Assembly: GCF_040529045.1 (NCBI RefSeq)
Contig: NZ_CP131914.1
Span: forward strand, 3,704,501 to 3,768,500
DNA from: Xanthomonas indica
GTDB lineage: Bacteria > Pseudomonadota > Gammaproteobacteria > Xanthomonadales > Xanthomonadaceae
Direction: 5' to 3'
DNA: 64,000 bases
The stretch's first letter is position 1; each line of letters opens with the position of its first letter. Below the pieces are notes generated by a model, which was given only the letters and a program-made list of their open reading frames with translations, was not told where the DNA came from and made no database searches. The translations under genes and the position numbers were made by a program. Positions 1-64,000 of this stretch are shown in pieces.

Positions 1-245
1 GCCTCGCGCGCGGCATACGGGTCTTGGATCGGCGCCGGCGCGTCGGCGGGCGCCGTGGAAGGAGGCGGCGACGGCGGGTGCAGGGGCTGCAGCGGCGGCT
101 TGGGGCCGCGGCGCAGGAAACTGGGCATCCAGGCGGGCAGACGCGATTTCTTCGGCGTCTCGGCGGCGGGGGGGCGCTTGCTGGTGGGCGCGTCGCTGGA
201 CGCGGACTTGCCGGGCTTGCCGGGCTTGCTTTTGCGAGTTGTCAT
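1..245 (-). CDS. rnr: ribonuclease R, N-terminal part (runs off the window)
   Basis: Only the first 81 codons are present. The protein begins MTTRKSKPGK and has a basic, proline-rich leader (rich in KPGK, PPAA and PLHPPSPP segments) followed at residues 74-81 by QDPYAARE, which matches the start of the RNase R core (QDPFQERE in E. coli). RNase R is a processive 3'-5' exoribonuclease that degrades structured RNA. The ATG lies at 243-245; nothing further upstream fits. The extension of about 70 residues before the conserved core is longer than in enterobacteria. The gene reads in the same direction as the adjacent tRNA-Leu. The identification rests on the short QDPYAARE match plus context, so it is good but not certain. 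Confidence 0.72.
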   Translation of the reverse strand, partial: MTTRKSKPGKPGKSASSDAPTSKRPPAAETPKKSRLPAWMPSFLRRGPKPPLQPLHPPSPPPSTAPADAPAPIQDPYAARE

Positions 246-319
246 CCGGGCATGGTACTCCCATGCAGGTGGCCGCCACCGGAACCGGGCCGTGCCAGCG
301 CTGCGAACGCGCGCCCCAG

Positions 320-345
320 AAACGACGAAGCCCGCGTCAGCGGGC
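320..345 (-). terminator. possible weak terminator between tRNA-Leu and rnr
   Basis: On the minus strand a 6-bp stem GCCCGC/GCGGGC with a 4-nt loop (330-345) is followed by a poor T-rich stretch (TTCGTCGTTT). It could end the tRNA-Leu transcript before rnr. The U tract is interrupted, so efficiency is doubtful. Confidence 0.35.
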
Positions 346-385
346 CGGTCGGTGCGAGAGTTCAGCGCTCTCGCGATGTTGCCTG

Positions 386-470
<85 letters not shown>

Positions 471-484
471 GCTGAAGGCCGCGA

Positions 485-513
485 ATTCTGCGGTGCCCGC
501 GCGACCTTGTCAA
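485..513 (-). promoter_or_regulatory. sigma-70 promoter of tRNA-Leu copy 1
   Basis: On the minus strand: -35 TTGACA (508-513), 17-bp spacer, -10 CAGAAT (485-490), then 14 bp to the first tRNA base. The same -35, -10, spacer length and distance occur at copy 2, while the spacer bases differ, which supports both hexamers being functional. Confidence 0.8.
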
Positions 514-822
514 CGCCTATTTTGCGTGCGGCCGCGATCGCCTGCGTCGATGACAGGTTGCGACCACGGCACCCAGCGGTGCCCCACGTGCACCGGCCGC
601 CGCGCAGCTGCGCACGCGCGCACGCTTCGACGGCGCGCGGAGTCGTTGGAAAACCGCAGGCGCGATGCCGATTCCGACACCGCGCTGTCACAAGCGGACC
701 TGCTTCGAAGATGCGCCGTGACGGCCGCGGAAGTTCGCGATTTTGTCGGTTGACCCAACTCGGCGCCCCGTTAGTTTGCATCCGGCAACCGTCGCCCTCC
801 CCCACGCTCCGGAGCATCCACC

Positions 823-1278
823 ATGCACAGCCTGTCCGCTTCCCTGCTCGCCGCTGCCCTGTTCGCCAGCGCCACCAGCGCCTCCGCCGCCACGGCTGGC
901 GCCGACGACGCCACCCTCGGCTCGCTCACCGAGATCCAACGCGCCCTGGACAGCGGCGCCTCGGTCGCCGTGGCGATCGACCTGAGCCAGTGCACGCCCA
1001 CCTCCGGCGGCGCCACGCCCAGCCAGACCCGCGGCGGCCTGCGCATCGGCGCCTACCGCGTCACCGCCGACGGCACCCTGTCCTTCGCCGACGAGCACGT
1101 GACCGTCGGCCGCGACGGCAAGCCGATCCAGCAGTTCCTGCGCTACCAGGTGCATCCGGACAACACGGTGGACTTCACCATGTTCGTGTTCGCCCTGCCC
1201 AGCTACCAGCAGACCGGCAGCACCCTCGGCTATCGCTGTGCGATCAACCAGGGTCTGCGCTTCAACGTCGGCTACTGA
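823..1278 (+). CDS. virK: VirK family secreted protein
   Basis: A 151-residue protein with a Sec signal peptide (MHSLSASLLAAALFASATSA, cleavage near residue 23) and a small globular domain. Features match the VirK family: a segment VAVAIDLSQCTP near residue 50, a central GLRIGAYRVTADGTLSFAD stretch, FLRYQV, and a closing Cys in GYRCAINQG, so two cysteines probably form a disulphide. The family is known from Agrobacterium and Xanthomonas, where it is associated with virulence and secretion; the biochemical activity is unknown. The gene lies between two inverted tRNA-Leu genes. A possible promoter is TTGACC (750-755), 16 bp, TAGTTT (772-777); the rest of 514-749 shows nothing recognisable. No strong ribosome site precedes the ATG. 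Confidence 0.8.
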   Translation: MHSLSASLLAAALFASATSASAATAGADDATLGSLTEIQRALDSGASVAVAIDLSQCTPTSGGATPSQTRGGLRIGAYRVTADGTLSFADEHVTVGRDGKPIQQFLRYQVHPDNTVDFTMFVFALPSYQQTGSTLGYRCAINQGLRFNVGY

Positions 1279-1331
1279 GGGCACGACCGATGCGCACGCG
1301 ACAGCGGTGCAACGCCGCTGTCGTAAAACGC

Positions 1332-1360
1332 TTGACAGCACACACCGCGGCGCGCAGAAT
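1332..1360 (+). promoter_or_regulatory. sigma-70 promoter of tRNA-Leu copy 2
   Basis: TTGACA (1332-1337), 17-bp spacer, CAGAAT (1355-1360), then 14 bp to the tRNA 5' end. It mirrors the promoter of copy 1. Confidence 0.8.
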
Positions 1361-1374
1361 TCTCGTTCTGAGTT

Positions 1375-1459
<85 letters not shown>

Positions 1460-1484
1460 CGACCGACAGGTCGAGAAAAATCTC

Positions 1485-1508
1485 AAAACCCGCTTCGGCG
1501 GGTTTTTT
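1485..1508 (+). terminator. rho-independent terminator of tRNA-Leu copy 2
   Basis: Stem ACCCGC/GCGGGT closed by a TTCG tetraloop and followed by a run of T, located 26 bp after the tRNA. The preceding A-run makes it potentially bidirectional and it could also end the leftward gene at 1540-1731. Confidence 0.9.
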
Positions 1509-1539
1509 GTTGGCTGCGTGCAGGCCGCGGCGCTCAGCG

Positions 1540-1731
1540 CTACGGCGGACGCAACGGACCGATGTCCACGCGCACGCCCTTCACCCACACCGCCACCTTG
1601 TAGGCACGGTAGCCTGGGTTGTGGCGCTCGGCCGCACGCGCGGCCAGGTAGGCATTGGCGGCATGCACCAGCACCTGCAAGGACGGCTCCAGTTGCGCGA
1701 CGCGCCGGAGTCTCACTTCGTAGGTGGCCAT
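1540..1731 (-). CDS. small basic protein of unknown function
   Basis: A 63-residue protein starting MATYEVRLRRVAQLEPSLQV. The start is chosen because the ATG at 1731 is preceded by GGGGGAGGG at a good ribosome-site distance, whereas the frame stays open further upstream without such a signal. The sequence is basic, has alternating hydrophobic residues compatible with a small alpha/beta fold, and lacks a signal peptide or membrane segment. I do not recognise the family. It is transcribed away from the HTH gene at 1983, with a 250-bp shared upstream region. The clean ribosome site is the main reason to believe it is real. Confidence 0.5.
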   Translation of the reverse strand: MATYEVRLRRVAQLEPSLQVLVHAANAYLAARAAERHNPGYRAYKVAVWVKGVRVDIGPLRPP

Positions 1732-1982
1732 GCGCCCTCCCCCACGCACCGGCAGGCGCCGCGTCGTGCCGCTGTCGGCCAGCGCCTGGCGGCGGCGCAC
1801 CGCGGCGCCGACACCCTCGTGTCAACAACCTCCATGTCCTGCATGCGCACCCTCGCGCGTCCGTGCATTCCGCACCGCCCGAGTATTGAATTTCCGAACA
1901 ATTGGAGTCAAGCGTGGCTGTACGACAAGCCGGCGGATGCTCCATATCTTGGTAGGCCCGCCGTCCCCCAAGGCCCACCGCG

Positions 1983-2330
1983 ATGAATAGCTTCGGCGAC
2001 CGGTTGCGCGAAGCCAGAAAAGCCGCCGGGCTGACCCAGGAACAGCTGGGCTTCGCGCTGGACGTGACCAAGTCGTCGGTGTCGGCCTGGGAGAACGACC
2101 GCGAAACGCCGAGCTTCCGCCTGCTGCCAACCCTGCGCAATGTGCTGAACCGCTCGCTCGACGAACTGGTGTGCGGCGTGGGTCCGGGCAAGCGCGTGCA
2201 GGACCTGCCTTCCGACTATCCGCTGCTGGCACAGGACGCCCAGGAGCGCGCGCTGTTGGCGCGCTATCGCAACGCGCCGCCGGGCCACCGCGACGCCGTG
2301 CTGGAACTGCTCAAGCCCAGCAACGGCTGA
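1983..2330 (+). CDS. XRE-family helix-turn-helix regulator
   Basis: A 115-residue protein with a Cro/C1-type HTH at residues 5-62 (FGDRLREARKAAGLTQEQLG, then the recognition helix region KSSVSAWENDRETPS and LLPTLRNVLN). The C-terminal half (about residues 63-115) is a short helical tail, probably for dimerisation, with no recognisable effector domain. Proteins of this type bind palindromic operators and often repress themselves or a neighbour. The nearest partner is the small leftward gene at 1540-1731, with which it shares the upstream region. No phage genes are nearby, so a prophage repressor is unlikely. The ribosome site (AAGG) is weak. Confidence 0.85.
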   Translation: MNSFGDRLREARKAAGLTQEQLGFALDVTKSSVSAWENDRETPSFRLLPTLRNVLNRSLDELVCGVGPGKRVQDLPSDYPLLAQDAQERALLARYRNAPPGHRDAVLELLKPSNG

Positions 2331-2362
2331 GGCCGCGCCGGTAGCGAACGACGAACGTCCAT

Positions 2363-2432
2363 CGTAGGAGCGGCTTCAGCCGCGACGAGGGATTGTCGGT
2401 AGCGCTCGGTCGCGGCTGAAGCCGCTCCTACG
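2363..2432. repeat. long inverted repeat (REP-like), copy 1
   Basis: Two perfectly complementary 24-bp arms (2363-2386 and 2409-2432, beginning CGTAGGAGCGGCTTCAGCCG) separated by 22 bp. The same arm sequence recurs at 13315-13372. Such GTAGGAGCGGCTTCAGCCGCGAC palindromes are dispersed intergenic repeats in Xanthomonas and relatives. Here it lies between the XRE gene and the end of the leftward hydrolase gene and could form a strong hairpin in either transcript. Confidence 0.9.
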
Positions 2433-2506
2433 AGGACCATGAAAGGACCATGGCGTGTGCTGCCGAGCCCGGAGCCGCGGCAAAGCGCATCGCTGGACGC
2501 CGCGGT

Positions 2507-4039
2507 TCAGCCGCCGACGCCGATCTCGCGCAAGGCCTCGCCCCAGATCGCGTAGCCAGCTTCGCTGGGATGGGTGCCGTCGGGCATCAGCGCCGCCGGC
2601 AGCGTGCCGTCCGGCTGCAGGAAGCGCGCGCCGATGTCGAGCCAGCGGACCTGCGGGTCGTGGCCGAAGCGCGCGGCCAGCAGGCGGTTGGTTTCCAGGA
2701 TCGGCGCGCGCTGCGGCGCATCGGCGGCGAAGCCGCGCGGGAAGATGCCCATCAGCACGATCCGGCTGCGCGGCAGGCGCCGCCGGATCTCGGCGACCAC
2801 CGCCGCCACGCCATCGGCGGTCTCCTGCGGCGTGTTGGTGCGCGCATGCTCGGTGCCGGCAAGATTGTTGGTGCCGAGGTTGATCACCACCCAGCGTGGC
2901 GCCAGGCCATCGACCTCGCCCTGGCGCAGCCGCCACAGCACGTTCTGCGTGCGGTCCCAGCCGAAGCCCAGGTTCAGCACGCGCGTGGCGCCGAAGGTGC
3001 GCTGCCAGGCCTGCGCGCCGTTCACCCGGATCGCCTGCGGCGACCCCGCCCAGAAGTGGGTGATCGAATCGCCGAGCAGCACCACCTGCGGCTGCAATTG
3101 CCGCGCGGCGTCCAGCGCGGCATGGTGGCGACCGTACCAGTCGTAGGAATCCTGCTCCAGCCAGGGCACCGCGATGCGCGCGGTATCGACCTCGGTCATC
3201 GCGTCCAGCGGCACCCGCGGCGCTTCCTCGAGCAGCCGCGCCAGGGTCGGCTCGATCGCCTCGGCCATGCGCCGCTGCCCACGCGTGTCCGGGTGCAGCG
3301 CGCCGCTGCCGGGTTTCTCCCGCGGATCGTAGAACAGGCTTTGCTCCAGCGTGCCGTCGGGGCGCTGAAACACCGTACCGATGTCCAGGTAGGCCACGCG
3401 CGGATTGTCGCCGTAGCGCACCGCCAGCGCACGGTTGACCTCGGCGTCGCGCGCGCGCTTCTGCGCCGACAGCGCGCTGGGCAGCAGGCCCAGCAACAGG
3501 ATGCGCGTGCGCGGCAGGCGCTGCTCCAGCGTGGCCACCACCGCATCGATGCCGCGCACCGTATCCGCCGCGCTCTGCCCTTCGTGGCCGGTGTTGTTGG
3601 TGCCGATCAACAGGATCGCGACCTTGGGCCGCAGGCCGTCGACTTCGCCATGCTGCAGCCGCCACAGCACGTGTTCGGTGGCGTCGCCGCTGAAACCGAG
3701 ATTGAGTGCGCCGCGGCTGCCGTAGAAGGTCTGCCAGGTCGACTGGAAGTCCTGGTCCGGCGCCTGCGCCTTCTCGTAGTTCTGGGTGATCGAATCGCCG
3801 ATCAACAGCAGCGGCGCCTCCGGCTGCGCGCGCACCTGCGCCAGCACCTGCTGATGGCGCTCGGCCCACCAGGCTTCGTACAGGCGATCGGCCGGGGTCA
3901 CCGGAACAGATGAGGACGCAGGCGGCGGCGCGGCCTGGACGTCGCCTGGATGCGCACCGAGGCACAGCAGTGCGAGGACGGTCGCACGCGGGAGCGATGC
4001 GGCGAAGCGGGCGCCGAGGGCGCGGAGAAAGCGCTGCAT
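2507..4039 (-). CDS. exported tandem SGNH/GDSL hydrolase (two domains)
   Basis: A 510-residue protein with a signal peptide (residues 1-36, ending near VQA) and two homologous SGNH domains. Domain 1 has GDS at 81-83 and GTNN near 146-149; domain 2 has GDS at 323-325, GTNN near 389-392 and the final DGTH block with Asp487 and His490. The linking segments are clearly related (ALNLGF..DAT..VLWRL..GEVDGL versus VLNLGF..DRT..VLWRL..GEVDGL). The fold resembles the PAF-acetylhydrolase-like SGNH esterases, which deacylate lipids or deacetylate sugars; the substrate is unknown. In domain 1 the third block reads SGALHPD, so the Asp three residues before the catalytic His is Gly246. The start at 4039 is chosen for the signal peptide. 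Confidence 0.85.
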   Translation of the reverse strand: MQRFLRALGARFAASLPRATVLALLCLGAHPGDVQAAPPPASSSVPVTPADRLYEAWWAERHQQVLAQVRAQPEAPLLLIGDSITQNYEKAQAPDQDFQSTWQTFYGSRGALNLGFSGDATEHVLWRLQHGEVDGLRPKVAILLIGTNNTGHEGQSAADTVRGIDAVVATLEQRLPRTRILLLGLLPSALSAQKRARDAEVNRALAVRYGDNPRVAYLDIGTVFQRPDGTLEQSLFYDPREKPGSGALHPDTRGQRRMAEAIEPTLARLLEEAPRVPLDAMTEVDTARIAVPWLEQDSYDWYGRHHAALDAARQLQPQVVLLGDSITHFWAGSPQAIRVNGAQAWQRTFGATRVLNLGFGWDRTQNVLWRLRQGEVDGLAPRWVVINLGTNNLAGTEHARTNTPQETADGVAAVVAEIRRRLPRSRIVLMGIFPRGFAADAPQRAPILETNRLLAARFGHDPQVRWLDIGARFLQPDGTLPAALMPDGTHPSEAGYAIWGEALREIGVGG

Positions 4040-4254
4040 GTGCGGGGCTGCCGAAGCCTGCGAAGAGCCGCATTCTGGTGCGCGGGCCGCGGCAGCGGCA
4101 AGTGCCGTGCCGGAGCGCGGCGCCGGGCACGCGTGCCGTGCCGGCAGCGATGCACGGCATGCCGGACAGCACGCCATCGTGCAATGGAACGCACGCGACG
4201 CTATCCCATCACCGGCGCGGACTGTCTACAGTCCGCGCCGTGCGAACACCGGCC

Positions 4255-5832
4255 TCAGTGACCGCCGGCAGCCGCCGCGCCACCGCCGCCGCCGAACGGC
4301 GGCTTGGCCAGCCACAGGAAGAAGATGATCCCGAGGAAGGTCCAGCCCAGCAGGTAGAAGATGTCGTTGAAGCCCATCTGCGAGGCCTGGTGGTTGATGG
4401 TGTTGTTGAGGAAGGCCGCGCCGTTCTGCAGGCTACCGTTGCCCATCATCTGCACCTGTTCCTGCATGCCCGGCGTGTAGGTGGAGATGTGCTCGGTCAG
4501 GTGCGCATGGTGCAGCTGCGTGCGCTTGGCCCACAGGTAGGTGGTCAGCGAGGCGGCGAAGCTGCCGCCCAGCGTGCGCAGGAACGTGGCCAGGCCGGAA
4601 CCGGCGGCGATCTCGCGCCCGTCCAGGTCAGAGAGCAGGATCTGCAGCACCGGCATGAAGAACAGCGCCACGCCCACGCCCATCAGCAACTGCACCCCGG
4701 CCACGTGCGGGAAATCCACCTGCAGGTTGAAGTCCGAGCGCATGAAGCTGGTGGCGGCCATGAAGATGAAGGCGATGCTGGCCAGCAGCCGCAGGTCGAA
4801 GCGCGAGGCGTACTTGCCGACGAACGGGGTCATGATCACCGGCAGGATGCCGATCGGCGCGGTAGCCAGGCCGGCCCAGATCGCGGTGTAGCCCATGTCG
4901 CGCTGCAGCCACTGCGGGATCAGCAGCGACACGCTGAAGAACGCGGCATACGCGACGATCAGCGCCATGGTGCCGGCGCGGAAGTTGCGATGGCGGAACA
5001 GGCGCAGGTCGACGATCGGATCCTTGTCGGTCAGTTCCCAGATCAGGAACACCGCCAGCGCCACCGCCGAGATCGCGGCCAGCACGATGATCTTGGTCGA
5101 ATTGAACCAGTCCTCGTCGTTGCCCAGATCCAGCACCACCTGCAGGCAGCCGACGCCGATGATCAGGGTAATCAGGCCGACGTAGTCCATGCGCGGGCGC
5201 TCGGTCGGCTCGGGACGGTCCCGCAGCTGCGAGCCGACCACGGTCGCGGCGATGATGCCCAGCGGCACGTTGATCAGGAAGATCCATTCCCAACTGTAGT
5301 TGTCGGTGATCCAGCCGCCGAGGATCGGCCCGGCGATGGGCGCGACCACGGTGATCATCGCCAGCAAGGCCAGCGCCTGGCCGCGTTTCTCGCGCGGATA
5401 GATCGACACCAGCAGACTCTGGGTGATCGGGTACATCGGGCCGCAGACGAAGCCCTGCAGCGCGCGCGACACCACCAGCATGCCCATGCTCTGGGCCAGG
5501 CCGCACAGCAGCGAGGCCGCGGTGAAGGCCAGCGTGGCCCACACGAACAGCTTGGTCTCGCCGAAGCGGCGGCTGAGGAAGCCGGTCAGCGGCAGCGCGA
5601 TGGCGTTGCTGACCGCGAACGAGGTGATGACCCAGGTGGCCTGCTGCGAACTGGCGCCGAGGTTGCCGGCGATGGTGGGCAGCGAGACGTTGGCGATGGT
5701 GGTGTCGAGCACCTGCATGAACGAGGCCAGCGCCAGGCCCACCGTGCACAACGCCACACTGGCCGGGCGGAACCCGGCGGCCGGTGCGCCCGGAACCCCG
5801 GGCGCGGCGGGAGCGGCAGCTTGGTTGGACAT
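4255..5832 (-). CDS. emrB: DHA2-family (EmrB/QacA) multidrug efflux MFS transporter
   Basis: A 525-residue inner-membrane protein of the 14-helix drug:H+ antiporter class. The first helix carries the motif LDTTIANVSLPTIAGNLGAS typical of EmrB, followed by the motif TGFLSRRFGETK between helices 2 and 3 and the helix-5 motif GPILGGW. It would export drugs or toxic lipophilic compounds through a periplasmic adaptor and an outer-membrane channel. It is the last gene of a leftward operon after a MarR regulator, an outer-membrane factor and the adaptor (8 bp gap to emrA). The C-terminus ends in a glycine-rich cytoplasmic tail. Confidence 0.93.
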   Translation of the reverse strand: MSNQAAAPAAPGVPGAPAAGFRPASVALCTVGLALASFMQVLDTTIANVSLPTIAGNLGASSQQATWVITSFAVSNAIALPLTGFLSRRFGETKLFVWATLAFTAASLLCGLAQSMGMLVVSRALQGFVCGPMYPITQSLLVSIYPREKRGQALALLAMITVVAPIAGPILGGWITDNYSWEWIFLINVPLGIIAATVVGSQLRDRPEPTERPRMDYVGLITLIIGVGCLQVVLDLGNDEDWFNSTKIIVLAAISAVALAVFLIWELTDKDPIVDLRLFRHRNFRAGTMALIVAYAAFFSVSLLIPQWLQRDMGYTAIWAGLATAPIGILPVIMTPFVGKYASRFDLRLLASIAFIFMAATSFMRSDFNLQVDFPHVAGVQLLMGVGVALFFMPVLQILLSDLDGREIAAGSGLATFLRTLGGSFAASLTTYLWAKRTQLHHAHLTEHISTYTPGMQEQVQMMGNGSLQNGAAFLNNTINHQASQMGFNDIFYLLGWTFLGIIFFLWLAKPPFGGGGGAAAAGGH

Positions 5833-5840
5833 GACCGGGC

Positions 5841-7022
5841 TCAGTTCGCCTTGGCGGCGTCGGGCAGGTTGGCGTGGATGATCTGCTTCACTGCCGCATC
5901 GGCCTGCTGCAGTTGCTGCGCATAGACATCGGTATCCAGCAGCGTGCCGCTGGCCGGCTTGCTCGGCAGCACCGAGCCGTTCTGGTCATGCAGGTTGACG
6001 TCGACCTTCATCGACAGGCCGATGCGCAGCGGGTGCTGCTCCAGCTGCTTGGCGTCGATGGCGATGCGCACCGGCACGCGCTGCACGATCTTGATCCAGT
6101 TGCCGCTGGCGTTCTGCGCCGGCAGCAGCGAGAACGCGCTGCCGGTGCCGATGCCCAGGCTCTGCACGGTGCCGCGGTAGGTCACCGCGCCGCCGTACAG
6201 ATCCGACTCCAGTTCCACCGGCTGGCCCAGGCGCATGTGCTTGAGCTGGGTTTCCTTGAAGTTGGCGTCCACCCACACCTGATTCAGCGGCACCACCGCC
6301 ATCAGCGCGGTGCCGGGCTGCACGCGCTGGCCGACCTGCACCGAGCGCCGCGCCACGTAGCCGGCCACCGGCGCGACGATGGCGCTGCGGGCGTTGTTGA
6401 GGAAGGCCTGGCGCACCTGCGCGGCGGCCGCCTGCACGTCGGGCTGGTCGGCCACGCCGTTCTCGTCGATCAAGGCGCGGTTGCGCGCCAGGGTCTCGCG
6501 CGAGCCACTGACCGCGGCCTCGGCGGCGGCCAGCTGGTCGCGGGCATGCGCCAGCTCTTCGGCGGAGATCGCACCGGTGGCGACCAGGCTGGCGCGGCGG
6601 GCGACGTCGGCGCGGGCGCGCTGCAGGGTCACCTGCTGCGCGGACAGTTCGGCCTGGGCCCCCTCGACCGAGCGGTACAGACCGCGCACCTGGCGCACGG
6701 TGCGCGCCAGATTGGCCTCGGCCTGCTGCAGCGCGACCTCGGTGTCGGCCGGGTCGAGCTTGACCAGCGGCTGGCCGCGCTCCACGCGCATGCCGTCGTC
6801 GGCGTCGATGCGCACCACGGTGCCGGCCACCATCGGGGTGATCTGCACCAGGTTGCCCTGCACGTAGGCGTCGTCGGTGTCCTCGTGCCAGCGGCCGACC
6901 AGGAAGTACCAGATCGCCAGCGCGATCAGCACCAGCACCACTACCACGGCCAGGCCGCGCAGCAGCTTGCCGCGCCGGCTGGCGGCGGGAGCGGGGGAAG
7001 CGGGGGTCGTTGTCTGATTCAT
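5841..7022 (-). CDS. emrA: EmrA-type periplasmic adaptor (HlyD family)
   Basis: A 393-residue membrane-fusion protein. Residues 18-45 hold one transmembrane helix (LLRGLAVVVVLVLIALAIWY), followed by the biotinyl-lipoyl half motif (TDDAYVQGNLVQITPMVAGT), a coiled-coil hairpin (about residues 85-200, Gln/Ala-rich heptads) and the second lipoyl/beta-barrel part (IVAPVAGYVARRSVQVGQRV). It links the inner-membrane pump EmrB to an outer-membrane channel. It sits between the outer-membrane factor gene (10 bp upstream) and emrB (8 bp downstream), so a complete tripartite system is encoded. Confidence 0.93.
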   Translation of the reverse strand: MNQTTTPASPAPAASRRGKLLRGLAVVVVLVLIALAIWYFLVGRWHEDTDDAYVQGNLVQITPMVAGTVVRIDADDGMRVERGQPLVKLDPADTEVALQQAEANLARTVRQVRGLYRSVEGAQAELSAQQVTLQRARADVARRASLVATGAISAEELAHARDQLAAAEAAVSGSRETLARNRALIDENGVADQPDVQAAAAQVRQAFLNNARSAIVAPVAGYVARRSVQVGQRVQPGTALMAVVPLNQVWVDANFKETQLKHMRLGQPVELESDLYGGAVTYRGTVQSLGIGTGSAFSLLPAQNASGNWIKIVQRVPVRIAIDAKQLEQHPLRIGLSMKVDVNLHDQNGSVLPSKPASGTLLDTDVYAQQLQQADAAVKQIIHANLPDAAKAN

Positions 7023-7032
7023 TGCAGCGATC

Positions 7033-8517
7033 TCAGGAATGCGAAGGTGCGGAAGAAGAGCTCGGCGCGTCGGCGGCGGAGGTGGCGTCGTAGCCGCCGC
7101 CCAGCGCCTGATTCAGGCGCACCGAGACCAGGATCTGATTGGATTGCAGGGCCGCCAGGCGCTGCTGCGCGTCCAGCAACTGCTGCTGCGCGCTGAGCAC
7201 GTCCAGGTAGTTGCCGATGCCGGCGCGGTAGCGCTGCTGCGACAGGTCGAAGGCCGCCTGCGCGGTCTCCAGCGCCTGCGCCTGTTGCTGCGCCTGCTCG
7301 GCCAGCGAACGCGCCGCGTTGACCTGGTCGGCCACTTCGCGCAGCGCCGCCACCAGGGTCTGGTTGTAGTTGGCCACCGCCAGGTCGTACTGCGCGTCGC
7401 GCTCGGCCAGCTGGCTGCGCAGCCGCCCGCTGTCGAACAGCGGCAGGCTCACGCCCGGGCTGAGCAGGCCCAGCACCGACGAGCTCTTGAACAGGTCGCC
7501 CGGGTTGGTCGCGGCGACGCCGCCCAGCAGGGTCAGGTTGATGCTGGGGTAGAACTGCGCCTTGGCCGCATGGATGCCCTGCGAGGCGGCTTCCACCCGC
7601 CAGCGCGCGGCGACCACGTCGGGCCGGCGGCCGAGCAGGTCGCTGGGCAGCACCGACGGCACCCGCGCAGCCTGCGGATCGAGCAGGCGCGGCCGCGCGA
7701 TCTGCAGCCCGCGGTCCGGGCCGCGGCCGAGCAGCGCCGCCAGCGCGGTGCGCGCCTCGTCGATCTGCTGTTGCGCGGCGGCTTGCTGCTGGCGTGCCGC
7801 CGGCACCCGCGCCTCGGCCTGGCGCAGTTGCAGGTTGCTGTCGATGCCGGCATCGCGGCGCTGCCGCACCAGCTTCAGGCTATTCTCCGAACGCGCCAGT
7901 TCGGCGCCGGCCAGGTCGTACAGATGCCACGCATAGCCCAGTTGCGCGTAGGCGCGGGCGACGCCGGCCGACAGGTCCAGGCGCGCGGCCTGCGCGTCGA
8001 CCTCGGCCGCATGCGCCTGGTCCACCGCCGCTTCCCAGGACGCGCGCTTGCCGCCCCACAGGTCGAAGCCGTAGCTGAAGTTCAGCAGCGCCTGTTCGTT
8101 GTGGATGTACTTGCCGCCGATCTCGTCGCCGGCCAAGCCCTTGGGCAGCTGCAGGCCGGTGTAGCCGGCCGACAGCGACAGCTTGGGGTCGCGGTCGGCA
8201 TCGGCGGCACCGGCCTGGGCCTGCGCCAGGCGCAGCCGCGCATCGGCGGCCTCCAGGCTGGGCGTGCCCTGCAGGGCCTCGGCGATCAGCGCGTCGAGCT
8301 GCGGGTCGCCCAGCGCCTTCCACCAGTCCTGCTGCGGCCAGGGCGCCGGCGCCAGGGCGTCGGCGGCCAGGGTCTTGCCGATGTGCAGCTGGCGGTCGGC
8401 ATCGAGCCGGCGCCCCTGCGGTTCCAGGCCACGGCTGCTGGCACAGGCCGCCAGCGCCAGGGTGAGGGCCGCGATCGCGAACGGACGCAGGCGGGAAAGC
8501 GAAGGAGACAGGGTCAT
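7033..8517 (-). CDS. NodT/OprM-type outer-membrane efflux lipoprotein
   Basis: A 494-residue TolC-fold lipoprotein. The start at 8517 gives a lipoprotein signal sequence with lipobox LAAC (Cys near residue 23); the frame is open further upstream but overlaps the marR gene. Two repeated outer-membrane-efflux regions follow, each with long amphipathic alpha-helices rich in Ala, Gln and Arg (for example [20 protein letters not shown] and the C-terminal QALETAQAAFDLSQQRYRAG). It should form the trimeric channel for EmrA/EmrB encoded downstream. It begins 10 bp after the marR stop. Confidence 0.92.
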   Translation of the reverse strand: MTLSPSLSRLRPFAIAALTLALAACASSRGLEPQGRRLDADRQLHIGKTLAADALAPAPWPQQDWWKALGDPQLDALIAEALQGTPSLEAADARLRLAQAQAGAADADRDPKLSLSAGYTGLQLPKGLAGDEIGGKYIHNEQALLNFSYGFDLWGGKRASWEAAVDQAHAAEVDAQAARLDLSAGVARAYAQLGYAWHLYDLAGAELARSENSLKLVRQRRDAGIDSNLQLRQAEARVPAARQQQAAAQQQIDEARTALAALLGRGPDRGLQIARPRLLDPQAARVPSVLPSDLLGRRPDVVAARWRVEAASQGIHAAKAQFYPSINLTLLGGVAATNPGDLFKSSSVLGLLSPGVSLPLFDSGRLRSQLAERDAQYDLAVANYNQTLVAALREVADQVNAARSLAEQAQQQAQALETAQAAFDLSQQRYRAGIGNYLDVLSAQQQLLDAQQRLAALQSNQILVSVRLNQALGGGYDATSAADAPSSSSAPSHS

Positions 8518-8527
8518 GTGAGCGGAT

Positions 8528-8977
8528 TCAGGGCGAATTGAGGGAGTCGCGGACGCGGGCCAACAGCGAAAACAGGTGCTCGCGCTCCTCGGCGGACAGA
8601 TCGCGCAACGCATCGGCGATGGCGTCTTCGCCGCGCTGCTTGAGTTGCTGCCACAGCGCGCGGCCGTCGTCGGTGAGCACGATCTGCAGCGCGCGGCGGT
8701 CCTGCGCATGCGCTTCGCGGCGTACCCACCCCAGGTCTTCCAGCTTGTCCAGCAGGCGGGTCACCGCGCTGGGGTTCTGGTCAAGCGCCTGGGCCAGTTC
8801 GTTGGCGGTGCACGGCGACATGTAGGCCAAGGCCTTCATGCCGAGGTAGTGGCTGAAGCACAGGTCGAGTTCCAGCCCGGCCATGGCCTCGTCCAGGCGC
8901 CGCATCAGGCCGTCACGCACCTGGCGCAGCAGCAGGCCGAACGAGGGCGGACCGGACAGGGAGGGAGCGCAGTTCAT
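8528..8977 (-). CDS. MarR-family repressor of the efflux operon
   Basis: A 149-residue winged-helix regulator. The DNA-binding part is around residues 50-100 (SPCTANELAQALDQNPSAVT as helix 2-3, RLLDKLEDLGWVRREAH and the wing with AQDRRALQIVLTDDG), flanked by dimerisation helices. Family members repress efflux genes and release DNA on binding phenolic ligands. It is the first gene of the operon, like EmrR in E. coli. The ATG at 8977 is preferred; a TTG three codons upstream is a less likely alternative. The A/T-rich inverted repeat just upstream is a likely operator. Confidence 0.9.
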   Translation of the reverse strand: MNCAPSLSGPPSFGLLLRQVRDGLMRRLDEAMAGLELDLCFSHYLGMKALAYMSPCTANELAQALDQNPSAVTRLLDKLEDLGWVRREAHAQDRRALQIVLTDDGRALWQQLKQRGEDAIADALRDLSAEEREHLFSLLARVRDSLNSP

Positions 8978-8987
8978 GGGCGCCAAT

Positions 8988-9020
8988 TATTTTCATTTAG
9001 AAATATATGTCAAGAAAATA
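8988..9020. promoter_or_regulatory. candidate MarR operator / divergent promoter region
   Basis: An unusually A/T-rich stretch in this GC-rich window. It holds a perfect 7-bp inverted repeat TATTTTC (8988-8994) and GAAAATA (9014-9020), and inside it the smaller TTTC-ATTTA-GAAA (8991-9003). It lies directly upstream of marR and between marR and the divergent araC gene, where an autoregulatory operator would be expected. Confidence 0.5.
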
Positions 9021-9119
9021 TCCCCGCGGAAAGTAGATGCTGCGTTGCAGCGAAAGAACACTGGCAGCGGTGCGCACTCTAGCGGCGGCGAGGCGTGGCC
9101 CGGTATTACAATCTGGACA

Positions 9120-10004
9120 ATGGATATCGAAATCGCGCCAATCGGGTCCGCCCCTCCCTCCCCCGCCGTCGCATCCGGCAGCGCCCTGGACCCGCGCGCC
9201 CTCGACTGGTTCGAGCGCGCCGACGGCCCGCCCGCGCTGGCCTTCATGGCGCACTCGCCGGTGTCGCTGCGGCGCGAGGTGGACTGGCACCGCCACGTGC
9301 GCGGCCAGCTGATCTATGTCGAGGAGGGCGTGCTGAGCACCTCCACCGCGCATGGCCAGTGGTCGCTGCCGCCGGGCTGCGCCGGCTGGATGCCGCCGCA
9401 GGAACTGCACACCGTGCAGGTGTCCGGGCGGGTGCGCAGCTACCTGGCGCTGCTCCGCCCCGACGTCTGCGCCGACCTGCCGCCGCGGACCTGCGTGATC
9501 GGCATGAACGGCCTGTTCCGGGAGGTGCTGCGGCGGATGACCCAATGGGGCGTGCCTACGGCGCTGGACGCCGATCAACAGCGCCTGTGCGCGGTGCTGC
9601 TGGACGAGGTGCGCAACGCGCCGATCGAGCACCTGCACCTGCCGATGCCGCGCGACCGGCGCCTGCTGCGCATCGCCGCCCAGTTGCTGGAAACCCCTGC
9701 CGACGACCGCTCACTGGCGCAGTGGGCGCACTGGGCCGGGCTATCGCCGCGCAGCCTGAGCCGGCACTTCCGCGACGAGACCGGCTTCGGCTTCGCCGGC
9801 TGGCGCCAGCAGGCGCGGCTGGCCGAGGCGCTGCGCCGGCTCAGCGACGGCGCCAGCGTCGCCGACACCGCCTTTCGCCTGGGCTACAGCAGCCCCAGCG
9901 CCTTCGTCACCGCCTTCCGCGGCCGCTTCGGCCATCCTCCGGCCCGCTACCTGGCCAGCGCCGGCGGCACGCGCGGCTTGGCATCGCCGGCCGCATCCGG
10001 ATAA
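9120..10004 (+). CDS. AraC-family transcriptional regulator
   Basis: A 294-residue protein. The N-terminal cupin-like sensor (about residues 40-165) has SLRREVDWHRHVRGQLIYVE, typical of AraC regulators that bind small ligands. The C-terminal 100 residues carry two HTH motifs: LAQWAHWAGLSPRSLSRHFR and VADTAFRLGYSSPSAFVTAF followed by FRGRFGHPPARYL. The start at 9120 is chosen because the sensor domain is complete and the ATG lies about 100 bp beyond the divergent operator region. It is transcribed away from the efflux operon and may also influence it, though AraC proteins often act at distant targets. Confidence 0.9.
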   Translation: MDIEIAPIGSAPPSPAVASGSALDPRALDWFERADGPPALAFMAHSPVSLRREVDWHRHVRGQLIYVEEGVLSTSTAHGQWSLPPGCAGWMPPQELHTVQVSGRVRSYLALLRPDVCADLPPRTCVIGMNGLFREVLRRMTQWGVPTALDADQQRLCAVLLDEVRNAPIEHLHLPMPRDRRLLRIAAQLLETPADDRSLAQWAHWAGLSPRSLSRHFRDETGFGFAGWRQQARLAEALRRLSDGASVADTAFRLGYSSPSAFVTAFRGRFGHPPARYLASAGGTRGLASPAASG

Positions 10005-10061
10005 TCGACCGGCTGACCTGCGGCGCCTGGCGCCGCGTTCCCCTATAGGTATTCCCTGCGC

Positions 10062-12305
10062 ATGACCGATCTCGCCCGCCCCGCCTTCCATGGCTTCGAA
10101 CAGCTGCCGCTGCGCGAATACGCCGAACGCGCCTACCTCGACTACTCCATGTACGTGGTGCTGGACCGCGCCCTGCCGTTCCTCGGCGACGGGCTCAAGC
10201 CGGTGCAGCGGCGCATCATCTATGCGATGAGCGAGCTGGGCCTGAACGCGGCGGCCAAGCCGAAGAAGTCCGCGCGCACCGTCGGCGACGTGATCGGCAA
10301 GTACCACCCGCACGGCGACAGCGCCTGCTACGAAGCGCTGGTGCTGATGGCGCAGCCGTTCTCCTACCGCTACCCGCTGATCGAGGGCCAGGGCAACTTC
10401 GGCTCCACCGACGACCCGAAGTCGTTCGCGGCGATGCGCTACACCGAGTCCAAGCTGACCCCGATCGCCGAAGTGCTGCTGGGCGAACTGGGCCAGGGCA
10501 CGGTGGACTGGTCGCCGAACTTCGACGGCACCCTGGACGAGCCGACCTGGATGCCGGCGCGGCTGCCGCACCTGCTGCTCAACGGCACTACCGGCATCGC
10601 CGTGGGCATGGCCACCGACGTGCCGCCGCACAACCTCAACGAGATCGTCAGCGCGCTGATCCGCCTGCTCGACGACCCCGATGCCAGCGTCGCCGACCTG
10701 TGCGAGCACGTGCGCGGCCCGGACTACCCGAGCACCGCCGAGATCATCACCCCGGCCGCCGACCTGCGCACCCTCTACGAAACCGGACACGGTAGCGTGC
10801 GCGCCCGCGCCACCTACCAGAAGGAAAACGCCAACATCGTGGTCACGGCGCTGCCTTACCAGGTGTCGCCGTCCAAGGTGATCGAGCAGATCGCGCAGCA
10901 GATGCGCGCCAAGAAGCTGCCGTGGCTGGAAGACATCCGCGACGAGTCCGACCACGCCAACCCGGTGCGGGTGGTGCTGGTGCCGCGCTCCAACCGGGTC
11001 GATGCCGAGCAGCTGATGGGCCACCTGTTCGCCACCACCGACCTGGAGCGCAGCTACCGGGTCAACCTCAACGTGATCGGCCTGGACGGCCGCCCGCAGG
11101 TCAAGAACCTCAAGACCCTGCTGGAGGAATGGCTGCGCTTCCGCAGCGACACCGTGGTGCGCCGCCTCAACCATCGCCTGGACAAGGTCGAGCGCCGCCT
11201 GCACCTGTTGGAAGGCCTGCTGACCGCGTTCCTCAACCTGGATGAAGTGATCCGCATCATCCGCACCGAGGACGAGCCGAAGCCGGCGCTGATCGCGCGC
11301 TTCGCGCTCAGCGAGGAACAGGCCGACTACATCCTGGAAACGCGCCTGCGCCAACTGGCGCGGCTGGAGGAGATGAAGATCCGCGGCGAGCAGGATGCGC
11401 TGGCCAAGGAACGCGAGCAGCTGCAGGCGGTGCTGGCCAGCAAGACCAAGCTGAAGAAGCTGATCAAGGACGAGCTGATGGCCGATGCCAAGAAGTTCGG
11501 CGATGCGCGGCGGTCGCCGCTGGTCCAGCGCGACGCGGCCCAGGCCATCGACGAGACCGAACTGGTGCCGAGCGAGCCGATGACCGTGGTGATGTCGGAG
11601 AAGGGCTGGATCCGCGCGGCCAAGGGCCACGACGTGGATCCGGCGGCACTGTCCTACCGCGACGGCGACAGCCTGCTGGCGGCGGTGCGCGCGCGCAGCA
11701 CGCAGCAGGTGGCGTTCCTGGATTCGGAAGGCCGCGCCTACTCGACCCTGGTGCATACCCTGCCCTCGGCACGTGGCAACGGCGAGCCGCTGACCGGGCG
11801 CTTCTCGCCCGCCGCCGGCGCCGCCTTCCAGGCCCTGGCCAGCGGCGACAACGACGCGCGCCTGGTGCTGGCGTCCTCGCACGGCTACGGCTTCGTCACC
11901 CGTTTCGAGAACCTGACCAGCCGCAACAAGGCCGGCAAGGCCATGCTCAACCTGACCCCGAACGCCAAGGTGCTGCCGCCGGCCCCGGTGAGCGGCGCCG
12001 GCACCGACCGCATCGTCGCGGTCACCAGCGCCGGCCACCTGCTGGCCTTCCCGGTCGCCGACCTGCCCGAGCTGGACAAGGGCAAGGGCAACAAGATCAT
12101 CGACATCCCCAAGGCCAAGCTCAGCACCGAACGGGTGGTGGCGATCGCCGCGGTGGCACCGGGCAACACGCTGCTGGTGAAGAGCGGCCAGCGCACCATG
12201 TCGCTGTCGTTCAAGGACCTGGACGCCTACCTCGGCGCCCGCGCCAGCCGCGGCGGGCTGCTGCCGCGCGGCTGGCAGAAGGTCGACGATCTGGCGGTGG
12301 AATAA
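10062..12305 (+). CDS. parC: DNA topoisomerase IV subunit A
   Basis: A 747-residue type IIA topoisomerase subunit that with ParE decatenates daughter chromosomes. The catalytic tyrosine is Tyr127 in AAMRYTES, preceded by the quinolone-determining region [11 protein letters not shown] with Ser87 and Glu91, the residues of sensitive enzymes. The C-terminal part (residues 490-740) consists of degenerate beta-pinwheel repeats, for example [15 protein letters not shown] and [14 protein letters not shown]. Length and order match ParC rather than GyrA, which has the longer tail. It stands alone, 57 bp after the araC gene. Confidence 0.97.
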
Positions 12306-12369
12306 GCCAGCTTCGCTGGACGAGCGTCCAGCGCCGGCATCGCAGTCATCCCAACGAAGGACCGCAACC

Positions 12370-13263
12370 ATGCACGAGAACGTGATCAACGCCGGCAACG
12401 ACGCTTCCTTGACGGCCAGGGTGGAGAGGCTGGAGCAACAACTCCAGGCCAAGGACCAACGCCTGCGCCGTGCCGTGACGGTCAACCGGGTGCTGCTGTT
12501 CGGCGTCGCCGCCCTGGTGGTCGCCAGCGCCGGCGCCATCACCAGCGTCGGCGAACAACTGAGCCAGTTCATGGAGTTCTCCAGCACGCCGGTGTCCTCG
12601 CCGGCGCTGGACACCTCGGTGCGCTGGGGCCGGCGCGATGCGTCCAATGTCGGCCCGGGCTACACCAACGAGATCCTGTCGCTGATCTCCGAGTCCGACC
12701 AGCAGAACTCCTTCAGTTGGCCGCTGTACATCCAGCTCAACGCGACCAAACATCCCAACGCGACCCAGGACAGTTCGCAGAGCGTAGGCGCCACGGTCCG
12801 CGCGTTCCAGCGCAGCACCGGTTCGCCGTGGCTGGCGGGTTTCCACAGCGAACTGTTCCACGGCTACGACGGGATCGCGGGGCAAAACGTCGCAACGCAC
12901 GGCACCAGCATCCTGTTCAACGGCGAACTGACCTCCTACACCAACGGCGGTTCGACCATCGGCCTCAACCTGCTCAACACCCCGGGTTCCAGCACCGCCG
13001 GCACGCACGCCATCCAGATCCAGCCGGGCACGCGCGGCTGGCAGAACGGCATCCACTTCGACAGCGGCGCGCTCGGCAACATCGGCATCAACTTCGACCA
13101 GTCCAACTACAACATGGGCATCGACCTCGGCGACAACAGCCTCAGAATGAATGCCAATCAACGCATCATTCTCGAGAAGTACGGCAGCGTGTATCTGCGC
13201 TACAACAGTACGAGCGACAAGGTGGAAGTGGTCAAGAAGGGCAGCGTCGTCGCTTCCTGGTGA
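12370..13263 (+). CDS. membrane-anchored protein with a repetitive, fibre-like C-terminal half; family not recognised
   Basis: A 297-residue protein with three visible parts. Residues 14-36 form a short coiled coil (LTARVERLEQQLQAKDQRLR). Residues 40-60 are one transmembrane segment (VNRVLLFGVAALVVASAGAI). The remaining 230 residues are outside and rich in Ser, Thr, Asn and Gly, with repeated short beta-strand motifs (HAIQIQPGTRGWQNGIHFDS, NIGINFDQSNYNMGIDLGDN) and the ending ILEKYGSVYLRYNSTSDKVE. That pattern resembles phage tail-fibre or spike segments and bacterial surface beta-structures, but no domain can be named. The ATG follows GAAGGA at a good distance. No phage genes are adjacent. 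Confidence 0.7.
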   Translation: MHENVINAGNDASLTARVERLEQQLQAKDQRLRRAVTVNRVLLFGVAALVVASAGAITSVGEQLSQFMEFSSTPVSSPALDTSVRWGRRDASNVGPGYTNEILSLISESDQQNSFSWPLYIQLNATKHPNATQDSSQSVGATVRAFQRSTGSPWLAGFHSELFHGYDGIAGQNVATHGTSILFNGELTSYTNGGSTIGLNLLNTPGSSTAGTHAIQIQPGTRGWQNGIHFDSGALGNIGINFDQSNYNMGIDLGDNSLRMNANQRIILEKYGSVYLRYNSTSDKVEVVKKGSVVASW

Positions 13264-13314
13264 GGCCTTGAGCGGATCGCCAACTGTCCGCTTCGGCCAG
13301 TAGGCCCGTTTTAT

Positions 13315-13372
13315 CGTAGGAGCGGCTTCAGCCGAGACGGCGCAGCGTGTCGCGGCTGAAGCCGCTCCTACG
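13315..13372. repeat. long inverted repeat (REP-like), copy 2
   Basis: Same family as 2363-2432: 24-bp arms at 13315-13338 and 13349-13372 with one mismatch and a spacer of only 10 bp. It lies just after the gene ending at 13263 and before the degenerate TetR remnant. Confidence 0.9.
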
Positions 13373-13463
13373 TCAAGCAGCCCCCGAATCGTCGCCGTTG
13401 TGCTCGAGCGCTCGACGGGTACGCGACGCCCTACCCGCATTTGCTCGCTGCCTCGCGATCGGA

Positions 13464-13577
13464 GGCGTAGATCAGGTCGGCCACGAGGCCGCGAACCGGT
13501 TGCAGTTGACGTGGATCGGCGTCGGGGACGACCTCGCTGAGCAAGCGCTCCTGCCGCTGATGATCTGCATGCCAATC
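13464..13577 (-). pseudogene. remnant of a TetR-family regulator (C-terminal fragment)
   Basis: A 38-codon stretch reads LLSEVVPDADPRQL..VRGLVADLIYA, which aligns with FLSEAFPDADPRQL..VSRIVVDLIYA of the intact TetR protein at 15717-16388 (18 of 26 identical over the best part). Outside this stretch the similarity fades, no HTH is left, and a stop follows soon after. It is best read as the decayed tail of a paralogous TetR gene. The surrounding 13373-13659 holds nothing else recognisable apart from the repeat. Confidence 0.7.
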
Positions 13578-13659
13578 CCCGGCGCCCGCGCAAGCCGTGA
13601 CGGCCCGAGAAGACGGGACGACCGGATGCGCGCCGCTTCTCCCGCTTCGTTTCACTGAT

Positions 13660-14532
13660 TCACACCGATGTCGGCGGCGCGTCCGTCCGCGCCGCCTGCA
13701 CCGCACCCTGCGTGGTCGCCAGTGCGCGAATGCCTGCGGCCACGGCGGCGTCGACGGGGGTGTAGACGATCATGCCCAGATCCGGCCTGCCGTCGACGGC
13801 GAAGGCCGAGTACTCGAGCGCGATCTCGCCGAGCACCGGATGCTTGAGACGCTTCTCGCCGTCGCCCTCGCCGTGGCTCAGCACCTCGTGGTCGTGCCAC
13901 AAGGCCTCGAACTCGGCGCTGAGCGCGCACAACTCGGTCACCAGGTCTCCCGCTTCCGAGGCGAGTCCTGCACGCACCACGTCGGCACGAAACGCGCCCA
14001 CCACGAAGCGTGCCACCCTGTCCCAATCGTGCTGCTTGGCACGCGTGGCGGGATGACAGAACAGGAAACGCAGGATGTTGCGCTCGCCGACGGGCAGTTG
14101 GCCGTAATCGGTCAGCACCACGGCGGCCGCGCGATTCCAGGCCACCACGTCCCAGGTCGGCGTCTTGACGATGGCCGGACTCGTTTCCAGCGCATCGAGC
14201 ACGCGCTGCAGCCGCGGGTTGACGCCCGCCACCGCGCGATAGCGCACTTCCGGCCGTCGCCCCAGTGCGACCATGAACAGATGTTCGCGTTCGGCGTCGG
14301 TCAGCAGCAGCGCGCCGGCGATCCGCTCCAGCACCTGCGCCGAGGGCGCGCCGCCGCGCCCCTGTTCCAGCCAGGTGTACCAGGTCGGGCTGATGTTGGC
14401 GCGCTGCGCGACTTCCTCGCGGCGCAGTCCCGGCGTGCGCCGACGGCCGGAGAAGCCGAAGCTGCTGGGGTCGAGCCGGGTCCGCCGGCTGCGCAGAAAC
14501 TCGCCCAGGGAACGGGCCGGATCGGACGTCAT
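13660..14532 (-). CDS. XRE regulator with MmyB-like ligand-binding domain
   Basis: A 290-residue protein. Residues 10-75 are a Cro/C1-type HTH (RTPGLRREEVAQRANISPTWYTWLEQGR), followed by the MmyB-like domain characteristic of regulators that in many bacteria sit beside a short-chain dehydrogenase: RPEVRYRAVAGVNPRLQRVL, TWDVVAWNRAAAVVL and the ending HPVLGEIALEYSAFAVDGRP. The domain is thought to bind a small hydrophobic ligand such as a fatty acid. The gene is divergent from the SDR gene at 14630, the classic arrangement for control of that neighbour. Confidence 0.92.
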   Translation of the reverse strand: MTSDPARSLGEFLRSRRTRLDPSSFGFSGRRRTPGLRREEVAQRANISPTWYTWLEQGRGGAPSAQVLERIAGALLLTDAEREHLFMVALGRRPEVRYRAVAGVNPRLQRVLDALETSPAIVKTPTWDVVAWNRAAAVVLTDYGQLPVGERNILRFLFCHPATRAKQHDWDRVARFVVGAFRADVVRAGLASEAGDLVTELCALSAEFEALWHDHEVLSHGEGDGEKRLKHPVLGEIALEYSAFAVDGRPDLGMIVYTPVDAAVAAGIRALATTQGAVQAARTDAPPTSV

Positions 14533-14543
14533 GGCGAGCCTGT

Positions 14544-14572
14544 TAGTCGCTTTACTACGATGAGGTCACTAC
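14544..14572. promoter_or_regulatory. candidate operator in the regulator/SDR divergent promoter
   Basis: Within the 97-bp gap between the two divergent genes, TAGT-6 bp-ACTA forms an inverted repeat (14544-14557) and ACTAC recurs as a direct repeat 14 bp apart (14554 and 14568). This is a plausible site for the MmyB-type regulator, but the motif is short. Confidence 0.35.
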
Positions 14573-14629
14573 TTTAACGGGATAAGCGGATGCCGGAGAG
14601 TCGCTCGCACTCACCCAAGGGAGTTCACG

Positions 14630-15526
14630 ATGCGTATCTTTCTGACGGGCGCGACCGGTTTCATCGGCTCGGCCCTGGTTCCCGAACTGCTCCAGGCCGG
14701 CCATCGCGTACTCGGCATGACCCGATCGGAGGCTGGCGCGCAGGCGCTGCGCGCGGCCGGCGCCGAGGTCCACCACGGCACGATCGAGGATCCGGACAGC
14801 CTGGGTCGTGGTGCCGCGCAGGCCGATGCGGTGATCCATGCGGCGTTCGACCATGATTTCAGCAACTTCGCCGCCAATTGCGAGAAGGACAGGCGCGCGA
14901 TCGCGGCCCTGGGCGCGGCGCTGCAGGGCTCCGATCGCCCGCTGCTGATCACCTCGGGCACGGGCGTGGGCAGCGGCGAACACGGCGAGCCGGCCAGCGA
15001 GGACGTCTTCAACGCCGCGCATCCGAATCCGCGCATCGCCTCCGAGCAGGCCGGCAATGCGTTGCGCGAGGCCGGCGTCAATGTCTCGGTGATGCGGCTG
15101 CCACAGGTGCACACCCCGTTGCGGCAAGGACTGGTCACCCCGCTGGTGGCGATCGCGCGCGACAAGGGCGTGGTCGCCTATGTCGGCGACGGCAGCAACC
15201 GCTGGCCGGCCGGGCATCTGTCCGACACGGTGAGGCTGTATCGTCTTGCGATCGAGAAGGCGCAGCCCGGCGCGCGCTATCACGCAGTCGGCGAGGAAGG
15301 CGTGCGCACCCGCGAGATCGCCGAGGCGCTCGGACGCGGCCTGACGCTGCCGGTGGTATCGATTGCGCCAGGCGAGGCGGCCGCGCATTTCGGCTGGATG
15401 GCGATGTTCGTGCAACTCGACATGCCGGCCTCGAGCGCACTGACCCAGGCCAGGCTCGGCTGGACGCCGACCGGCCCGACGCTGATCGCGGACCTGGACG
15501 AAGGCAGGTTCGCCGCCGCGCCCTGA
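14630..15526 (+). CDS. atypical extended SDR / NAD(P)-dependent epimerase-like reductase
   Basis: A 298-residue Rossmann-fold protein opening with MRIFLTGATGFIGSALVPEL, the TGxxGxxG nucleotide-binding motif of extended SDRs. It then shows DAVIHAAFDHDFS and a substrate-side helix region. The canonical YxxxK catalytic pair is not visible: the corresponding region reads NPRIASEQAGNALREAG, so it belongs to the atypical SDRs in which another residue acts or catalysis is altered. Preferred start ATG is 8 bp after AAGGGAG. It is divergent from the MmyB-type regulator that probably controls it. Likely role: reduction of a small carbonyl compound; the substrate is unknown. Confidence 0.85.
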   Translation: MRIFLTGATGFIGSALVPELLQAGHRVLGMTRSEAGAQALRAAGAEVHHGTIEDPDSLGRGAAQADAVIHAAFDHDFSNFAANCEKDRRAIAALGAALQGSDRPLLITSGTGVGSGEHGEPASEDVFNAAHPNPRIASEQAGNALREAGVNVSVMRLPQVHTPLRQGLVTPLVAIARDKGVVAYVGDGSNRWPAGHLSDTVRLYRLAIEKAQPGARYHAVGEEGVRTREIAEALGRGLTLPVVSIAPGEAAAHFGWMAMFVQLDMPASSALTQARLGWTPTGPTLIADLDEGRFAAAP

Positions 15527-15716
15527 TCCCGCCGGGGCGGCACCTGCAGCGCCTTGCGGGCGTCGCGCCGTGTCTGCGGACGCCTCGCTTGCAGTTGGCC
15601 TCAAGCCGCCGTTTGGTGACGCGCGGTTCGCGCTGGCATCGGCCGCTGCGCCTTGCGATTGCGTTGCGTGGGCCACGCAGGTGCCGCACATCCGGAACCG
15701 ACGCCGCAGCCCCGCC

Positions 15717-16388
15717 TCACCCAGCCGCGGCCCCGTCGCGCAGTTGCTCGATATGGCTGGCGATCATCGCCGCCACGGTATCGGCCACCGCGCGGGCGCT
15801 CAGGCGGGTGTCGAACAGCAGTTCCACGGTCGCGTAGATCAGATCGACCACGATGCGGCTGACCAGCCGCAACTGGCGCGGATCGGCATCGGGGAAGGCC
15901 TCGCTGAGGAAGCGCACCTGGCCCTTGGTCACCTGCGCGTGCGAATCCAGGCGCACCTGCTGCAGCGCGGGCACCGCGCGCAGCGCGCGCAGCACCCACA
16001 CCCCGCCCTCGGTCGCCTTGGTGACGCGGTAGGTATCCAGCACCAGCCCGGCCAGCGCACGCTGCAGTTCCTCGCGTGTGCCGCTCATCGCCTGTTGGGT
16101 GATCCACTTGGGAATGAGCTGGTTCTGCCGCTCCATCAGCCGCCGGCCCAGTTCCGACAGCAGCGCGTACTTGTTGGGGAAATAGCGGTACAGCGCCGGC
16201 GGCGTCAGCCCCGCACGCGCGCACACCAGGTTGGTGGACAGCCGCTCCACGCCGACATCGCCGAGCAGTTGCGCGGTGACCGAGAGGATCTGTTCGTAGG
16301 TCTCGGTGGCGCGATGCTGGGCCGGCACCTTGTTCCCGGTCAGGCGCGGGCGGTGCGGTGCGGGGGAACGCGGTGTGTCGGCGGGCAT
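15717..16388 (-). CDS. TetR/AcrR-family regulator
   Basis: A 223-residue repressor. The HTH lies near residues 30-75 (ILSVTAQLLGDVGVERLSTN, VCARAGLTPPALYRYFPNKY), the signature of TetR DNA-binding domains; the rest is the helical ligand-binding and dimer domain with FLSEAFPDADPRQLRLVSRI and an all-helical C-terminus. The start at 16388 gives a basic leader of about 20 residues before the HTH. It lies 165 bp downstream of the aldehyde dehydrogenase gene and reads in the same direction, so it may control that gene or the cluster upstream. A degraded relative lies at 13464-13577. Confidence 0.9.
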   Translation of the reverse strand: MPADTPRSPAPHRPRLTGNKVPAQHRATETYEQILSVTAQLLGDVGVERLSTNLVCARAGLTPPALYRYFPNKYALLSELGRRLMERQNQLIPKWITQQAMSGTREELQRALAGLVLDTYRVTKATEGGVWVLRALRAVPALQQVRLDSHAQVTKGQVRFLSEAFPDADPRQLRLVSRIVVDLIYATVELLFDTRLSARAVADTVAAMIASHIEQLRDGAAAG

Positions 16389-16553
16389 GGGATCTCGATG
16401 GTGGTGAAGCGGCAGACGCCACGCTGGCGGCGCTGCGTCGATCTGGCGGCATGCATCGCCACGGCAATGCATGCGCGGACGGCGCCGCAGCATCGCTGCA
16501 CGCGCCGGCATCGCATCTTACCGCGCCCGCCCCTGGCACACCGGCTGCGCTGC

Positions 16554-17996
16554 TCAGCGCCGCGCCAGCCAAGCGCTGAGGCCGGCCGCCAGGCGCTGCT
16601 GCAAGGACGTGTAGGGAGGAAAGAACGCTTTGACGATCGGCAGGCGGCCGCCCTGCAGCAGCGCGCGCTCGTGCGAGAAGGCGCGGAAGCCGTGCACGCC
16701 GTGGCCGCTGCCGAAGCCCGAGGCGCCCACCCCGCCGAACGGCAGGCCGCTGTGCACGAACTGCTGCAGGCAGTGGTTGACCACCGCGCTGCCGGAACTG
16801 GTGCGCGCCAGCACCCGCGCGATGCCGGCGCGGTCGCGGCTCCACAGATACAGCGCCAGCGGCTTGGGCGCAGCGTCGAGCCGGTCGAGCACCTCGTCGA
16901 GGTGCGCGAACTCCACCACCGGCAGCACCGGACCGAAGATCTCTTCCTGCGCGATCCGCGCCTGCGCCGGCACCTGCGCCAGCAGCGTCGGCGCCACGTA
17001 GCGCCGTGCCGCGTCGTGCTCGCCACCGGCCAGCAGCTGCGCGCCGCCGGCGCGCGCCTCGTCGATCAGGTCGGCCACGCGCGCGGCATGCGCCGGGTGG
17101 ATCATGCGCGCCAGGTGCGGGCTGGCGGCGACCGCCTGCGCATCGGTACCGTAGCGCTGCGCCAGCAGCGCGCGGCAGTGGTCGAGCAGGCGCGCGCCGA
17201 CATCGCGATGCACGAACAAGGTATCCGGTGCGATGCAGGTCTGTCCGGCGTTGACCAGCTTGGCCCAGACGATCACCTCGGCGGCGCGGCGCAGGTCGGC
17301 GCTACGGTCGACGATCACCGGCGACTTGCCGCCCAGCTCCAGCGTCACCGGGGTCAACTGCCGCGCCGCCGCGGCCATCACCTGCCGGCCCACCGACGCC
17401 GAGCCGGTGAAGAACACATGGTCGAACGGACACGCCAGCAAGGCCTGCGCGGTCGCCGCACCGCCCTGCACCAGCGCCACTTCCTCCGGCGCGAACGCCT
17501 CCTCCAGCACTGCCTGCAGCACCGCGTTGACCTGCGGCGTGAATTCGGACGGCTTGATCAGCGCGGTGTTGCCGGCGGCCAGCGCCGACACCAGCGGCCC
17601 CAGCACGGTGGCCACCGGATAGTTCCAGGGCCCGATGATCAGGCAGCGGCCCTTGGGCTGGTAGGCGATGCGCGCGCGCGTGCCCAGGGCCAGCAGGGTC
17701 GGCGCGACCTTGCGCGGCCGCATCCAGCGCGGCAGCTGCGCGATGGCGGTGGCGATCTCGTCGACCACCGGCAGCAGCTCGGTCAATTCCACTTCCAGCG
17801 CAGGCTTGGCGAAATCGGCGGCGAAGGCGGCGATCAAGGCCTGCCGCCGCGCCAGCAACGCATCGCGCAGCGCCCGCAGATGCGCGCGCCGCGCGTTCGC
17901 CGACGAGCCGCGCCAAGCCAGCGCGGTGGCCTGCTGCGCGGCGAACAGCGCCGCGATCGTCTCCGGCGCGGTGTCCTGCACGGGCTCAGGCGACAT
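16554..17996 (-). CDS. aldehyde dehydrogenase, coniferyl-aldehyde-dehydrogenase type
   Basis: A 480-residue NAD(P)-dependent aldehyde dehydrogenase. Key motifs are present: the oxyanion Asn in IGPWNYPVATVLGPL, the nucleotide loop FTGSASVGRQVM, the general base Glu in VTLELGGKSPVIV and the nucleophilic Cys in NAGQTCIAPDT. The end (PPYTSLQQRLAAGL) is typical of class 3-like/coniferyl aldehyde dehydrogenases, which oxidise aromatic or medium-chain aldehydes. The ATG at 17996 follows AGGAGA. It is 99 bp downstream of the MFS gene in the leftward cluster and may oxidise an aldehyde released by the aldolases, though it could also act on plant lignin aldehydes. Confidence 0.9.
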   Translation of the reverse strand: MSPEPVQDTAPETIAALFAAQQATALAWRGSSANARRAHLRALRDALLARRQALIAAFAADFAKPALEVELTELLPVVDEIATAIAQLPRWMRPRKVAPTLLALGTRARIAYQPKGRCLIIGPWNYPVATVLGPLVSALAAGNTALIKPSEFTPQVNAVLQAVLEEAFAPEEVALVQGGAATAQALLACPFDHVFFTGSASVGRQVMAAAARQLTPVTLELGGKSPVIVDRSADLRRAAEVIVWAKLVNAGQTCIAPDTLFVHRDVGARLLDHCRALLAQRYGTDAQAVAASPHLARMIHPAHAARVADLIDEARAGGAQLLAGGEHDAARRYVAPTLLAQVPAQARIAQEEIFGPVLPVVEFAHLDEVLDRLDAAPKPLALYLWSRDRAGIARVLARTSSGSAVVNHCLQQFVHSGLPFGGVGASGFGSGHGVHGFRAFSHERALLQGGRLPIVKAFFPPYTSLQQRLAAGLSAWLARR

Positions 17997-18095
17997 CACC
18001 GTTCTCCTGCCTGCCGGACGTCGACAGCCACATTGCGCAGGGCAGCGCCCTGCCCCGCGCCACGCGTGCCCGACGGGCATGCGTCGCGGCCGCGA

Positions 18096-19319
18096 TCACC
18101 GCGCATGCGAACCGGCCTGCACGGCGACCGGACCGCGTTGCCGCCGGCCGATCCACAGCGCCAGCAGCGCCGCCGCCAGCGCGAAGCCCAGGCCGACCAG
18201 CGGCACCGGCGCCGGATCGTCGGCGTGCAGCAACAGCGAGGCCAGCAACGGCCCGCAGGCCGAGCCGATCAATTGCGCGGCCGGTACCAGCACCGCCACC
18301 CGCCCCTGCGCATCGGCGCGCAGCGCCAGGCCGACATGGAACGGCATCAGGAACATCCAGGCGAAGCCGAAGGCCACGCACACCGCCGCGAACCCGAGTG
18401 CCGGATTGCCGGGAACCCGATACATGGACGCGGCCACCAGGCACAGCACCAGGCTGCCCAGGGTCAGGGTCGCCGTCACCGACAGCCGCCGCACCCAGTA
18501 GATCGCCGCCAGTCCGCCGGCGATCTGCATGCCCAGCACCCACGAGGTCTGCAGTTGCGCCGCATGCGCGTCCAGCCCCGCACGCAGCGCCAGCGGTTCC
18601 AGGTAGGCCCACAGCGCGCCGATCGCCGACATCTGCAGGAACGCCACCAGCAGCGGCGCCAGCGTCGCCGGCGACCAGCGCAGCCTGGCGGTGGCGGTCG
18701 TCGCGCACGGCGCAATGGCTGCGGACGCCAGGGACGCTGGCGCGGTCAGTGCCGCCGCCAGCGGCAGCACCAGCAGGCAGGTCGCGGCCATGGCGACGAA
18801 GCCGCCCTTCCAGCCGGCCGCCGGCAACACCCACAGCGCCAGCGCCGCCGCCAGCGCGATCTGCGCCAAGGCCTGCAGCACCATGAACACCGCGGTGGTC
18901 CGGTCCGGCGTCGCCGCACGCACGATGCTGACCGTGGCGACCCAGACCAGCAGGCCCTCGGCCAGGCCGGCGGCCGCGCGCAGCGCGACGAAGGCCGCGT
19001 CACCCTGCGCCTGCACCGTGGCCAGATTCAGCAGCGCCGCCAATAGCGCCGCCACGATCGCGGTGGCGCGCTGCCAGGACACCGGCAGCAGCGCATCGCC
19101 CAGCGCCACGCCGATGCCCAGCGCGATGATCTCGCCCATCGCCACCACGCCCACCCCGGGCAGCGTGATCAGGCGCTGCTCGACCAGCGCGCCGAGCACG
19201 ATCGGCTGCACGCCGAGGATCAGCAGGGCGATGGCGCCGATCGACAAGGCCGCGGCGAGCGGACGCGCCGCCTGCGCAGCCGATGGCGGGATGGACGATG
19301 CGGAGGGCTTGTCGGTCAT
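18096..19319 (-). CDS. MFS transporter (12 helices), substrate unknown
   Basis: A 407-residue inner-membrane protein with about 12 hydrophobic segments, starting LAAALSIGAIALLILGVQPI and ending in a basic tail (IGRRQRGPVAVQ). The loop-2/3 MFS signature is degenerate (ALLPVSWQRATA), as in sugar or acid carriers of this superfamily rather than drug pumps. It begins 12 bp after the aldolase-like gene, and its GAGGA ribosome site overlaps that gene's stop codon, so the two are probably co-transcribed. Context suggests uptake of the compound handled by the kinase/aldolase/aminotransferase set. Confidence 0.85.
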   Translation of the reverse strand: MTDKPSASSIPPSAAQAARPLAAALSIGAIALLILGVQPIVLGALVEQRLITLPGVGVVAMGEIIALGIGVALGDALLPVSWQRATAIVAALLAALLNLATVQAQGDAAFVALRAAAGLAEGLLVWVATVSIVRAATPDRTTAVFMVLQALAQIALAAALALWVLPAAGWKGGFVAMAATCLLVLPLAAALTAPASLASAAIAPCATTATARLRWSPATLAPLLVAFLQMSAIGALWAYLEPLALRAGLDAHAAQLQTSWVLGMQIAGGLAAIYWVRRLSVTATLTLGSLVLCLVAASMYRVPGNPALGFAAVCVAFGFAWMFLMPFHVGLALRADAQGRVAVLVPAAQLIGSACGPLLASLLLHADDPAPVPLVGLGFALAAALLALWIGRRQRGPVAVQAGSHAR

Positions 19320-19331
19320 CGCAGCGATTCC

Positions 19332-19970
19332 TCAATACCCGGTACTTTCGGCCGGCAGTTCGCCCGCGGCAAACGCCGCGGCGGCCCGCCTCTGGTCCTT
19401 GCGCAAGCGCCCGTTGGCGATGCGCCGCACCCACCATGGCAGTTCCCGCACCTGCCCGCCGGTGGCCGCGGCAAGCACATAGGCCTTGGCGCATTTTTCG
19501 AACAGTTCCACGTTCAGCGCCAGCCGCTGCGCACTGGTCCCCAGGCACAGCGGGCGCCCGCCCAGCAGCAGGGCGTTGCCGATCTGCGGCGGACCGCTGG
19601 TCAACCGGTCCGCAGCCGCCAGCGGTGCCGGCATCGGCCCGATGTGCCGGGCCTGCTCGTCGAACACCTGCGGCAGCACGCCGCCGACATCGGCCAGGCG
19701 ATGGCCGAACGCGCCCGCCGACCAGGCGCTGGCACCGACGTCGGGACGCCGCAGGTACACCTGCGCGTGCACCTGCGCCGACGCCGGCAGCGCCGGGTCG
19801 CGCCAGTCCAGCCACTGCGGCCGCTCCGCATCGAGCGCGCCGCAGCACATCGCCGTGCTGCCCGGACAGCGCAGCGCCAGCGCTGCCGCATCGTCGCCGA
19901 GCAGGCGCTTGGCCACGAGCCGCTCGCGGGTGTGCAGCCACAGCGATTCGATGTGCGAGAGGGTGGGCAT
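19332..19970 (-). CDS. class II aldolase/adducin-fold protein lacking the metal site
   Basis: A 212-residue protein that aligns with the class II aldolase encoded at 21472-22113 over its core (VHAQVYLRRPDVGASA against LHAQVLRRRPDVACSI; LCLGTSAQRLALNVEL against LCCGRSLEQAVAAVDA). All catalytic residues are lost: the Glu is Ser64, the two zinc histidines of HTH are Trp83 and Ala85, and the His of NHG is Gly138. It is therefore unlikely to be an active aldolase; a structural or regulatory partner of the intact paralogue or a different activity is possible. It starts 3 bp after the aminotransferase stop in the same operon. Confidence 0.7.
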   Translation of the reverse strand: MPTLSHIESLWLHTRERLVAKRLLGDDAAALALRCPGSTAMCCGALDAERPQWLDWRDPALPASAQVHAQVYLRRPDVGASAWSAGAFGHRLADVGGVLPQVFDEQARHIGPMPAPLAAADRLTSGPPQIGNALLLGGRPLCLGTSAQRLALNVELFEKCAKAYVLAAATGGQVRELPWWVRRIANGRLRKDQRRAAAAFAAGELPAESTGY

Positions 19971-19973
19971 GCG

Positions 19974-21467
19974 CTACACCAGCTTGAACACGTCGTCGAA
20001 GCGGTTCAGCGCTTCGTCCACCACCGCATCGGTATCGGCGCGGCTGGTGTAGATGCGGCTGCCGGCCAGGGTGATCAGCCCGTGCGCGGAGTACGCCGCG
20101 CCCATCTCCTCCATCATGTGCTTGCGCTGCTTGGCTTCGTTGCGCACGCGCCACAGCTTGTACAGGTTGCCGGTGTCCAGCAGCAGCACGCCGGAGGTCT
20201 GCAGGTGCACGATCGAGCCCATGTTGTAGACCACGTACGGCAGGCCGAGACGGCGGATGATCGCCTCCAGACCCTGCCGCAGGCGATCGCCGGCGCGGCC
20301 GGCCTGGCCGGCGGCATCGCTGCGCTGCGCCTCCAGCAAGGCGTGGTAGCCGGCCACGCAGGACAGCGGATTGGCCGACAGCGTGCCGCCGACGAAGGCC
20401 CGCCGCGCCGTGGTGCCGATGCCGCCGACCAGGCTCATCATCACCTCGCGGCGCCCACCGATCGCCCCGGCCATCGGATAGCCGCCGGCCAGGCATTTGC
20501 CGAGCACGGTGATGTCCGGCAGGACCCCGAAGTAGCCCTGCGCGCCGCCCGGGCCGAGCCGAAAGCCGGTGACCACCTCGTCGAAGATCAGCAGCGCGCC
20601 GAACTCGTCGCAGAGCGTGCGCACCTGCCGGTTGTAGTCGTGATGCACTGGCCGCGTGCCGCTCTCCGGCCCCAGCGGTTCCAGCAGCACCGCCGCGGTG
20701 CCGCCGCGCAGGCGGTTGAGCTGCAGCTTGCGGCGCAATGCCTCCAGATCGTTGGGATGGCATTCCTGGGTGTAGGCGGTGGCGCCACGCGGGATGCCGA
20801 TCGCTTCCATGCGCCCGGTGCCCGGCAGGCGCATGCCGTACACCAACTGGTCGCTCCAGCCGTGGTAGGCGCCGCCGATCTTGATGATCCATTTCTTGCG
20901 GGTGTGGGTGCGGGCCAGGCGCACCGCACCCATCACCGCCTCGGTGCCGGAACCGAGCAAGCGCAGCATCTCCACCGCCGGCATGCTGGCGCAGACCAGT
21001 TCGGCCAGCTTGACCTCGTATTCGTGCAGCAGGCCGGTCACCGGGCCGCACTGGTCCAGCACCGCCTGCACGTGTTCGCGCAGTTCCGGCGGATTGGACC
21101 CGAGCAGGGTCGGGCCGCCGGCCTGCAGGAAGTCGATGTAGCGGTTGCCGTCGACGTCGGTCAGGTACGCGCCCTCGGCGCTGTGCATGGCCAGCGGGAA
21201 CGGATGGTTGAACGCCAGGTTGTGCTGCACGCCGCCGGGGATCACCTGCTTGGCCGCCTCGCCCAGGCGCCTGGAGCCCTGGCAACGCTCGTCGAAGTAG
21301 CGCATCACCTTGGCCATGCCGGCGGCGCCGATCGGCCGCATCGGCTGGTTCACCAGCGCATGGAAGCGCGCGTACAACTGGTCCACATCGGGCCATTGCG
21401 AAATGGCGGGGGTCTGGCTCATGGTCGGTGCCGGGTTCGGGGGAGCGGAAACGGAAAGAGCGTGCAT
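19974..21467 (-). CDS. class III PLP aminotransferase (HemL-like)
   Basis: A 497-residue PLP enzyme of aminotransferase class III. It shows TDVDGNRYIDFLQAGGPTLL, the cofactor contact LLGSGTEAVMGAVRLARTHT, LLIFDEVVTGFRLG with the Asp that binds the PLP nitrogen, and the Schiff-base lysine in TVLGKCLAGGYPMAGAIGGR. The pattern is close to glutamate-1-semialdehyde aminomutase, but the sugar-type operon argues for a transaminase on an amino or keto carbohydrate. The ATG at 21467 lies 5 bp after the upstream aldolase stop; an in-frame ATG at 21422 is an alternative. It is central in the leftward cluster. Confidence 0.88.
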   Translation of the reverse strand: MHALSVSAPPNPAPTMSQTPAISQWPDVDQLYARFHALVNQPMRPIGAAGMAKVMRYFDERCQGSRRLGEAAKQVIPGGVQHNLAFNHPFPLAMHSAEGAYLTDVDGNRYIDFLQAGGPTLLGSNPPELREHVQAVLDQCGPVTGLLHEYEVKLAELVCASMPAVEMLRLLGSGTEAVMGAVRLARTHTRKKWIIKIGGAYHGWSDQLVYGMRLPGTGRMEAIGIPRGATAYTQECHPNDLEALRRKLQLNRLRGGTAAVLLEPLGPESGTRPVHHDYNRQVRTLCDEFGALLIFDEVVTGFRLGPGGAQGYFGVLPDITVLGKCLAGGYPMAGAIGGRREVMMSLVGGIGTTARRAFVGGTLSANPLSCVAGYHALLEAQRSDAAGQAGRAGDRLRQGLEAIIRRLGLPYVVYNMGSIVHLQTSGVLLLDTGNLYKLWRVRNEAKQRKHMMEEMGAAYSAHGLITLAGSRIYTSRADTDAVVDEALNRFDDVFKLV

Positions 21468-21471
21468 GGGG

Positions 21472-22113
21472 TCAGGACTCCAGTGCGTTGAGGACGGCGC
21501 GCAACGGCGCGGCCAGTCCGGTGTCGTGCAGGGCACGGCGTCGGATGCGGCGTGTCAGGTGTTCGCGCGCCACCTGCTCCAGCGCATCGACCGCCGCCAC
21601 CGCCTGCTCCAGGCTGCGGCCGCAGCACAGCACGCCGTGGTTGCGCATCAGATAGGCGTTGCGCGATGGGCGCAGTTGCCGCGCCAGCAGCCAGGCCAAC
21701 AGCCCGGTGCCGGACGGGAAGTAACCGACCATCGGCACGCTGTGGCCGATCGCCACCTGCAACGCCGGGTCCTCCACCGGCAGCGCCGCACCGAGCAGCG
21801 CGCAGGCGCTGGCCACCGGCTGATGGGTGTGGATGCTGCAGGCCACGTCAGGCCGGCGGCGCAGCACCTGCGCATGCAGCCCGGTCTCCACCGACGGCGT
21901 GGCGGCGCCATCCAGTTGCCGCAGGTCGGCCAGGCGCACCACGCAGATGTCTTCGGCGCGCATCGCCAGGTAATCGATGGCCGACGGCGTCACCGCGAAG
22001 CGCTCGGCGTCCAGGCGCAAGGCGACGTTGCCGCCGGTCCCGGCCAGGTAGCCGCGCCGCGACAGTTCCACGCACAGCGCGACCACGCGCGCGCGTTGTT
22101 CATGGGCAAACAT
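21472..22113 (-). CDS. class II aldolase/adducin family protein (FucA-like)
   Basis: A 213-residue zinc-dependent aldolase. The active-site set is complete: substrate loop GTGGNVALRL, catalytic Glu76 in VETGLHAQ, zinc ligands His95 and His97 in SIHTHQP and His159 in RNHG. Family members cleave phosphorylated ketoses into dihydroxyacetone phosphate and an aldehyde, or epimerise ribulose phosphate. Length matches FucA. It overlaps the upstream FGGY kinase gene by 14 bp, which suggests the kinase supplies its phosphorylated substrate. Confidence 0.9.
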   Translation of the reverse strand: MFAHEQRARVVALCVELSRRGYLAGTGGNVALRLDAERFAVTPSAIDYLAMRAEDICVVRLADLRQLDGAATPSVETGLHAQVLRRRPDVACSIHTHQPVASACALLGAALPVEDPALQVAIGHSVPMVGYFPSGTGLLAWLLARQLRPSRNAYLMRNHGVLCCGRSLEQAVAAVDALEQVAREHLTRRIRRRALHDTGLAAPLRAVLNALES

Positions 22114-23743
22114 GCTGGGGCACCTCCGGCACGCACTCGGGAAGGGGATTCATGCGCCGGTAGATCGGCGCCAGGGTGCGCTGCAACTCGCGGAACGTCG
22201 CATAGCGGTCGTCGTACAGCGCGCGCGTGGCCGCAGACGGTTCGTACACCCGGCGCGCACGTTGCAGCGCCGGCAGGTCGGCGAAGCGCAGCCGGCCCAG
22301 GCCCACGCCGGCGATGAAGGTGGCGCCGATCGCATTGGCCTGGATCGGGTTGTGCAGTTGCCGGATCGGCTGGCCGCTGACGTCGGCGATGATCTGGCAC
22401 CACAGGTCCGACTGCGCGCCGCCGCCGACCGCGGCGACCACCCCGGGATCGCGGCCGAGCAGGCGCGCGAACGGCTCCATCATCCAGCGCGTGTTCAACG
22501 CCACGCCTTCCATGAAGGCGCGGATGATGTCCTCGCGGGTGTGCATCAGCGACAGGTTGACCAGGCCGGCGCGCAGGCTGTGGTCCTCCACCGGGGTGCG
22601 CTCGCCGAACAGCCACGGCATGTACACCAGGCCGTTGGCGCCCGCCGGCACCCGCGCGGCGATCACGTTGAGCACTTCGTACACGTCCGGGCGCTCCTCG
22701 TCGCGGAGCAGTTCGTCCGGATGGAACAGGATGCGGTCGCGCAGGAACGACAGGTTGGCGCCGGCGGTGGACTGCAGCGCGGTGGCCAGGTAGCGCCCGC
22801 TCACCGCACACGGCACGGCGGCGATATTGCTGAACACGTCGGTCTTCATCCGCGGCACGTGCGCGCCCAGCCACGACGAGGTGCCGAGGTACAGATGCGA
22901 GGCGTAGTCCTCGACGGCCGCGGCCACCGCCACCGCCGAGTTGTCGATGGCGCCGGCGATCACCCGGGTCTGCGGCGACAGGCCCAGCTGCGCGGCCACG
23001 CCCGGCAGCAGCGGTCCCAGCACCTCGGTGGAGGCCACCAGGTCCGGCAGCTTGTCGCGCTCGATGCCGAGCAGGCGCAGCAGGCCGTCGTCGTAGCGGA
23101 TCCGCATCGGGTCGCGGTTGTCGGTGACCCAGGTGGTGAGCACCGAATCGGCGGTGGCGCAGAAGCGCCCGGTCAGGCGCAGGTTGAGATAGTCCAGCGC
23201 GTTGAGGAACTTGTGCGTGCGCTGGTAGCGCTGCGGTTCGTGGTCGCGCAGGTAGGCGATGTGGCCGGCGCAATCCTTGCCGCTGCCGGCCGGCGCCCCG
23301 CCGCTTAGGCGCAGCCAGCGCAGCAGCTTCAGCGGCGCGTAGCCGCGCACGTTGAGCCAGCGCCCGCGCAGGCGCCGCGCGATCGCCGCCTGCCCGCGCA
23401 TGTCCAGCCACAGCATGGCATTGCCCAGCGCACGGCCGTCGCGGTCCACGCACACGGTGCACTCGCCCTGGGTGGAGCAACATACCGCGGTCACCCGCCG
23501 GCGCAGCGCCTCGCCCCCTTGCAGCACCGCTGCGGCGGTGACCAGCAGCGCGTTCCACCAGTCGCGCGGATCCTGCTCGGCGCACACCCCGTGCACGTGC
23601 AGCGGCACCGGTTCGAACGCCCAGGCGATCACCTGGCCGTCCAGGGTGACCAGCGCGCACTTGCAGCCGGAGGTCCCCAGGTCCACCGCCAGCACCAGCG
23701 GCTGGTCGCCGCCACGGTCGGCATCGAGCAGTTCGCTGCGCAT
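22100..23743 (-). CDS. FGGY-family carbohydrate kinase
   Basis: A 547-residue kinase of the xylulokinase/glycerokinase family. The N-terminal ATP-side motif is VLAVDLGTSGCKCALVTLDG, the second phosphate motif is VIAGAIDNSAVAVAAAVEDY, and the C-terminal domain has VAAVGGGAQSDLWCQIIADV followed by the adenosine motif region ANAIGATFIAGVGLG. It would phosphorylate a sugar or polyol; the exact substrate cannot be read from sequence. It starts 3 bp after the porin gene and overlaps the aldolase gene downstream. Confidence 0.92.
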   Translation of the reverse strand: MRSELLDADRGGDQPLVLAVDLGTSGCKCALVTLDGQVIAWAFEPVPLHVHGVCAEQDPRDWWNALLVTAAAVLQGGEALRRRVTAVCCSTQGECTVCVDRDGRALGNAMLWLDMRGQAAIARRLRGRWLNVRGYAPLKLLRWLRLSGGAPAGSGKDCAGHIAYLRDHEPQRYQRTHKFLNALDYLNLRLTGRFCATADSVLTTWVTDNRDPMRIRYDDGLLRLLGIERDKLPDLVASTEVLGPLLPGVAAQLGLSPQTRVIAGAIDNSAVAVAAAVEDYASHLYLGTSSWLGAHVPRMKTDVFSNIAAVPCAVSGRYLATALQSTAGANLSFLRDRILFHPDELLRDEERPDVYEVLNVIAARVPAGANGLVYMPWLFGERTPVEDHSLRAGLVNLSLMHTREDIIRAFMEGVALNTRWMMEPFARLLGRDPGVVAAVGGGAQSDLWCQIIADVSGQPIRQLHNPIQANAIGATFIAGVGLGRLRFADLPALQRARRVYEPSAATRALYDDRYATFRELQRTLAPIYRRMNPLPECVPEVPQHVCP

Positions 23744-23746
23744 GGG

Positions 23747-24664
23747 TCAGAACGTGTAGCCGATCGAGGCCACCAGGGTGTCGCCGTCGGTCTTGCGGAT
23801 GCGCGCGCCGTCCTGCACCCAGTACAGTTCGTGCGCATTGACCCGGGTGCTGACCCAATCCAGGTTCCAGTCCAGGCCCCAGCGCTTGTGGGTGACGCCG
23901 ATCTGGTAGTCGGCGAAGCTGCCCTCGCTGAAGTTGCGCAGCTTCTGGTAGCCGGCGTGCAGGCGCAGCGTGGTGGACGGCAACAGCGACGGCAACAGGG
24001 GGGTCTGGTAATTGAGATCGCCCAGCAAGGTGCCGCGCGAATCGTGGTCGCCGCGGGCGAAGCAGCGCAGCGCCACGGTCGGGTCGGCGGCGAACTGCAG
24101 GATCTGCGCGCACACGCCGCCGGTGTCGGCGCCGCGGTAGGTTTTGGAGAACACGTACAGCAGGCGGCCCTCGACCGCGCCGTAGCCGAGTTCGAGCACG
24201 CCGAAATTGCTGTCGTAGTCGGTGCGGCGGATGTCCTCGGGCGTTCCGGTCTCCAAGTCGATCCGGTGCGGGGCCAGGAAGCTGGCACCGGGGAAGCGCT
24301 CGGTCGCCAGGCCGACGCCGGCATGCCAGGCATCGGGGTTGCCGAAGCGGTAGCCGGCCGCCGCAGTCATACCCAGGCCGTCGCCGTCGAGGAACTGCTT
24401 CTTGCTGACCTTGGCTACCTCCAGCAGCGCGACGAAGCCGCTGGCGTGCACGAACTGGGTGGTCCACTTCAGCGACGGGCGCATCAGCGAGTCGGACACG
24501 CCGCGCGTACGCTGCTCGCTCATCAGCTTGATCTGGTTCTGGAACTCGTAGTTGACCATGCCATCGGGGTCGGCCTGCTGGGCCTGGGCCTGGGCCTGGA
24601 CGCAGCACGCGCCGTGCAGGGCCAGTGCGCCCGCGAGGGTCGCCATGAAGCGGACTGCAGTCAT
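23747..24664 (-). CDS. TorF-family putative outer-membrane porin
   Basis: A 305-residue exported protein with a signal peptide (MTAVRFMATLAGALALHGAC, then a Gln/Ala-rich stretch near the cleavage site) and alternating amphipathic beta-strands such as YEFQNQIKLMSEQRTRGVSD, WTTQFVHASGFVALLEVA and the closing SIGYTF, a C-terminal aromatic residue as in beta-barrels. It resembles the Gcw_chp/TorF family of short porin-like proteins. The ATG at 24664 follows GGGGAG. As the second gene of the leftward cluster it could admit the substrate of the pathway. Confidence 0.82.
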   Translation of the reverse strand: MTAVRFMATLAGALALHGACCVQAQAQAQQADPDGMVNYEFQNQIKLMSEQRTRGVSDSLMRPSLKWTTQFVHASGFVALLEVAKVSKKQFLDGDGLGMTAAAGYRFGNPDAWHAGVGLATERFPGASFLAPHRIDLETGTPEDIRRTDYDSNFGVLELGYGAVEGRLLYVFSKTYRGADTGGVCAQILQFAADPTVALRCFARGDHDSRGTLLGDLNYQTPLLPSLLPSTTLRLHAGYQKLRNFSEGSFADYQIGVTHKRWGLDWNLDWVSTRVNAHELYWVQDGARIRKTDGDTLVASIGYTF

Positions 24665-24750
24665 CTCAATCTCCCCTGGTTCGCTGAGGAAGTGGGACGC
24701 GCGGCGGCCCGCACGTCGATGGCGCCGGCGCGTTGCGCGCGGCGGGTGGG

Positions 24751-25194
24751 CTACTTGGCGCAGACCGGCGTGCTGGGCAGCGCCTGCACGCGGGTGAAGC
24801 GCTCGGTCTCGCCAAGCACTTCCACGCCGACAAAGGCCCGCAGGTCCAGCGCCTTGCCGCTGGCGCGCAGCGTGGCCTTGTAGCGCTTGCCGCTGCGCGG
24901 GTCGAAGGCCCAGCCATCGCGCCAGGTATCGCCGTCCTCGCGCCCGAGGCGCGCGATCTGCACGCCGCAGGTATCGGTGGCGGTGCCGGCGTCCTTGTCC
25001 CAGACGATGCGCCCGCACAAGGCGGCGGCCGCATCCGCGCAGGGCGCGAACTCCACCACCGCGTCCTTGGCCGCGGTCAACCACAGCCCCTGCGCCGTGG
25101 CCGGGGCGGCGCACGCGGTGGCGCTCGCCAGCAACCATCCGGCGACGGCCGTACCGACCGCGCCGCACCACTTCATTCCCGGACTCGCCTGCAT
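24751..25194 (-). CDS. DUF2147 domain exported protein
   Basis: A 147-residue exported protein. The signal peptide ends near CAAPATAQ, and the mature part carries the DUF2147 pattern: GLWLTAAKDAVVEFAPC, LCGRIVWDKDA, DGWAFDPRSGKRYKATL and VGVEVLGETERFTRV. Members are small periplasmic proteins often linked to exported-sugar or lipid loci; no activity is established. The start at 25194 is chosen over an ATG six codons upstream because it has GAGGGGG at good distance. It is the first gene of the leftward cluster, 86 bp before the porin gene. Confidence 0.82.
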   Translation of the reverse strand: MQASPGMKWCGAVGTAVAGWLLASATACAAPATAQGLWLTAAKDAVVEFAPCADAAAALCGRIVWDKDAGTATDTCGVQIARLGREDGDTWRDGWAFDPRSGKRYKATLRASGKALDLRAFVGVEVLGETERFTRVQALPSTPVCAK

Positions 25195-25223
25195 CGAACG
25201 CCCCCTCGCCATCGCGCAATTCA

Positions 25224-25257
25224 GTAGTGAAAACTACCGTATAGCGATCACTACCGT
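25224..25257 (-). promoter_or_regulatory. candidate operator and promoter of the leftward cluster
   Basis: Immediately upstream of the DUF2147 gene, ACTACCGT occurs twice in direct orientation 17 bp apart (25233-25240 and 25250-25257), and GTAGT-GAAA-ACTAC is a perfect inverted repeat (25224-25237). On the minus strand TTGCAA near 25258-25263 and CTATAC about 15 bp later resemble -35 and -10 boxes, so a repressor here would cover the promoter. Confidence 0.5.
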
Positions 25258-25260
25258 TTT

Positions 25261-25748
25261 GCAAGCGTTGCACGCACCCTGCTGGCCGCGGACGCAGCAA
25301 AGTGCACAGGCCATTGGATTCAAAGGGTTTTTTTGCGTAGCGCCAGGCATGCACCGGCCACTTTTGCGGCGCCGCAACAGCCACCGGCGAAGATGGCGAC
25401 GCGGATCGGCCCGATTTCGCGCCATGTCAGCCGCCGCGCGCCGAACGCATGCGTCGGTCGCGTGCACTCCACGAACGCAGGCACCTGCGCGCCGCCGAAC
25501 GCGGTCGGCAACGTCACGCAACGGCTAAAGACAACGGCCAATGCAGCGAGATCGGTCGGCATGGGCTGCCACCTGGCTGCAGCGGCAACCTTCACTACAT
25601 CGACAATGCACTCTGTCACCCGTGAAGAGCGGCAGTGCCGCTGCGGGCCAGCAAGAGAGAGAGAGGGCGACCGGTACGCGCGACCGGCCGCAAGCGGCCG
25701 GTGATGGCGCGGCCGCAGTGGCGGGAAAACCCCGCGCTCAGTGCATCG
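25261..25748. other. gene-free stretch
   Basis: About 490 bp between the cluster promoter and the bacterioferritin gene without a convincing gene. I see a short GA dinucleotide run (near 25660-25673) and an 8-bp inverted repeat CCGGCCGC/GCGGCCGG (25684-25701). Open frames exist but have no ribosome sites or recognisable protein. Confidence 0.5.
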
Positions 25749-25772
25749 GCGCCTCCCGCACGCGGGAGGCGC
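25749..25772 (-). terminator. strong stem-loop after the bacterioferritin gene
   Basis: Perfect 11-bp inverted repeat GCGCCTCCCGC/GCGGGAGGCGC with a 2-nt loop, 10 bp beyond the stop codon. No T-run follows on the minus strand, so it may stabilise the mRNA end rather than act alone as terminator. Confidence 0.5.
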
Positions 25773-25781
25773 GCGGACGGA

Positions 25782-26273
25782 TCAGGCGTCCTTGCCGGAC
25801 ACGTGCCCGTCGATCTTCGAGGTCTGGTACAGCGCCATGCCGATGCGCTTGATCAGGCCGAGCTGCTGCTCCAGCCACCAGGCATGGTCTTCCTCGGTGT
25901 CGCGCAACTGCGCCAGCAGCACGTCGCGGCTGACGTAGTCGCCGTGCTGCTCGCACAGCTTCATGCCCGCGGCCAGATTGGCGCGCACTTCGTACTCGAC
26001 CTTGAGGTCCTTCTCCAGCATCTCCTCGACCGTGCGTCCGGGTTCGAAGGCATGCGGGCGCATGTCCGGGTCGCCCTCCAGGAACAGGATGCGCCGCAGC
26101 AGCGCATCGGCGTGCTCGGTCTCCTCTTCCATCTCGTGGTTGATGCGTTCGTACAGCGCCAGCAGGCCCTGGTCCTCGTAACGCCGCGAGTGGATGAAAT
26201 ACTGGTCGCGCGCGGCCAGCTCGCCGCGCAGCAGCTCCTTGAGGCATTGCACAACGTCGGGGTGTCCCTTCAT
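25782..26273 (-). CDS. bfr: bacterioferritin without the haem-ligand methionine
   Basis: A 163-residue ferritin-fold protein storing iron in a 24-subunit shell. The dinuclear ferroxidase ligands are visible: Glu18 in [13 protein letters not shown], Glu51 and His54 in [11 protein letters not shown], then the pair in EYEVRANL and in [13 protein letters not shown] near residues 94, 127 and 130. Position 52, which in E. coli Bfr is the Met that binds haem between two subunits, is Thr here, so this subunit should not bind haem unless partnered with another type. The start at 26273 is the ATG with GGAG upstream; the frame is open beyond it. Confidence 0.93.
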
Positions 26274-26464
26274 GGGGCGGGCTCCGTGGGGTCGACTGAG
26301 GGCGCCATAGTGCCCGATGCCGCCGCGCCGCGTTCCAATCGGAATCATTCACATCCCGAGTCGCACCACCCACGATGCGTGACCCCGCGCACAGCGTGCC
26401 GCGCCTACGCGGGAACGACACGCACTCGTGTCTAGAATCGGAGACTTGCCACCGGAGAGAGACG

Positions 26465-28843
26465 ATGCGCGGTCGATGGAAACGCCTGCTGCTGGGCATG
26501 CTGCTGCTGGCGGCAGCCCTGGTGCTGTGCGTCTGGCTGCTGCTGCGCGGCAGCCTGGCCACGCTCGACGGCGATGCCCCGCTGCAAGGCCTGCAGGCGC
26601 CGGTGAGCATCCAACGCGACGCGCTGGGCGTGGTCACCATCGAGGCCGCCGACGAAGCCGATGCGATGCGCGCGCTCGGCTACGTGCACGCCCAGGAACG
26701 CTTCTTCGAGATGGACCTGCTGCGCCGCGCCGCCGCCGGCGAACTGTCCGAGCTGGTCGGCCCGCACGCACTGGACGTGGACAAGGCGCGGCGCGCGCAT
26801 CGCCTGCGTGCCCGCAGCAGCGCGCAGCTGGCCGCGTTCGCCGGCACGCATGCAGCGGCGCTGCAGGCCTACAGCGCCGGCGTCAACCAGGGCCTGCACG
26901 CGCTGCGGGTGCGGCCGTGGCCGTACCTGGTGCTATTCGCTGCGCCGCGTGACTGGCAGCCGGTGGATTCGGCGCTGGCCGGCCAGGCGATGTACTTCGA
27001 TCTGCAGGGCAAGCAGCTCGAGCGCAAGCTGGACCTGTACCGCCTGCAGCAGCGCTTGCCGGCGCCGCTGTACGCCCTGCTGCGCCACGAGGGCAGCAGT
27101 TGGGACGCCGCCCTGGATGGCAGCGTACGCGGCGATGCGCTGCTGCCCGCCGCCGATCAGGTCGATCTGCGGCGCCTCGCGGACGCGCCCGCCGCCACCG
27201 GCGCCGTGGCCAGCAGCGCGCCCGGCAGCAACAACTGGGCCATCGCCGGCAGCCGCACCGCCGACGGCCGCGCCATCGTCGCCAACGACATGCACCTGGG
27301 CCTGCGCGCGCCCAGCCTGTGGTTCCGGGTACGCCTGCGCTATGCCGATGCGCAGGCGCCGGGAGGCCGCGTGGACGTGTCGGGGTTCTCGCTGCCGGGG
27401 CTGCCGGCGGTGATCGTCGGCAGCAACGGCCACATCGCCTGGGGCTTCACCAACAGCTATGCCGATACCGCCGACTGGTACCGGCTCACCCCATGCGCGG
27501 CGGTCGCGCAGCCCGGCTGCACACCGGTCACCGTGCACCGCGAGCAGATCCGCGTCTCCGGCGCGCCCGCCACCACGCTGCAGGTGGAGGACACCGCCTA
27601 CGGCCCGATCCTGCAGCACGAGCCCGATGGCAGCGCACTGGCGCTGCGCTGGGCGGCGCAATTGCCGGGCGCGCTGAACCTGGGGCTGGCCGACTTCGCC
27701 CGCACCGATACGCTGGGCAGCGCCTTCGCGCGCGCGCAAGGCATCGCCACGCCGGCGCAGAACCTGGTGCTGGCCGACCGCGACGGCCACATCGGCTGGC
27801 GCGTGCTCGGCCCGCTGCCGCTGCGCGGCCCGCACTGCGTGGCCGACGCGGTGATGCACGACGTGCGCGCGACGGTGCCCGCGGACGCCCGCTGCGCGCC
27901 GTGGCCGCTGTCCACCACGCAGTCGCCGCAGCGCATCGACCCCGCCGACGGGCAACTGTGGACCGCCAATGCCCGCGTGGTCGGCGGTGCCGACCTGGCA
28001 CCGATCGGCGATGGCGGCTACGCGCTGGGCGCGCGCGCGCAGCAGATCCGCGACGACCTGCGCCTGCACCCGCACCTCAACGAACAGCAGTTGCTGGCGA
28101 TCCAGCTCGACGACCGCGCGCTGTTCCTGCAGCGCTGGTGGGCGCTGCTGCAGCAACGCGACGCCGACGCGGCCACACCGGCGCTGCATGCCGTGTCGCA
28201 GGCGGCCAAGCACTGGGAGGGCCGCGCCAGCACCGGCTCGGTGAGCTACACCGTGGTCCGCGCGTGGCGCCTGGCGGTGTTGACGCGGATCCGCGACGGC
28301 CTCATCGCGCCGGCCCGTGCCGGCTCCGGCGGCGCTGCCGCGCCACCGCCGCTGCCGCAGCTGGAAGGCGTGGCCTGGCCACTGCTGCAGCAACAGCCGC
28401 TGCACCTGTTGCCGCGCCGCTACGGCAGTTGGCAGGCGCTGCTGGAAGACGCCGCCGCCGAGGTACGCACGACGCTGCAGGCCGATGGCCCGCTGGACAC
28501 GCGCCGCTGGGGCCTGGAGAACCGCGCGGCGATCTGCCATCCGCTGGCGCAGGGCCTGCCGGCGCCGCTGCGTCGCTGGCTGTGCATGCCGGACACGCCG
28601 CTGCCCGGCGACGACGACATGCCGCGCGTGCAGCGCCCGGCCTTCGGCGCTTCCGAGCGCATGGTGGTGGCGCCGGGCCACGAGGCCGACGGCATCGTGC
28701 ACATGCCGGGCGGCCAGAGCGGCCATCCGCTGTCGCCGTTCTGGGGTGCCGGCCATGCCGACTGGGTGCAGGGTCGCGCCACAAAGTTCCTGCCCGGCCC
28801 GACCCGGCACACGCTGACATTAAGGCCGCCCGCTCCACAATGA
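26465..28843 (+). CDS. penicillin acylase family (Ntn-hydrolase) protein
   Basis: A 792-residue precursor. An N-terminal hydrophobic segment (LLLGMLLLAAALVLCVWLLL, residues 8-27) anchors or exports it. The alpha-chain region has RDALGVVTIEAADEADAM and GYVHAQERFFEMDLLRRAAAG. Autoproteolysis would expose the nucleophile Ser255 in APGSNNWAIAG, followed by ANDMHLGLRAPSLWFRV and VIVGSNGHIAWGFTNSYAD, which supplies the oxyanion Asn. Relatives hydrolyse acyl-homoserine lactones, aculeacin or beta-lactam side chains. The substrate here is unknown; quorum quenching is one option. The ATG follows GGAGAG. Confidence 0.92.
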   Translation: MRGRWKRLLLGMLLLAAALVLCVWLLLRGSLATLDGDAPLQGLQAPVSIQRDALGVVTIEAADEADAMRALGYVHAQERFFEMDLLRRAAAGELSELVGPHALDVDKARRAHRLRARSSAQLAAFAGTHAAALQAYSAGVNQGLHALRVRPWPYLVLFAAPRDWQPVDSALAGQAMYFDLQGKQLERKLDLYRLQQRLPAPLYALLRHEGSSWDAALDGSVRGDALLPAADQVDLRRLADAPAATGAVASSAPGSNNWAIAGSRTADGRAIVANDMHLGLRAPSLWFRVRLRYADAQAPGGRVDVSGFSLPGLPAVIVGSNGHIAWGFTNSYADTADWYRLTPCAAVAQPGCTPVTVHREQIRVSGAPATTLQVEDTAYGPILQHEPDGSALALRWAAQLPGALNLGLADFARTDTLGSAFARAQGIATPAQNLVLADRDGHIGWRVLGPLPLRGPHCVADAVMHDVRATVPADARCAPWPLSTTQSPQRIDPADGQLWTANARVVGGADLAPIGDGGYALGARAQQIRDDLRLHPHLNEQQLLAIQLDDRALFLQRWWALLQQRDADAATPALHAVSQAAKHWEGRASTGSVSYTVVRAWRLAVLTRIRDGLIAPARAGSGGAAAPPPLPQLEGVAWPLLQQQPLHLLPRRYGSWQALLEDAAAEVRTTLQADGPLDTRRWGLENRAAICHPLAQGLPAPLRRWLCMPDTPLPGDDDMPRVQRPAFGASERMVVAPGHEADGIVHMPGGQSGHPLSPFWGAGHADWVQGRATKFLPGPTRHTLTLRPPAPQ

Positions 28844-28925
28844 CCCGATCTCGGTTCCGCGCACGCGTCTGTCTCATGCGCCGGCCTACCGTCTTCCCTC
28901 CCCCCACTGCCGAGTCTGCCTACCG

Positions 28926-29972
28926 ATGAAGCGCCCTCCCCTGCTCGCCCTGTTGCTGCCACTTGCCGCGGCCGTGTCGTTCTCCGCCTGTGCCACGCCG
29001 GCCGCCGACGCGCCGGCTGCCGCGTCCGACTGCAGCGTGCACGCCGAACCCGGCGACGATCTGCAGGCCGCCATCGACCGCGTCCCCAACGACGGCAAAC
29101 CCGCCACGGTGTGCCTGAGCGCCGGCGAGTTCCCGGTCGGCAAGCTGCTGTCGATCCAGCGCGACGGCCTGCGCCTGCGCGGCCAGGGCGACAGCACCGT
29201 GCTGCGCATGCGCGATCACGTGCAGCAACCCACCATCGTCATCGGCGACTATCAGAACGAGCGCCCGATCCGGCCGATCCGCGACGTGCGCGTGGAGCAG
29301 TTGCAGATCATCGGCGGCACCATCGACAAGGAGTTCATGCCCGAGCGCCCGTACCTGAGCAACAGCCTGGTGGTGGTGCGCAACGGCCAGAACATCCAGC
29401 TGACCCACCTGCGGGTGAGCAAGTGCCGCAGCGCCTGCCTGCTCAGCGAGTTCGACAGCCGCGACCTGCTGATCGCGCACAACGACGTGTCCGGGGCGAT
29501 CTGGGACGGGGTGTCGTTCAACCGCACCGCCAAGGTCAAGCTGATCGACAACGTGATCCACGACAACGTCGCCGCCGGCATCACCACCGAGCACCTGGAA
29601 GACAGCGAGATCCGCGACAACCGCCTGGAGCGCAACGGCAGCCAGGGCGTGTACCTGGCCGACGCACGCCGCAACCTGTTCGCGGGCAACCAGTTCATCG
29701 ACAACAAGGGCGCCGGGCTCTACCTGACCTGCTCGATCCGCCAGCGCACGCCGCAGATCCTGTGCTGGGACAACAGCATGAGCCAGGACAACACCTTCGA
29801 GAACAACACCTTTCGCGGCAATCCCTACACCTACACCATCGGCGTGGACAGCGCGGCCAACTGCACCGGCAAGGACTTCCGCCCCAACCTGTGGCGCAAG
29901 AACAACCAGGCCGATGCCTCGGGCATCGACATCCAGCCCGAACGCTTCGGCCACTGCGTGCGCTTCGAGTAA
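28926..29972 (+). CDS. right-handed beta-helix lipoprotein
   Basis: A 348-residue protein with a lipoprotein signal (lipobox FSAC, Cys near residue 22) and a repeated beta-helix of about 22-residue coils between residues 60 and 280: examples are LLIAHNDVSGAIWDGVSF, VKLIDNVIHDNVAAGITT and IRDNRLERNGSQGVYLADAR. Such folds occur in polysaccharide lyases, pectate-modifying enzymes and surface adhesins. No catalytic triad of a known lyase family can be assigned by eye. Four Cys in the C-terminal third suggest disulphides. It lies 82 bp after the acylase gene on the same strand. Confidence 0.8.
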   Translation: MKRPPLLALLLPLAAAVSFSACATPAADAPAAASDCSVHAEPGDDLQAAIDRVPNDGKPATVCLSAGEFPVGKLLSIQRDGLRLRGQGDSTVLRMRDHVQQPTIVIGDYQNERPIRPIRDVRVEQLQIIGGTIDKEFMPERPYLSNSLVVVRNGQNIQLTHLRVSKCRSACLLSEFDSRDLLIAHNDVSGAIWDGVSFNRTAKVKLIDNVIHDNVAAGITTEHLEDSEIRDNRLERNGSQGVYLADARRNLFAGNQFIDNKGAGLYLTCSIRQRTPQILCWDNSMSQDNTFENNTFRGNPYTYTIGVDSAANCTGKDFRPNLWRKNNQADASGIDIQPERFGHCVRFE

Positions 29973-30048
29973 GCGCGCGCTGCCGCCTCGCCGCCCCTGC
30001 CGCCTCGCCTGTCTCGGGCAGGGCGGCGTGGCGCGTGGCGCGGTCGTC

Positions 30049-30088
30049 GCGCCGGACGCGGCGCTGACGCGCGGCACGCGTCCGGCGC
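30049..30088. repeat. 12-bp perfect inverted repeat in the gap before the cyclase gene
   Basis: GCGCCGGACGCG (30049-30060) and its exact complement (30077-30088) with a 16-nt loop. It lies in the 322-bp gap 29973-30294, which holds no gene I can support. No T-run follows, so a factor-independent terminator is unlikely, but the hairpin could mark the end of the beta-helix transcript. Confidence 0.5.
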
Positions 30089-30294
30089 GGGCAGCCCGCG
30101 GCCCTCCCCCTGGTACCGCATGACGGCCCGCCATGACCCCGGCGGCGCAAGCAGTCGGCGAAGATGCTAAAGCTCCGCCTGCAGCGGCCGCTAACCGGTG
30201 ACGACGCCCCAGCGACCGATGGACCGCGCTGGACCACCGCACCGGCCGTGCCGCGCAGACGCTGGAGCACTGCAGCGCCCCTCAGGGAACGCAG

Positions 30295-31374
30295 ATGACC
30301 TACCCCAACCACATCCGCCGCGTGCTTGGCCGGCCGATCCTGGCCCTGCAATGCCTGATCCTGCTTGCCTGGCCGGTGTCGCTGCTGTGCAATCCGTATC
30401 TGCAGCAGCCCTTGGACCTGCGCTACGCGCTGGCCTTCGCCGCGCTGCTCGGCACCAGCGCGATCATGTGCCTGACCAAGCGATTCTGGCAGTGGCGGCT
30501 GTTCGGCTTCCTGTCCGTGCTCGCGGCCGGCGCCGCGCTCCGGCTCGAGTTGCACGACATGGGCGCCGCCAGCGTGGACTGGATGCTGCCGGTCGCGGTG
30601 ACCCTGTGCCTTGGACAGAGCATCCTGTTCTCTTACTCCCGCGACTATCTGCTGGCGATGGTCGCCACCTGGGCAATCCTGCTCGGCTGGCAGGACACGC
30701 TGGTGACCTCGTCCGCCGACCTGCCGCTGTTGATCATCCTGGTGGCGGCGGTGACCCTGATCGGCGTCACCCTCAACCGCACCTTCGTCACCGCGATGCG
30801 CACCACGCATGCGCTCAAGGAAGGCTACCGGCGCCTTGCCGAGACCGACGCGTTGACCGGCATTCCCAACCGGCGTGCGCTGATGGCCGACCTGCAGACC
30901 GCGGCGAGCGCGCCGCAGCTGCTGCAGTTCGCCATGCTGGACATCGACGACTTCAAGCAGATCAACGACCAGCATGGCCATCATGTCGGCGATGCGGTGC
31001 TGCAGGCGCTGGCGACGGAACTGCTGCGGCTGGACCCGCGCTGCCGTGTCGGCCGCCTCGGCGGCGAGGAGTTCGGCCTGCTGTTCGAAGGTCTGTCGCA
31101 GGCGAAGGCCAACGACCTGCTGCAGCGGCTGCTGCAACGCGTCCGCGGCCTGCAGGTGGACGGCGTGCGCTTCGCGTTCAGTGCCGGCCTGGCGTCGCTG
31201 TCGCCAGGCGGCGAGGTGTCCGACCTGCTCGCACGCGCCGACCGCGCGCTGTATGCCGCCAAGGGCAGCGGCAAGGGCGTGATCCGGCTCGACACGGCGC
31301 CCGCCCCTGCGCCCGCCGCGGCATCGGCGATTGCGGTCGGCGATGCCACGATGCCCTCGACGAGCACGGTATGA
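30295..31374 (+). CDS. membrane diguanylate cyclase (GGDEF)
   Basis: A 359-residue protein with about six transmembrane helices in residues 15-165 (for example ILALQCLILLAWPVSLLCNP and LLIILVAAVTLIGVTL) and a GGDEF domain beginning at DALTGIPNRRALMADL. The catalytic signature is GGEEF at 256-260 with AMLDIDDFKQINDQHGHHVG upstream, so it should make cyclic di-GMP. The inhibitory RxxD site normally five residues before GGEEF is absent (DPRC there), so product inhibition is probably missing. The C-terminal 30 residues are an Ala/Pro-rich tail. It faces the leftward lysE gene. Confidence 0.92.
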   Translation: MTYPNHIRRVLGRPILALQCLILLAWPVSLLCNPYLQQPLDLRYALAFAALLGTSAIMCLTKRFWQWRLFGFLSVLAAGAALRLELHDMGAASVDWMLPVAVTLCLGQSILFSYSRDYLLAMVATWAILLGWQDTLVTSSADLPLLIILVAAVTLIGVTLNRTFVTAMRTTHALKEGYRRLAETDALTGIPNRRALMADLQTAASAPQLLQFAMLDIDDFKQINDQHGHHVGDAVLQALATELLRLDPRCRVGRLGGEEFGLLFEGLSQAKANDLLQRLLQRVRGLQVDGVRFAFSAGLASLSPGGEVSDLLARADRALYAAKGSGKGVIRLDTAPAPAPAAASAIAVGDATMPSTSTV

Positions 31375-31387
31375 CCCGTGCGGGCCG

Positions 31388-31999
31388 CTACACGGCCCGC
31401 CATAGCAGGCGCAGGCCCAATCCGCTCATCAGCACCGCACTGAGCCGGTCCAGCGGCCGCCGCGCACGCATCCACCAGCGCCGAGGCGCCGGCGCGGACA
31501 ACGCCCCGGCCACGAGCGCGAACCAGGCCGCATCGGTGGCGAAGGCCAGCAGCGGCAGCGCGACATCGTCTTCCAGCACGCGCTGCGCTGGCAGCAGCGC
31601 GGCGAACAGGCCGGCGAACACCAGCGCGGTCTGCGGGTTGCCGAGTTGGGTCAACAAGCCCATGACGAAGGCCGAACGCACGGCCGGCACCTCCTGTGCC
31701 AACGCGACGGGCGGGGCCGGCGTTCGCCACGCCCGCCAGGCCAGCCACAGCAGATAGACGGCACCGGCAACCGACAGCGCACGGTGCAGCGCCGGCACCC
31801 GTTCCAGCACCGCCTGCAGGCCGAACAACGCCGCCAGCGCGAACAGGGCGCATCCCACGCCCATGCCCAGCGCCGCGGCGACCCCGGCCGCGCGCGAGCG
31901 TCCGGCGGCCAGCCGCGCCACCAGCAGGAAGCTTGCGCCGGGGCTGATCGCCCCCAGCAGCAGCACGCCTGCGATCGCCAGCAGGCTGGCAGCGGTCAT
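31388..31999 (-). CDS. LysE/RhtB-family amino-acid exporter
   Basis: A 203-residue inner-membrane protein with six hydrophobic segments starting LLAIAGVLLLGAISPGASFL, the LysE signature with PG near residue 21, and the second-half motif LLTQLGNPQTALVFAGL. Members export amino acids such as lysine, threonine or homoserine lactone. Its ATG overlaps the asnB stop (ATGA), so it is translationally coupled to asparagine synthetase and placed under the same attenuator; export of asparagine or a related amino acid is a reasonable inference but untested. Confidence 0.88.
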   Translation of the reverse strand: MTAASLLAIAGVLLLGAISPGASFLLVARLAAGRSRAAGVAAALGMGVGCALFALAALFGLQAVLERVPALHRALSVAGAVYLLWLAWRAWRTPAPPVALAQEVPAVRSAFVMGLLTQLGNPQTALVFAGLFAALLPAQRVLEDDVALPLLAFATDAAWFALVAGALSAPAPRRWWMRARRPLDRLSAVLMSGLGLRLLWRAV

Positions 32000-33687
32000 C
32001 CCAGTGCCTGCGCGTGCACCCCCGCCACCGCACGACCGGAGGGATCGGCCATGGCCGCGAAGCTGGCATCCCAGGCGATCGCCGCCGGCGAGGAACAGGC
32101 GATCGACTTGCCGCCGGGCACGGTCTCGGCCGCGGCCGGGGTCGGGAACACGCGCTCGAACAGGCTGCGGTAGTAATAGGCTTCCTTGGTCTGCGGCGGG
32201 TTCACCGGGAAGCGCTTGTCGGCCGCGGCCAGTTCGCGGTCGCTGACCTGGGCCTCGGCGTGCGCCTTCAGCCCGTCGATCCAGCCATAGCCGACGCCGT
32301 CGCTGAACTGCTCCTTCTGCCGCCACAGGATCGACTCGGGCAAGTAGCCCTCGAAGGCTTCGCGCAGCACCGCCTTCTCGATGCGCTTGCTGCCGTCGGC
32401 GCGGGTGCCGGCCATCTTGTACTGGGCATCCATGCGCATGGCCACGTCCAGGAACTCCACGTCCAGGAACGGCACGCGCGGCTCCACGCCCCAGGCCATC
32501 ATCGACTTGTTGGCGCGCAGGCAATCGTAGTTGTACAGCGCGTCGAGCTTGCGGATCAGTTCCTCGTGGAACTCGCGCGCGTTCGGCGCCTTGTGGAAGT
32601 ACAGGTAGCCGCCGAAGATCTCGTCGCTGCCTTCGCCGGACAGCACCATCTTCACGCCCATCGCCTTGATCCGCCGCGCCAGCAGGAACATCGGCGTGGA
32701 GGCGCGGATGGTGGTGACGTCGTAGGTCTCGATGTGCCGGATCACCTCCGGCAGCGCGTCCAGGCCTTCCTCGAAGGTGTACTCGAAGCCGTGATGCACG
32801 GTACCCAGGGCCTCGGCGGCGATCGCCGCGGCGGCCAGGTCCGGCGAGCCCTTCAGGCCGATCGCGAACGAGTGCAGGCGCGGCCACCAGGCCTCGGCCT
32901 CGTCGTTCTCCTCGATGCGCTTGCGCGCGAAGCGCGCGGCCACCGCCGCCACCAGCGACGAATCCAGCCCACCGGAGAGCAGCACGCCATACGGCACGTC
33001 GGTCATCAGTTGGCGGTGCACGGCGCGCTCGAAGGCCTCGCGCAGTTCCTGCTTGCCGACCTCCACGCCCTGCACTGCGGCGTAGTCGCGCCACGGCTTG
33101 CGGTAGTACTGCACGAGTTCGCCGCTGGCGCTGTCGTAGTAGTGGCCCGGCGGGAACTGGGCGACGTCGGCACAGCTGTCGGCCAGCGACTTCATCTCCG
33201 ACGCCACGCGCAGCCGGCCTTGCGCGTCATGGCCCCAGTACAGCGGGCACACGCCCATCGGATCGCGCGCGACCAGCACGCGGCCGGCGGCCTTGTCCCA
33301 CAGCGCGAAGGCGAAGATGCCGTTGAGGCGGTTCAGCAGCGCGTCCGGCGTGGTCTCGCGGTACAGCGCGTTGATCACCTCGCAGTCCGAGCCGGTCTGG
33401 AAGGCGTAGGGCTGGGCCAGTTGCTTCTTCAGTTCGCGATGGTTGTAGATCTCGCCGTTGACCGCCAGCGCCAGTTGCCCGTCGTCGGAGAGCAGCGGCT
33501 GCGAACCGCCGGCCGGATCGACGATGGCCAGGCGCTCGTGGACCAGGATCGCGCCGTCGTCGACATACACGCCGCTCCAGTCCGGACCGCGGTGGCGCTG
33601 CCGCTGCGAGCAGTCCAGCGCCTGCCGCCGCAGGGCCTGCAGGTCGTCGCCCGGTTGCAGGCCGAAGATGCCGAAGATCGAACACAT
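31996..33687 (-). CDS. asnB: asparagine synthetase B (glutamine-hydrolysing)
   Basis: A 563-residue enzyme making asparagine from aspartate, glutamine and ATP. Starting at 33687 the protein is MCSIFGIFGL, placing the glutaminase nucleophile at Cys2 after Met removal; the ATG follows AGGAG at 8 bp. The glutaminase domain has RHRGPDWSGVY, LAIVDPAGGSQPL and AVNGEIYNHRELKKQL; the synthetase domain has the PP-loop LLSGGLDSSLVAAVAARFAR and MVLSGEGSDEIFGGYLYFHK. Upstream lies an asparagine-rich leader ORF with terminator and antiterminator (33742-33900). Downstream lysE overlaps by 4 bp. Confidence 0.97.
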   Translation of the reverse strand: MCSIFGIFGLQPGDDLQALRRQALDCSQRQRHRGPDWSGVYVDDGAILVHERLAIVDPAGGSQPLLSDDGQLALAVNGEIYNHRELKKQLAQPYAFQTGSDCEVINALYRETTPDALLNRLNGIFAFALWDKAAGRVLVARDPMGVCPLYWGHDAQGRLRVASEMKSLADSCADVAQFPPGHYYDSASGELVQYYRKPWRDYAAVQGVEVGKQELREAFERAVHRQLMTDVPYGVLLSGGLDSSLVAAVAARFARKRIEENDEAEAWWPRLHSFAIGLKGSPDLAAAAIAAEALGTVHHGFEYTFEEGLDALPEVIRHIETYDVTTIRASTPMFLLARRIKAMGVKMVLSGEGSDEIFGGYLYFHKAPNAREFHEELIRKLDALYNYDCLRANKSMMAWGVEPRVPFLDVEFLDVAMRMDAQYKMAGTRADGSKRIEKAVLREAFEGYLPESILWRQKEQFSDGVGYGWIDGLKAHAEAQVSDRELAAADKRFPVNPPQTKEAYYYRSLFERVFPTPAAAETVPGGKSIACSSPAAIAWDASFAAMADPSGRAVAGVHAQALG

Positions 33688-33741
33688 GGGAAAGCTCCTG
33701 ATCGTGGGGTGGTGGTCGCGAGGGATGCACACTCCAGGCAC

Positions 33742-33772
33742 AAAAAAACCCGCATCGGCCGATGCGGGTTTT
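33742..33772 (-). terminator. attenuator terminator in the asnB leader
   Basis: Minus strand: perfect self-complementary arms AAAACCCGCATCGG (33772-33759) and CCGATGCGGGTTTT (33758-33745), in practice a 9-bp GC-rich stem closed by GGCC, running into seven T (33748-33742). It lies 54 bp before the asnB ATG, so it would block asnB unless prevented. It may also serve as the dapE terminator. Confidence 0.92.
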
Positions 33773-33804
33773 CTGGTGGCTGGGCGTGGTGTTTCTGGTA
33801 GCGC

Positions 33805-33900
33805 CTAGTCGCAGACCCGCATCGGCCGCGCACAATTATTCGCCAGCGCATGATTGCGGCCGTTGGCGTTGCTCGAGCGGAGGGCGGGCAGCGAGGTCAT
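33805..33900 (-). CDS. asn leader peptide
   Basis: A 31-codon ORF whose peptide reads MTSLPALRSSNANGRNHALA then NNCARPMRVCD, ending in TAG. Five of 31 residues are asparagine (positions 11, 13, 16, 21 and 22), three using AAT, a rare codon in such a GC-rich genome. It begins 38 bp after the dapE stop and ends 33 bp before the terminator stem. No strong Shine-Dalgarno precedes the ATG (GGTTACGGTCGCTGC), so it may be translated from read-through of dapE or as a nearly leaderless start from a promoter with TTGCAC. The role is control, not a product. Confidence 0.82.
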   Translation of the reverse strand: MTSLPALRSSNANGRNHALANNCARPMRVCD

Positions 33901-33938
33901 GCAGCGACCGTAACCCGCCGCGCGGGCCGGTGCAACTG

Positions 33939-35069
33939 TTACCGCAGCAACCGTTCGATCAGGCGCAGGTACAGATCCGGCAGCGCCTGCAGGTCGGCCA
34001 CGCGCACGTGCTCGTCGACCTGGTGGATGCTGGCGTTGACCGGGCCGACCTCGATGCACTGCGCGCCAAGCGGCGCGATGAAGCGTGCATCGGAGGTGCC
34101 GCCGCCGGTGCTCTCCTCCGGCGGCGCGCCGGCAACCTCCCCCAGCACCTCGCGCGCCACCCGGCGCAGCGTGCCTTCCGGCGTGTAGAACGGCTCGCCG
34201 CTGCGGTGCCAGCGCAGGTCGTAGTCCAGTCCATGGCGATCGAACAGGGCGGCGATCTCCGCCTCCAGCCGCGGCGCGTCCCAGTGCGGGGTGTAGCGCA
34301 GGTTGAAGGCGACCTGCAGCTCGCCGGGGATCACGTTGTTGGCGCCGGTGCCGGCGTGCACGTTGGAAATCTGCAGACTGGTCGGCGGGAAGCTTTCGTA
34401 GCCGTCGTCCCAGTGCCGCGCGACCAGGTCGGCCAGCGCCGGCGCGGCCAGGTGGATCGGGTTGCGCGCCTTGTGCGGATAGGCCACGTGCCCCTGCACG
34501 CCGCGCACGCGCAGCGCGCCGGAGAGGCTGCCACGGCGGCCGACCCGCAGCAGGTCGCCGAGCCGTTCGGTGGACGAGGGTTCGCCGGTGATGCACCAGT
34601 CGATGCGTTCGCCGCGCTCGGCGAACACGCGCGCCACGTGGCGCACGCCGTCGATCGCATCGCCTTCCTCGTCACTGGTCAGCAGCAGCGCCAGCGTGCC
34701 CGGGTGCTGCGGCTGCGCGGCCACGAATCGCTCGGCGGCGACCACGAACGCGGCCACGCTGCCCTTCATGTCGGCGGCGCCGCGTCCGTACAGCACGCCG
34801 TCGCGCATCTGCGGAACGAACGGATCGCTGGCCCAGGCCTCGCGCGGTCCCGGCGGCACCACGTCGGTATGCCCGAGCAGCGCCAGCACCGGACCGTCGC
34901 CGCCGCGGTGGGTCGCCCACAGGTTGTCGACCTGCCCGCAGCGCAACCGCTCGATGACGAAACCGGCGCGCTGCAGCCGCTGCGCAATCAGGTCCTGGCA
35001 CCCGGCATCCTCGGGGGTGACCGACGGGCGGGCGATCAGGTCGCAGGCGAGTTCAAGGACATCGGACAT
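33939..35069 (-). CDS. dapE: succinyl-diaminopimelate desuccinylase
   Basis: A 376-residue M20-family di-zinc amidase that releases LL-diaminopimelate and succinate in the lysine and peptidoglycan pathway. Metal-site motifs are present: [40 protein letters not shown] (catalytic Glu pair), [11 protein letters not shown] and the last ligand in [13 protein letters not shown]. Length is normal. dapD of the same pathway lies at 37529-38539 on the same strand. The asn leader begins just downstream, so dapE and asnB could share read-through transcription. Confidence 0.96.
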
Positions 35070-35231
35070 GCAGGGACACCATTGGAAAGCACCAGGGAGA
35101 CGCGATGAGGATCGCCGGCGGCAGCGTCGCGGGCGGGCGGCGCCGGAAACGCAGTGTACGAGCGGGACTGGCGGATTCGAAGCGTCGGCCAGGATCGCCT
35201 GGCGGGGGTGTGGCCGCGATTCCGGCCGCCG

Positions 35232-35690
35232 CTACGGGACGGCGCCGGGCCAGCGCATGCACTGCACGCGCACCGCGAAGGCCTCGTTGCCGGGCATGCG
35301 CCCACGCTGCAGGCCGGTCTCGACGAAACCGCAGGCACGGTAGAACGCGAGCGCCGCGGCATTGCCTTCCAGCAGTTCCAGGGTCAGGCCGGCCGGGCTG
35401 GCGTCCTGCACAGCGGCCACCAGCGCCTGGCCGACGCCGCGCCGGCGCGCGGCCGGATCCACGTACAGCCAGGCCAGTTCCTCGCCATCGTCGGCGACGA
35501 AACCGAGCACCTGGCCCTGCCACTCGGCGACCTGCACGCGGTAGTCGAACAGGGCCTCGCGCTCGGCTGCGATCGGCAGCGGCAGGAACGCCTCCACCAG
35601 GCCCGCCGCCTGCAATTCCTCCAGACGCGCGGCATCGTGGATGGCGCACAGCCGCGCCCAGTCCTCGGCCCGGTACGGGCGGATGTTCAC
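35232..35690 (-). CDS. GNAT-family N-acetyltransferase
   Basis: A 152-residue acetyltransferase. It starts with GTG at 35690, chosen because the codon overlaps the upstream gene's stop (GTGA) and gives NIRPYRAEDWARLCAIHDA, a typical GNAT beginning. The acetyl-CoA loop is present as WLYVDPAARRRGVGQALVAA and the final strand as LELLEGNAAALAFYRACGFV. The substrate cannot be told. It forms a two-gene unit with the ArsC/YffB-like gene. The region between its stop and dapE (35070-35231) has nothing else. Confidence 0.88.
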   Translation of the reverse strand: MNIRPYRAEDWARLCAIHDAARLEELQAAGLVEAFLPLPIAAEREALFDYRVQVAEWQGQVLGFVADDGEELAWLYVDPAARRRGVGQALVAAVQDASPAGLTLELLEGNAAALAFYRACGFVETGLQRGRMPGNEAFAVRVQCMRWPGAVP

Positions 35691-36043
35691 GCCACCCCGA
35701 ATCGCTGCTTGAAGCCGTTGTCGGAGAAGCCCTGGCTGAGCCGGCCGTCGTCGGTCACCACCACCGGCCGCCGGATCAGCTGCGGATACTCGCGCAGCAG
35801 CAACTTCCACTCGGCATCGGAGCCAGGTGTCTTCTTGTTGTCGGGCAGTTGCCGCCAAGTGGTGGAGGATTTGTTGACCAAGGCGTCGAACCCGCCGGCC
35901 TGGCCGGCCCAGTCCAGCAGGGTGTCCGGCGTCGGCTTATGCTCGCGGTAATCGACGAAGGTGTAGGCCACGCCGAAGCGGTCCAGCCACTTGGTCGCTT
36001 TCTTGCAGGTGTCGCAGTTCTTCAATCCGTACAACGTCGTCAT
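35687..36043 (-). CDS. ArsC/Spx-family reductase-like protein (YffB type)
   Basis: A 118-residue thioredoxin-fold protein starting MTTLYGLKNCDTCKKATKWL. It has the CxxC motif CDTC at residues 10-13 and continues with DYREHKPTPDTLLDWAGQ, FDALVNKSSTTWRQL and RRPVVVTDDGRLSQGF, the pattern of the YffB branch, not a true arsenate reductase. YffB commonly neighbours dapE in proteobacteria, as here with one gene between. It is the first gene of the pair with the GNAT gene. Confidence 0.9.
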   Translation of the reverse strand: MTTLYGLKNCDTCKKATKWLDRFGVAYTFVDYREHKPTPDTLLDWAGQAGGFDALVNKSSTTWRQLPDNKKTPGSDAEWKLLLREYPQLIRRPVVVTDDGRLSQGFSDNGFKQRFGVA

Positions 36044-36372
36044 CGAAACATCCCTTCAAGCGAGGAAGCGTGGCTAACAACACGTTGCGAGCAGCCGACA
36101 GATGGCCGGGACGGCGCGCGCAGGAACCGGAGTGTACAAGTGCGTACATGATTCCGAGCACCCTCCCCGCTCGCCTGGCGGCTGCGCAGCAGATCCGTTA
36201 GCCGCTCCAAGCCCCTCTCTCATCGGGAGAGGGGTCGGGGTGAGGGTCGGTGCGCCGTGCTGCCATGGCACATGCAGACAGCCCGCGTTGCCTCACCGCC
36301 CGCGGACGCCATCGGTGCCGTTGCTGCAGTGAGACGGAGCGATCGGACAGCCACCTCTCGCTAGACCCCGCC
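36044..36372. repeat. gene-free gap with a CCCCTCTC/GAGAGGGG repeat
   Basis: In the 329 bp between the arsC-like gene and the lipoprotein gene, 36212-36234 holds an inverted repeat CCCCTCTC / GAGAGGGG with a TCATCGG-like centre, followed by GTCGGGGTGAGGG (to 36247). This motif is a widespread intergenic repeat in Xanthomonadaceae. Nothing else is recognisable in the gap. Confidence 0.6.
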
Positions 36373-37149
36373 TCACTGCGCCGGCAGCTCCTGGAGCTTC
36401 GCCGAGTCGATACGCCAGCGCAGCTGCGCCGCCGAGGCCCCGTCCACCCCATTGACCCGGCGCAGCACGTAGTCGCCGCGGAAGCGTTGCCGGGTGCCGT
36501 CGGTCAGCGTCGCCTCCACGGTGACCGGCACGGGCTGATACACCGAGCCGGCGGCACCGTCGCCGGCGCCGAGCGCGCCGATCGTCACTGTCACCGCACG
36601 GGTCCTGGCGAAGCCGGCCTTGAACGCGTCGTAGGACTGCCCCGGGCGTCCGTCCTCGCCCCATTGCTGCCAGGCCACCGGGTAGTCGCGCGCGTTGATC
36701 GCCGCGTAGTAGCGCCGCACCACGTCGGCCGCTGCCTGCGGGCTGTCGGCGGCCGCACCGCACCCGGCGGTGGTGGTCGGTCCGTCGCGACCGAGCAGCG
36801 CGCAACTGCGGGCGATCTCGTCGTCGATCATGGCGCAGCTGTTGGCGGCGTTGCAGGGCGGATGCGTGGCCGGCGACACCGCGCGGCAGGTGGCCACGCG
36901 CGCCGCCGCGGCATCGGCACCGATCTCGGCGGCGCAGGACAGCGGCTCACCTGCGGCGCTGGCGCTTTGCACCGTCGTCGCAGGCGGTTGCGCAGGTGCA
37001 GCTGTCGCGGCCGACACGGGGTTTGACGCAGTAGCCGCTGCCGGGGTGTCGCTATCCTTGGGCGCCGCCGGCGCCGGCGCACCCTCACGGCCGCATCCGG
37101 ACAGCGCCAACGCTGCAGTCATCCAGCAAGCCCATTTGATCTTTCGCAT
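36373..37149 (-). CDS. lipoprotein with NTF2-like C-terminal domain, function unknown
   Basis: A 258-residue lipoprotein. The ATG at 37149 follows AGGAGA; the signal sequence MRKIKWACWMTAALALSGCG carries lipobox LSGC. Residues 22-70 are a low-complexity Ala/Pro/Thr linker, residues 72-130 have six cysteines (CAAEI, CRAVS, CNAANSC, CALLG, GCGAA) suggesting a disulphide-rich small domain, and the C-terminal part begins DVVRRYYAAINARDYPVAWQ, typical of NTF2-like folds. I cannot name a family. It stands alone between the dapD terminator region and the repeat-bearing gap. Confidence 0.75.
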   Translation of the reverse strand: MRKIKWACWMTAALALSGCGREGAPAPAAPKDSDTPAAATASNPVSAATAAPAQPPATTVQSASAAGEPLSCAAEIGADAAAARVATCRAVSPATHPPCNAANSCAMIDDEIARSCALLGRDGPTTTAGCGAAADSPQAAADVVRRYYAAINARDYPVAWQQWGEDGRPGQSYDAFKAGFARTRAVTVTIGALGAGDGAAGSVYQPVPVTVEATLTDGTRQRFRGDYVLRRVNGVDGASAAQLRWRIDSAKLQELPAQ

Positions 37150-37498
37150 CGGTGTCTCCTGTCGGCGCAGCGGCAGCACCCGACGACGGTCTGCGCCGGG
37201 CATCGTCGGGTCCGATACGCGCCGCCGAGGCAGCGCCTGAACCCGTGTGTGGCAGCGTATCCGGCCACCGATGTACGTCGGGTATGCGCCCTGCCCTCGG
37301 TACGAGATTGCGAATCTGCACGGACCAGGCGACCGCCTTGCGCCCGCGCGCGCCCACCATGTGCTGTCCTGGCCGCCCGCAGACAAGACGGTGGTACAGG
37401 ATTCGCAAGCGGCTTGGCATGCCGGCGACAGACGGAAGCTGCCGCATGCTTGCCGCTCCGGCCGACCACGACATCGACGGGGAGCGGCATGCCAGCGT
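37150..37498. other. gene-free stretch between dapD end and the lipoprotein gene
   Basis: About 350 bp without a gene I can support. It should contain the promoter of the lipoprotein gene, but no convincing -35/-10 pair stands out. A search for paired TTCGC (PIP-box) sites with the right spacing was negative. Confidence 0.45.
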
Positions 37499-37521
37499 GA
37501 GACCGGGCCTGGCCCGGTCTC
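37499..37521 (-). terminator. stem-loop after dapD
   Basis: Inverted repeat GAGACCGGGCC / GGCCCGGTCTC around a single T, in practice a 9-bp stem with a 5-nt loop, 8 bp beyond the dapD stop. No T-run follows, so termination would need help from Rho or the hairpin only stabilises the 3' end. Confidence 0.55.
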
Positions 37522-37528
37522 GCCATCC

Positions 37529-38538
<1,010 letters not shown>

Positions 38539-38539
<1 letters not shown>

Positions 38540-41172
38540 CAGCGGGGGTCTCCAGGCGGGGTATCGGGGTCCAGGCAGGCCTGCAGCGCGGCCTGCAGCG
38601 CCTGGCGGGAGGCGTCGGGCAACGGCAGGTTGTGCTCGTCGGTGATGTGGAACAGATCCTCGGCGCGCTCGCCGAAGGTGGCGATGCGCGCGTCGTGCAC
38701 GCGCAGGTGGTGCCGGCGCAGGACCTGGGCCACGTCCGACAGCAGCCCGGGGCGATCCGGCGCGACCAGGCTCAGGCGGGTGCGCCGACCGTCCACGCTC
38801 TCGCGGAATTCGATGCGCGGGGCGAAGCGGAAATGCCGCAGTTGCCGCGGCACCACCCGCCGCGCCGGGCGCAGGCGCGCCAGGTCGCCGGCCAGCGCCT
38901 CGCGCAGCGCGGCCTGCAGTTGCACCAGGTCACCGCTGGCGAAGGCATCGGCCGGCATCACCTCGAAGGTATCGAAGATCGCCTCGTGCGGGGCATCGAG
39001 CACACGCGCGCGGTGGATGCCGTAGCCGAGCCGGTCCAGGGTCATCACGATCGCGGCGAACAGGCCGTCGCGATCCGGCGAGTACACGAACACCTCCAGC
39101 GCCGCGTCGTCGGGGGTGACCGGACGCACCTTGACCAGGGTGCCGCCCAGTTCCACCTCCATCAGCGAGGTGGCCTGCCAGGCCAGTTGCTCGGGGCGGA
39201 AGCGCAGGAAACTCTCGTCGGGCATGCCGGCGAACTGGCGATCGATGGTGACGTCGTCGTGGCCCTGCAGGTGCATCAGCGCGCGCGTGGCTTCGCGCGC
39301 CTCCTGCAGGCGCTCGGCGATCGGCAATGGATGCTCCAGGCCCTCGCGCAGGGCGCGGCGCGTAGCGAAGTACAGATCGGCCAGCAGCCGGTCCTTCCAC
39401 GCGTTCCACAGCTTGGGGCTGGTGCCGGCGATGTCGGCGCAGGTCAGCAGATACAGATAGTCCAGCCGCTCGCGGTCGCCGACCAGGCTGGCGAAGCGAT
39501 GGATCACCTCCGGATCGGCGATGTCCTGCTTCTGCGCGGTCACCGACATGCGCAGGTGCTGCTCGACCAGCCAGGCGACCAGGTCGGTATCGGCGGCACT
39601 GAGCGCATGCGCGGCGCAGAACGCGCGCGCGTCCACCGCGCCCAGTTCCGAATGGTCGCCGCCGCGGCCCTTGGCGATGTCGTGGAACAGGCCGGCCAGC
39701 AGCAGCAGTTCCGGCTTGCGCAGCCGCGGCCAGACTTCATGCGCGATCGAGAAGCGTTCGTCGGCGCGCGCATTGGCGAACACCGCCATGTTCTTCAGCA
39801 CCATCAGCGTGTGCTGGTCGACCGTGTACACATGGAACAGGTCGAACTGCATGCGCCCGGAGACCTGCGCGAACGCCGGGATCCACTGTCCGAGCACGCC
39901 CAGCCGCGCCATCCGGGTCAGCGTCTGCACCGCGCGCGGGCCGCGCAACAGCGCCAGGAAGCGCTCGCGCGCGCTCGGGCTGGCGTCGGCGTAGGCCGGC
40001 AGATGCGGCAGCGCCTCGGCCAGCGCGCGCGCGGTCAGCGAATGCAGGCCGCGGATCTCGCCGTGCGCCGCCCAGGTGGCGAACAGCGCGAACACCTGCA
40101 CCGGATCGGCCTGCGGCCAGCGTTCGTCGTCGGCGGCCAGGTAGCCGCGGCGCAGCGAGAAGCCGCCGTCCAGCGGCTGCGGCTGCGCCTCGCCGTCAAA
40201 CTGTTCCTCGAAGCGTTGCAGCAAGCGGTCGCTGAGCCGGCGCACGATCGCCGCGCTGCGATAGAAGCGCTGCATCATCTTCTCCACGCCCAGGCTCTCG
40301 GGGTCGTCGGAGAAGCCCAGGCGCTGCGCCAGGGTCTTCTGGTAATCGAAGCGCAGGCGCTCTTCCGGGCGATTGGCGACCAGGTGCAGCCCGTAGCGCA
40401 AGCGCGCCAGTTCGCGGCGCTCGCGGCGCAGCGCGGCGGCTTCGTCGCCGCCGACGTGGCCCAGCCCGATCAACGGCTCCAGGTCGCGCACGCCGAACGC
40501 ACGCAGCGCCATCCAGCCCAGCGTGTGCAGGTCGCGCAGGCCGCCAGGGCCGTCCTTGATGTCCGGCTCCAGGTTGTCGGCGGTGTCGCCGAAGCGCTGG
40601 TGGCGGGCCTGCAGTTCCTCGCGCTTGGCGATGAAGAATTCGCGCGGCGGCCACACCCGCGGCGGCGCGATGGCCGCCGCCAGCGCCGCCTTGGCCGCGG
40701 CGTCGGTCTGCAGCGGGCGCGCCTCGATCAGCGCGGTCAGGACGGTCTGGTCGGCGCAGGCCGCGGTGCACTGCGCGGCCGAGCGCACCGCATGGCTCAC
40801 CGGCACGCCCGCGTCCCACAGCAGCGGGAACAGCCGCGCCAGCGCCGGTTCGTACGCCGGGTCGAGCTCGCCGAACACCAGCAGGTCGATGTCCGAGCGC
40901 GGGAACAGTTCGCCGCGGCCGTAGCCGCCCACCGCGAACAGCGCCAGCCCGGCCTCGCGCGGCACGCAGCGGCTCCAGGCATGGCGGATCAACTGGTCCA
41001 GCGCGCGCGCGCGCAACGCCAGCAGGCGATCGATGTCGTCGCCCTGGTCGAAGCGCTTGCTCAGCCGCGCATCGGTCTGCGCCAGCAGTTGCCGGACCGC
41101 GGCCGCCCAGCCGGCGTCATCGGCGCCGGCGTCGGGCATGCCGGCATCGGCACCGGCCGGCAGCAGACTCAC
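38539..41172 (-). CDS. glnD: bifunctional PII uridylyltransferase/uridylyl-removing enzyme
   Basis: An 877-residue nitrogen sensor that modifies PII proteins according to glutamine. Domains in order: nucleotidyltransferase with [20 protein letters not shown] (Asp94 and Asp96), the helical linker with [16 protein letters not shown], the HD hydrolase with [20 protein letters not shown], and two C-terminal ACT domains ([20 protein letters not shown] and [20 protein letters not shown]). It starts with GTG at 41172, overlapping the map stop by 4 bp (GTGA); length is close to the family's 890 residues. The order map-glnD-dapD matches E. coli. Confidence 0.96.
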
Positions 41173-41954
41173 GGTTCGCCGAGGCCGCCCGGCGACAGGG
41201 TCAGCACCTCCACCCCATCCTCGGTGACGGCGACCATGTGCTCCCATTGCGCCGAGAGCTTGCGGTCCTTGGTGACCACGGTCCAGCCGTCCGGCAGCAC
41301 GCGGGTGTAGCGCGTGCCCTCGTTGATCATCGGCTCGATGGTGAAGGTCATGCCCGGCTTCAGCACCAGGCCATCGCCCGGCCGGCCGTAGTGCAGCACC
41401 TGCGGTTCGTCGTGGTAGACCTTGCCGATGCCGTGGCCGCAGTACTCGCGCACCACGCTGAAGCGCTCGCTCTCGGCGTACTGCTGGATGGCATGGCCGA
41501 TGTCGCCGAGCGTGGCGCCCGGCTTCACCGCGCGGATGCCGCGCCACATCGCCTCGTAGGTGGCCTCGATCAGGCGCCGCGCCATCACCGAGGGGGTGCC
41601 CGCGCAGTACATGCGACTGGTGTCGCCGTGCCAGCCGTCCTTGATCACGGTGACGTCGATATTGACGATGTCGCCGTCCTTCAGGACCTTGCTCTCACTG
41701 GGGATGCCGTGGCAGATCACGTTGTTCACCGACGTGCACACGGTCTTCGGGAAGCCGCGGTAGCCGACGTTGGCCGGCACCGCCCCCTGCACCTTGACGA
41801 TATGGTCGTGGCAGATGCGGTCCAGCTCGGCGGTGGTGACGCCGGGCTTCACGTACGGGCCGATCAGGTCCAGTACCTCGGCGGCCAGGCGGCCGGCCAC
41901 GCGCATCTTCTCGATGTCCTGCGGAGTTTTCAGATTGACGGTCATGGTCGTCAT
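41169..41954 (-). CDS. map: methionine aminopeptidase type I
   Basis: A 261-residue metalloprotease that removes the initiator Met from nascent proteins. Metal ligands are visible in VNIDVTVIKDGWHGDTSRMY (two Asp), EYCGHGIGKVYHDEPQVLHY (His), MTFTIEPMINEG (Glu) and the last Glu in WEHMVAVTEDGVEVL. The ATG at 41954 is preferred; one at 41945 in the same frame is possible. In most relatives rpsB lies divergently right upstream, but here the pilus locus separates them. Confidence 0.97.
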   Translation of the reverse strand: MTTMTVNLKTPQDIEKMRVAGRLAAEVLDLIGPYVKPGVTTAELDRICHDHIVKVQGAVPANVGYRGFPKTVCTSVNNVICHGIPSESKVLKDGDIVNIDVTVIKDGWHGDTSRMYCAGTPSVMARRLIEATYEAMWRGIRAVKPGATLGDIGHAIQQYAESERFSVVREYCGHGIGKVYHDEPQVLHYGRPGDGLVLKPGMTFTIEPMINEGTRYTRVLPDGWTVVTKDRKLSAQWEHMVAVTEDGVEVLTLSPGGLGEP

Positions 41955-42171
41955 TATCGCTCATCCCTGCGCTGGCTGAACGCGCCGGGCGTGTCGGCGG
42001 TTTTCCGGCGTCGCGGTTCGCCTCCCGCCGCCTTCATCGCACTGAACGCGGCCCCCCGTGGTCGCCATCTCATGTGAAAACTGGATCGCGATCCATAAAA
42101 GTGTGAACTGGCCTGCAGTTTGCAAGCAAGGCGACACCGGCGTTTCACCGCCATCATCGAAGAACCCTGCC

Positions 42172-42675
42172 ATGTACCTCTTCCATCGCGTGCTTGCCTT
42201 CCTCGTGCTGTTCGCCGCCGGGACCGGCCTGGCCTGGGCCCAGTCCGACTCGCGCACCTTCAACGTCAAGATCCAGATCACCAGCGTCTGCGACATCCAG
42301 ACCGCCCCGACCGACGTGGATTTCGGCAGCGTCAATTCGAACCAGACCGCGATCAACAGCACCGGCACCTTGAACGTGCGTTGCACCTCCGGCACGCCGT
42401 ACAACATCGCGCTCAACGCCGGTTCCGGCTCCGGCGCCACGGTCACCACCCGCACCATGGGCAGCGCCGTCGCCGGCAATACCACGCGCGTGCCTTATGC
42501 GCTGTACCGCAATGCCGCGCGCACGCAGAACTGGGGCTCGACCATCGGCACCGACACCCAGGCCGGCACCGGCAATGGTGCGGTGCAGCCAATCACCGTC
42601 TACGGGCAGGTCGCCAACACCAACTACCCTGCTGGCTCATACAGCGACATCGTCACCGCGACGGTCAGTTGGTAA
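42172..42675 (+). CDS. Csu-type pilus subunit (spore coat U domain)
   Basis: A 167-residue secreted subunit. The signal peptide (VLAFLVLFAAGTGLAWAQ) is followed by one SCPU domain: FNVKIQITSVCDIQTAPTDV, LNVRCTSGTPYNIALNAG, RVPYALYRNAARTQNWGS and the closing VTATVSW. Two Cys form the expected disulphide. In archaic Csu pili such proteins polymerise by donor-strand exchange into thin adhesive fibres. As first gene of the locus and the smallest complete domain, it is likely the major rod subunit. The start gives a clean signal peptide; the frame is open upstream. Confidence 0.9.
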   Translation: MYLFHRVLAFLVLFAAGTGLAWAQSDSRTFNVKIQITSVCDIQTAPTDVDFGSVNSNQTAINSTGTLNVRCTSGTPYNIALNAGSGSGATVTTRTMGSAVAGNTTRVPYALYRNAARTQNWGSTIGTDTQAGTGNGAVQPITVYGQVANTNYPAGSYSDIVTATVSW

Positions 42676-42689
42676 CCGGAGCCGCCTGC

Positions 42690-43430
42690 ATGCCTTTGCG
42701 ACCGCATTCCTTCCTGCGCCTGCCGGCGCTTGCCGCGCTGTGGCTGATGGCGGCCGGCGCGGCGGTGGCGGCAAGCCTGCAGGTGGCGCCGACGTCGGTG
42801 TCGCTGCGCGCCGAGGAAACCGCGCAAGGCGTGTGGCTGAGCAACAGCGGCGACGTGCCGCTGCGCGCGCAGGTCCGCGTGTTCCATTGGCAGCAGCGCG
42901 ACGGCGAGGACGTGCTCGACCCCAGCGACCGCATCGCGCTCAGCCCGCCGATGCTGGAACTGGCGCCGCACTCGCGGCAACTGGTCCGGGTGATCCGCCT
43001 GGATCCCGCGCCCGTTGCCGGCGAGGACGCCTACCGCATCCTGGTCGACGAGTTGCCCAGCCAGGACGCCGGCGGCACCGCCAGCGCCGGGCTGCAGTTC
43101 GTGCTGCGCTACTCGGTGCCGGTGTTCCTCAAGCCGGCCGTGACCACCGCGCCGGTACTGCGCGCGCGGGTGGTCCGCGAGGGCGCGGGCGCGGCGCTGG
43201 AAGTGCGCAATGAGGGCAACGGCCACGCACAGTTGGTGGACCTGCAGTTCGTCGCCGGCGATGGGCAACGCAGCGCCATCGCCGCTGGCCTGGCCGGCTA
43301 CGTACTGCCGGGCCAGCGCAAGCGCTGGCCGCTGCCGGCGGCACTGGCGCAGACACAGGGAACGTTCGAGGCCAGGATCAATGGCGAGCCGCGCGCGCAG
43401 TCGCTGGTCGTGGACGCCGCGGCGCCCTGA
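42690..43430 (+). CDS. pilus periplasmic chaperone (Csu type)
   Basis: A 246-residue exported chaperone with two immunoglobulin-like domains. After the signal peptide (LPALAALWLMAAGAAVAA) come SLQVAPTSVSLRAEETAQGV, VRVFHWQQRDGEDVLDPSDR and PHSRQLVRVIRLDP with the basic residues that hold the subunit C-terminus, and later LQFVLRYSVPVFLKPA. It would cap subunits and hand them to the usher. ATG follows CGGAG, 14 bp after the subunit gene. Confidence 0.9.
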   Translation: MPLRPHSFLRLPALAALWLMAAGAAVAASLQVAPTSVSLRAEETAQGVWLSNSGDVPLRAQVRVFHWQQRDGEDVLDPSDRIALSPPMLELAPHSRQLVRVIRLDPAPVAGEDAYRILVDELPSQDAGGTASAGLQFVLRYSVPVFLKPAVTTAPVLRARVVREGAGAALEVRNEGNGHAQLVDLQFVAGDGQRSAIAAGLAGYVLPGQRKRWPLPAALAQTQGTFEARINGEPRAQSLVVDAAAP

Positions 43431-45750
43431 GCTGTTGCTGGCCCTGTGGGCCGGCACCGCCGCGCTCGCCGTCGCCCAGCCTCAGACCCTCCCCCCAACC
43501 CAGGCCGCTGCGCCGGCGCAGGAGACCCTGTACCTGGAGGTCACCCTGAACCAGACCCGCCAGCCCGGCCTGTTCCAGTTCCAGCGCGACGGCGAGCAAC
43601 TGCGTGCCAGTGCCGCGACCCTGCGCCAGCTCGGCTTGCGCGTGGACGGCGGCGACGCTACCGCGGCGATCGCCCTGGGCGACCTGGACGGCGTGCGCTT
43701 CCGCTACGACGCCAGCCTGCAGCAGGTGACCATCGATGCGCCGGTGGCGTTGCTCGACGTCGCCACCACCCGGATCGACGCCCGCGGCGGCGTGCCGTCG
43801 CTGCCGGCGACCAGTTCGCCTGGCGCCCTGCTCGACTACGACCTCTATGCCAGCCGCCAGGGCAGCACCAGCAATCTCACCGCCAGCGGCGAACTGCGCG
43901 TGTTCGGCCTGGGCGACGGCCTGCTGCGGCAGTCCTTCGTCGGCCGGCTGTACCGCGAACCGCAGCAGGACTGGCGCGCCCAGGCGATCCGCCTGGACAC
44001 GCAGTGGCAGTGGTCGCTGCCCGAGCGCATGACCAGCGTGGTGCTGGGCGACACCTTCAGCAGCAGCACCAGTTGGAGCCGCACCCTGCGCCTGGGCGGG
44101 GTGCGGGTCGGCAGCGACTTCGGCCTGCAGCCGTACCGCGCGATCACCCCGTTGCCGGAATTCCTCGGCGAGGTGGCGGTGCCCTCCAGCGTAGACCTGT
44201 ACGTCAACGGCATCCGCCAGTACGGCGCGCAGTTGCCGGCCGGGCCGTTCCAGTTGTCCGCGGCACCGGGCGTGGACGGTGCCGGCAATGCCCAGGTGGT
44301 GATCACCGATGCCTATGGCCGCACCCGCTCGCTGGCCTTTCCGTTCTATGCGACCCAGGATCTGCTGGCCAGCGGCCTGACCGACTGGTCGCTGGCGCTG
44401 GGCCGGGTGCGCGAGGAGTACGGCGTCGCCGATTTCGCCTATGCCGGCGACACGGTCGGCAGCGCCAGCTGGCGGCGCGGCGTCGGGCCGCGCTTCACCG
44501 CCGAGGCGCATGCCGAAGCCGGGGCCGGCGTGCGCAACGCCGGCGTCGGCGGGCTGTGGCTGCTGCCGCGCGCCGGCGTGTTCGGCGCCTCGCTGGCGCA
44601 CGGCGGCGGGGCCGGCCAGCAAGGCCTGCAATACGCGCTCAGTTACCGCTGGAACAACGGCCGCTTCAACCTGGCGCTGGATACCCAGCGCGCCCAATCC
44701 GGCTACCGCGACGTGGCCGCGCGCTACGGCGCCGCGCCGCCGCGGGTCAGCGAGCGCGCCCTGTTCGGCAGCAGTTGGAACGGCCTGGGCAGCATCGCCC
44801 TGAGCTATGTGCGCCTGGCCTACCCGGACAGCGACGACCAGCGCTACGCCAGCCTGTTCTGGACCCGCGCCCTGCCGCGGCAATCGTCGTTGAACCTGAG
44901 CATCAACCAGAACCTGGACCAGGCCCGCGACCGCAGCGTGTACCTGGGCTGGTCGGTGGCCCTGGACGGCCGCCGCCAGGCCGGCGTCGCCATGCAGCGC
45001 ATCGGCGCGCGCACCAGTGCCACGGCCGACCTCAGCCAGGCGGCGGCGGCCGACGGCGGCAGCGGCTGGCGGCTGCAGGCGCGCGGCGGGCAGGACGGTG
45101 GCGGCGGCCTGGCCGAAGCCAGCTGGCGCGGCGCCAGCGCCCGCTACGCCGGCGGCATCGCCAGCACCGGCGGCCAGACCTACGGCTACGCCGAGGCCTC
45201 CGGCGGCGTGGCCTGGATCGGCGGCGGCTGGTTCCCCGGCCGCGATCTCGACCAGGCCTTCGCCCTGGTCTCCACCGGCGGCGTCGCCGACGTGCCGGTG
45301 TTGCTGGAGAACCGGCCGATCGGCCGCACCGATGCGCGCGGCTTCCTGCTGGTCACGCCGCTGCTGGCCTGGCAGCACAACCGGCTGTCGATCGATCCGA
45401 TGCGCCTGTCGGCGGAGCTGCGGCCCGAGCAGGTCGACCAGATCGTGGTGCCGCGCGACCGCACCGGGGTGGTGGTGGCGTTCCCGATCCACCGCAGCGA
45501 TGGCGTGCTGGTGCAACTGCACGATGCCGACGGCGTGCCGCTGCCGGTCGGCAGCCGGGTGCATGGCCCCGGGGTCGACACGGTGGTCGGCTACGATGGC
45601 CAAGCCTATGTGGAAGGACTCGGCGCCGGCCGCAACGACCTGGAGGTGGACATGCACGGCAGCCGTTGCCGGTTCCGCATCGAGCGCACGACGCAGGCCC
45701 CGCCCACCGGGCTGAGCCCGCTGCGCTGCCTGCCGGAGACCGCCCCGTGA
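43381..45750 (+). CDS. outer-membrane usher of the Csu-type pilus
   Basis: A 789-residue usher. The ATG at 43381 lies inside the end of the chaperone gene (50-bp overlap) and yields an Arg-rich leader and signal peptide (LLLALWAGTAALAVA). The N-terminal domain reads LYLEVTLNQTRQPGLFQFQR; the beta-barrel has VLGDTFSSSTSWSRTLRLGG and VDLYVNGIRQYGAQLPAGPF, the plug signature; the C-terminal domains end with RCRFRIERTTQ and a Cys pair. It would secrete and assemble subunits across the outer membrane. A TTG at 43435 is a less likely start. Confidence 0.92.
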   Translation: MASRARSRWSWTPRRPELLLALWAGTAALAVAQPQTLPPTQAAAPAQETLYLEVTLNQTRQPGLFQFQRDGEQLRASAATLRQLGLRVDGGDATAAIALGDLDGVRFRYDASLQQVTIDAPVALLDVATTRIDARGGVPSLPATSSPGALLDYDLYASRQGSTSNLTASGELRVFGLGDGLLRQSFVGRLYREPQQDWRAQAIRLDTQWQWSLPERMTSVVLGDTFSSSTSWSRTLRLGGVRVGSDFGLQPYRAITPLPEFLGEVAVPSSVDLYVNGIRQYGAQLPAGPFQLSAAPGVDGAGNAQVVITDAYGRTRSLAFPFYATQDLLASGLTDWSLALGRVREEYGVADFAYAGDTVGSASWRRGVGPRFTAEAHAEAGAGVRNAGVGGLWLLPRAGVFGASLAHGGGAGQQGLQYALSYRWNNGRFNLALDTQRAQSGYRDVAARYGAAPPRVSERALFGSSWNGLGSIALSYVRLAYPDSDDQRYASLFWTRALPRQSSLNLSINQNLDQARDRSVYLGWSVALDGRRQAGVAMQRIGARTSATADLSQAAAADGGSGWRLQARGGQDGGGGLAEASWRGASARYAGGIASTGGQTYGYAEASGGVAWIGGGWFPGRDLDQAFALVSTGGVADVPVLLENRPIGRTDARGFLLVTPLLAWQHNRLSIDPMRLSAELRPEQVDQIVVPRDRTGVVVAFPIHRSDGVLVQLHDADGVPLPVGSRVHGPGVDTVVGYDGQAYVEGLGAGRNDLEVDMHGSRCRFRIERTTQAPPTGLSPLRCLPETAP

Positions 45751-46769
45751 GCGCGCGCGCCTGGCGCCTGCTGCCGCCGGCGCTGCTGCTGGCGGCCGCG
45801 GCCTTGCTGCCGTCGCGCGCCGCGGCCACCACCACCTGTACCGCACAGGCCACGGCACTGAGCTTCGGCACGCTTTCCGATAGCGCCGCCACCGACGCCA
45901 CCGCGCAGATCGTGGTCACCTGCCAGACCGGCGCGATCAGCGTGCTGGGCACCATCTACGTGCGCATGTGCCTGAACATCGACGAAGGCGCGCAAGGCGG
46001 CGGTCTCGGCATCACCCCGCGGCGCATGCTCAACCCGCTCAACGACAGCCTCGGCTTCCAGCTCTATCGCGACAGCGCCCGCAGCCTGATCTGGGGCAGC
46101 ACGCTGAGCGGCTCCACGCCGCTGCAGGTGGACCTGACCTACTCGTCGCTGGCGACCGGCGGCAGCGGCACCGCCACCTACACCCTCTACGCGCGGGTGC
46201 CGCTGCAAAGCGGCATCGCCACCGGGCTGTACCAGAACAGTTTCAGCGGGGTGTACACCAACCTGCAGTACCGCTACGACGAACCGCTGATCGGCAACCC
46301 CGCGGTGATCCCCACCTCCTGCACCACCGGCGGCAAGGGCGGCGGCACCTCGGTGCAGTTCCCGTTCGTGGCCAGCGCCACCGCCACGCCGACCTGCACC
46401 ATCGCCAGCATCGCCGACCTGGATTTCGGCACCCAGTCGGGCCTGATCGACACCCCGCTGAACTACACCACCGCGCTCAGCATGACCTGCCGCGCCCGCA
46501 CCGCCTGGCAGGTCAGCCTGGACAACGGCCAGAACGCCAGCGGCACCGTGCGGCGCATGCGCAGCGCCGGCGGCCAGTACCTGACCTACGAGCTGTACCG
46601 CGACGCCGCGCGGACCCAGCGCTGGGGCAGCACCCTGAACACCGACACCCAGACCGGCACCGGGACCGGCAGCGCGCAGTCGCTGACCCTGTACGGCCAG
46701 GTGCCGGCCCAGCAGACCCCGGCCCCGGGGAGCTACAGCGACGTGGTCAAGGTCACCGTCACCTACTGA
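45747..46769 (+). CDS. two-domain SCPU protein, probable pilus tip adhesin
   Basis: A 340-residue secreted protein starting with GTG at 45747, which overlaps the usher stop (GTGA). After the signal peptide come two SCPU domains: the first (residues 30-180) with LSFGTLSDSAATDATAQIVV and a degenerate FQLYRDSARSLIWGS, the second (residues 210-340) with ASIADLDFGTQSGLIDTPLN, YLTYELYRDAARTQRWGSTL and VVKVTVTY. This two-domain shape matches CsuE-like tip adhesins, where the first domain contacts surfaces. It follows the usher immediately. Confidence 0.88.
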   Translation: MSARAWRLLPPALLLAAAALLPSRAAATTTCTAQATALSFGTLSDSAATDATAQIVVTCQTGAISVLGTIYVRMCLNIDEGAQGGGLGITPRRMLNPLNDSLGFQLYRDSARSLIWGSTLSGSTPLQVDLTYSSLATGGSGTATYTLYARVPLQSGIATGLYQNSFSGVYTNLQYRYDEPLIGNPAVIPTSCTTGGKGGGTSVQFPFVASATATPTCTIASIADLDFGTQSGLIDTPLNYTTALSMTCRARTAWQVSLDNGQNASGTVRRMRSAGGQYLTYELYRDAARTQRWGSTLNTDTQTGTGTGSAQSLTLYGQVPAQQTPAPGSYSDVVKVTVTY

Positions 46770-46850
46770 GGCCTGAACGGGGCCGCGGCGCGGGTCAAGT
46801 TGCCGGGATGGGAGCCGTTATCGATTGTGTCTACTTCGGAGCCCCGATCG

Positions 46851-47171
46851 ATGCGCCTGCCGTTCCTGCGACCGCTGCTGTTGGCGAGCCTGTGCGTGGC
46901 CGGCGTCGATGCGGCGGCGCAGCCCACGCTCGGCAGCGGCAGCGCCACGTTGCGGATCGGCATCCGCATCGAGCGCAGTTGCGAGATCGGCACCGCCGGC
47001 GGCGCCCAGCCCGGGGCGCTGCCGACGATCGCCTGCAACCGCCCGCTGGCCTACCAGGTCAGCATCGACGGCACGCCCGTGCCCAGCGCCGGCACCGCGC
47101 TGGCCTTGAGCCTGTCCACGACCGGCGCCGCGCCGCGCGACGCGGCGCGCTACGCCACGGTCGCGTTCTAG
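46851..47171 (+). CDS. short SCPU-like pilus protein
   Basis: A 106-residue exported protein with a signal peptide ending near VDAAAQ. It contains the beginning of an SCPU-like domain (LRIGIRIERSCEIGTAGGAQ and two Cys) and LAYQVSIDG, but lacks the YxLYRDAxxxxWGS motif and stops with YATVAF, so the domain is about 60 residues shorter than normal. It may be a minor or assembly-starting subunit, or a truncated copy. The ATG at 46851 follows GGAG. It lies between the adhesin and the second chaperone gene. Confidence 0.68.
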   Translation: MRLPFLRPLLLASLCVAGVDAAAQPTLGSGSATLRIGIRIERSCEIGTAGGAQPGALPTIACNRPLAYQVSIDGTPVPSAGTALALSLSTTGAAPRDAARYATVAF

Positions 47172-47191
47172 TGGGCGGTGCCCGCCGCCGA

Positions 47192-47905
47192 ATGCGCACA
47201 GGCCTGCTGCCAGCGCTGCTGCTGGCGCTGGCCGGTAGCGCCGATGCGGCCGGGGTGCGGATCAGCCCGACCCTGGTGCAACTGGCGCCGGAGGAGACCA
47301 GCACCGAGATCTGGCTGAACAACACCCAGGGCCGCCCCTGGCGGGCGCAGGTCCAGGTGTACCGCTGGCAGCAGCGCGACGGGATGGACGCATTGGACAG
47401 CACCGACGAGGTGCGTACTAGCCCGCAATCGATCGACATCCCGGCGCAGGGGCGGCAACTGCTGCGACTGGTGCGCACCGGCCCCGGCGCCGCCACCGAG
47501 CGCGCCTACCGGCTGGTGCTGGAGGAACGCGCCGCGCCACCCGACGCCGCAGCGCCCGCACCCGCCACGGCAGGCGCGCCGCTGCTGCTGCGCTATTCCA
47601 CGCCGGTGTTCCTGCGCCCAGCGGACCCGGCGGCCGCGCCGCGCCTCAGCGCCCACCTGATCGCCGGCGCGCAGGGGCCGGAGCTGGTGGTGCACAACCG
47701 CGGCAGCGCCCATGCCCGGCTCAGCGACCTGAGCTTCATCGGCGCCGACGGCCGCACCCAGACCCTGTTCCCCAGCCTCGCCGGCTACATCCTGGCCGGC
47801 GCCTACAAGCGCTGGCCGCTGCCGGCCGCCGCCGCCGCCCCCGGCGGCCGCTTCGCGGCGCGGCTCGACGAGCAGGCACCGCTGCAGCCGCTGCCGGCCG
47901 AGTGA
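47192..47905 (+). CDS. second Csu-type pilus chaperone
   Basis: A 237-residue chaperone paralogous to that at 42690-43430: VRISPTLVQLAPEETSTEIW, VQVYRWQQRDGMDALDSTDE, LLRYSTPVFLRPA, and LAGYILAGAYKRWPLPAA (versus LAGYVLPGQRKRWPLPAA). The signal peptide is TGLLPALLLALAGSADA. The ATG at 47192 is chosen; a GTG at 47171 that touches the previous stop (TAGTG) is an alternative with seven extra residues. Two chaperones in one Csu-type locus suggest one is dedicated to a subset of subunits. Confidence 0.88.
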   Translation: MRTGLLPALLLALAGSADAAGVRISPTLVQLAPEETSTEIWLNNTQGRPWRAQVQVYRWQQRDGMDALDSTDEVRTSPQSIDIPAQGRQLLRLVRTGPGAATERAYRLVLEERAAPPDAAAPAPATAGAPLLLRYSTPVFLRPADPAAAPRLSAHLIAGAQGPELVVHNRGSAHARLSDLSFIGADGRTQTLFPSLAGYILAGAYKRWPLPAAAAAPGGRFAARLDEQAPLQPLPAE

Positions 47906-47918
47906 GCCGGCCGGCGCA

Positions 47919-47947
47919 TTGCGCCACCGCCCCCCGCCAGGTATAGT
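47919..47947 (+). promoter_or_regulatory. rpsB-tsf promoter
   Basis: TTGCGC (47919-47924), 17-bp spacer, TATAGT (47942-47947), 14 bp after the chaperone stop and about 230 bp before rpsB. This is the best sigma-70-like promoter in the block and gives a long rpsB leader. Confidence 0.75.
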
Positions 47948-48014
47948 GCGCGGCTTCGTCGTGCCTGTCATGGCCCGATGAACCGTCCACGCCGGACGCA
48001 CCGGCGAATTCACA

Positions 48015-48074
48015 CCTGCTGCCATCGCCCGTGCCGGGGTGCTCCGCAAGGAGTTCGGTCACGGAGACAGCAGG
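48015..48074 (+). promoter_or_regulatory. structured rpsB leader RNA
   Basis: Nested perfectly paired segments: CCTGCTG (48015-48021) with CAGCAGG (48068-48074), CCGTG (48029-48033) with CACGG (48060-48064), and CTCC (48042-48045) with GGAG (48050-48053) closed by a GCAA tetraloop. It resembles the autoregulatory rpsB leader known in gammaproteobacteria, where S2 represses its own operon. Assignment to that class is by position and shape only. Confidence 0.6.
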
Positions 48075-48183
48075 GAGGCCCAACCCCGGAATCGTCGTGC
48101 GGACCCACAAGGCCGCACCGTCATGCGCGCGCTTCACCCATCCCTGCCCGCGCACGGCCGGTTCCCCATCAGGAGTCACTGCA

Positions 48184-48981
<798 letters not shown>

Positions 48982-49086
48982 CCGGCGCGCCATGCGGCTG
49001 CGCGATCATGCGCAGCCGCTGCCCGGCGCGTTCGGCGCGCCCGGCTTCGCGAGCGCCGCCTGCGGCGCCCGCTTCCCAGATCTACC

Positions 49087-49109
49087 GGCCGGCCGCAAGC
49101 CGGCCTTTT
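49087..49109 (+). terminator. terminator-like hairpin between rpsB and tsf
   Basis: 7-bp stem GGCCGGC/GCCGGCC with CGCAA loop followed by TTTT. It sits 24 bp before tsf and probably attenuates read-through so that tsf is made at a different level from rpsB. Confidence 0.7.
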
Positions 49110-49132
49110 CCCACCTTTCGTGAGGACATCCC

Positions 49133-50011
49133 GTGGAAATCACTGCTTCCCTGGTCAAGGAACTGCGCGAGCGCACCGGCGCCGGCATGATGGAGTGCAA
49201 GAAGGCACTCACCGAGAACGCCGGCAACATCGACAACGCCGCCGAGTGGCTGCGCAAGTCGGGCCTGGCCAAGGCCGACAAGAAGGCCGACCGCGTCGCC
49301 GCCGAAGGCCGCATCGCGATGGCCCAGGACGGCGGCAAGGCGGTCCTGGTCGAAATCAACTCCGAGACCGACTTCGTCGCCAAGGACAACAACTTCCTGG
49401 CCTTCACCGATGCCGTGGTCCAGGCCGCCCTTGCCTCCGGCGCCGCCGACGTCGAAGCGCTGAAGAGCGCCAAGCTGCCCAGCGGCGAGACCGTCGAGGA
49501 AGCCCGCGCCGCGGTCATCGCCAAGGTCGGCGAGAACGTGCAGGTGCGCCGCCTGGTGCGCATCGACAGCGCCAACAACGTCGCCGCCTACGTGCACGGC
49601 GGCCGCATCGGCGTGCTGGTCGAGGTCAAGGGCGGCGACGCCGACCTGGCCCGCGGCATCGCCATGCACATCGCGGCGATGAACCCGCCGCACGTCAAGG
49701 CGTCCGACGTCCCGGCCGAGTTCGTGGCCAAGGAAAAGGAAATCGAGCTGGCCAAGATGTCCGAGAAGGACAAGGCCAAGCCGGCCGACATCCTGGAAAA
49801 GATCATCAGCGGCAAGATCGCCAAGATCGTCAACGAGGTCACCCTGTACGGCCAGCCCTACGTGTTGAACACCGACCAGACCGTGGAGCAGGCGGTGAAG
49901 GCCGCCGGCGCCGACGTGGTCGGCTTCCAGCGCCTGGCGGTGGGCGAAGGCATCGAGAAGGTGGTGGAAGACTACGCCGCCGAAGTGATGAAGCAGGCCG
50001 GCCTGGCCTGA
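49133..50011 (+). CDS. tsf: translation elongation factor Ts
   Basis: A 292-residue nucleotide-exchange factor for EF-Tu. The N-terminal module reads [20 protein letters not shown] and the EF-Tu contact motif follows as [15 protein letters not shown]; the C-terminal dimer part has [20 protein letters not shown]. Length is normal for gammaproteobacteria. It is followed by a strong terminator, so the translation block is split from pyrH. Confidence 0.98.
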
Positions 50012-50032
50012 TCCCGCGTCCGGGAAGAAAAG

Positions 50033-50060
50033 AGCCGCGCACTGTCGCGGCTTTTTTTTT
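50033..50060 (+). terminator. rho-independent terminator after tsf
   Basis: Stem AGCCGCG/CGCGGCT with a 6-nt loop followed by nine T, 22 bp after the tsf stop. It ends the rpsB-tsf transcript before the HDOD-GGDEF gene. Confidence 0.93.
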
Positions 50061-50130
50061 GCGGGTGTACGCTGCGCGGGCTGGGACAGGCCGCTGCCCC
50101 ATCTCTTATTCCATGCCGTATCGGAAGTGC

Positions 50131-51624
50131 ATGCATCCTGAACTCGAAGCGATCCTGAGCCACTCCCGCGACCTGCCCTCGCCTCCCGGCATTGCCTTGC
50201 GCATCATCGAGCTGGCGCAGGACGCGGACGTGGATCTGGCTGCCACCGCCGACGCCATCGCCATGGACATGGCGCTGAGCGCGCGGATGCTGCGCATCGC
50301 CAATTCCCCGCTGTACGCCAGCCGCCGGCGCATCGACAACCTCGGCCAGGCGCTGACCATGCTCGGCCTGAACGCCGCGCTGAGCCTGGCGCTGGGCTTT
50401 TCGATGGTGCAGAGCCTGCGTGGCGACGCCAGCGCGCCGCAGGAACGGCTGTGGCGGCGCAGCGTGCTGGCCGCCCTGGCCAGCCGCCTGCTCGGCCAGG
50501 CCGCCGGCCTGCGCAAGCACGAGGAACTGATGCTGGCCGGCCTGCTGCAGGACATGGGCGCGCTGGCCCTGCTGCACGTCTGCCACGACCGGTACGCGGC
50601 ACTGCTGCAGGAGGCCGAAGGCGATCCGCAGCGGCTGAGCGCCCTGGAGCGCGAGCACCTGGGCGCCGACCGCGCCGAGGTCGGCGCCTGGCTGGCGAAG
50701 AAATGGAAGCTGCCCGGCTACCTGCAGCGCAGCATCGGCAACGGCGGCGACGCCGAGGCGAGCGAACCCTTCGACATCTGCGTGCGCCTGTCCGGGTCGA
50801 TCGCCGACATCTGGCTCAACGAGGACACCGAAGCCGCACGCAGCCACGCCATGCAGCGCGCCTATCGCGACCTGCAACTGGACAGCCGCCGCTTCGACGA
50901 AGTGATCGGCCATATCGCCGAGGCGCTGCCGTCGGTCAGCCCGATCTTCGACGTGCGCATCGCGCAGCCGGAGCGGGTCGACGCGATCATCAGCCACGCC
51001 CGCGAGCTGATGGTGCTGCGCAACCTGCGCGACGTGCAGGAGGCCAATCGCGTGCGCCAGCGCGCCGACGAATACGAGCAGCACGCCCGGCGCCTGGCCG
51101 AGCAGGCCAGCCGCGACGCCCTCACCGGCGTGTTCAACCGGCACCAGCTGGACACCCTGCTGCAGCAGCAGTTCGAACTGGCCAACCGTCACGACTGGCC
51201 GCTGTCGGTGGCCTTCATCGACCTGGACGACTTCAAGAAGATCAACGACGCCCACGGCCACCTGGTCGGCGACCAGGTGCTGCGCGCGTTCGCCCAGACC
51301 CTGCAGCCGCTGCTGCGCAGCAGCGACATCGTGGCGCGCTTCGGCGGCGAGGAATTCCTGGTGCTGTTGCCCAACACCGGCGAGGAAGCCGCGCTCGGGG
51401 TGATGCGGCGCATCCTGTCCGAGATCGCGCAGCGGCAGATGGCCCAGACCAGGCAGGGCCCGCTGCACATCAGCTTCTCCGCGGGCGTGGCCACCCAGGG
51501 CGGCCGCGAGCGCTTCAACAGCGCGCAGGAACTGCTGCAGGCGGCCGACGACATGCTGTACAGCGCCAAGCACGGCGGCCGCAACCGCGTCACCGCGCGT
51601 TCGTGCGGCGAAGCGCAACGCTGA
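50131..51624 (+). CDS. HDOD-GGDEF signalling protein
   Basis: A 497-residue cytoplasmic protein. Residues 5-275 are an HDOD domain (SHSRDLPSPPGIALRIIELA, DMALSARMLRIANSPLYASR, LGLNAALSLALGFSMVQSLR, LMLAGLLQDMGALALLHVCH). After a coiled linker (RVRQRADEYEQHARRLAEQA) the GGDEF domain begins at DALTGVFNRHQLDTLLQQ, with GGEEF at 405-409 and an inhibitory RSSD five residues before it (396-399). It should synthesise cyclic di-GMP under product control. The ATG at 50131 has CGGAAG upstream; 50113 is an alternative. It stands alone between terminators and pyrH, where most relatives have nothing. Confidence 0.92.
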   Translation: MHPELEAILSHSRDLPSPPGIALRIIELAQDADVDLAATADAIAMDMALSARMLRIANSPLYASRRRIDNLGQALTMLGLNAALSLALGFSMVQSLRGDASAPQERLWRRSVLAALASRLLGQAAGLRKHEELMLAGLLQDMGALALLHVCHDRYAALLQEAEGDPQRLSALEREHLGADRAEVGAWLAKKWKLPGYLQRSIGNGGDAEASEPFDICVRLSGSIADIWLNEDTEAARSHAMQRAYRDLQLDSRRFDEVIGHIAEALPSVSPIFDVRIAQPERVDAIISHARELMVLRNLRDVQEANRVRQRADEYEQHARRLAEQASRDALTGVFNRHQLDTLLQQQFELANRHDWPLSVAFIDLDDFKKINDAHGHLVGDQVLRAFAQTLQPLLRSSDIVARFGGEEFLVLLPNTGEEAALGVMRRILSEIAQRQMAQTRQGPLHISFSAGVATQGGRERFNSAQELLQAADDMLYSAKHGGRNRVTARSCGEAQR

Positions 51625-51663
51625 AGCCTGCCCGGCGCCGCAGACGCGCTGGCGCGCATCGGC

Positions 51664-51669
51664 TAAAAT
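51664..51669 (+). promoter_or_regulatory. -10 element of the pyrH promoter
   Basis: GGCTAAAATCGTG contains a near-consensus -10 TAAAAT, 36 bp before the pyrH ATG. No good -35 is visible. The same GGCTAxAAT-CGT context occurs at the frr promoter. Confidence 0.55.
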
Positions 51670-51705
51670 CGTGTGGTTTGCCCGTCATCCCCCAACGAGG
51701 TCGCC

Positions 51706-52428
51706 ATGTCCCAGCTCGCCTATCGCCGCATCCTGTTGAAACTTTCCGGCGAAGCGCTGATGGGGGATGGGGACTACGGCATCGACCCCAAGATCATCAA
51801 CCGCCTCGCCCATGAGGTGATCGAGGCCCAGCAGGCCGGCGCGGAAGTGGCGCTGGTGATCGGCGGCGGCAACATCTTCCGCGGCGCCGGCCTGGCCGCC
51901 GGCGGCATGGACCGGGTCACCGGCGACCACATGGGCATGCTCGCCACCGTCATCAACGCGCTGGCGATGCAGGACGCGCTGGAGAAGCTCGGCGCCAAGG
52001 TGCGGGTGATGAGCGCGATCAAGATCAACGACGTGTGCGAGGACTTCATCCGCCGCCGCGCGATCCGCCATCTGGAAAAGGGCCGCATCGCGATCTTCGC
52101 CGCCGGCACCGGCAACCCCTTCTTCACCACCGACTCCGGCGCGGCGCTGCGCGCGATCGAGATCGGCGCCGACCTGCTGCTGAAGGCGACCAAGGTCGAC
52201 GGCGTGTACGACAAGGACCCGAAGAAGCACCCCGACGCGGTGCGCTTCGACAGCCTGACCTACGACGAGGTCATCGCCCGCAACCTCGAGGTGATGGACA
52301 CCGCCGCCTTCGCCCTGGCCCGCGACAGCGACCTGCCGCTGCGCATCTTCAACATGGGCCAGCCCGGCGAACTGCTGAAGATCCTGCGCGGCGCCGAGAT
52401 CGGGACGTTGGTGAAGGGTCGGGGCTGA
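51706..52428 (+). CDS. pyrH: UMP kinase
   Basis: A 240-residue hexameric kinase of the amino-acid-kinase fold that phosphorylates UMP, regulated by UTP and GTP. Signature stretches: [60 protein letters not shown] and [20 protein letters not shown]. The ATG at 51706 follows CGAGG. In many bacteria it lies between tsf and frr, as here except for the intervening signalling gene. Confidence 0.98.
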
Positions 52429-52432
52429 AACG

Positions 52433-52576
52433 CCGGGAATGGGGAATCGGGATTGGGGAATCGCCACAGCGTTGCGCGCTGCAACATTGGCGCTGGCCCC
52501 GATTCTCGCAACATTGGCGTTGTTTAGGCGAGCCGGAATCCGCCTTGCCATTCCCCATTCCCGATTCCCCACTCCC
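52433..52576. repeat. G-rich/C-rich inverted repeat element, copy 1
   Basis: Arms 52433-52465 and 52545-52576 are imperfect inverted copies built from units of the type GGGAATGGGGAATCGGG. The interior carries a 12-bp direct repeat GCAACATTGGCG at 52481 and 52508 (27-bp period). It fills almost the whole 193-bp pyrH-frr gap. Copies 2 and 3 lie at 62404-62509 and 63659-63781. Confidence 0.9.
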
Positions 52577-52583
52577 AGCAGGC

Positions 52584-52589
52584 TATAAT
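52584..52589 (+). promoter_or_regulatory. -10 element of the frr promoter
   Basis: A consensus TATAAT 8 bp beyond the repeat element and 32 bp before the frr ATG, in the context GGCTATAATCGTCC. No good -35 is visible at 16-18 bp, because the repeat arm occupies that place. Confidence 0.6.
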
Positions 52590-52621
52590 CGTCCGATTCA
52601 GATTCAGCACGGACACCGGCG

Positions 52622-53179
52622 ATGCTCAACGAAATCAAGCAAGACGCACAGACCCGCATGGCCAAGAGCATCGACGCGCTGCGTCATGCGCTCATCAAGG
52701 TGCGGACCGGGCGCGCGTCGACCGCCCTGGTCGAGCACCTGAAGGTCAACTACTACGGCTCTGACATGCCGCTGAGCCAGGTCGCCAGCGTGGCCGTCGC
52801 CGATGCCCGCTCGCTGACCATCACCCCGTGGGAAAAGCAGATGGTCGGCGCGGTCGAGAAGGCGATCCTGGCCTCGGACCTGGGCCTGACCCCGAACACC
52901 GCCGGCACCACCATCCGCCTCAACCTGCCGGCGCTGACCGAGGAGCGCCGCCGCGAGCTGTCCAAGGTCGTGCATGGCGAAGGCGAGGACACCAAGGTCG
53001 CGATCCGCAACATCCGCCGCGACGCCAACCAGCAGGTCAAGGACCTGCTGAAGGACAAGAAGGTCACCGAGGACGAGGCCCGCGCCAGCGAGGACGACAT
53101 CCAGAAGCTGACCGACAAGGCGATCAAGGACGTGGACGAAGTGGTCAAGGGCAAGGAACAGGAACTGATGGCGGTCTGA
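52622..53179 (+). CDS. frr: ribosome recycling factor
   Basis: A 185-residue factor that with EF-G splits post-termination ribosomes. It has the expected three-helix bundle with the head domain: RMAKSIDALRHALIKVRTGR, LSQVASVAVADARSLTITPW and NLPALTEERRRELSKVVHGE, ending in LTDKAIKDVDEVVKGKEQEL. Length is standard. It begins 33 bp after a consensus -10 and directly precedes uppS. Confidence 0.98.
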   Translation: MLNEIKQDAQTRMAKSIDALRHALIKVRTGRASTALVEHLKVNYYGSDMPLSQVASVAVADARSLTITPWEKQMVGAVEKAILASDLGLTPNTAGTTIRLNLPALTEERRRELSKVVHGEGEDTKVAIRNIRRDANQQVKDLLKDKKVTEDEARASEDDIQKLTDKAIKDVDEVVKGKEQELMAV

Positions 53180-53196
53180 GCCTGCGCCTGCCGGCC

Positions 53197-53958
53197 ATGC
53201 CTTCCGACCCCGTCCCCATGTCCCTGCCCCGCCACCTGGCCATCATCATGGATGGCAACGGCCGCTGGGCGCAGCGCCGCCGTCGGCCGCGCGTGATCGG
53301 CCACCGTGCCGGCGCCCGCGCGGTCAACCGCACCATCGACTTCTGCCTGGAGCGTGGCATCGCCGCGCTGACCCTGTTCGCGTTCTCCAGCGAGAACTGG
53401 GGACGCCCGCAGGAGGAAGTGGACGCGCTGATGAAGCTGTTCCTGCACGCGCTCGACCGCGAGGTCGAGGAACTGCAGCGGCGCGGCGTGCGCGTGCGCT
53501 TCATCGGCGACCGCTCGCGCTTTGCGCCGTCGCTGTGCGAGCGCATGGCCCAGGCCGAGGCGCGCACCCGCGACAACCAGGCCCTGCACCTGTCGATCGC
53601 CGCCAGCTACGGCGGCCGCCAGGACATCGCCCTGGCCGCGCGCGCGCTGGCCGAGGACGTCGCTGCCGGGCGCCTGCGCCCGGAGCAGATCGACGAGGAC
53701 GCGCTGTCGGCGCGCATGGCGCTGGCCGACCTGCCGCCGCCGGACCTGTTCATCCGCACCGGCGGCGACCTGCGCATCAGCAACTTCCTGCTGTGGCAGC
53801 TGGCCTACACCGAACTGTGGTTCACCGAGACCCTCTGGCCCGAGTTCGGCCCCGAGGTGCTGCAACAAGCCCTGGACGACTACGCCCGCCGCGAGCGGCG
53901 TTTCGGCCTCACCAGCGCGCAGGTCGCCGAAGCGGCGACGGAGAACGTTTCCGCATGA
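53197..53958 (+). CDS. uppS: undecaprenyl diphosphate synthase
   Basis: A 253-residue cis-prenyltransferase making the C55 carrier for peptidoglycan and O-antigen. Motifs: [20 protein letters not shown] (catalytic Asp), [20 protein letters not shown] and the C-terminal [20 protein letters not shown]. Two starts are possible, 53197 and 53218; I use the first because the intergenic gap to frr is otherwise 38 bp, but neither has a strong ribosome site. The stop overlaps cdsA by 4 bp. Confidence 0.95.
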
Positions 53959-54779
53959 CCCGTACCCGCGTCATCGCCGCGCTGATCATGGCCCCGCTGG
54001 CCATCTGCGCCATCCTGCTGCTGCCGACCCAGTGGCTGGTCGCGCTGGCCGCCTTGATCTTCCTGATCGGCCTGTGGGAATGGCTGAAGCTGGCCGAGGT
54101 CGACGACACCCTGCCGCGCACCATCCTGCTGATGCTCAACCTGCTGCTGATGGTGCTGCTGGTGTGGGCCTCGGCCGGCTCGCTGGTGCTGTTCCAGCTG
54201 ACCACCCTGATCGGCGCCGGCTGGTGGTGCGTGGCCTTGCTGTGGCTGGGCTTCTACCGCTTCGGCTCCGACCACGCCACCTACGCGCGGGTGTTCAAGC
54301 TGGCGGCCGGCACCCTGGCGATCGTGCCCGCCTGGGCCGCGCTGGGCCTGATCCACGCCAGCGAGCCCAACGGCCACCGCTGGCTGCTGACCGCCCTGGC
54401 CACGGTGTGGGCCGCCGATTCCGGCGCCTATTTCGCCGGCCGCCAGTTCGGCAAGCACAAGCTGGCGCCGCGGATCAGCCCCAACAAGACCGTGGAAGGC
54501 CTGGTCGGCGGGCTGCTGGCCGGCCTGATCGTGGCCGCCGGCTTCGGCTGGCTGGCCGGGGTGACCCTGCCGCACCTGCCCGGGCTGCTGATCGTGGCCG
54601 CGGTCAGCGTGCTGGCCTCGGTGGTCGGCGACCTGTTCGAGAGCCTGCTCAAGCGCCACGTCGGCGCCAAGGACTCGGGCAACGTGATCCCCGGCCACGG
54701 CGGCGTGCTGGACCGGATCGACGGCGTGCTGGCGGCGCTGCCGATCTTCGCGCTGGGCAAGGACATCTTCGGGTTCTGA
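53955..54779 (+). CDS. cdsA: phosphatidate cytidylyltransferase
   Basis: A 274-residue inner-membrane enzyme that makes CDP-diacylglycerol. It has about eight hydrophobic helices and the family signature near the C-terminus: [20 protein letters not shown] then [20 protein letters not shown], plus [20 protein letters not shown] in the middle. The ATG overlaps the uppS stop (ATGA), so the two are coupled. Confidence 0.97.
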
Positions 54780-54784
54780 GGCCA

Positions 54785-55990
54785 GTGAACACGCGACACA
54801 GCAAGGACCCGGCGGTCCGCACCATCGCCGTGCTCGGCGCCACCGGCTCGATCGGCGCCTCGGCGCTGGATGTGATCGCGCGCCATCCGCAGCGCCTGCG
54901 CGCCAGCGTGCTGGCGGCCGGGCGCAATGTCGACGCACTGCTGGCGCTGTGCGCCACGCACCGCCCCGCGCATGCGGTGATCGCCGATCCGGCCCTCTAC
55001 CCGGCCTTGCGTGACGGCCTGCGCGCGGCCGGGCTGTCGACCCAGGCGCATGCCGGCGACGTCGCCCTGGACCAACTGGTGGCCAGCGACGCCTGCGACA
55101 GCGTGGTCGCCGCGATCGTCGGCGCCGCCGGCCTGGCCTCGACCCTGGCCGCCGCGCGTGCCGGCAAGCGCCTGCTGCTGGCCAACAAGGAGGCGCTGGT
55201 GCTGGCCGGCGAGCTGGTCACCGCCGCGGCCGCCGCGGCCGGCGCCGAGATCATCCCGATCGACAGCGAACACAACGCCATCTTCCAGTGCCTGCGCTCG
55301 CGCCAGACCGGCGCCGAGGTGCGGCGGGTGCTGCTGACCGCCTCCGGCGGCCCGTTCCGCGGCTGGGACCGCGCGCGCCTGCAGGCGGTGACCCCGGCGC
55401 AGGCCGTGGCGCACCCGAAGTGGTCGATGGGGCCGAAGATCTCCGTCGACTCGGCGACGTTGATGAACAAGGGCCTGGAAGTCATCGAGGCCCACCACCT
55501 GTTCGCGCTGGCACCCGAGCGCATCGAGGTGCTGGTGCACCCGCAGAGCCTGGTGCACTCGCTGGTCGAGTTCATCGACGGTTCGACCCTGGCGCAGATG
55601 GGCCTGCCGGACATGCGCACCACCCTGGCGGTGGGCCTGGGCTGGCCGGAGCGCATCGCTTCCGGGGTCGCCGGGCTGGACCTGCTGGCGCAGGGCCGGC
55701 TGGACTTCGAGGCGCCGGACCTGGGCGCTTTCCCCTGCCTGGCCCTGGCCTGGCGCGCGATGCAGGCCGGCGGCAGCGCTCCTGCGATCCTGAATGCGGC
55801 CAACGAAGTGGCCGTTTCAGCCTTTCTTCAGGGCCGGATCGGTTTCCTATCGATTCCTGCGCTGGTCGAGAACGCCCTGACCGAGCTGCCTGCGGTCGCG
55901 GCCGATTCCCTGGACGCATTGCTGGCGGCGGATGCGCACTCGCGCAAGATCACCGAACTCGCCATTGCCCGCCACTTCGCCCATGCTTGA
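54785..55990 (+). CDS. dxr: 1-deoxy-D-xylulose 5-phosphate reductoisomerase
   Basis: A 401-residue NADPH enzyme of the MEP isoprenoid pathway. It starts with GTG at 54785 and reads [20 protein letters not shown], the nucleotide-binding motif; the catalytic part has [60 protein letters not shown] and [17 protein letters not shown]. It is 5 bp after cdsA and 26 bp before rseP. Confidence 0.97.
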
Positions 55991-56016
55991 TTCCCACGCC
56001 GCCATGAGCCACGCGC

Positions 56017-57375
56017 ATGGGTAATGTCGTCGGCTCCATCTGGTGGATGCTGGTCAGCCTGGGCATCCTGGTGACCTTCCACGAGTTCGGCCATTTCTGG
56101 GTTGCGCGCCGCTGCGGGGTCAAGGTCCTGCGCTTCTCGGTGGGCTTCGGCAAGCCGCTGTGGTCGCGCTACGACCGCCACGGCACCGAGTTCGCGATCG
56201 CCGCGATCCCGCTCGGCGGCTACGTGAAGATGCTCGACGAGCGCGAGGGCGAGGTGGCCCCGGCCGAACGTGCGCAAGCCTTCAACAACAAGAGCGTGTG
56301 GCAGCGCATCGCCATCGTCGCCGCCGGCCCCATCGCCAACCTGATCCTGTGCGTGGCGTTCCTCTGGGCGATGTTCGTGATCGGCAAGCAGGACTACGCG
56401 CCCATCGTCGGCCGCGCCGAAGGCCTGGCGCAGCAGGCCGGGTTCCAGCCCGGCGAGCGCATCGTCCGCGTCGGCGACCGCGACGTCGCCACCTGGAGCG
56501 AGGCCGCCATGCAGCTGACCGTGGCCGCCATGGATCGCGAAGACGTGCCGGTGCTGACCGAGGACGCGCAGGACGGTACCAGCCGCACCCACACCCTGCG
56601 CCTGTCGCAACTGCCGGTCGGCTTCGACGAGCAGCAGGTGCCGGCCCTGGCCGGCCTGACCTGGCGCTTCACCCTGAAGCCGGCGGTGATCGCCAACGTC
56701 ACCCCCGGCTCGGCCGCCGACGGCGTGCTGCGCCCCGGCGACCGCGTGCTGGCGGTGGATGGCAGCCCGATCACCAGCGCCGACCAGGTGGCGCCGCGGG
56801 TGCAGGCCCTGGGCCGCGACGGCGGCAACGGCCTGATCGAGGTCGAGCGCAACGGCGAGCGGCTGGCCTTGGAGGTCCATCTCAAGCAGGCCGCCGGCGC
56901 CGGCGCGCCGACCTGGAAGCTGGGCGTCGGCATCGGCGAGCAGCGCCGCCCCGCCTACGATGCCACCCTGCGCTACGGCCCGCTGGCGGCGATCCCGGTC
57001 GCCTTCCGCGAGACCGGCCGGATGGCCGGCGACACTCTCGGCATTCTGCGCCGCATGCTGACCGGCGAGGCCTCGCTGAAGAACGTCTCCGGCCCGATCA
57101 CCATCGCCAAGGTCGCCAATGTCTCGGCCAAGCAAGGCCCGGACTGGTTCCTGAATTTCCTGGCCCTGCTGTCGCTGAGCCTGGCGATCATGAACCTGCT
57201 GCCGATCCCGATCTTGGACGGCGGGCACTTGCTGTATTACCTTATCGAGTTGGTCAAGGGCAGCCCGCTGAGCGAGCGCGCCATGGCGGCGGGACAATTC
57301 GTGGGCCTGACGTTGCTGGCAGGGCTGATGGGGTTGGCGTTCTACAACGACCTCTTCGGCCAGGCACTGCGATGA
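56017..57375 (+). CDS. rseP: site-2 membrane protease RseP
   Basis: A 452-residue intramembrane zinc protease that cleaves anti-sigma factors after site-1 cleavage, releasing sigma-E. The zinc motif HEFGH lies in LVTFHEFGHFWVARRCGVKV, the third ligand region near the C-terminus is NLLPIPILDGGHLLYYLIEL, and between them lie two PDZ domains (QAGFQPGERIVRVGDRDVAT and GVLRPGDRVLAVDGSPITSA). It directly precedes bamA, the usual order. Confidence 0.96.
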   Translation: MGNVVGSIWWMLVSLGILVTFHEFGHFWVARRCGVKVLRFSVGFGKPLWSRYDRHGTEFAIAAIPLGGYVKMLDEREGEVAPAERAQAFNNKSVWQRIAIVAAGPIANLILCVAFLWAMFVIGKQDYAPIVGRAEGLAQQAGFQPGERIVRVGDRDVATWSEAAMQLTVAAMDREDVPVLTEDAQDGTSRTHTLRLSQLPVGFDEQQVPALAGLTWRFTLKPAVIANVTPGSAADGVLRPGDRVLAVDGSPITSADQVAPRVQALGRDGGNGLIEVERNGERLALEVHLKQAAGAGAPTWKLGVGIGEQRRPAYDATLRYGPLAAIPVAFRETGRMAGDTLGILRRMLTGEASLKNVSGPITIAKVANVSAKQGPDWFLNFLALLSLSLAIMNLLPIPILDGGHLLYYLIELVKGSPLSERAMAAGQFVGLTLLAGLMGLAFYNDLFGQALR

Positions 57376-57455
57376 CCCGCGCCGATTCACTCGACCCGCT
57401 GTCGTCTTGCGCCGGCGCCCATGCAACAACGATATCGACCTCTACCGGACGTGAC

Positions 57456-59876
57456 ATGACGAGATTTCCCACTCGCCGCCTGCTTGCCCTCGCCCTCGCC
57501 GCCAGCCTCAGCCTGCCGGCCCTGGCCCAGGTAGCGGAGCCCTTCACCGCCAGCGACATCCGCGTCGACGGGCTGCAACGCATTTCGTCCGGCACCGTGT
57601 TCACCTACCTGCCGGTAGAGCGCGGCGACACCGTGGACGAGGCCAAGGTCGCCGAGGCGATCCGTGCGCTGTACCGCACCGGCTTCTTCGAGGACGTGCG
57701 CGTCGATCGCCAGGGCAACATCCTGGTGGTCACGGTCAAGGAGCGCCCGGCGATCAACAAGCTGACCGTCACCGGCAACAAGGACATCAAGAGCGAGGAA
57801 CTGCTCAAGGGCCTGTCCGACATCGGCCTCAGCGAAGGCGGCACCTTCGACCGGCTGAGCCTGGACCGGGTGACCCAGGAGCTGACCCGCCAGTACAACA
57901 ACCGCGGCAAGTACAACGTCGAGATCACCCCGACGGTGAGTCCGCTGGACCGCAACCGCGTCGACGTGGCCATCGCGATCAAGGAAGGCAAGGCGGCCAA
58001 GATCCGCCACGTCAACCTGATCGGCACCGAGAAGTTCCTCAACAAGGACATCCTGGAAAACTGGGAGTCGCGCGAGCACAACTGGCTGTCCTGGTACCGT
58101 CGCGACGACCAGTACTCCAAGGAAAAGCTGTCCGGCGACCTGGAGAAGCTCAACTCCTGGTACCTGGACCGCGGCTACGTCGACTTCAGCGTCGATTCCA
58201 CCCAGGTGGCGATCAGCCCCGACAAGCGCGACATGTACCTGACCGCCGGCATCACCGAAGGCGAGCAGTACAAGATCTCCGACATCAAGGTCACCGGCGA
58301 CACCATCCTGCCGCAGGAAGAGATCGAGAAGCTGGTGATCCCCAAGCCGGGCGACACCTTCTCGCGCGCACTGCTGGAATACAGCTCCGACGCCATCACC
58401 AACACCCTGAGCAACATCGGCTACGCCTTCGCCAAGGTCACCCCGATCCCGACCACCGACCGCGAGAAGCGCACGGTGGCGGTGAACCTGCAGGTCACGC
58501 CGGGCCCGCGCGTGTCGGTGCGGCGCATCGTGTTCCGCGGCAACACCCGCACCTCCGACGAAGTGCTGCGCCGCGAAATGCGCCAGTTCGAGGACACCTG
58601 GTACTCGCAGGCGGCGATCGACCGCTCCAAGATCCGCCTGCAGCGCCTGGGCTACTTCGAGACGGTGGACGTGGAAACGCCACCGGTGCCGGGCAGCAAC
58701 GACAAGGTCGACGTGGTCTACAACGTCAAGGAGACCACCTCGGGCAGCTTCACCTTCGGCCTGGGCTACTCGCAGACCTACGGCGTCACCACCTCGGTGC
58801 AGCTGTCGCAGAACAACTTCCTCGGCGGCGGCAACCGCGTCGCGGTCGACGCTTCGCGCAGCAGCTACCAGGAGCGCTACGCGTTCTCCTACACCAACCC
58901 GTTCTTCACCGACGACGGCGTGTCGCTGGGCTACAACCTGTCGTGGCGCAAGCTGGACTACTCCGACTTCGGCACCGCGCAGTACAACAGCACCAACGGC
59001 GCGGCGCAGGTGATCTTCGGCGTGCCGATCACCGAGACCGACAGCGTCTCGCTGATGTTCGGCGTGGACAGCAACCAGATCACCACCTATCCCGGCTTCA
59101 CCCCGCAGGCGATCATCAACTACATCGACGCGATGGGGACCAAGACCTTCCACGCCTGGCGCACCGAACTGGGCTGGGCGCGCGACACCCGCAACGATTA
59201 CTTCATGCCGACCCGCGGCATGTACCAGCGCGTGGGCCTGGAAGCCACCCTGCCCGGTTCGACCGTGGAGTACTGGAAGCTCAACTACCAGATCTCCAAG
59301 TACTGGCCGATCTCGCCGGCATTGGTACTGAATACGCGTGCCGAATTCGGCTATGGCGACAGCTACGGCAGCGACGTGTCGCGCGACATCTGCGGCACCT
59401 ACGTGAGCGATGCGCAAGGCACCACGACCTACAACCCGCAGGCCTGCGACGGTTCCAACCTGATCCGCCGCGTCACCGCCTCGGGCCTGCCGTTCTACGA
59501 GAACTTCTACGCTGGCGGCACCAACTCGGTCCGCGGCTTCGAGGACAACACCCTCGGCCCGCGCTCCGAAGCCACCGCCTCGTACCGCCGCGGCCAGCCG
59601 CTGGGCGGCTCGTTCAAGACCGTGGGCTCGGCGGAAATGTACTTCCCGAAGCTGTTCGACAGCCCGTCGGCGCGCATTTCGGCGTTCGTGGACGTGGGCA
59701 ACGTGTTCAACGGCGTGGACAACTTCAAGTCCAACGAGTTGCGCGCGTCCACCGGCATCGCCTTGCTGTGGCGCGCGCCGGTCGGCCCGATCTCGATCAG
59801 CTATGCGGTTCCGCTGAAGAAGGAAGACAACGACGAGATCGAGCGTCTGCAGTTCACCTTTGGCGGGCAGTTCTAA
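57456..59876 (+). CDS. bamA: outer-membrane protein assembly factor BamA
   Basis: An 806-residue Omp85 protein that inserts beta-barrels into the outer membrane. The start at 57456 gives signal peptide MTRFPTRRLLALALAASLSL; an earlier ATG overlapping the rseP stop (57372) lacks one. Five POTRA domains occupy about residues 25-420 (ITVTGNKDIKSEELLKGL-like strands LTVTGNKDIKSEELLKGLSD, RIVFRGNTRTSDEVLRREMR), followed by the 16-strand barrel with FYAGGTNSVRGFEDNTLGPR, containing the conserved VRGF, and the terminal QFTFGGQF ending in Phe. No skp gene follows. Confidence 0.97.
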   Translation: MTRFPTRRLLALALAASLSLPALAQVAEPFTASDIRVDGLQRISSGTVFTYLPVERGDTVDEAKVAEAIRALYRTGFFEDVRVDRQGNILVVTVKERPAINKLTVTGNKDIKSEELLKGLSDIGLSEGGTFDRLSLDRVTQELTRQYNNRGKYNVEITPTVSPLDRNRVDVAIAIKEGKAAKIRHVNLIGTEKFLNKDILENWESREHNWLSWYRRDDQYSKEKLSGDLEKLNSWYLDRGYVDFSVDSTQVAISPDKRDMYLTAGITEGEQYKISDIKVTGDTILPQEEIEKLVIPKPGDTFSRALLEYSSDAITNTLSNIGYAFAKVTPIPTTDREKRTVAVNLQVTPGPRVSVRRIVFRGNTRTSDEVLRREMRQFEDTWYSQAAIDRSKIRLQRLGYFETVDVETPPVPGSNDKVDVVYNVKETTSGSFTFGLGYSQTYGVTTSVQLSQNNFLGGGNRVAVDASRSSYQERYAFSYTNPFFTDDGVSLGYNLSWRKLDYSDFGTAQYNSTNGAAQVIFGVPITETDSVSLMFGVDSNQITTYPGFTPQAIINYIDAMGTKTFHAWRTELGWARDTRNDYFMPTRGMYQRVGLEATLPGSTVEYWKLNYQISKYWPISPALVLNTRAEFGYGDSYGSDVSRDICGTYVSDAQGTTTYNPQACDGSNLIRRVTASGLPFYENFYAGGTNSVRGFEDNTLGPRSEATASYRRGQPLGGSFKTVGSAEMYFPKLFDSPSARISAFVDVGNVFNGVDNFKSNELRASTGIALLWRAPVGPISISYAVPLKKEDNDEIERLQFTFGGQF

Positions 59877-59891
59877 AAGAACTGCCCACCC

Positions 59892-60001
59892 GCTGCCAGG
59901 GCTGCGCCCTGGCAGCCAGGTTTTCGCGGCGCGAAAACCTGCTGGGGCTTGGCCTGCCTAATCCCCGCGCCTTCGGCGCGCCCCCTTTAACAAAAGGGGG
60001 C
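59892..60001. repeat. four consecutive stem-loops between bamA and lpxD
   Basis: Perfect inverted repeats: GCTGCCAGGG/CCCTGGCAGC (59892-59916), AGGTTTTCGC/GCGAAAACCT (59918-59940), CGCGCC/GGCGCG (59966-59980) and GCCCCCTTT/AAAGGGGGC (59980-60001, then TTTAC). They fill the gap after the bamA stop. The last may act as a weak terminator; the first may stabilise the bamA mRNA end. Confidence 0.75.
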
Positions 60002-60079
60002 TTTACTCCAGCCCGTTGATCGCTATCTGCTCGCAGCTAAGCTTGGGCAGGGTCCGTCGCGCCCTACGCGGCCGTACGT

Positions 60080-60108
60080 ATGACCGTACTGGTGGCACAC
60101 GGTAGAAT
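60080..60108 (+). promoter_or_regulatory. lpxD promoter (probable leaderless start)
   Basis: ATGACC (60080-60085), 17-bp spacer, TAGAAT (60103-60108). The first base of the lpxD GTG is 7 bp after the -10, which is where transcription should begin, and no Shine-Dalgarno is present. Confidence 0.65.
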
Positions 60109-60114
60109 CTCCCA

Positions 60115-61137
60115 GTGAATACTTCGACCTATACCGCTGACGAGATCGCCGAGCGTTTCGGCCTGCAGGTGCATGGCGACGGCAGCGTCGCGGTGCGCGG
60201 CGTGGCCACGCTGGCGCAGGCCGGCCCGGGGCAGCTCAGCTTCCTGGCCAATCCCCGCTACCGTGCGCAACTGGCTGACAGCACCGCGGCCGTCGTGGTG
60301 CTGCGCGCCGACGACGCCGAGGCGGCACCGGGCACCGCGCTGATCGCGCGCGATCCGTATGTCGCCTTCGCCAAGATCGCCGCGCTGTTCGACGTGGCCC
60401 CGCTGCGGCCGCCCGGCATCCATCCCAGCGCCAGCATCGATCCCAGCGCGCAGGTCGCGGCCAACGCGCACATCGGCGCCTTCGTCAGCATCGGCGCGCG
60501 CAGCGTGGTCGGCGACGGGTGCGTGATCGGCCCCGGCTGCGTGATCGGCGAGGACTGCCAGGTCGGCGCCGGCAGCGAACTGATCGCCCGCGTCACCCTG
60601 GTCACCCGGGTGCGCCTGGGCCAGCGCGTGCGCGTGCATCCCGGCGCGGTGCTCGGTGCCGATGGCTTCGGCCTGGCGATGGACGCCGGCCGCTGGATCA
60701 AGGTGCCGCAACTGGGCGGCGTCAGCATCGGCGACGATTGCGAGATCGGCGCCAACACCTGCGTGGACCGCGGTGCGCTGGAAGACACCACCCTCGAAGA
60801 AGACGTGCGCCTGGACAACCTGGTGCAGGTCGCGCACAACGTGCACATCGGCGCGCACAGCGCCATCGCCGGCTGCACCGGCATCGCCGGCAGCGCCAAG
60901 ATCGGCCGCTACGTGATGCTCGGCGGCGCGGTCGGCGTGGTCGGCCACCTGGAGATCTGCGACAAGGTCGTGGTCACCGGCAAGTCGGTCGTGCGCAACT
61001 CCATCCACGAGCCGGGCGAGTACTCGTCCGGCACCCCATTGACCGACAACCGCACGTGGCGCAAGAACGCCGCGCGCTTCAAACAGCTCGATGCCCTGGC
61101 CCGTCGCATCCTGTCTGTCAGCAAGGAGAAGGAATGA
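60115..61137 (+). CDS. lpxD: UDP-3-O-(3-hydroxyacyl)glucosamine N-acyltransferase
   Basis: A 340-residue left-handed beta-helix acyltransferase, third step of lipid A synthesis. The N-terminal uridine-binding domain is followed by hexapeptide repeats (GIHPSASIDPSAQVAANAHI, VGDGCVIGPGCVIGEDCQVG), the catalytic His in VQVAHNVHIGAHSAIA, and a C-terminal helix. Start is GTG at 60115, 7 bp after a -10 box, so the mRNA may be leaderless. The stop overlaps fabZ (ATGA). Confidence 0.96.
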   Translation: MNTSTYTADEIAERFGLQVHGDGSVAVRGVATLAQAGPGQLSFLANPRYRAQLADSTAAVVVLRADDAEAAPGTALIARDPYVAFAKIAALFDVAPLRPPGIHPSASIDPSAQVAANAHIGAFVSIGARSVVGDGCVIGPGCVIGEDCQVGAGSELIARVTLVTRVRLGQRVRVHPGAVLGADGFGLAMDAGRWIKVPQLGGVSIGDDCEIGANTCVDRGALEDTTLEEDVRLDNLVQVAHNVHIGAHSAIAGCTGIAGSAKIGRYVMLGGAVGVVGHLEICDKVVVTGKSVVRNSIHEPGEYSSGTPLTDNRTWRKNAARFKQLDALARRILSVSKEKE

Positions 61138-61589
61138 GCCACGATCAGCCCCTGCCGGACATCGCCCAGATCCGCGCACTGCTCCCGCACCGCTACCCGT
61201 TCCTGCTGGTGGACAAGGTGGTCTCGCTGGATTTCGAGAACCGCCGGATCGTTGCGCACAAGAACGTGAGCATCAACGAGCCGTATTTCCAGGGCCATTT
61301 CCCCGGCCAGCCGATCATGCCCGGCGTGCTGATCATCGAGGCGCTGGCGCAGGCCGGTGGCATCCTGACCCAGTTGGCGATGGGCCGCGACGCGCAGTCC
61401 AAGCTGTTCTACATGGTCAAGGTCGACAACGCCCGCTTCAACAGCCAGGTGGTGCCCGGCGACGTGCTGGAGCTGCACGTGGAGATCAAGCGGGTGATCC
61501 GCAACATGGCGGTGTACTACGGCGAGGCCAAGGTCAACGGCAAGGTCGTGGCCTGCGCCGAAGTGCTGTGCGCCGGCACCCGCGAATGA
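61134..61589 (+). CDS. fabZ: 3-hydroxyacyl-ACP dehydratase FabZ
   Basis: A 151-residue hot-dog-fold dehydratase of fatty acid synthesis; it competes with LpxA for hydroxyacyl-ACP. Signature: [18 protein letters not shown], with catalytic His in [18 protein letters not shown] and the Glu in [14 protein letters not shown] overlaps the lpxD stop and follows GGAGAAGGA. Confidence 0.97.
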
Positions 61590-61608
61590 CCCTGGCAGGA
61601 GACCTGCA

Positions 61609-62400
61609 ATGAGCGCCAACGCTCCCCTGATTCACCCCTCCGCGATCATCGACCCCGGCGCGACACTCGCCGCCGACGTGCGCGTCGGCGCCTTCACCGT
61701 GATCGGCGCCGAGGTGGAGATCGGCGAAGGCTGCGAGATCGGCTCGCATTGCAGCATCGTCGGCCCGACCCGGCTGGGCCGCGACAACCGCCTGGTCGGC
61801 CACGTCGCGCTCGGCGGCGACCCGCAGGACAAGAAGTTCGCCGGCGAACGCACCGAACTGGTGATCGGCGACCGCAACGTGATCCGCGAGTTCGTCACCG
61901 TCAGCCGCGGCACCGGCAGCGGCGGCGGCATCACCCGGGTCGGCAGCGACAACTGGTTCCTCGCCTACACCCACGTCGCCCACGACTGCATCGTCGGCAA
62001 CCATTGCGTGTTCTCCAACAACACCACCCTGGCCGGGCATGTGGAAGTGGGCGACCACGTCATCATCAGCGGCTTCGCCGGCGCGCACCAGTTCTGCCGC
62101 ATCGGCGATCACGCCTTCCTCGGCATGGGCGCGCTGATCAACGGCGACGTCCCGCCGTTCACCATGGTCGGCGGCAATTCGCTGGGGCGCCCGCGCGGCA
62201 TCAACAGCGAAGGCCTGAAGCGCCGCGGCTTCGATCCCGAACGCGTGGCCGCGATCAAGCGCGCCTACCGTGCGCTGTACGTGGCCGGCCTGCCGCTGGC
62301 CGAGGCCAAGCACCAGTTGGCGGTGCTGGCCGAAGGCAGCGAGGACGTGCGTGCGATGCTGGAATTCATCGAATCCAGCGAGCGGCCGTTGTTGCGATGA
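61609..62400 (+). CDS. lpxA: UDP-N-acetylglucosamine acyltransferase
   Basis: A 263-residue left-handed beta-helix enzyme, first step of lipid A synthesis. Hexapeptide repeats: [40 protein letters not shown]; catalytic His in [20 protein letters not shown] and the acyl ruler region [20 protein letters not shown]. The C-terminal helical part is normal. The stop overlaps lpxB (ATGA) inside the start of repeat element copy 2. Confidence 0.97.
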
Positions 62401-63707
62401 CGGCCGGGAATGGGGAATCGGGAATGGGGAATGGGAAGAGCGGTCGCCCGCCCGGCCCCGGCTCCGCTGTTGCTTCAACCATTCCCCGTTCCCCATTCCC
62501 CATTCCCGGCGCAGCACCGCTGCGCATCGCCCTCGTCGCCGGCGAGGCCTCCGGCGATCTGCTGGGCGCGGGGCTGATCGAGGCGCTGCGCGCGCGCTAC
62601 CCCAACGCCGAGTTCGCCGGGGTCGGTGGCGAGGCGATGCGCCAGGCCGGTTGCGCGACCTGGTTCGACGCCAGCGAGTTGGCGGTGATGGGCCTGCTGG
62701 AAGTGCTGCGGCACCTGCCGCGCCTGCTCAAGCTGCGCCGCGCGCTGCGCGAGCGGGTGCTGGCCTGGCAGCCGGACGTGTTCGTCGGCATCGACGCCCC
62801 CGACTTCAATCTTGGCGTGGAGCGCTGGCTGAAGCAGCGCGGGCTGCGCACCGTGCATTACGTCAGCCCGTCGGTGTGGGCCTGGCGCGAGCAGCGCGCG
62901 GCCAAGATCGGCGCCAGCGCCGACCGGGTGCTGTGCCTGTTCCCGATGGAGCCGCCGATCTACGCCAGGCACGGCGTGGATGCGCGCTTCGTCGGCCATC
63001 CCATGGCCGACGCGATCGCGCTGCACGCCGACCACGACGCCGCGCGCGCCGCCCTCGGCGTGGCCGCCGACGTGCCGGTGCTGGCGGTGCTGCCGGGCAG
63101 CCGCCTGGGCGAGATCGGCAAGCTCGGCGACACCTTCTTCGCCGCCGCCGCGCAGGTGCTGCAGCAGCTGCCGAACGCGCGCGTGCTGGTGCCGGCCGCC
63201 AATGCCGCGTGCAAGGCGCTGATCGCCGAGCAACTCGCGCGCTCGGCCTTGCCGCCTGCCGCCACCCAGGTGCTGGACGGCAACGCGCGCACCGCGCTGC
63301 TCGCCGCCGACGCGGTGCTGCTGGCCTCCGGCACCGCGACCCTGGAAGCCATGCTGGTGAAGCGGCCGATGGTGGTCGGCTACAAGGTCGCCCCGCTCAC
63401 CTACCGCATCGTCAAGGCGCTGGGCTTGCTGAAGGTGGATCGTTACGCGCTGCCCAACATCCTGGCCGGCCACGATCTGGCGCCGGAACTGATGCAGGAC
63501 GCCTGTACGCCCGATGCGCTGGCCGCCGCCCTGCTACACTGGCTGCGCAACCCGCAGGCGGTGGCGGCGCTGCAGCCCGAGTACGAGCGCCTGCACCTGC
63601 TGCTGCGCCAGGACGCCTCGGCCCGCGCGGCGGATGCGGTGCTCGAATTGCTGGAGGGCCGGGATTCGGAAATCGGGAATCGGGAATCGTCAGGAGCAAC
63701 GGCATGA
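62397..63707 (+). CDS. lpxB: lipid-A-disaccharide synthase with repeat-derived ends
   Basis: A 436-residue GT19 glycosyltransferase joining UDP-diacylglucosamine and lipid X. The conserved core begins at about residue 41 ([20 protein letters not shown]) and has [31 protein letters not shown] and [17 protein letters not shown]. The start at 62397 overlaps lpxA (ATGA). The first 40 residues (including [10 protein letters not shown] and [13 protein letters not shown]) are translations of the arms of repeat copy 2, and the last 13 ([12 protein letters not shown]) of an arm of copy 3; neither is in E. coli LpxB. Confidence 0.94.
62404..62509. repeat. G-rich/C-rich inverted repeat element, copy 2 (within lpxB 5' end)
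   Basis: Left arm 62404-62435 (CCGGGAATGGGGAATCGGGA and on) and right arm 62479-62509 (CCATTCCCCGTTCCCCATTC and on) form an imperfect 30-bp hairpin with a 43-bp middle. The element lies wholly inside the open reading frame of lpxB, just after the start codon. Confidence 0.9.
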
Positions 63708-63781
63708 AGCGCCTCCTTTCCCCGCCGTCGCCGCAGCAGTCGCTTTTGTCCCATTCCCCATTCCCCACTCCCGATTCCCGG
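63659..63781. repeat. G-rich/C-rich inverted repeat element, copy 3 (lpxB/rnhB junction)
   Basis: Left arm 63659-63689 (CCGGGATTCGGAAATCGGGA and on) is at the end of lpxB; right arm 63750-63781 (CCCATTCCCCATTCCCCACT and on) is in the start of rnhB. The 60-bp middle contains the lpxB stop and the rnhB ribosome site and start. The mRNA could fold the two arms together over the rnhB start region. Confidence 0.9.
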
Positions 63782-64000
63782 CTTTACGCCGGCGTCGACG
63801 AGGCCGGCCGTGGTCCGCTGGCCGGGCCGGTGGCGGTGGCGGCGGTGGTGTTCGATCCGGCGCGCACCCGCATCAACGGGCTGGACGATTCCAAGCAACT
63901 GACTGCGGCGCGGCGCGAGACGCTGTACGCGCGCATCGTCGAGCGCGCGCTGGCCTGGCAGGTGGTGCTGATCGAGGCCGAGGAGATCGACCGCCTGAAC
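63704..64000 (+). CDS. rnhB: ribonuclease HII, N-terminal part (runs off the window)
   Basis: The first 99 codons. The start at 63704 overlaps the lpxB stop (ATGA) and follows AGGAG at 8 bp, so it is well supported. The core begins at residue 27 with [20 protein letters not shown], the [10 protein letters not shown] motif with catalytic Asp and Glu, then [15 protein letters not shown]. The leading residues [11 protein letters not shown] are encoded by the right arm of repeat copy 3. RNase HII removes ribonucleotides embedded in DNA. Confidence 0.95.

What the first reader, a model, noticed from the sequence alone, without database searches (positions are those of the whole stretch)
33742..33900. 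Asparagine leader peptide and transcription attenuator controlling asnB-lysE
Seen directly: a 31-codon ORF with Asn at codons 11, 13, 16, 21 and 22 (three as rare AAT), a perfect terminator with seven T before asnB, and a 14-nt segment in leader codons 25-29 that is identical to the terminator's second arm and perfectly complementary to its first arm. This is the full logic of ribosome-mediated attenuation. Classic proteobacterial examples concern his, leu, ilv, thr, phe and trp; I do not know of a described one for asparagine in this group. Because lysE overlaps the asnB stop, an exporter would be induced together with synthesis when tRNA-Asn is uncharged, which is odd and worth testing.
Basis: partly seen in the sequence, partly recalled or inferred. 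Interest (0 to 1): 0.88.

Follow-up and report, generated by a model that had tools for sequence, protein, structure and literature searches.

The report
Asparagine-sensing attenuator before asnB
Just before the gene for asparagine synthase lies a tiny asparagine-rich leader gene followed by an RNA switch that very probably turns the synthase on when asparagine runs short; related bacteria of at least three families carry the same device, and no description of it turned up in the searches made.

Summary
On the minus strand, between dapE and asnB, a 31-codon ORF with five Asn codons is followed by an intrinsic terminator, and codons 25-29 duplicate the terminator's 3' arm. Comparative data support an Asn-specific, ribosome-mediated transcription attenuator. 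A strict rule (four Asn in ten codons, then a terminator) holds for 98 of 100 asnB loci sampled from the genus and family and for 0 of 500 shuffled controls. Asn is 21.7% of leader residues against 0.4% in the other five frames. Leaders fall in one AsnB clade that includes Lysobacteraceae and Rhodanobacteraceae. In 13 genus genomes examined AsnRS is present and GatB and AsnA were not found, so charged tRNA-Asn should report Asn made by AsnB. Added here: the leader ATG lies 6-7 nt after a promoter-like -10 box in 99 of 100 loci, and 95 of 100 lack an SD-like motif there, so a leaderless transcript is likely; an apical stem beside the stop codon extends the antiterminator. The lysE part fails: lysE adjoins asnB in few relatives. 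No expression data were available. The searches made found no described Asn leader peptide.

The parts
33930..33935 (-). predicted -35 box TTGCAC of the leader promoter, just after the dapE stop
   Evidence: read; TTG[CAT]-N16..18-xAxxxT-N6/7-ATG at 99 of 100 leader starts and at 0 of 3090 other ATG/GTG
33907..33912 (-). predicted -10 box TACGGT, ending 6 nt before the leader ATG
   Evidence: the start point itself is not mapped
33805..33900 (-). leader ORF, 31 codons, five Asn codons; predicted 5' end of the transcript at or next to 33900
   Evidence: conservation; SD-like motif before the leader in 5 of 100, before asnB in 98 of 100
33853..33870 (-). sensing Asn codons 11 (AAC), 13 (AAC), 16 (AAT)
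   Evidence: Asn run in relatives
33835..33840 (-). sensing Asn codons 21-22 (AAT AAT), widely conserved pair in the family alignment
33815..33828 (-). segment 2: antiterminator 5' arm inside leader codons 25-29
   Evidence: pairs counted
33802..33805 (-). apical stem of the antiterminator, 5' side (GGCG, includes the last base of the stop codon)
   Evidence: fold
33783..33786 (-). apical stem of the antiterminator, 3' side (CGCC)
   Evidence: fold
33756..33769 (-). segment 3: pairs with segment 2 (antiterminator) or segment 4 (terminator)
33748..33761 (-). segment 4: terminator 3' arm, identical in sequence to segment 2
33742..33748 (-). seven T of the intrinsic terminator; predicted terminated RNA about 159 nt (33900-33742)
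   Evidence: the length is inferred
31996..33687 (-). asnB, glutamine-hydrolysing asparagine synthase, the regulated gene; own SD AGGAG at 33695-33699
   Evidence: NF006949 878.7 bits, cut-off 499
31388..31999 (-). lysE-type exporter, overlaps the asnB stop; lineage-restricted neighbour that would be co-transcribed
   Evidence: PF01810; 5 of 19 other genus loci, two partial; 1 of 43 named loci

Best explanation
A ribosome-mediated transcription attenuator specific for asparagine controls asnB. RNA polymerase starts at or next to the leader AUG, so the leader is translated from a leaderless mRNA (inferred). When Asn-tRNA is plentiful the ribosome reaches the stop codon, which ends 10 nt after segment 2, covers segment 2 and the apical stem, and lets segments 3 and 4 form the terminator. 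When Asn-tRNA is scarce the ribosome stalls in the Asn codons, leaves segment 2 free to pair with segment 3, and asnB is transcribed. Shown: the sequence elements, their conservation and pairing, and the AsnRS, GatB and AsnA pattern in the genus. Inferred: stalling, termination, induction by Asn shortage, and the start point.
For: Asn-cluster ORF plus terminator in 98 of 100 sampled genus and family loci, 35 of 43 named loci at 74-89% AsnB identity, 22 of 30 further family loci (one per genus) and 6 of 18 order loci; in 1140 base-shuffled upstream regions the ORF arose 4 times and never with a terminator. Asn 21.7% of leader residues against 0.4% in the other five frames. Terminator: 99.0% of cells paired, 5 pairs changed on both sides; antiterminator with apical stem: 87.8% paired against 30-40% when slid. 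Apical stem: own pairing better than swaps within genera (named loci swapped among themselves), z -5.7, n 120. Segment 2 starts a median 31 nt after Asn codons and ends a median 6 nt before the stop codon. Leader arms differ together with the terminator between families. Promoter-like site 6-7 nt before the leader ATG in 99 of 100 and few SD-like motifs. asnS in 21 of 21 relatives; gatB and asnA in 0 of 13 genomes of the genus. One AsnB clade holds all 70 labelled leaders.
Against: No transcript, reporter or starvation data. RNAalifold gives only -0.62 kcal/mol of covariation on A1. For the antiterminator 3 of 18 pairs never vary, the number of pairs changed on both sides is not above shuffles (88 of 500 reach it), and the apical stem is 80.7% paired with its innermost pair unpaired in 40 of 93 rows. 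In the duplex-swap test the own leader was the best partner in only 2 of 77 cases (median rank 18), and relatedness is not controlled. Segment 2 is coding, so some conservation could be amino-acid driven. L129 and L130 have hairpins without a U run by my rule. Leader-only folds pair part of segment 2 upstream in 132 of 138 loci but with differing arms, and their energies are only modestly low (mean codon-shuffle z -1.5). Arg is also frequent in the leaders (18%).
Confidence: 0.92

Rival explanations
1. It is only the rho-independent terminator of dapE, and the ORF and the repeat are accidental.
For: The element follows dapE on the same strand in the window, and the generic scan gives no promoter.
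Against: Asn codons and segment 2 are kept with the terminator. dapE was found on the same strand upstream in 13 of 43 named loci (flanks of up to 2.5 kb, four of them much shorter), and in eight of the 43 a divergent penicillin-acylase gene lies upstream while an Asn-bearing leader ORF is present. A separate promoter-like site precedes the leader.
Confidence: 0.02
2. The short leaderless mRNA or its peptide acts in trans, as reported for rnTrpL and peTrpL of Sinorhizobium meliloti, in addition to or instead of attenuation.
For: A terminated RNA of about 159 nt that begins with AUG is predicted; a trpL RNA that begins with AUG and has trans roles exists in S. meliloti (passages of PMC7298713).
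Against: Peptide N-termini and lengths (20 to about 50 residues) vary freely, while Asn runs and RNA arms are kept, which argues against a conserved peptide function.
Confidence: 0.04
3. The leader senses general translation state or Arg rather than Asn.
For: Arg is 18% of leader residues, and leaderless translation may respond to initiation conditions.
Against: Many Arg codons lie in or beside the RNA arms and are GC-rich codons; Asn is enriched about fifty-fold over the other frames and the target is the Asn synthase.
Confidence: 0.03

Closest known systems
Leader-peptide transcription attenuators of proteobacterial amino-acid operons (his, leu, ilv, thr, phe, trp; recalled from general knowledge)
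   Same: Short ORF rich in codons of the regulated amino acid, mutually exclusive antiterminator and intrinsic terminator, biosynthetic gene downstream
   Different: The sensed amino acid is Asn; the leader is apparently leaderless; no Rfam family reaches its cut-off at the locus
S. meliloti trpL attenuator (PMC7298713, passages seen)
   Same: The RNA begins with the ATG of the leader ORF
   Different: Trp, 14-aa leader, an alphaproteobacterium (recalled), trans-acting RNA and peptide reported
Streptomyces lividans leader peptides (PMC8079986, passages seen)
   Same: Leader peptides before amino-acid and aminoacyl-tRNA synthetase genes, several stated to be transcribed leaderless (two Leu, two Trp, Ilv, Thr)
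   Different: Amino acids reported there are Leu, Trp, Ala, Ile, Met and Thr; the words asn and asparagine do not occur in the text
ilvC leader in the same genome (L196) and in relatives
   Same: Leader ORF with an amino-acid run, a GTGCGGG segment, a terminator, TTGACA and a short distance to the ATG
   Different: Run of Leu, Ile and Val; target ilvC

Membership tests
Leader-peptide transcription attenuator | short ORF enriched in codons of the regulated amino acid | tested here: met
Leader-peptide transcription attenuator | intrinsic terminator between leader and structural gene | tested here: met
   138 of 140 leader loci by my rule; the generic scanner did not report it in the window
Leader-peptide transcription attenuator | competing antiterminator using leader sequence, conserved | tested here: met
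   limits stated
Leader-peptide transcription attenuator | ribosome at the stop codon covers segment 2, ribosome at the sensing codons leaves it free | tested here: met
   spacing only; the nearest Asn codons lie about 13-16 nt before segment 2, so a stall there may cover part of it
Leader-peptide transcription attenuator | downstream gene makes the sensed amino acid | tested here: met
Leader-peptide transcription attenuator | read-through rises on limitation of the charged tRNA | not testable with these tools
   no expression data
Known Rfam leader families (Thr_leader RF00506, Leu_leader RF00512) | score at or above the curated gathering cut-off | tested here: not met
   22.9 against 55 and 20.3 against 50 bits; no hit at the cut-off
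T-box riboswitch | match to an Rfam model at the gathering cut-off | tested here: not met
   the three window hits at the cut-off are sX9 and two tRNAs, none at the locus

The most novel reading that the evidence does not exclude
Attenuators of this lineage (Asn before asnB, branched-chain before ilvC) are leaderless by design: the polymerase starts on the leader AUG, so the switch reads both the charging of one tRNA and the ability of ribosomes to start on a bare 5' AUG, and the released AUG-first RNA may act in trans.
Probability: 0.25. Interest if true: 0.72.

Novelty: new member of a known kind. Interest (0 to 1): 0.62.

Why it matters
It adds asparagine to the amino acids sensed by leader-peptide attenuation, in a group that includes plant-associated, environmental and clinical bacteria, and gives asnB a directly testable control. 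With AsnRS present and GatB and AsnA not found in the genus genomes examined, free Asn, tRNA charging and synthase expression would form one simple loop. The predicted leaderless start would make it a clean natural system for studying how leaderless translation couples to transcription.

Tried and rejected
lysE as a conserved member of the unit: rejected (one search had used a low-complexity filter, and one search repeated it without, with the same loci). dapE terminator only: rejected. A known Rfam leader: rejected at this locus and not found in six related or ilvC loci. More copies in the genome: model R1 gives one strong hit in each of 20 genus genomes, at asnB (116.9 bits or more); the others are at most 48.6 bits, many on its reverse strand or terminator-like, with 150 candidates scored per genome; a recurrent weak one is the ilvC leader. 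A wider gammaproteobacterial origin: 1 of 37 distant named asnB loci met the rule (L178, a Rubrivirga MAG, GTG start), four more had an Asn-cluster ORF without terminator. Leader absent: L116, L121, L142 (asnB in records named as other phyla, by transfer or misbinning), L234, and L246-L252, which carry a diverged AsnB. A stable conserved 1:2 pause stem: not established (there the position of segment 2 was found by best pairing and looks misplaced in L131, L132 and L141).

Literature: 10 searches, listings seen. PMC3771888, PMC9413887, PMC2965389, PMC1262725, PMC5009743, PMC7298713 and PMC8079986: passages only. Supplements and most subscription papers, including the 2004 proteobacterial attenuation survey cited in PMC1262725, were not readable, so an earlier mention cannot be excluded.

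Full report
What is there. On the minus strand the order is dapE (stop at 33939), predicted promoter, leader ORF 33805-33900, terminator ending at 33742, asnB (31996-33687), lysE (31388-31999). The leader is MTSLPALRSSNANGRNHALANNCARPMRVCD with Asn at 11, 13, 16, 21 and 22. The 14-nt copy of the terminator arm in codons 25-29 is exact. The MFE fold of the 166-nt RNA pairs that copy with the terminator's first arm and adds a GGCG/CGCC apical stem; energy z is -2.26, and 4 of 200 shuffles fold as well.

More than chance. The ORF is the only one of 157 small Met-started ORFs in the window with that Asn share. In 100 loci Asn is 21.7% of leader residues on average (lowest 12.9%) and 0.4% in the five other frames (highest 6.7%); AAT makes 324 of 660 leader Asn codons, while four neighbouring genes of the window use AAC 24 of 24 times.

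Conservation. asnB was found in 20 of 20 genomes of the genus and in 351 of 395 of the family search. I fetched upstream DNA for the 19 other genus genomes and for 80 of the 130 further matches listed (its list stops at 150 rows, best first). With a strict rule (four Asn in ten codons of a 12-60 codon ORF, then a hairpin with T run) 98 of 100 loci, the window included, qualify; the two misses, L010 and L096, have leaders with four and five Asn. Of 43 named loci (L103-L145, 74-89% AsnB identity) 37 have the ORF and 35 also the terminator; some of these are the same genomes as G handles. To correct for taking the best matches first, I queried 32 further family genomes, one per genus (DNA given for 30): 22 of 30 qualify, L234 has none, and L246-L252 carry an AsnB of 63-66% identity without it. 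In the order, 34 chosen genomes were queried and 18 gave an asnB: 7 of 18 loci have the Asn-cluster ORF and 6 also the terminator, all seven from families f2 and f12; the 11 loci of five other families have none. f12 is Rhodanobacteraceae by its place among named rows in the tree. Base-shuffled upstream regions gave the ORF 4 times and the ORF with terminator 0 times in 1140 trials.

One origin. In a quick ML tree of 129 AsnB proteins, one clade of 75 rows (SH-aLRT 97) holds all 70 rows that I labelled as having a leader, by a looser reading than the strict rule; my labels need 5 changes on the tree. The five others in the clade are L164, which does have an Asn-bearing leader-like ORF, L234, and three asnB from records named as other phyla. 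One gain and a few losses or transfers fit.

RNA logic. On a 93-row alignment of closer family loci the terminator keeps 99.0% of pairs (5 pairs with changes on both sides) and the antiterminator with its apical stem 87.8%, against 30-40% when partners are slid; for the antiterminator the number of pairs changed on both sides does not exceed shuffles (88 of 500), though the cells changed and the covariation score do (0 of 500). RNAalifold's covariation term is small, -0.62. Between families leader and terminator arms differ together: CGGCCGATGCGGGT-type in Xanthomonas relatives, TTGGCGGGCC-type with GGCCCGCC terminators in many Rhodanobacteraceae. Own segment pairs are stronger than swapped ones (-20.5 against -17.4 kcal/mol), yet the own leader ranks first in only 2 of 77 cases and relatedness is not controlled. 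For the apical stem, swaps within genera still lose pairing (-8.8 against -8.1 kcal/mol, z -5.7; named loci were swapped among themselves). Segment 2 starts 13-52 nt (5-95%) after the Asn codons and ends a median 6 nt before the stop codon (138 loci), as the mechanism needs.

A TTG[CAT]-N16..18-xAxxxT site ends 6-7 nt before the leader ATG in 99 of 100 loci and before 0 of 3090 other ATG or GTG of the same regions; an SD-like motif precedes the leader in 5 of 100 and asnB in 98 of 100. In 30 loci a further in-frame ATG lies upstream, and starts were chosen by promoter score, so the count leans somewhat towards the pattern. I infer that transcription starts at or next to the AUG. Leaderless leader peptides are known elsewhere.

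Physiology. asnS is present in 21 of 21 relatives; gatB and asnA in 0 of the 13 genomes of the genus in that sample, the window's own included; gatB is present in a few other families of the order. In the genus, Asn from AsnB should therefore be the only internal source for charging tRNA-Asn (inference), which makes Asn-tRNA a meaningful signal for asnB.

lysE. The exporter overlaps asnB here but follows it in 5 of 19 other genus genomes, two of them partial, and in 1 of 43 named loci. It is a passenger of some lineages. If transcribed with asnB it would be induced with it, but that is not a conserved feature.

Known or new. No Rfam match at the locus at the curated cut-off. Ten full-text searches and passages of seven papers gave no Asn leader peptide; subscription papers and supplements were out of reach. 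I file it as a new member of leader-peptide attenuators, with a new amino-acid specificity as far as I could search, and a probable leaderless start.

Noticed in passing
L196:715-843 (G000:C1:4412914-4413042): ilvC of the same genome (ketol-acid reductoisomerase) is preceded by a leader ORF MLQRHTRPKSTLQPAALRADAAASLLVLVLITSPTSAGRTGV and a terminator, with TTGACA and a -10-like site ending about 6 nt before the ATG; similar leaders in L197-L200 and L204.
   Followed up: partly
window 36072-36149 (-): Match to the Xanthomonas sRNA family sX9 (65 bits, cut-off 44).
   Followed up: no
L178:2013-2117: A Rubrivirga MAG has an Asn-bearing small ORF (GTG start) and a terminator before its asnB; transfer, convergence or chance.
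   Followed up: no
L246-L252, upstream of asnB: Seven sampled genera of the family carry a diverged AsnB (63-66% identity) without the leader, possibly gene replacement.
   Followed up: partly
window 389-470 (-) and 1375-1456 (+): Two tRNA genes with the same Rfam score on opposite strands.
   Followed up: no
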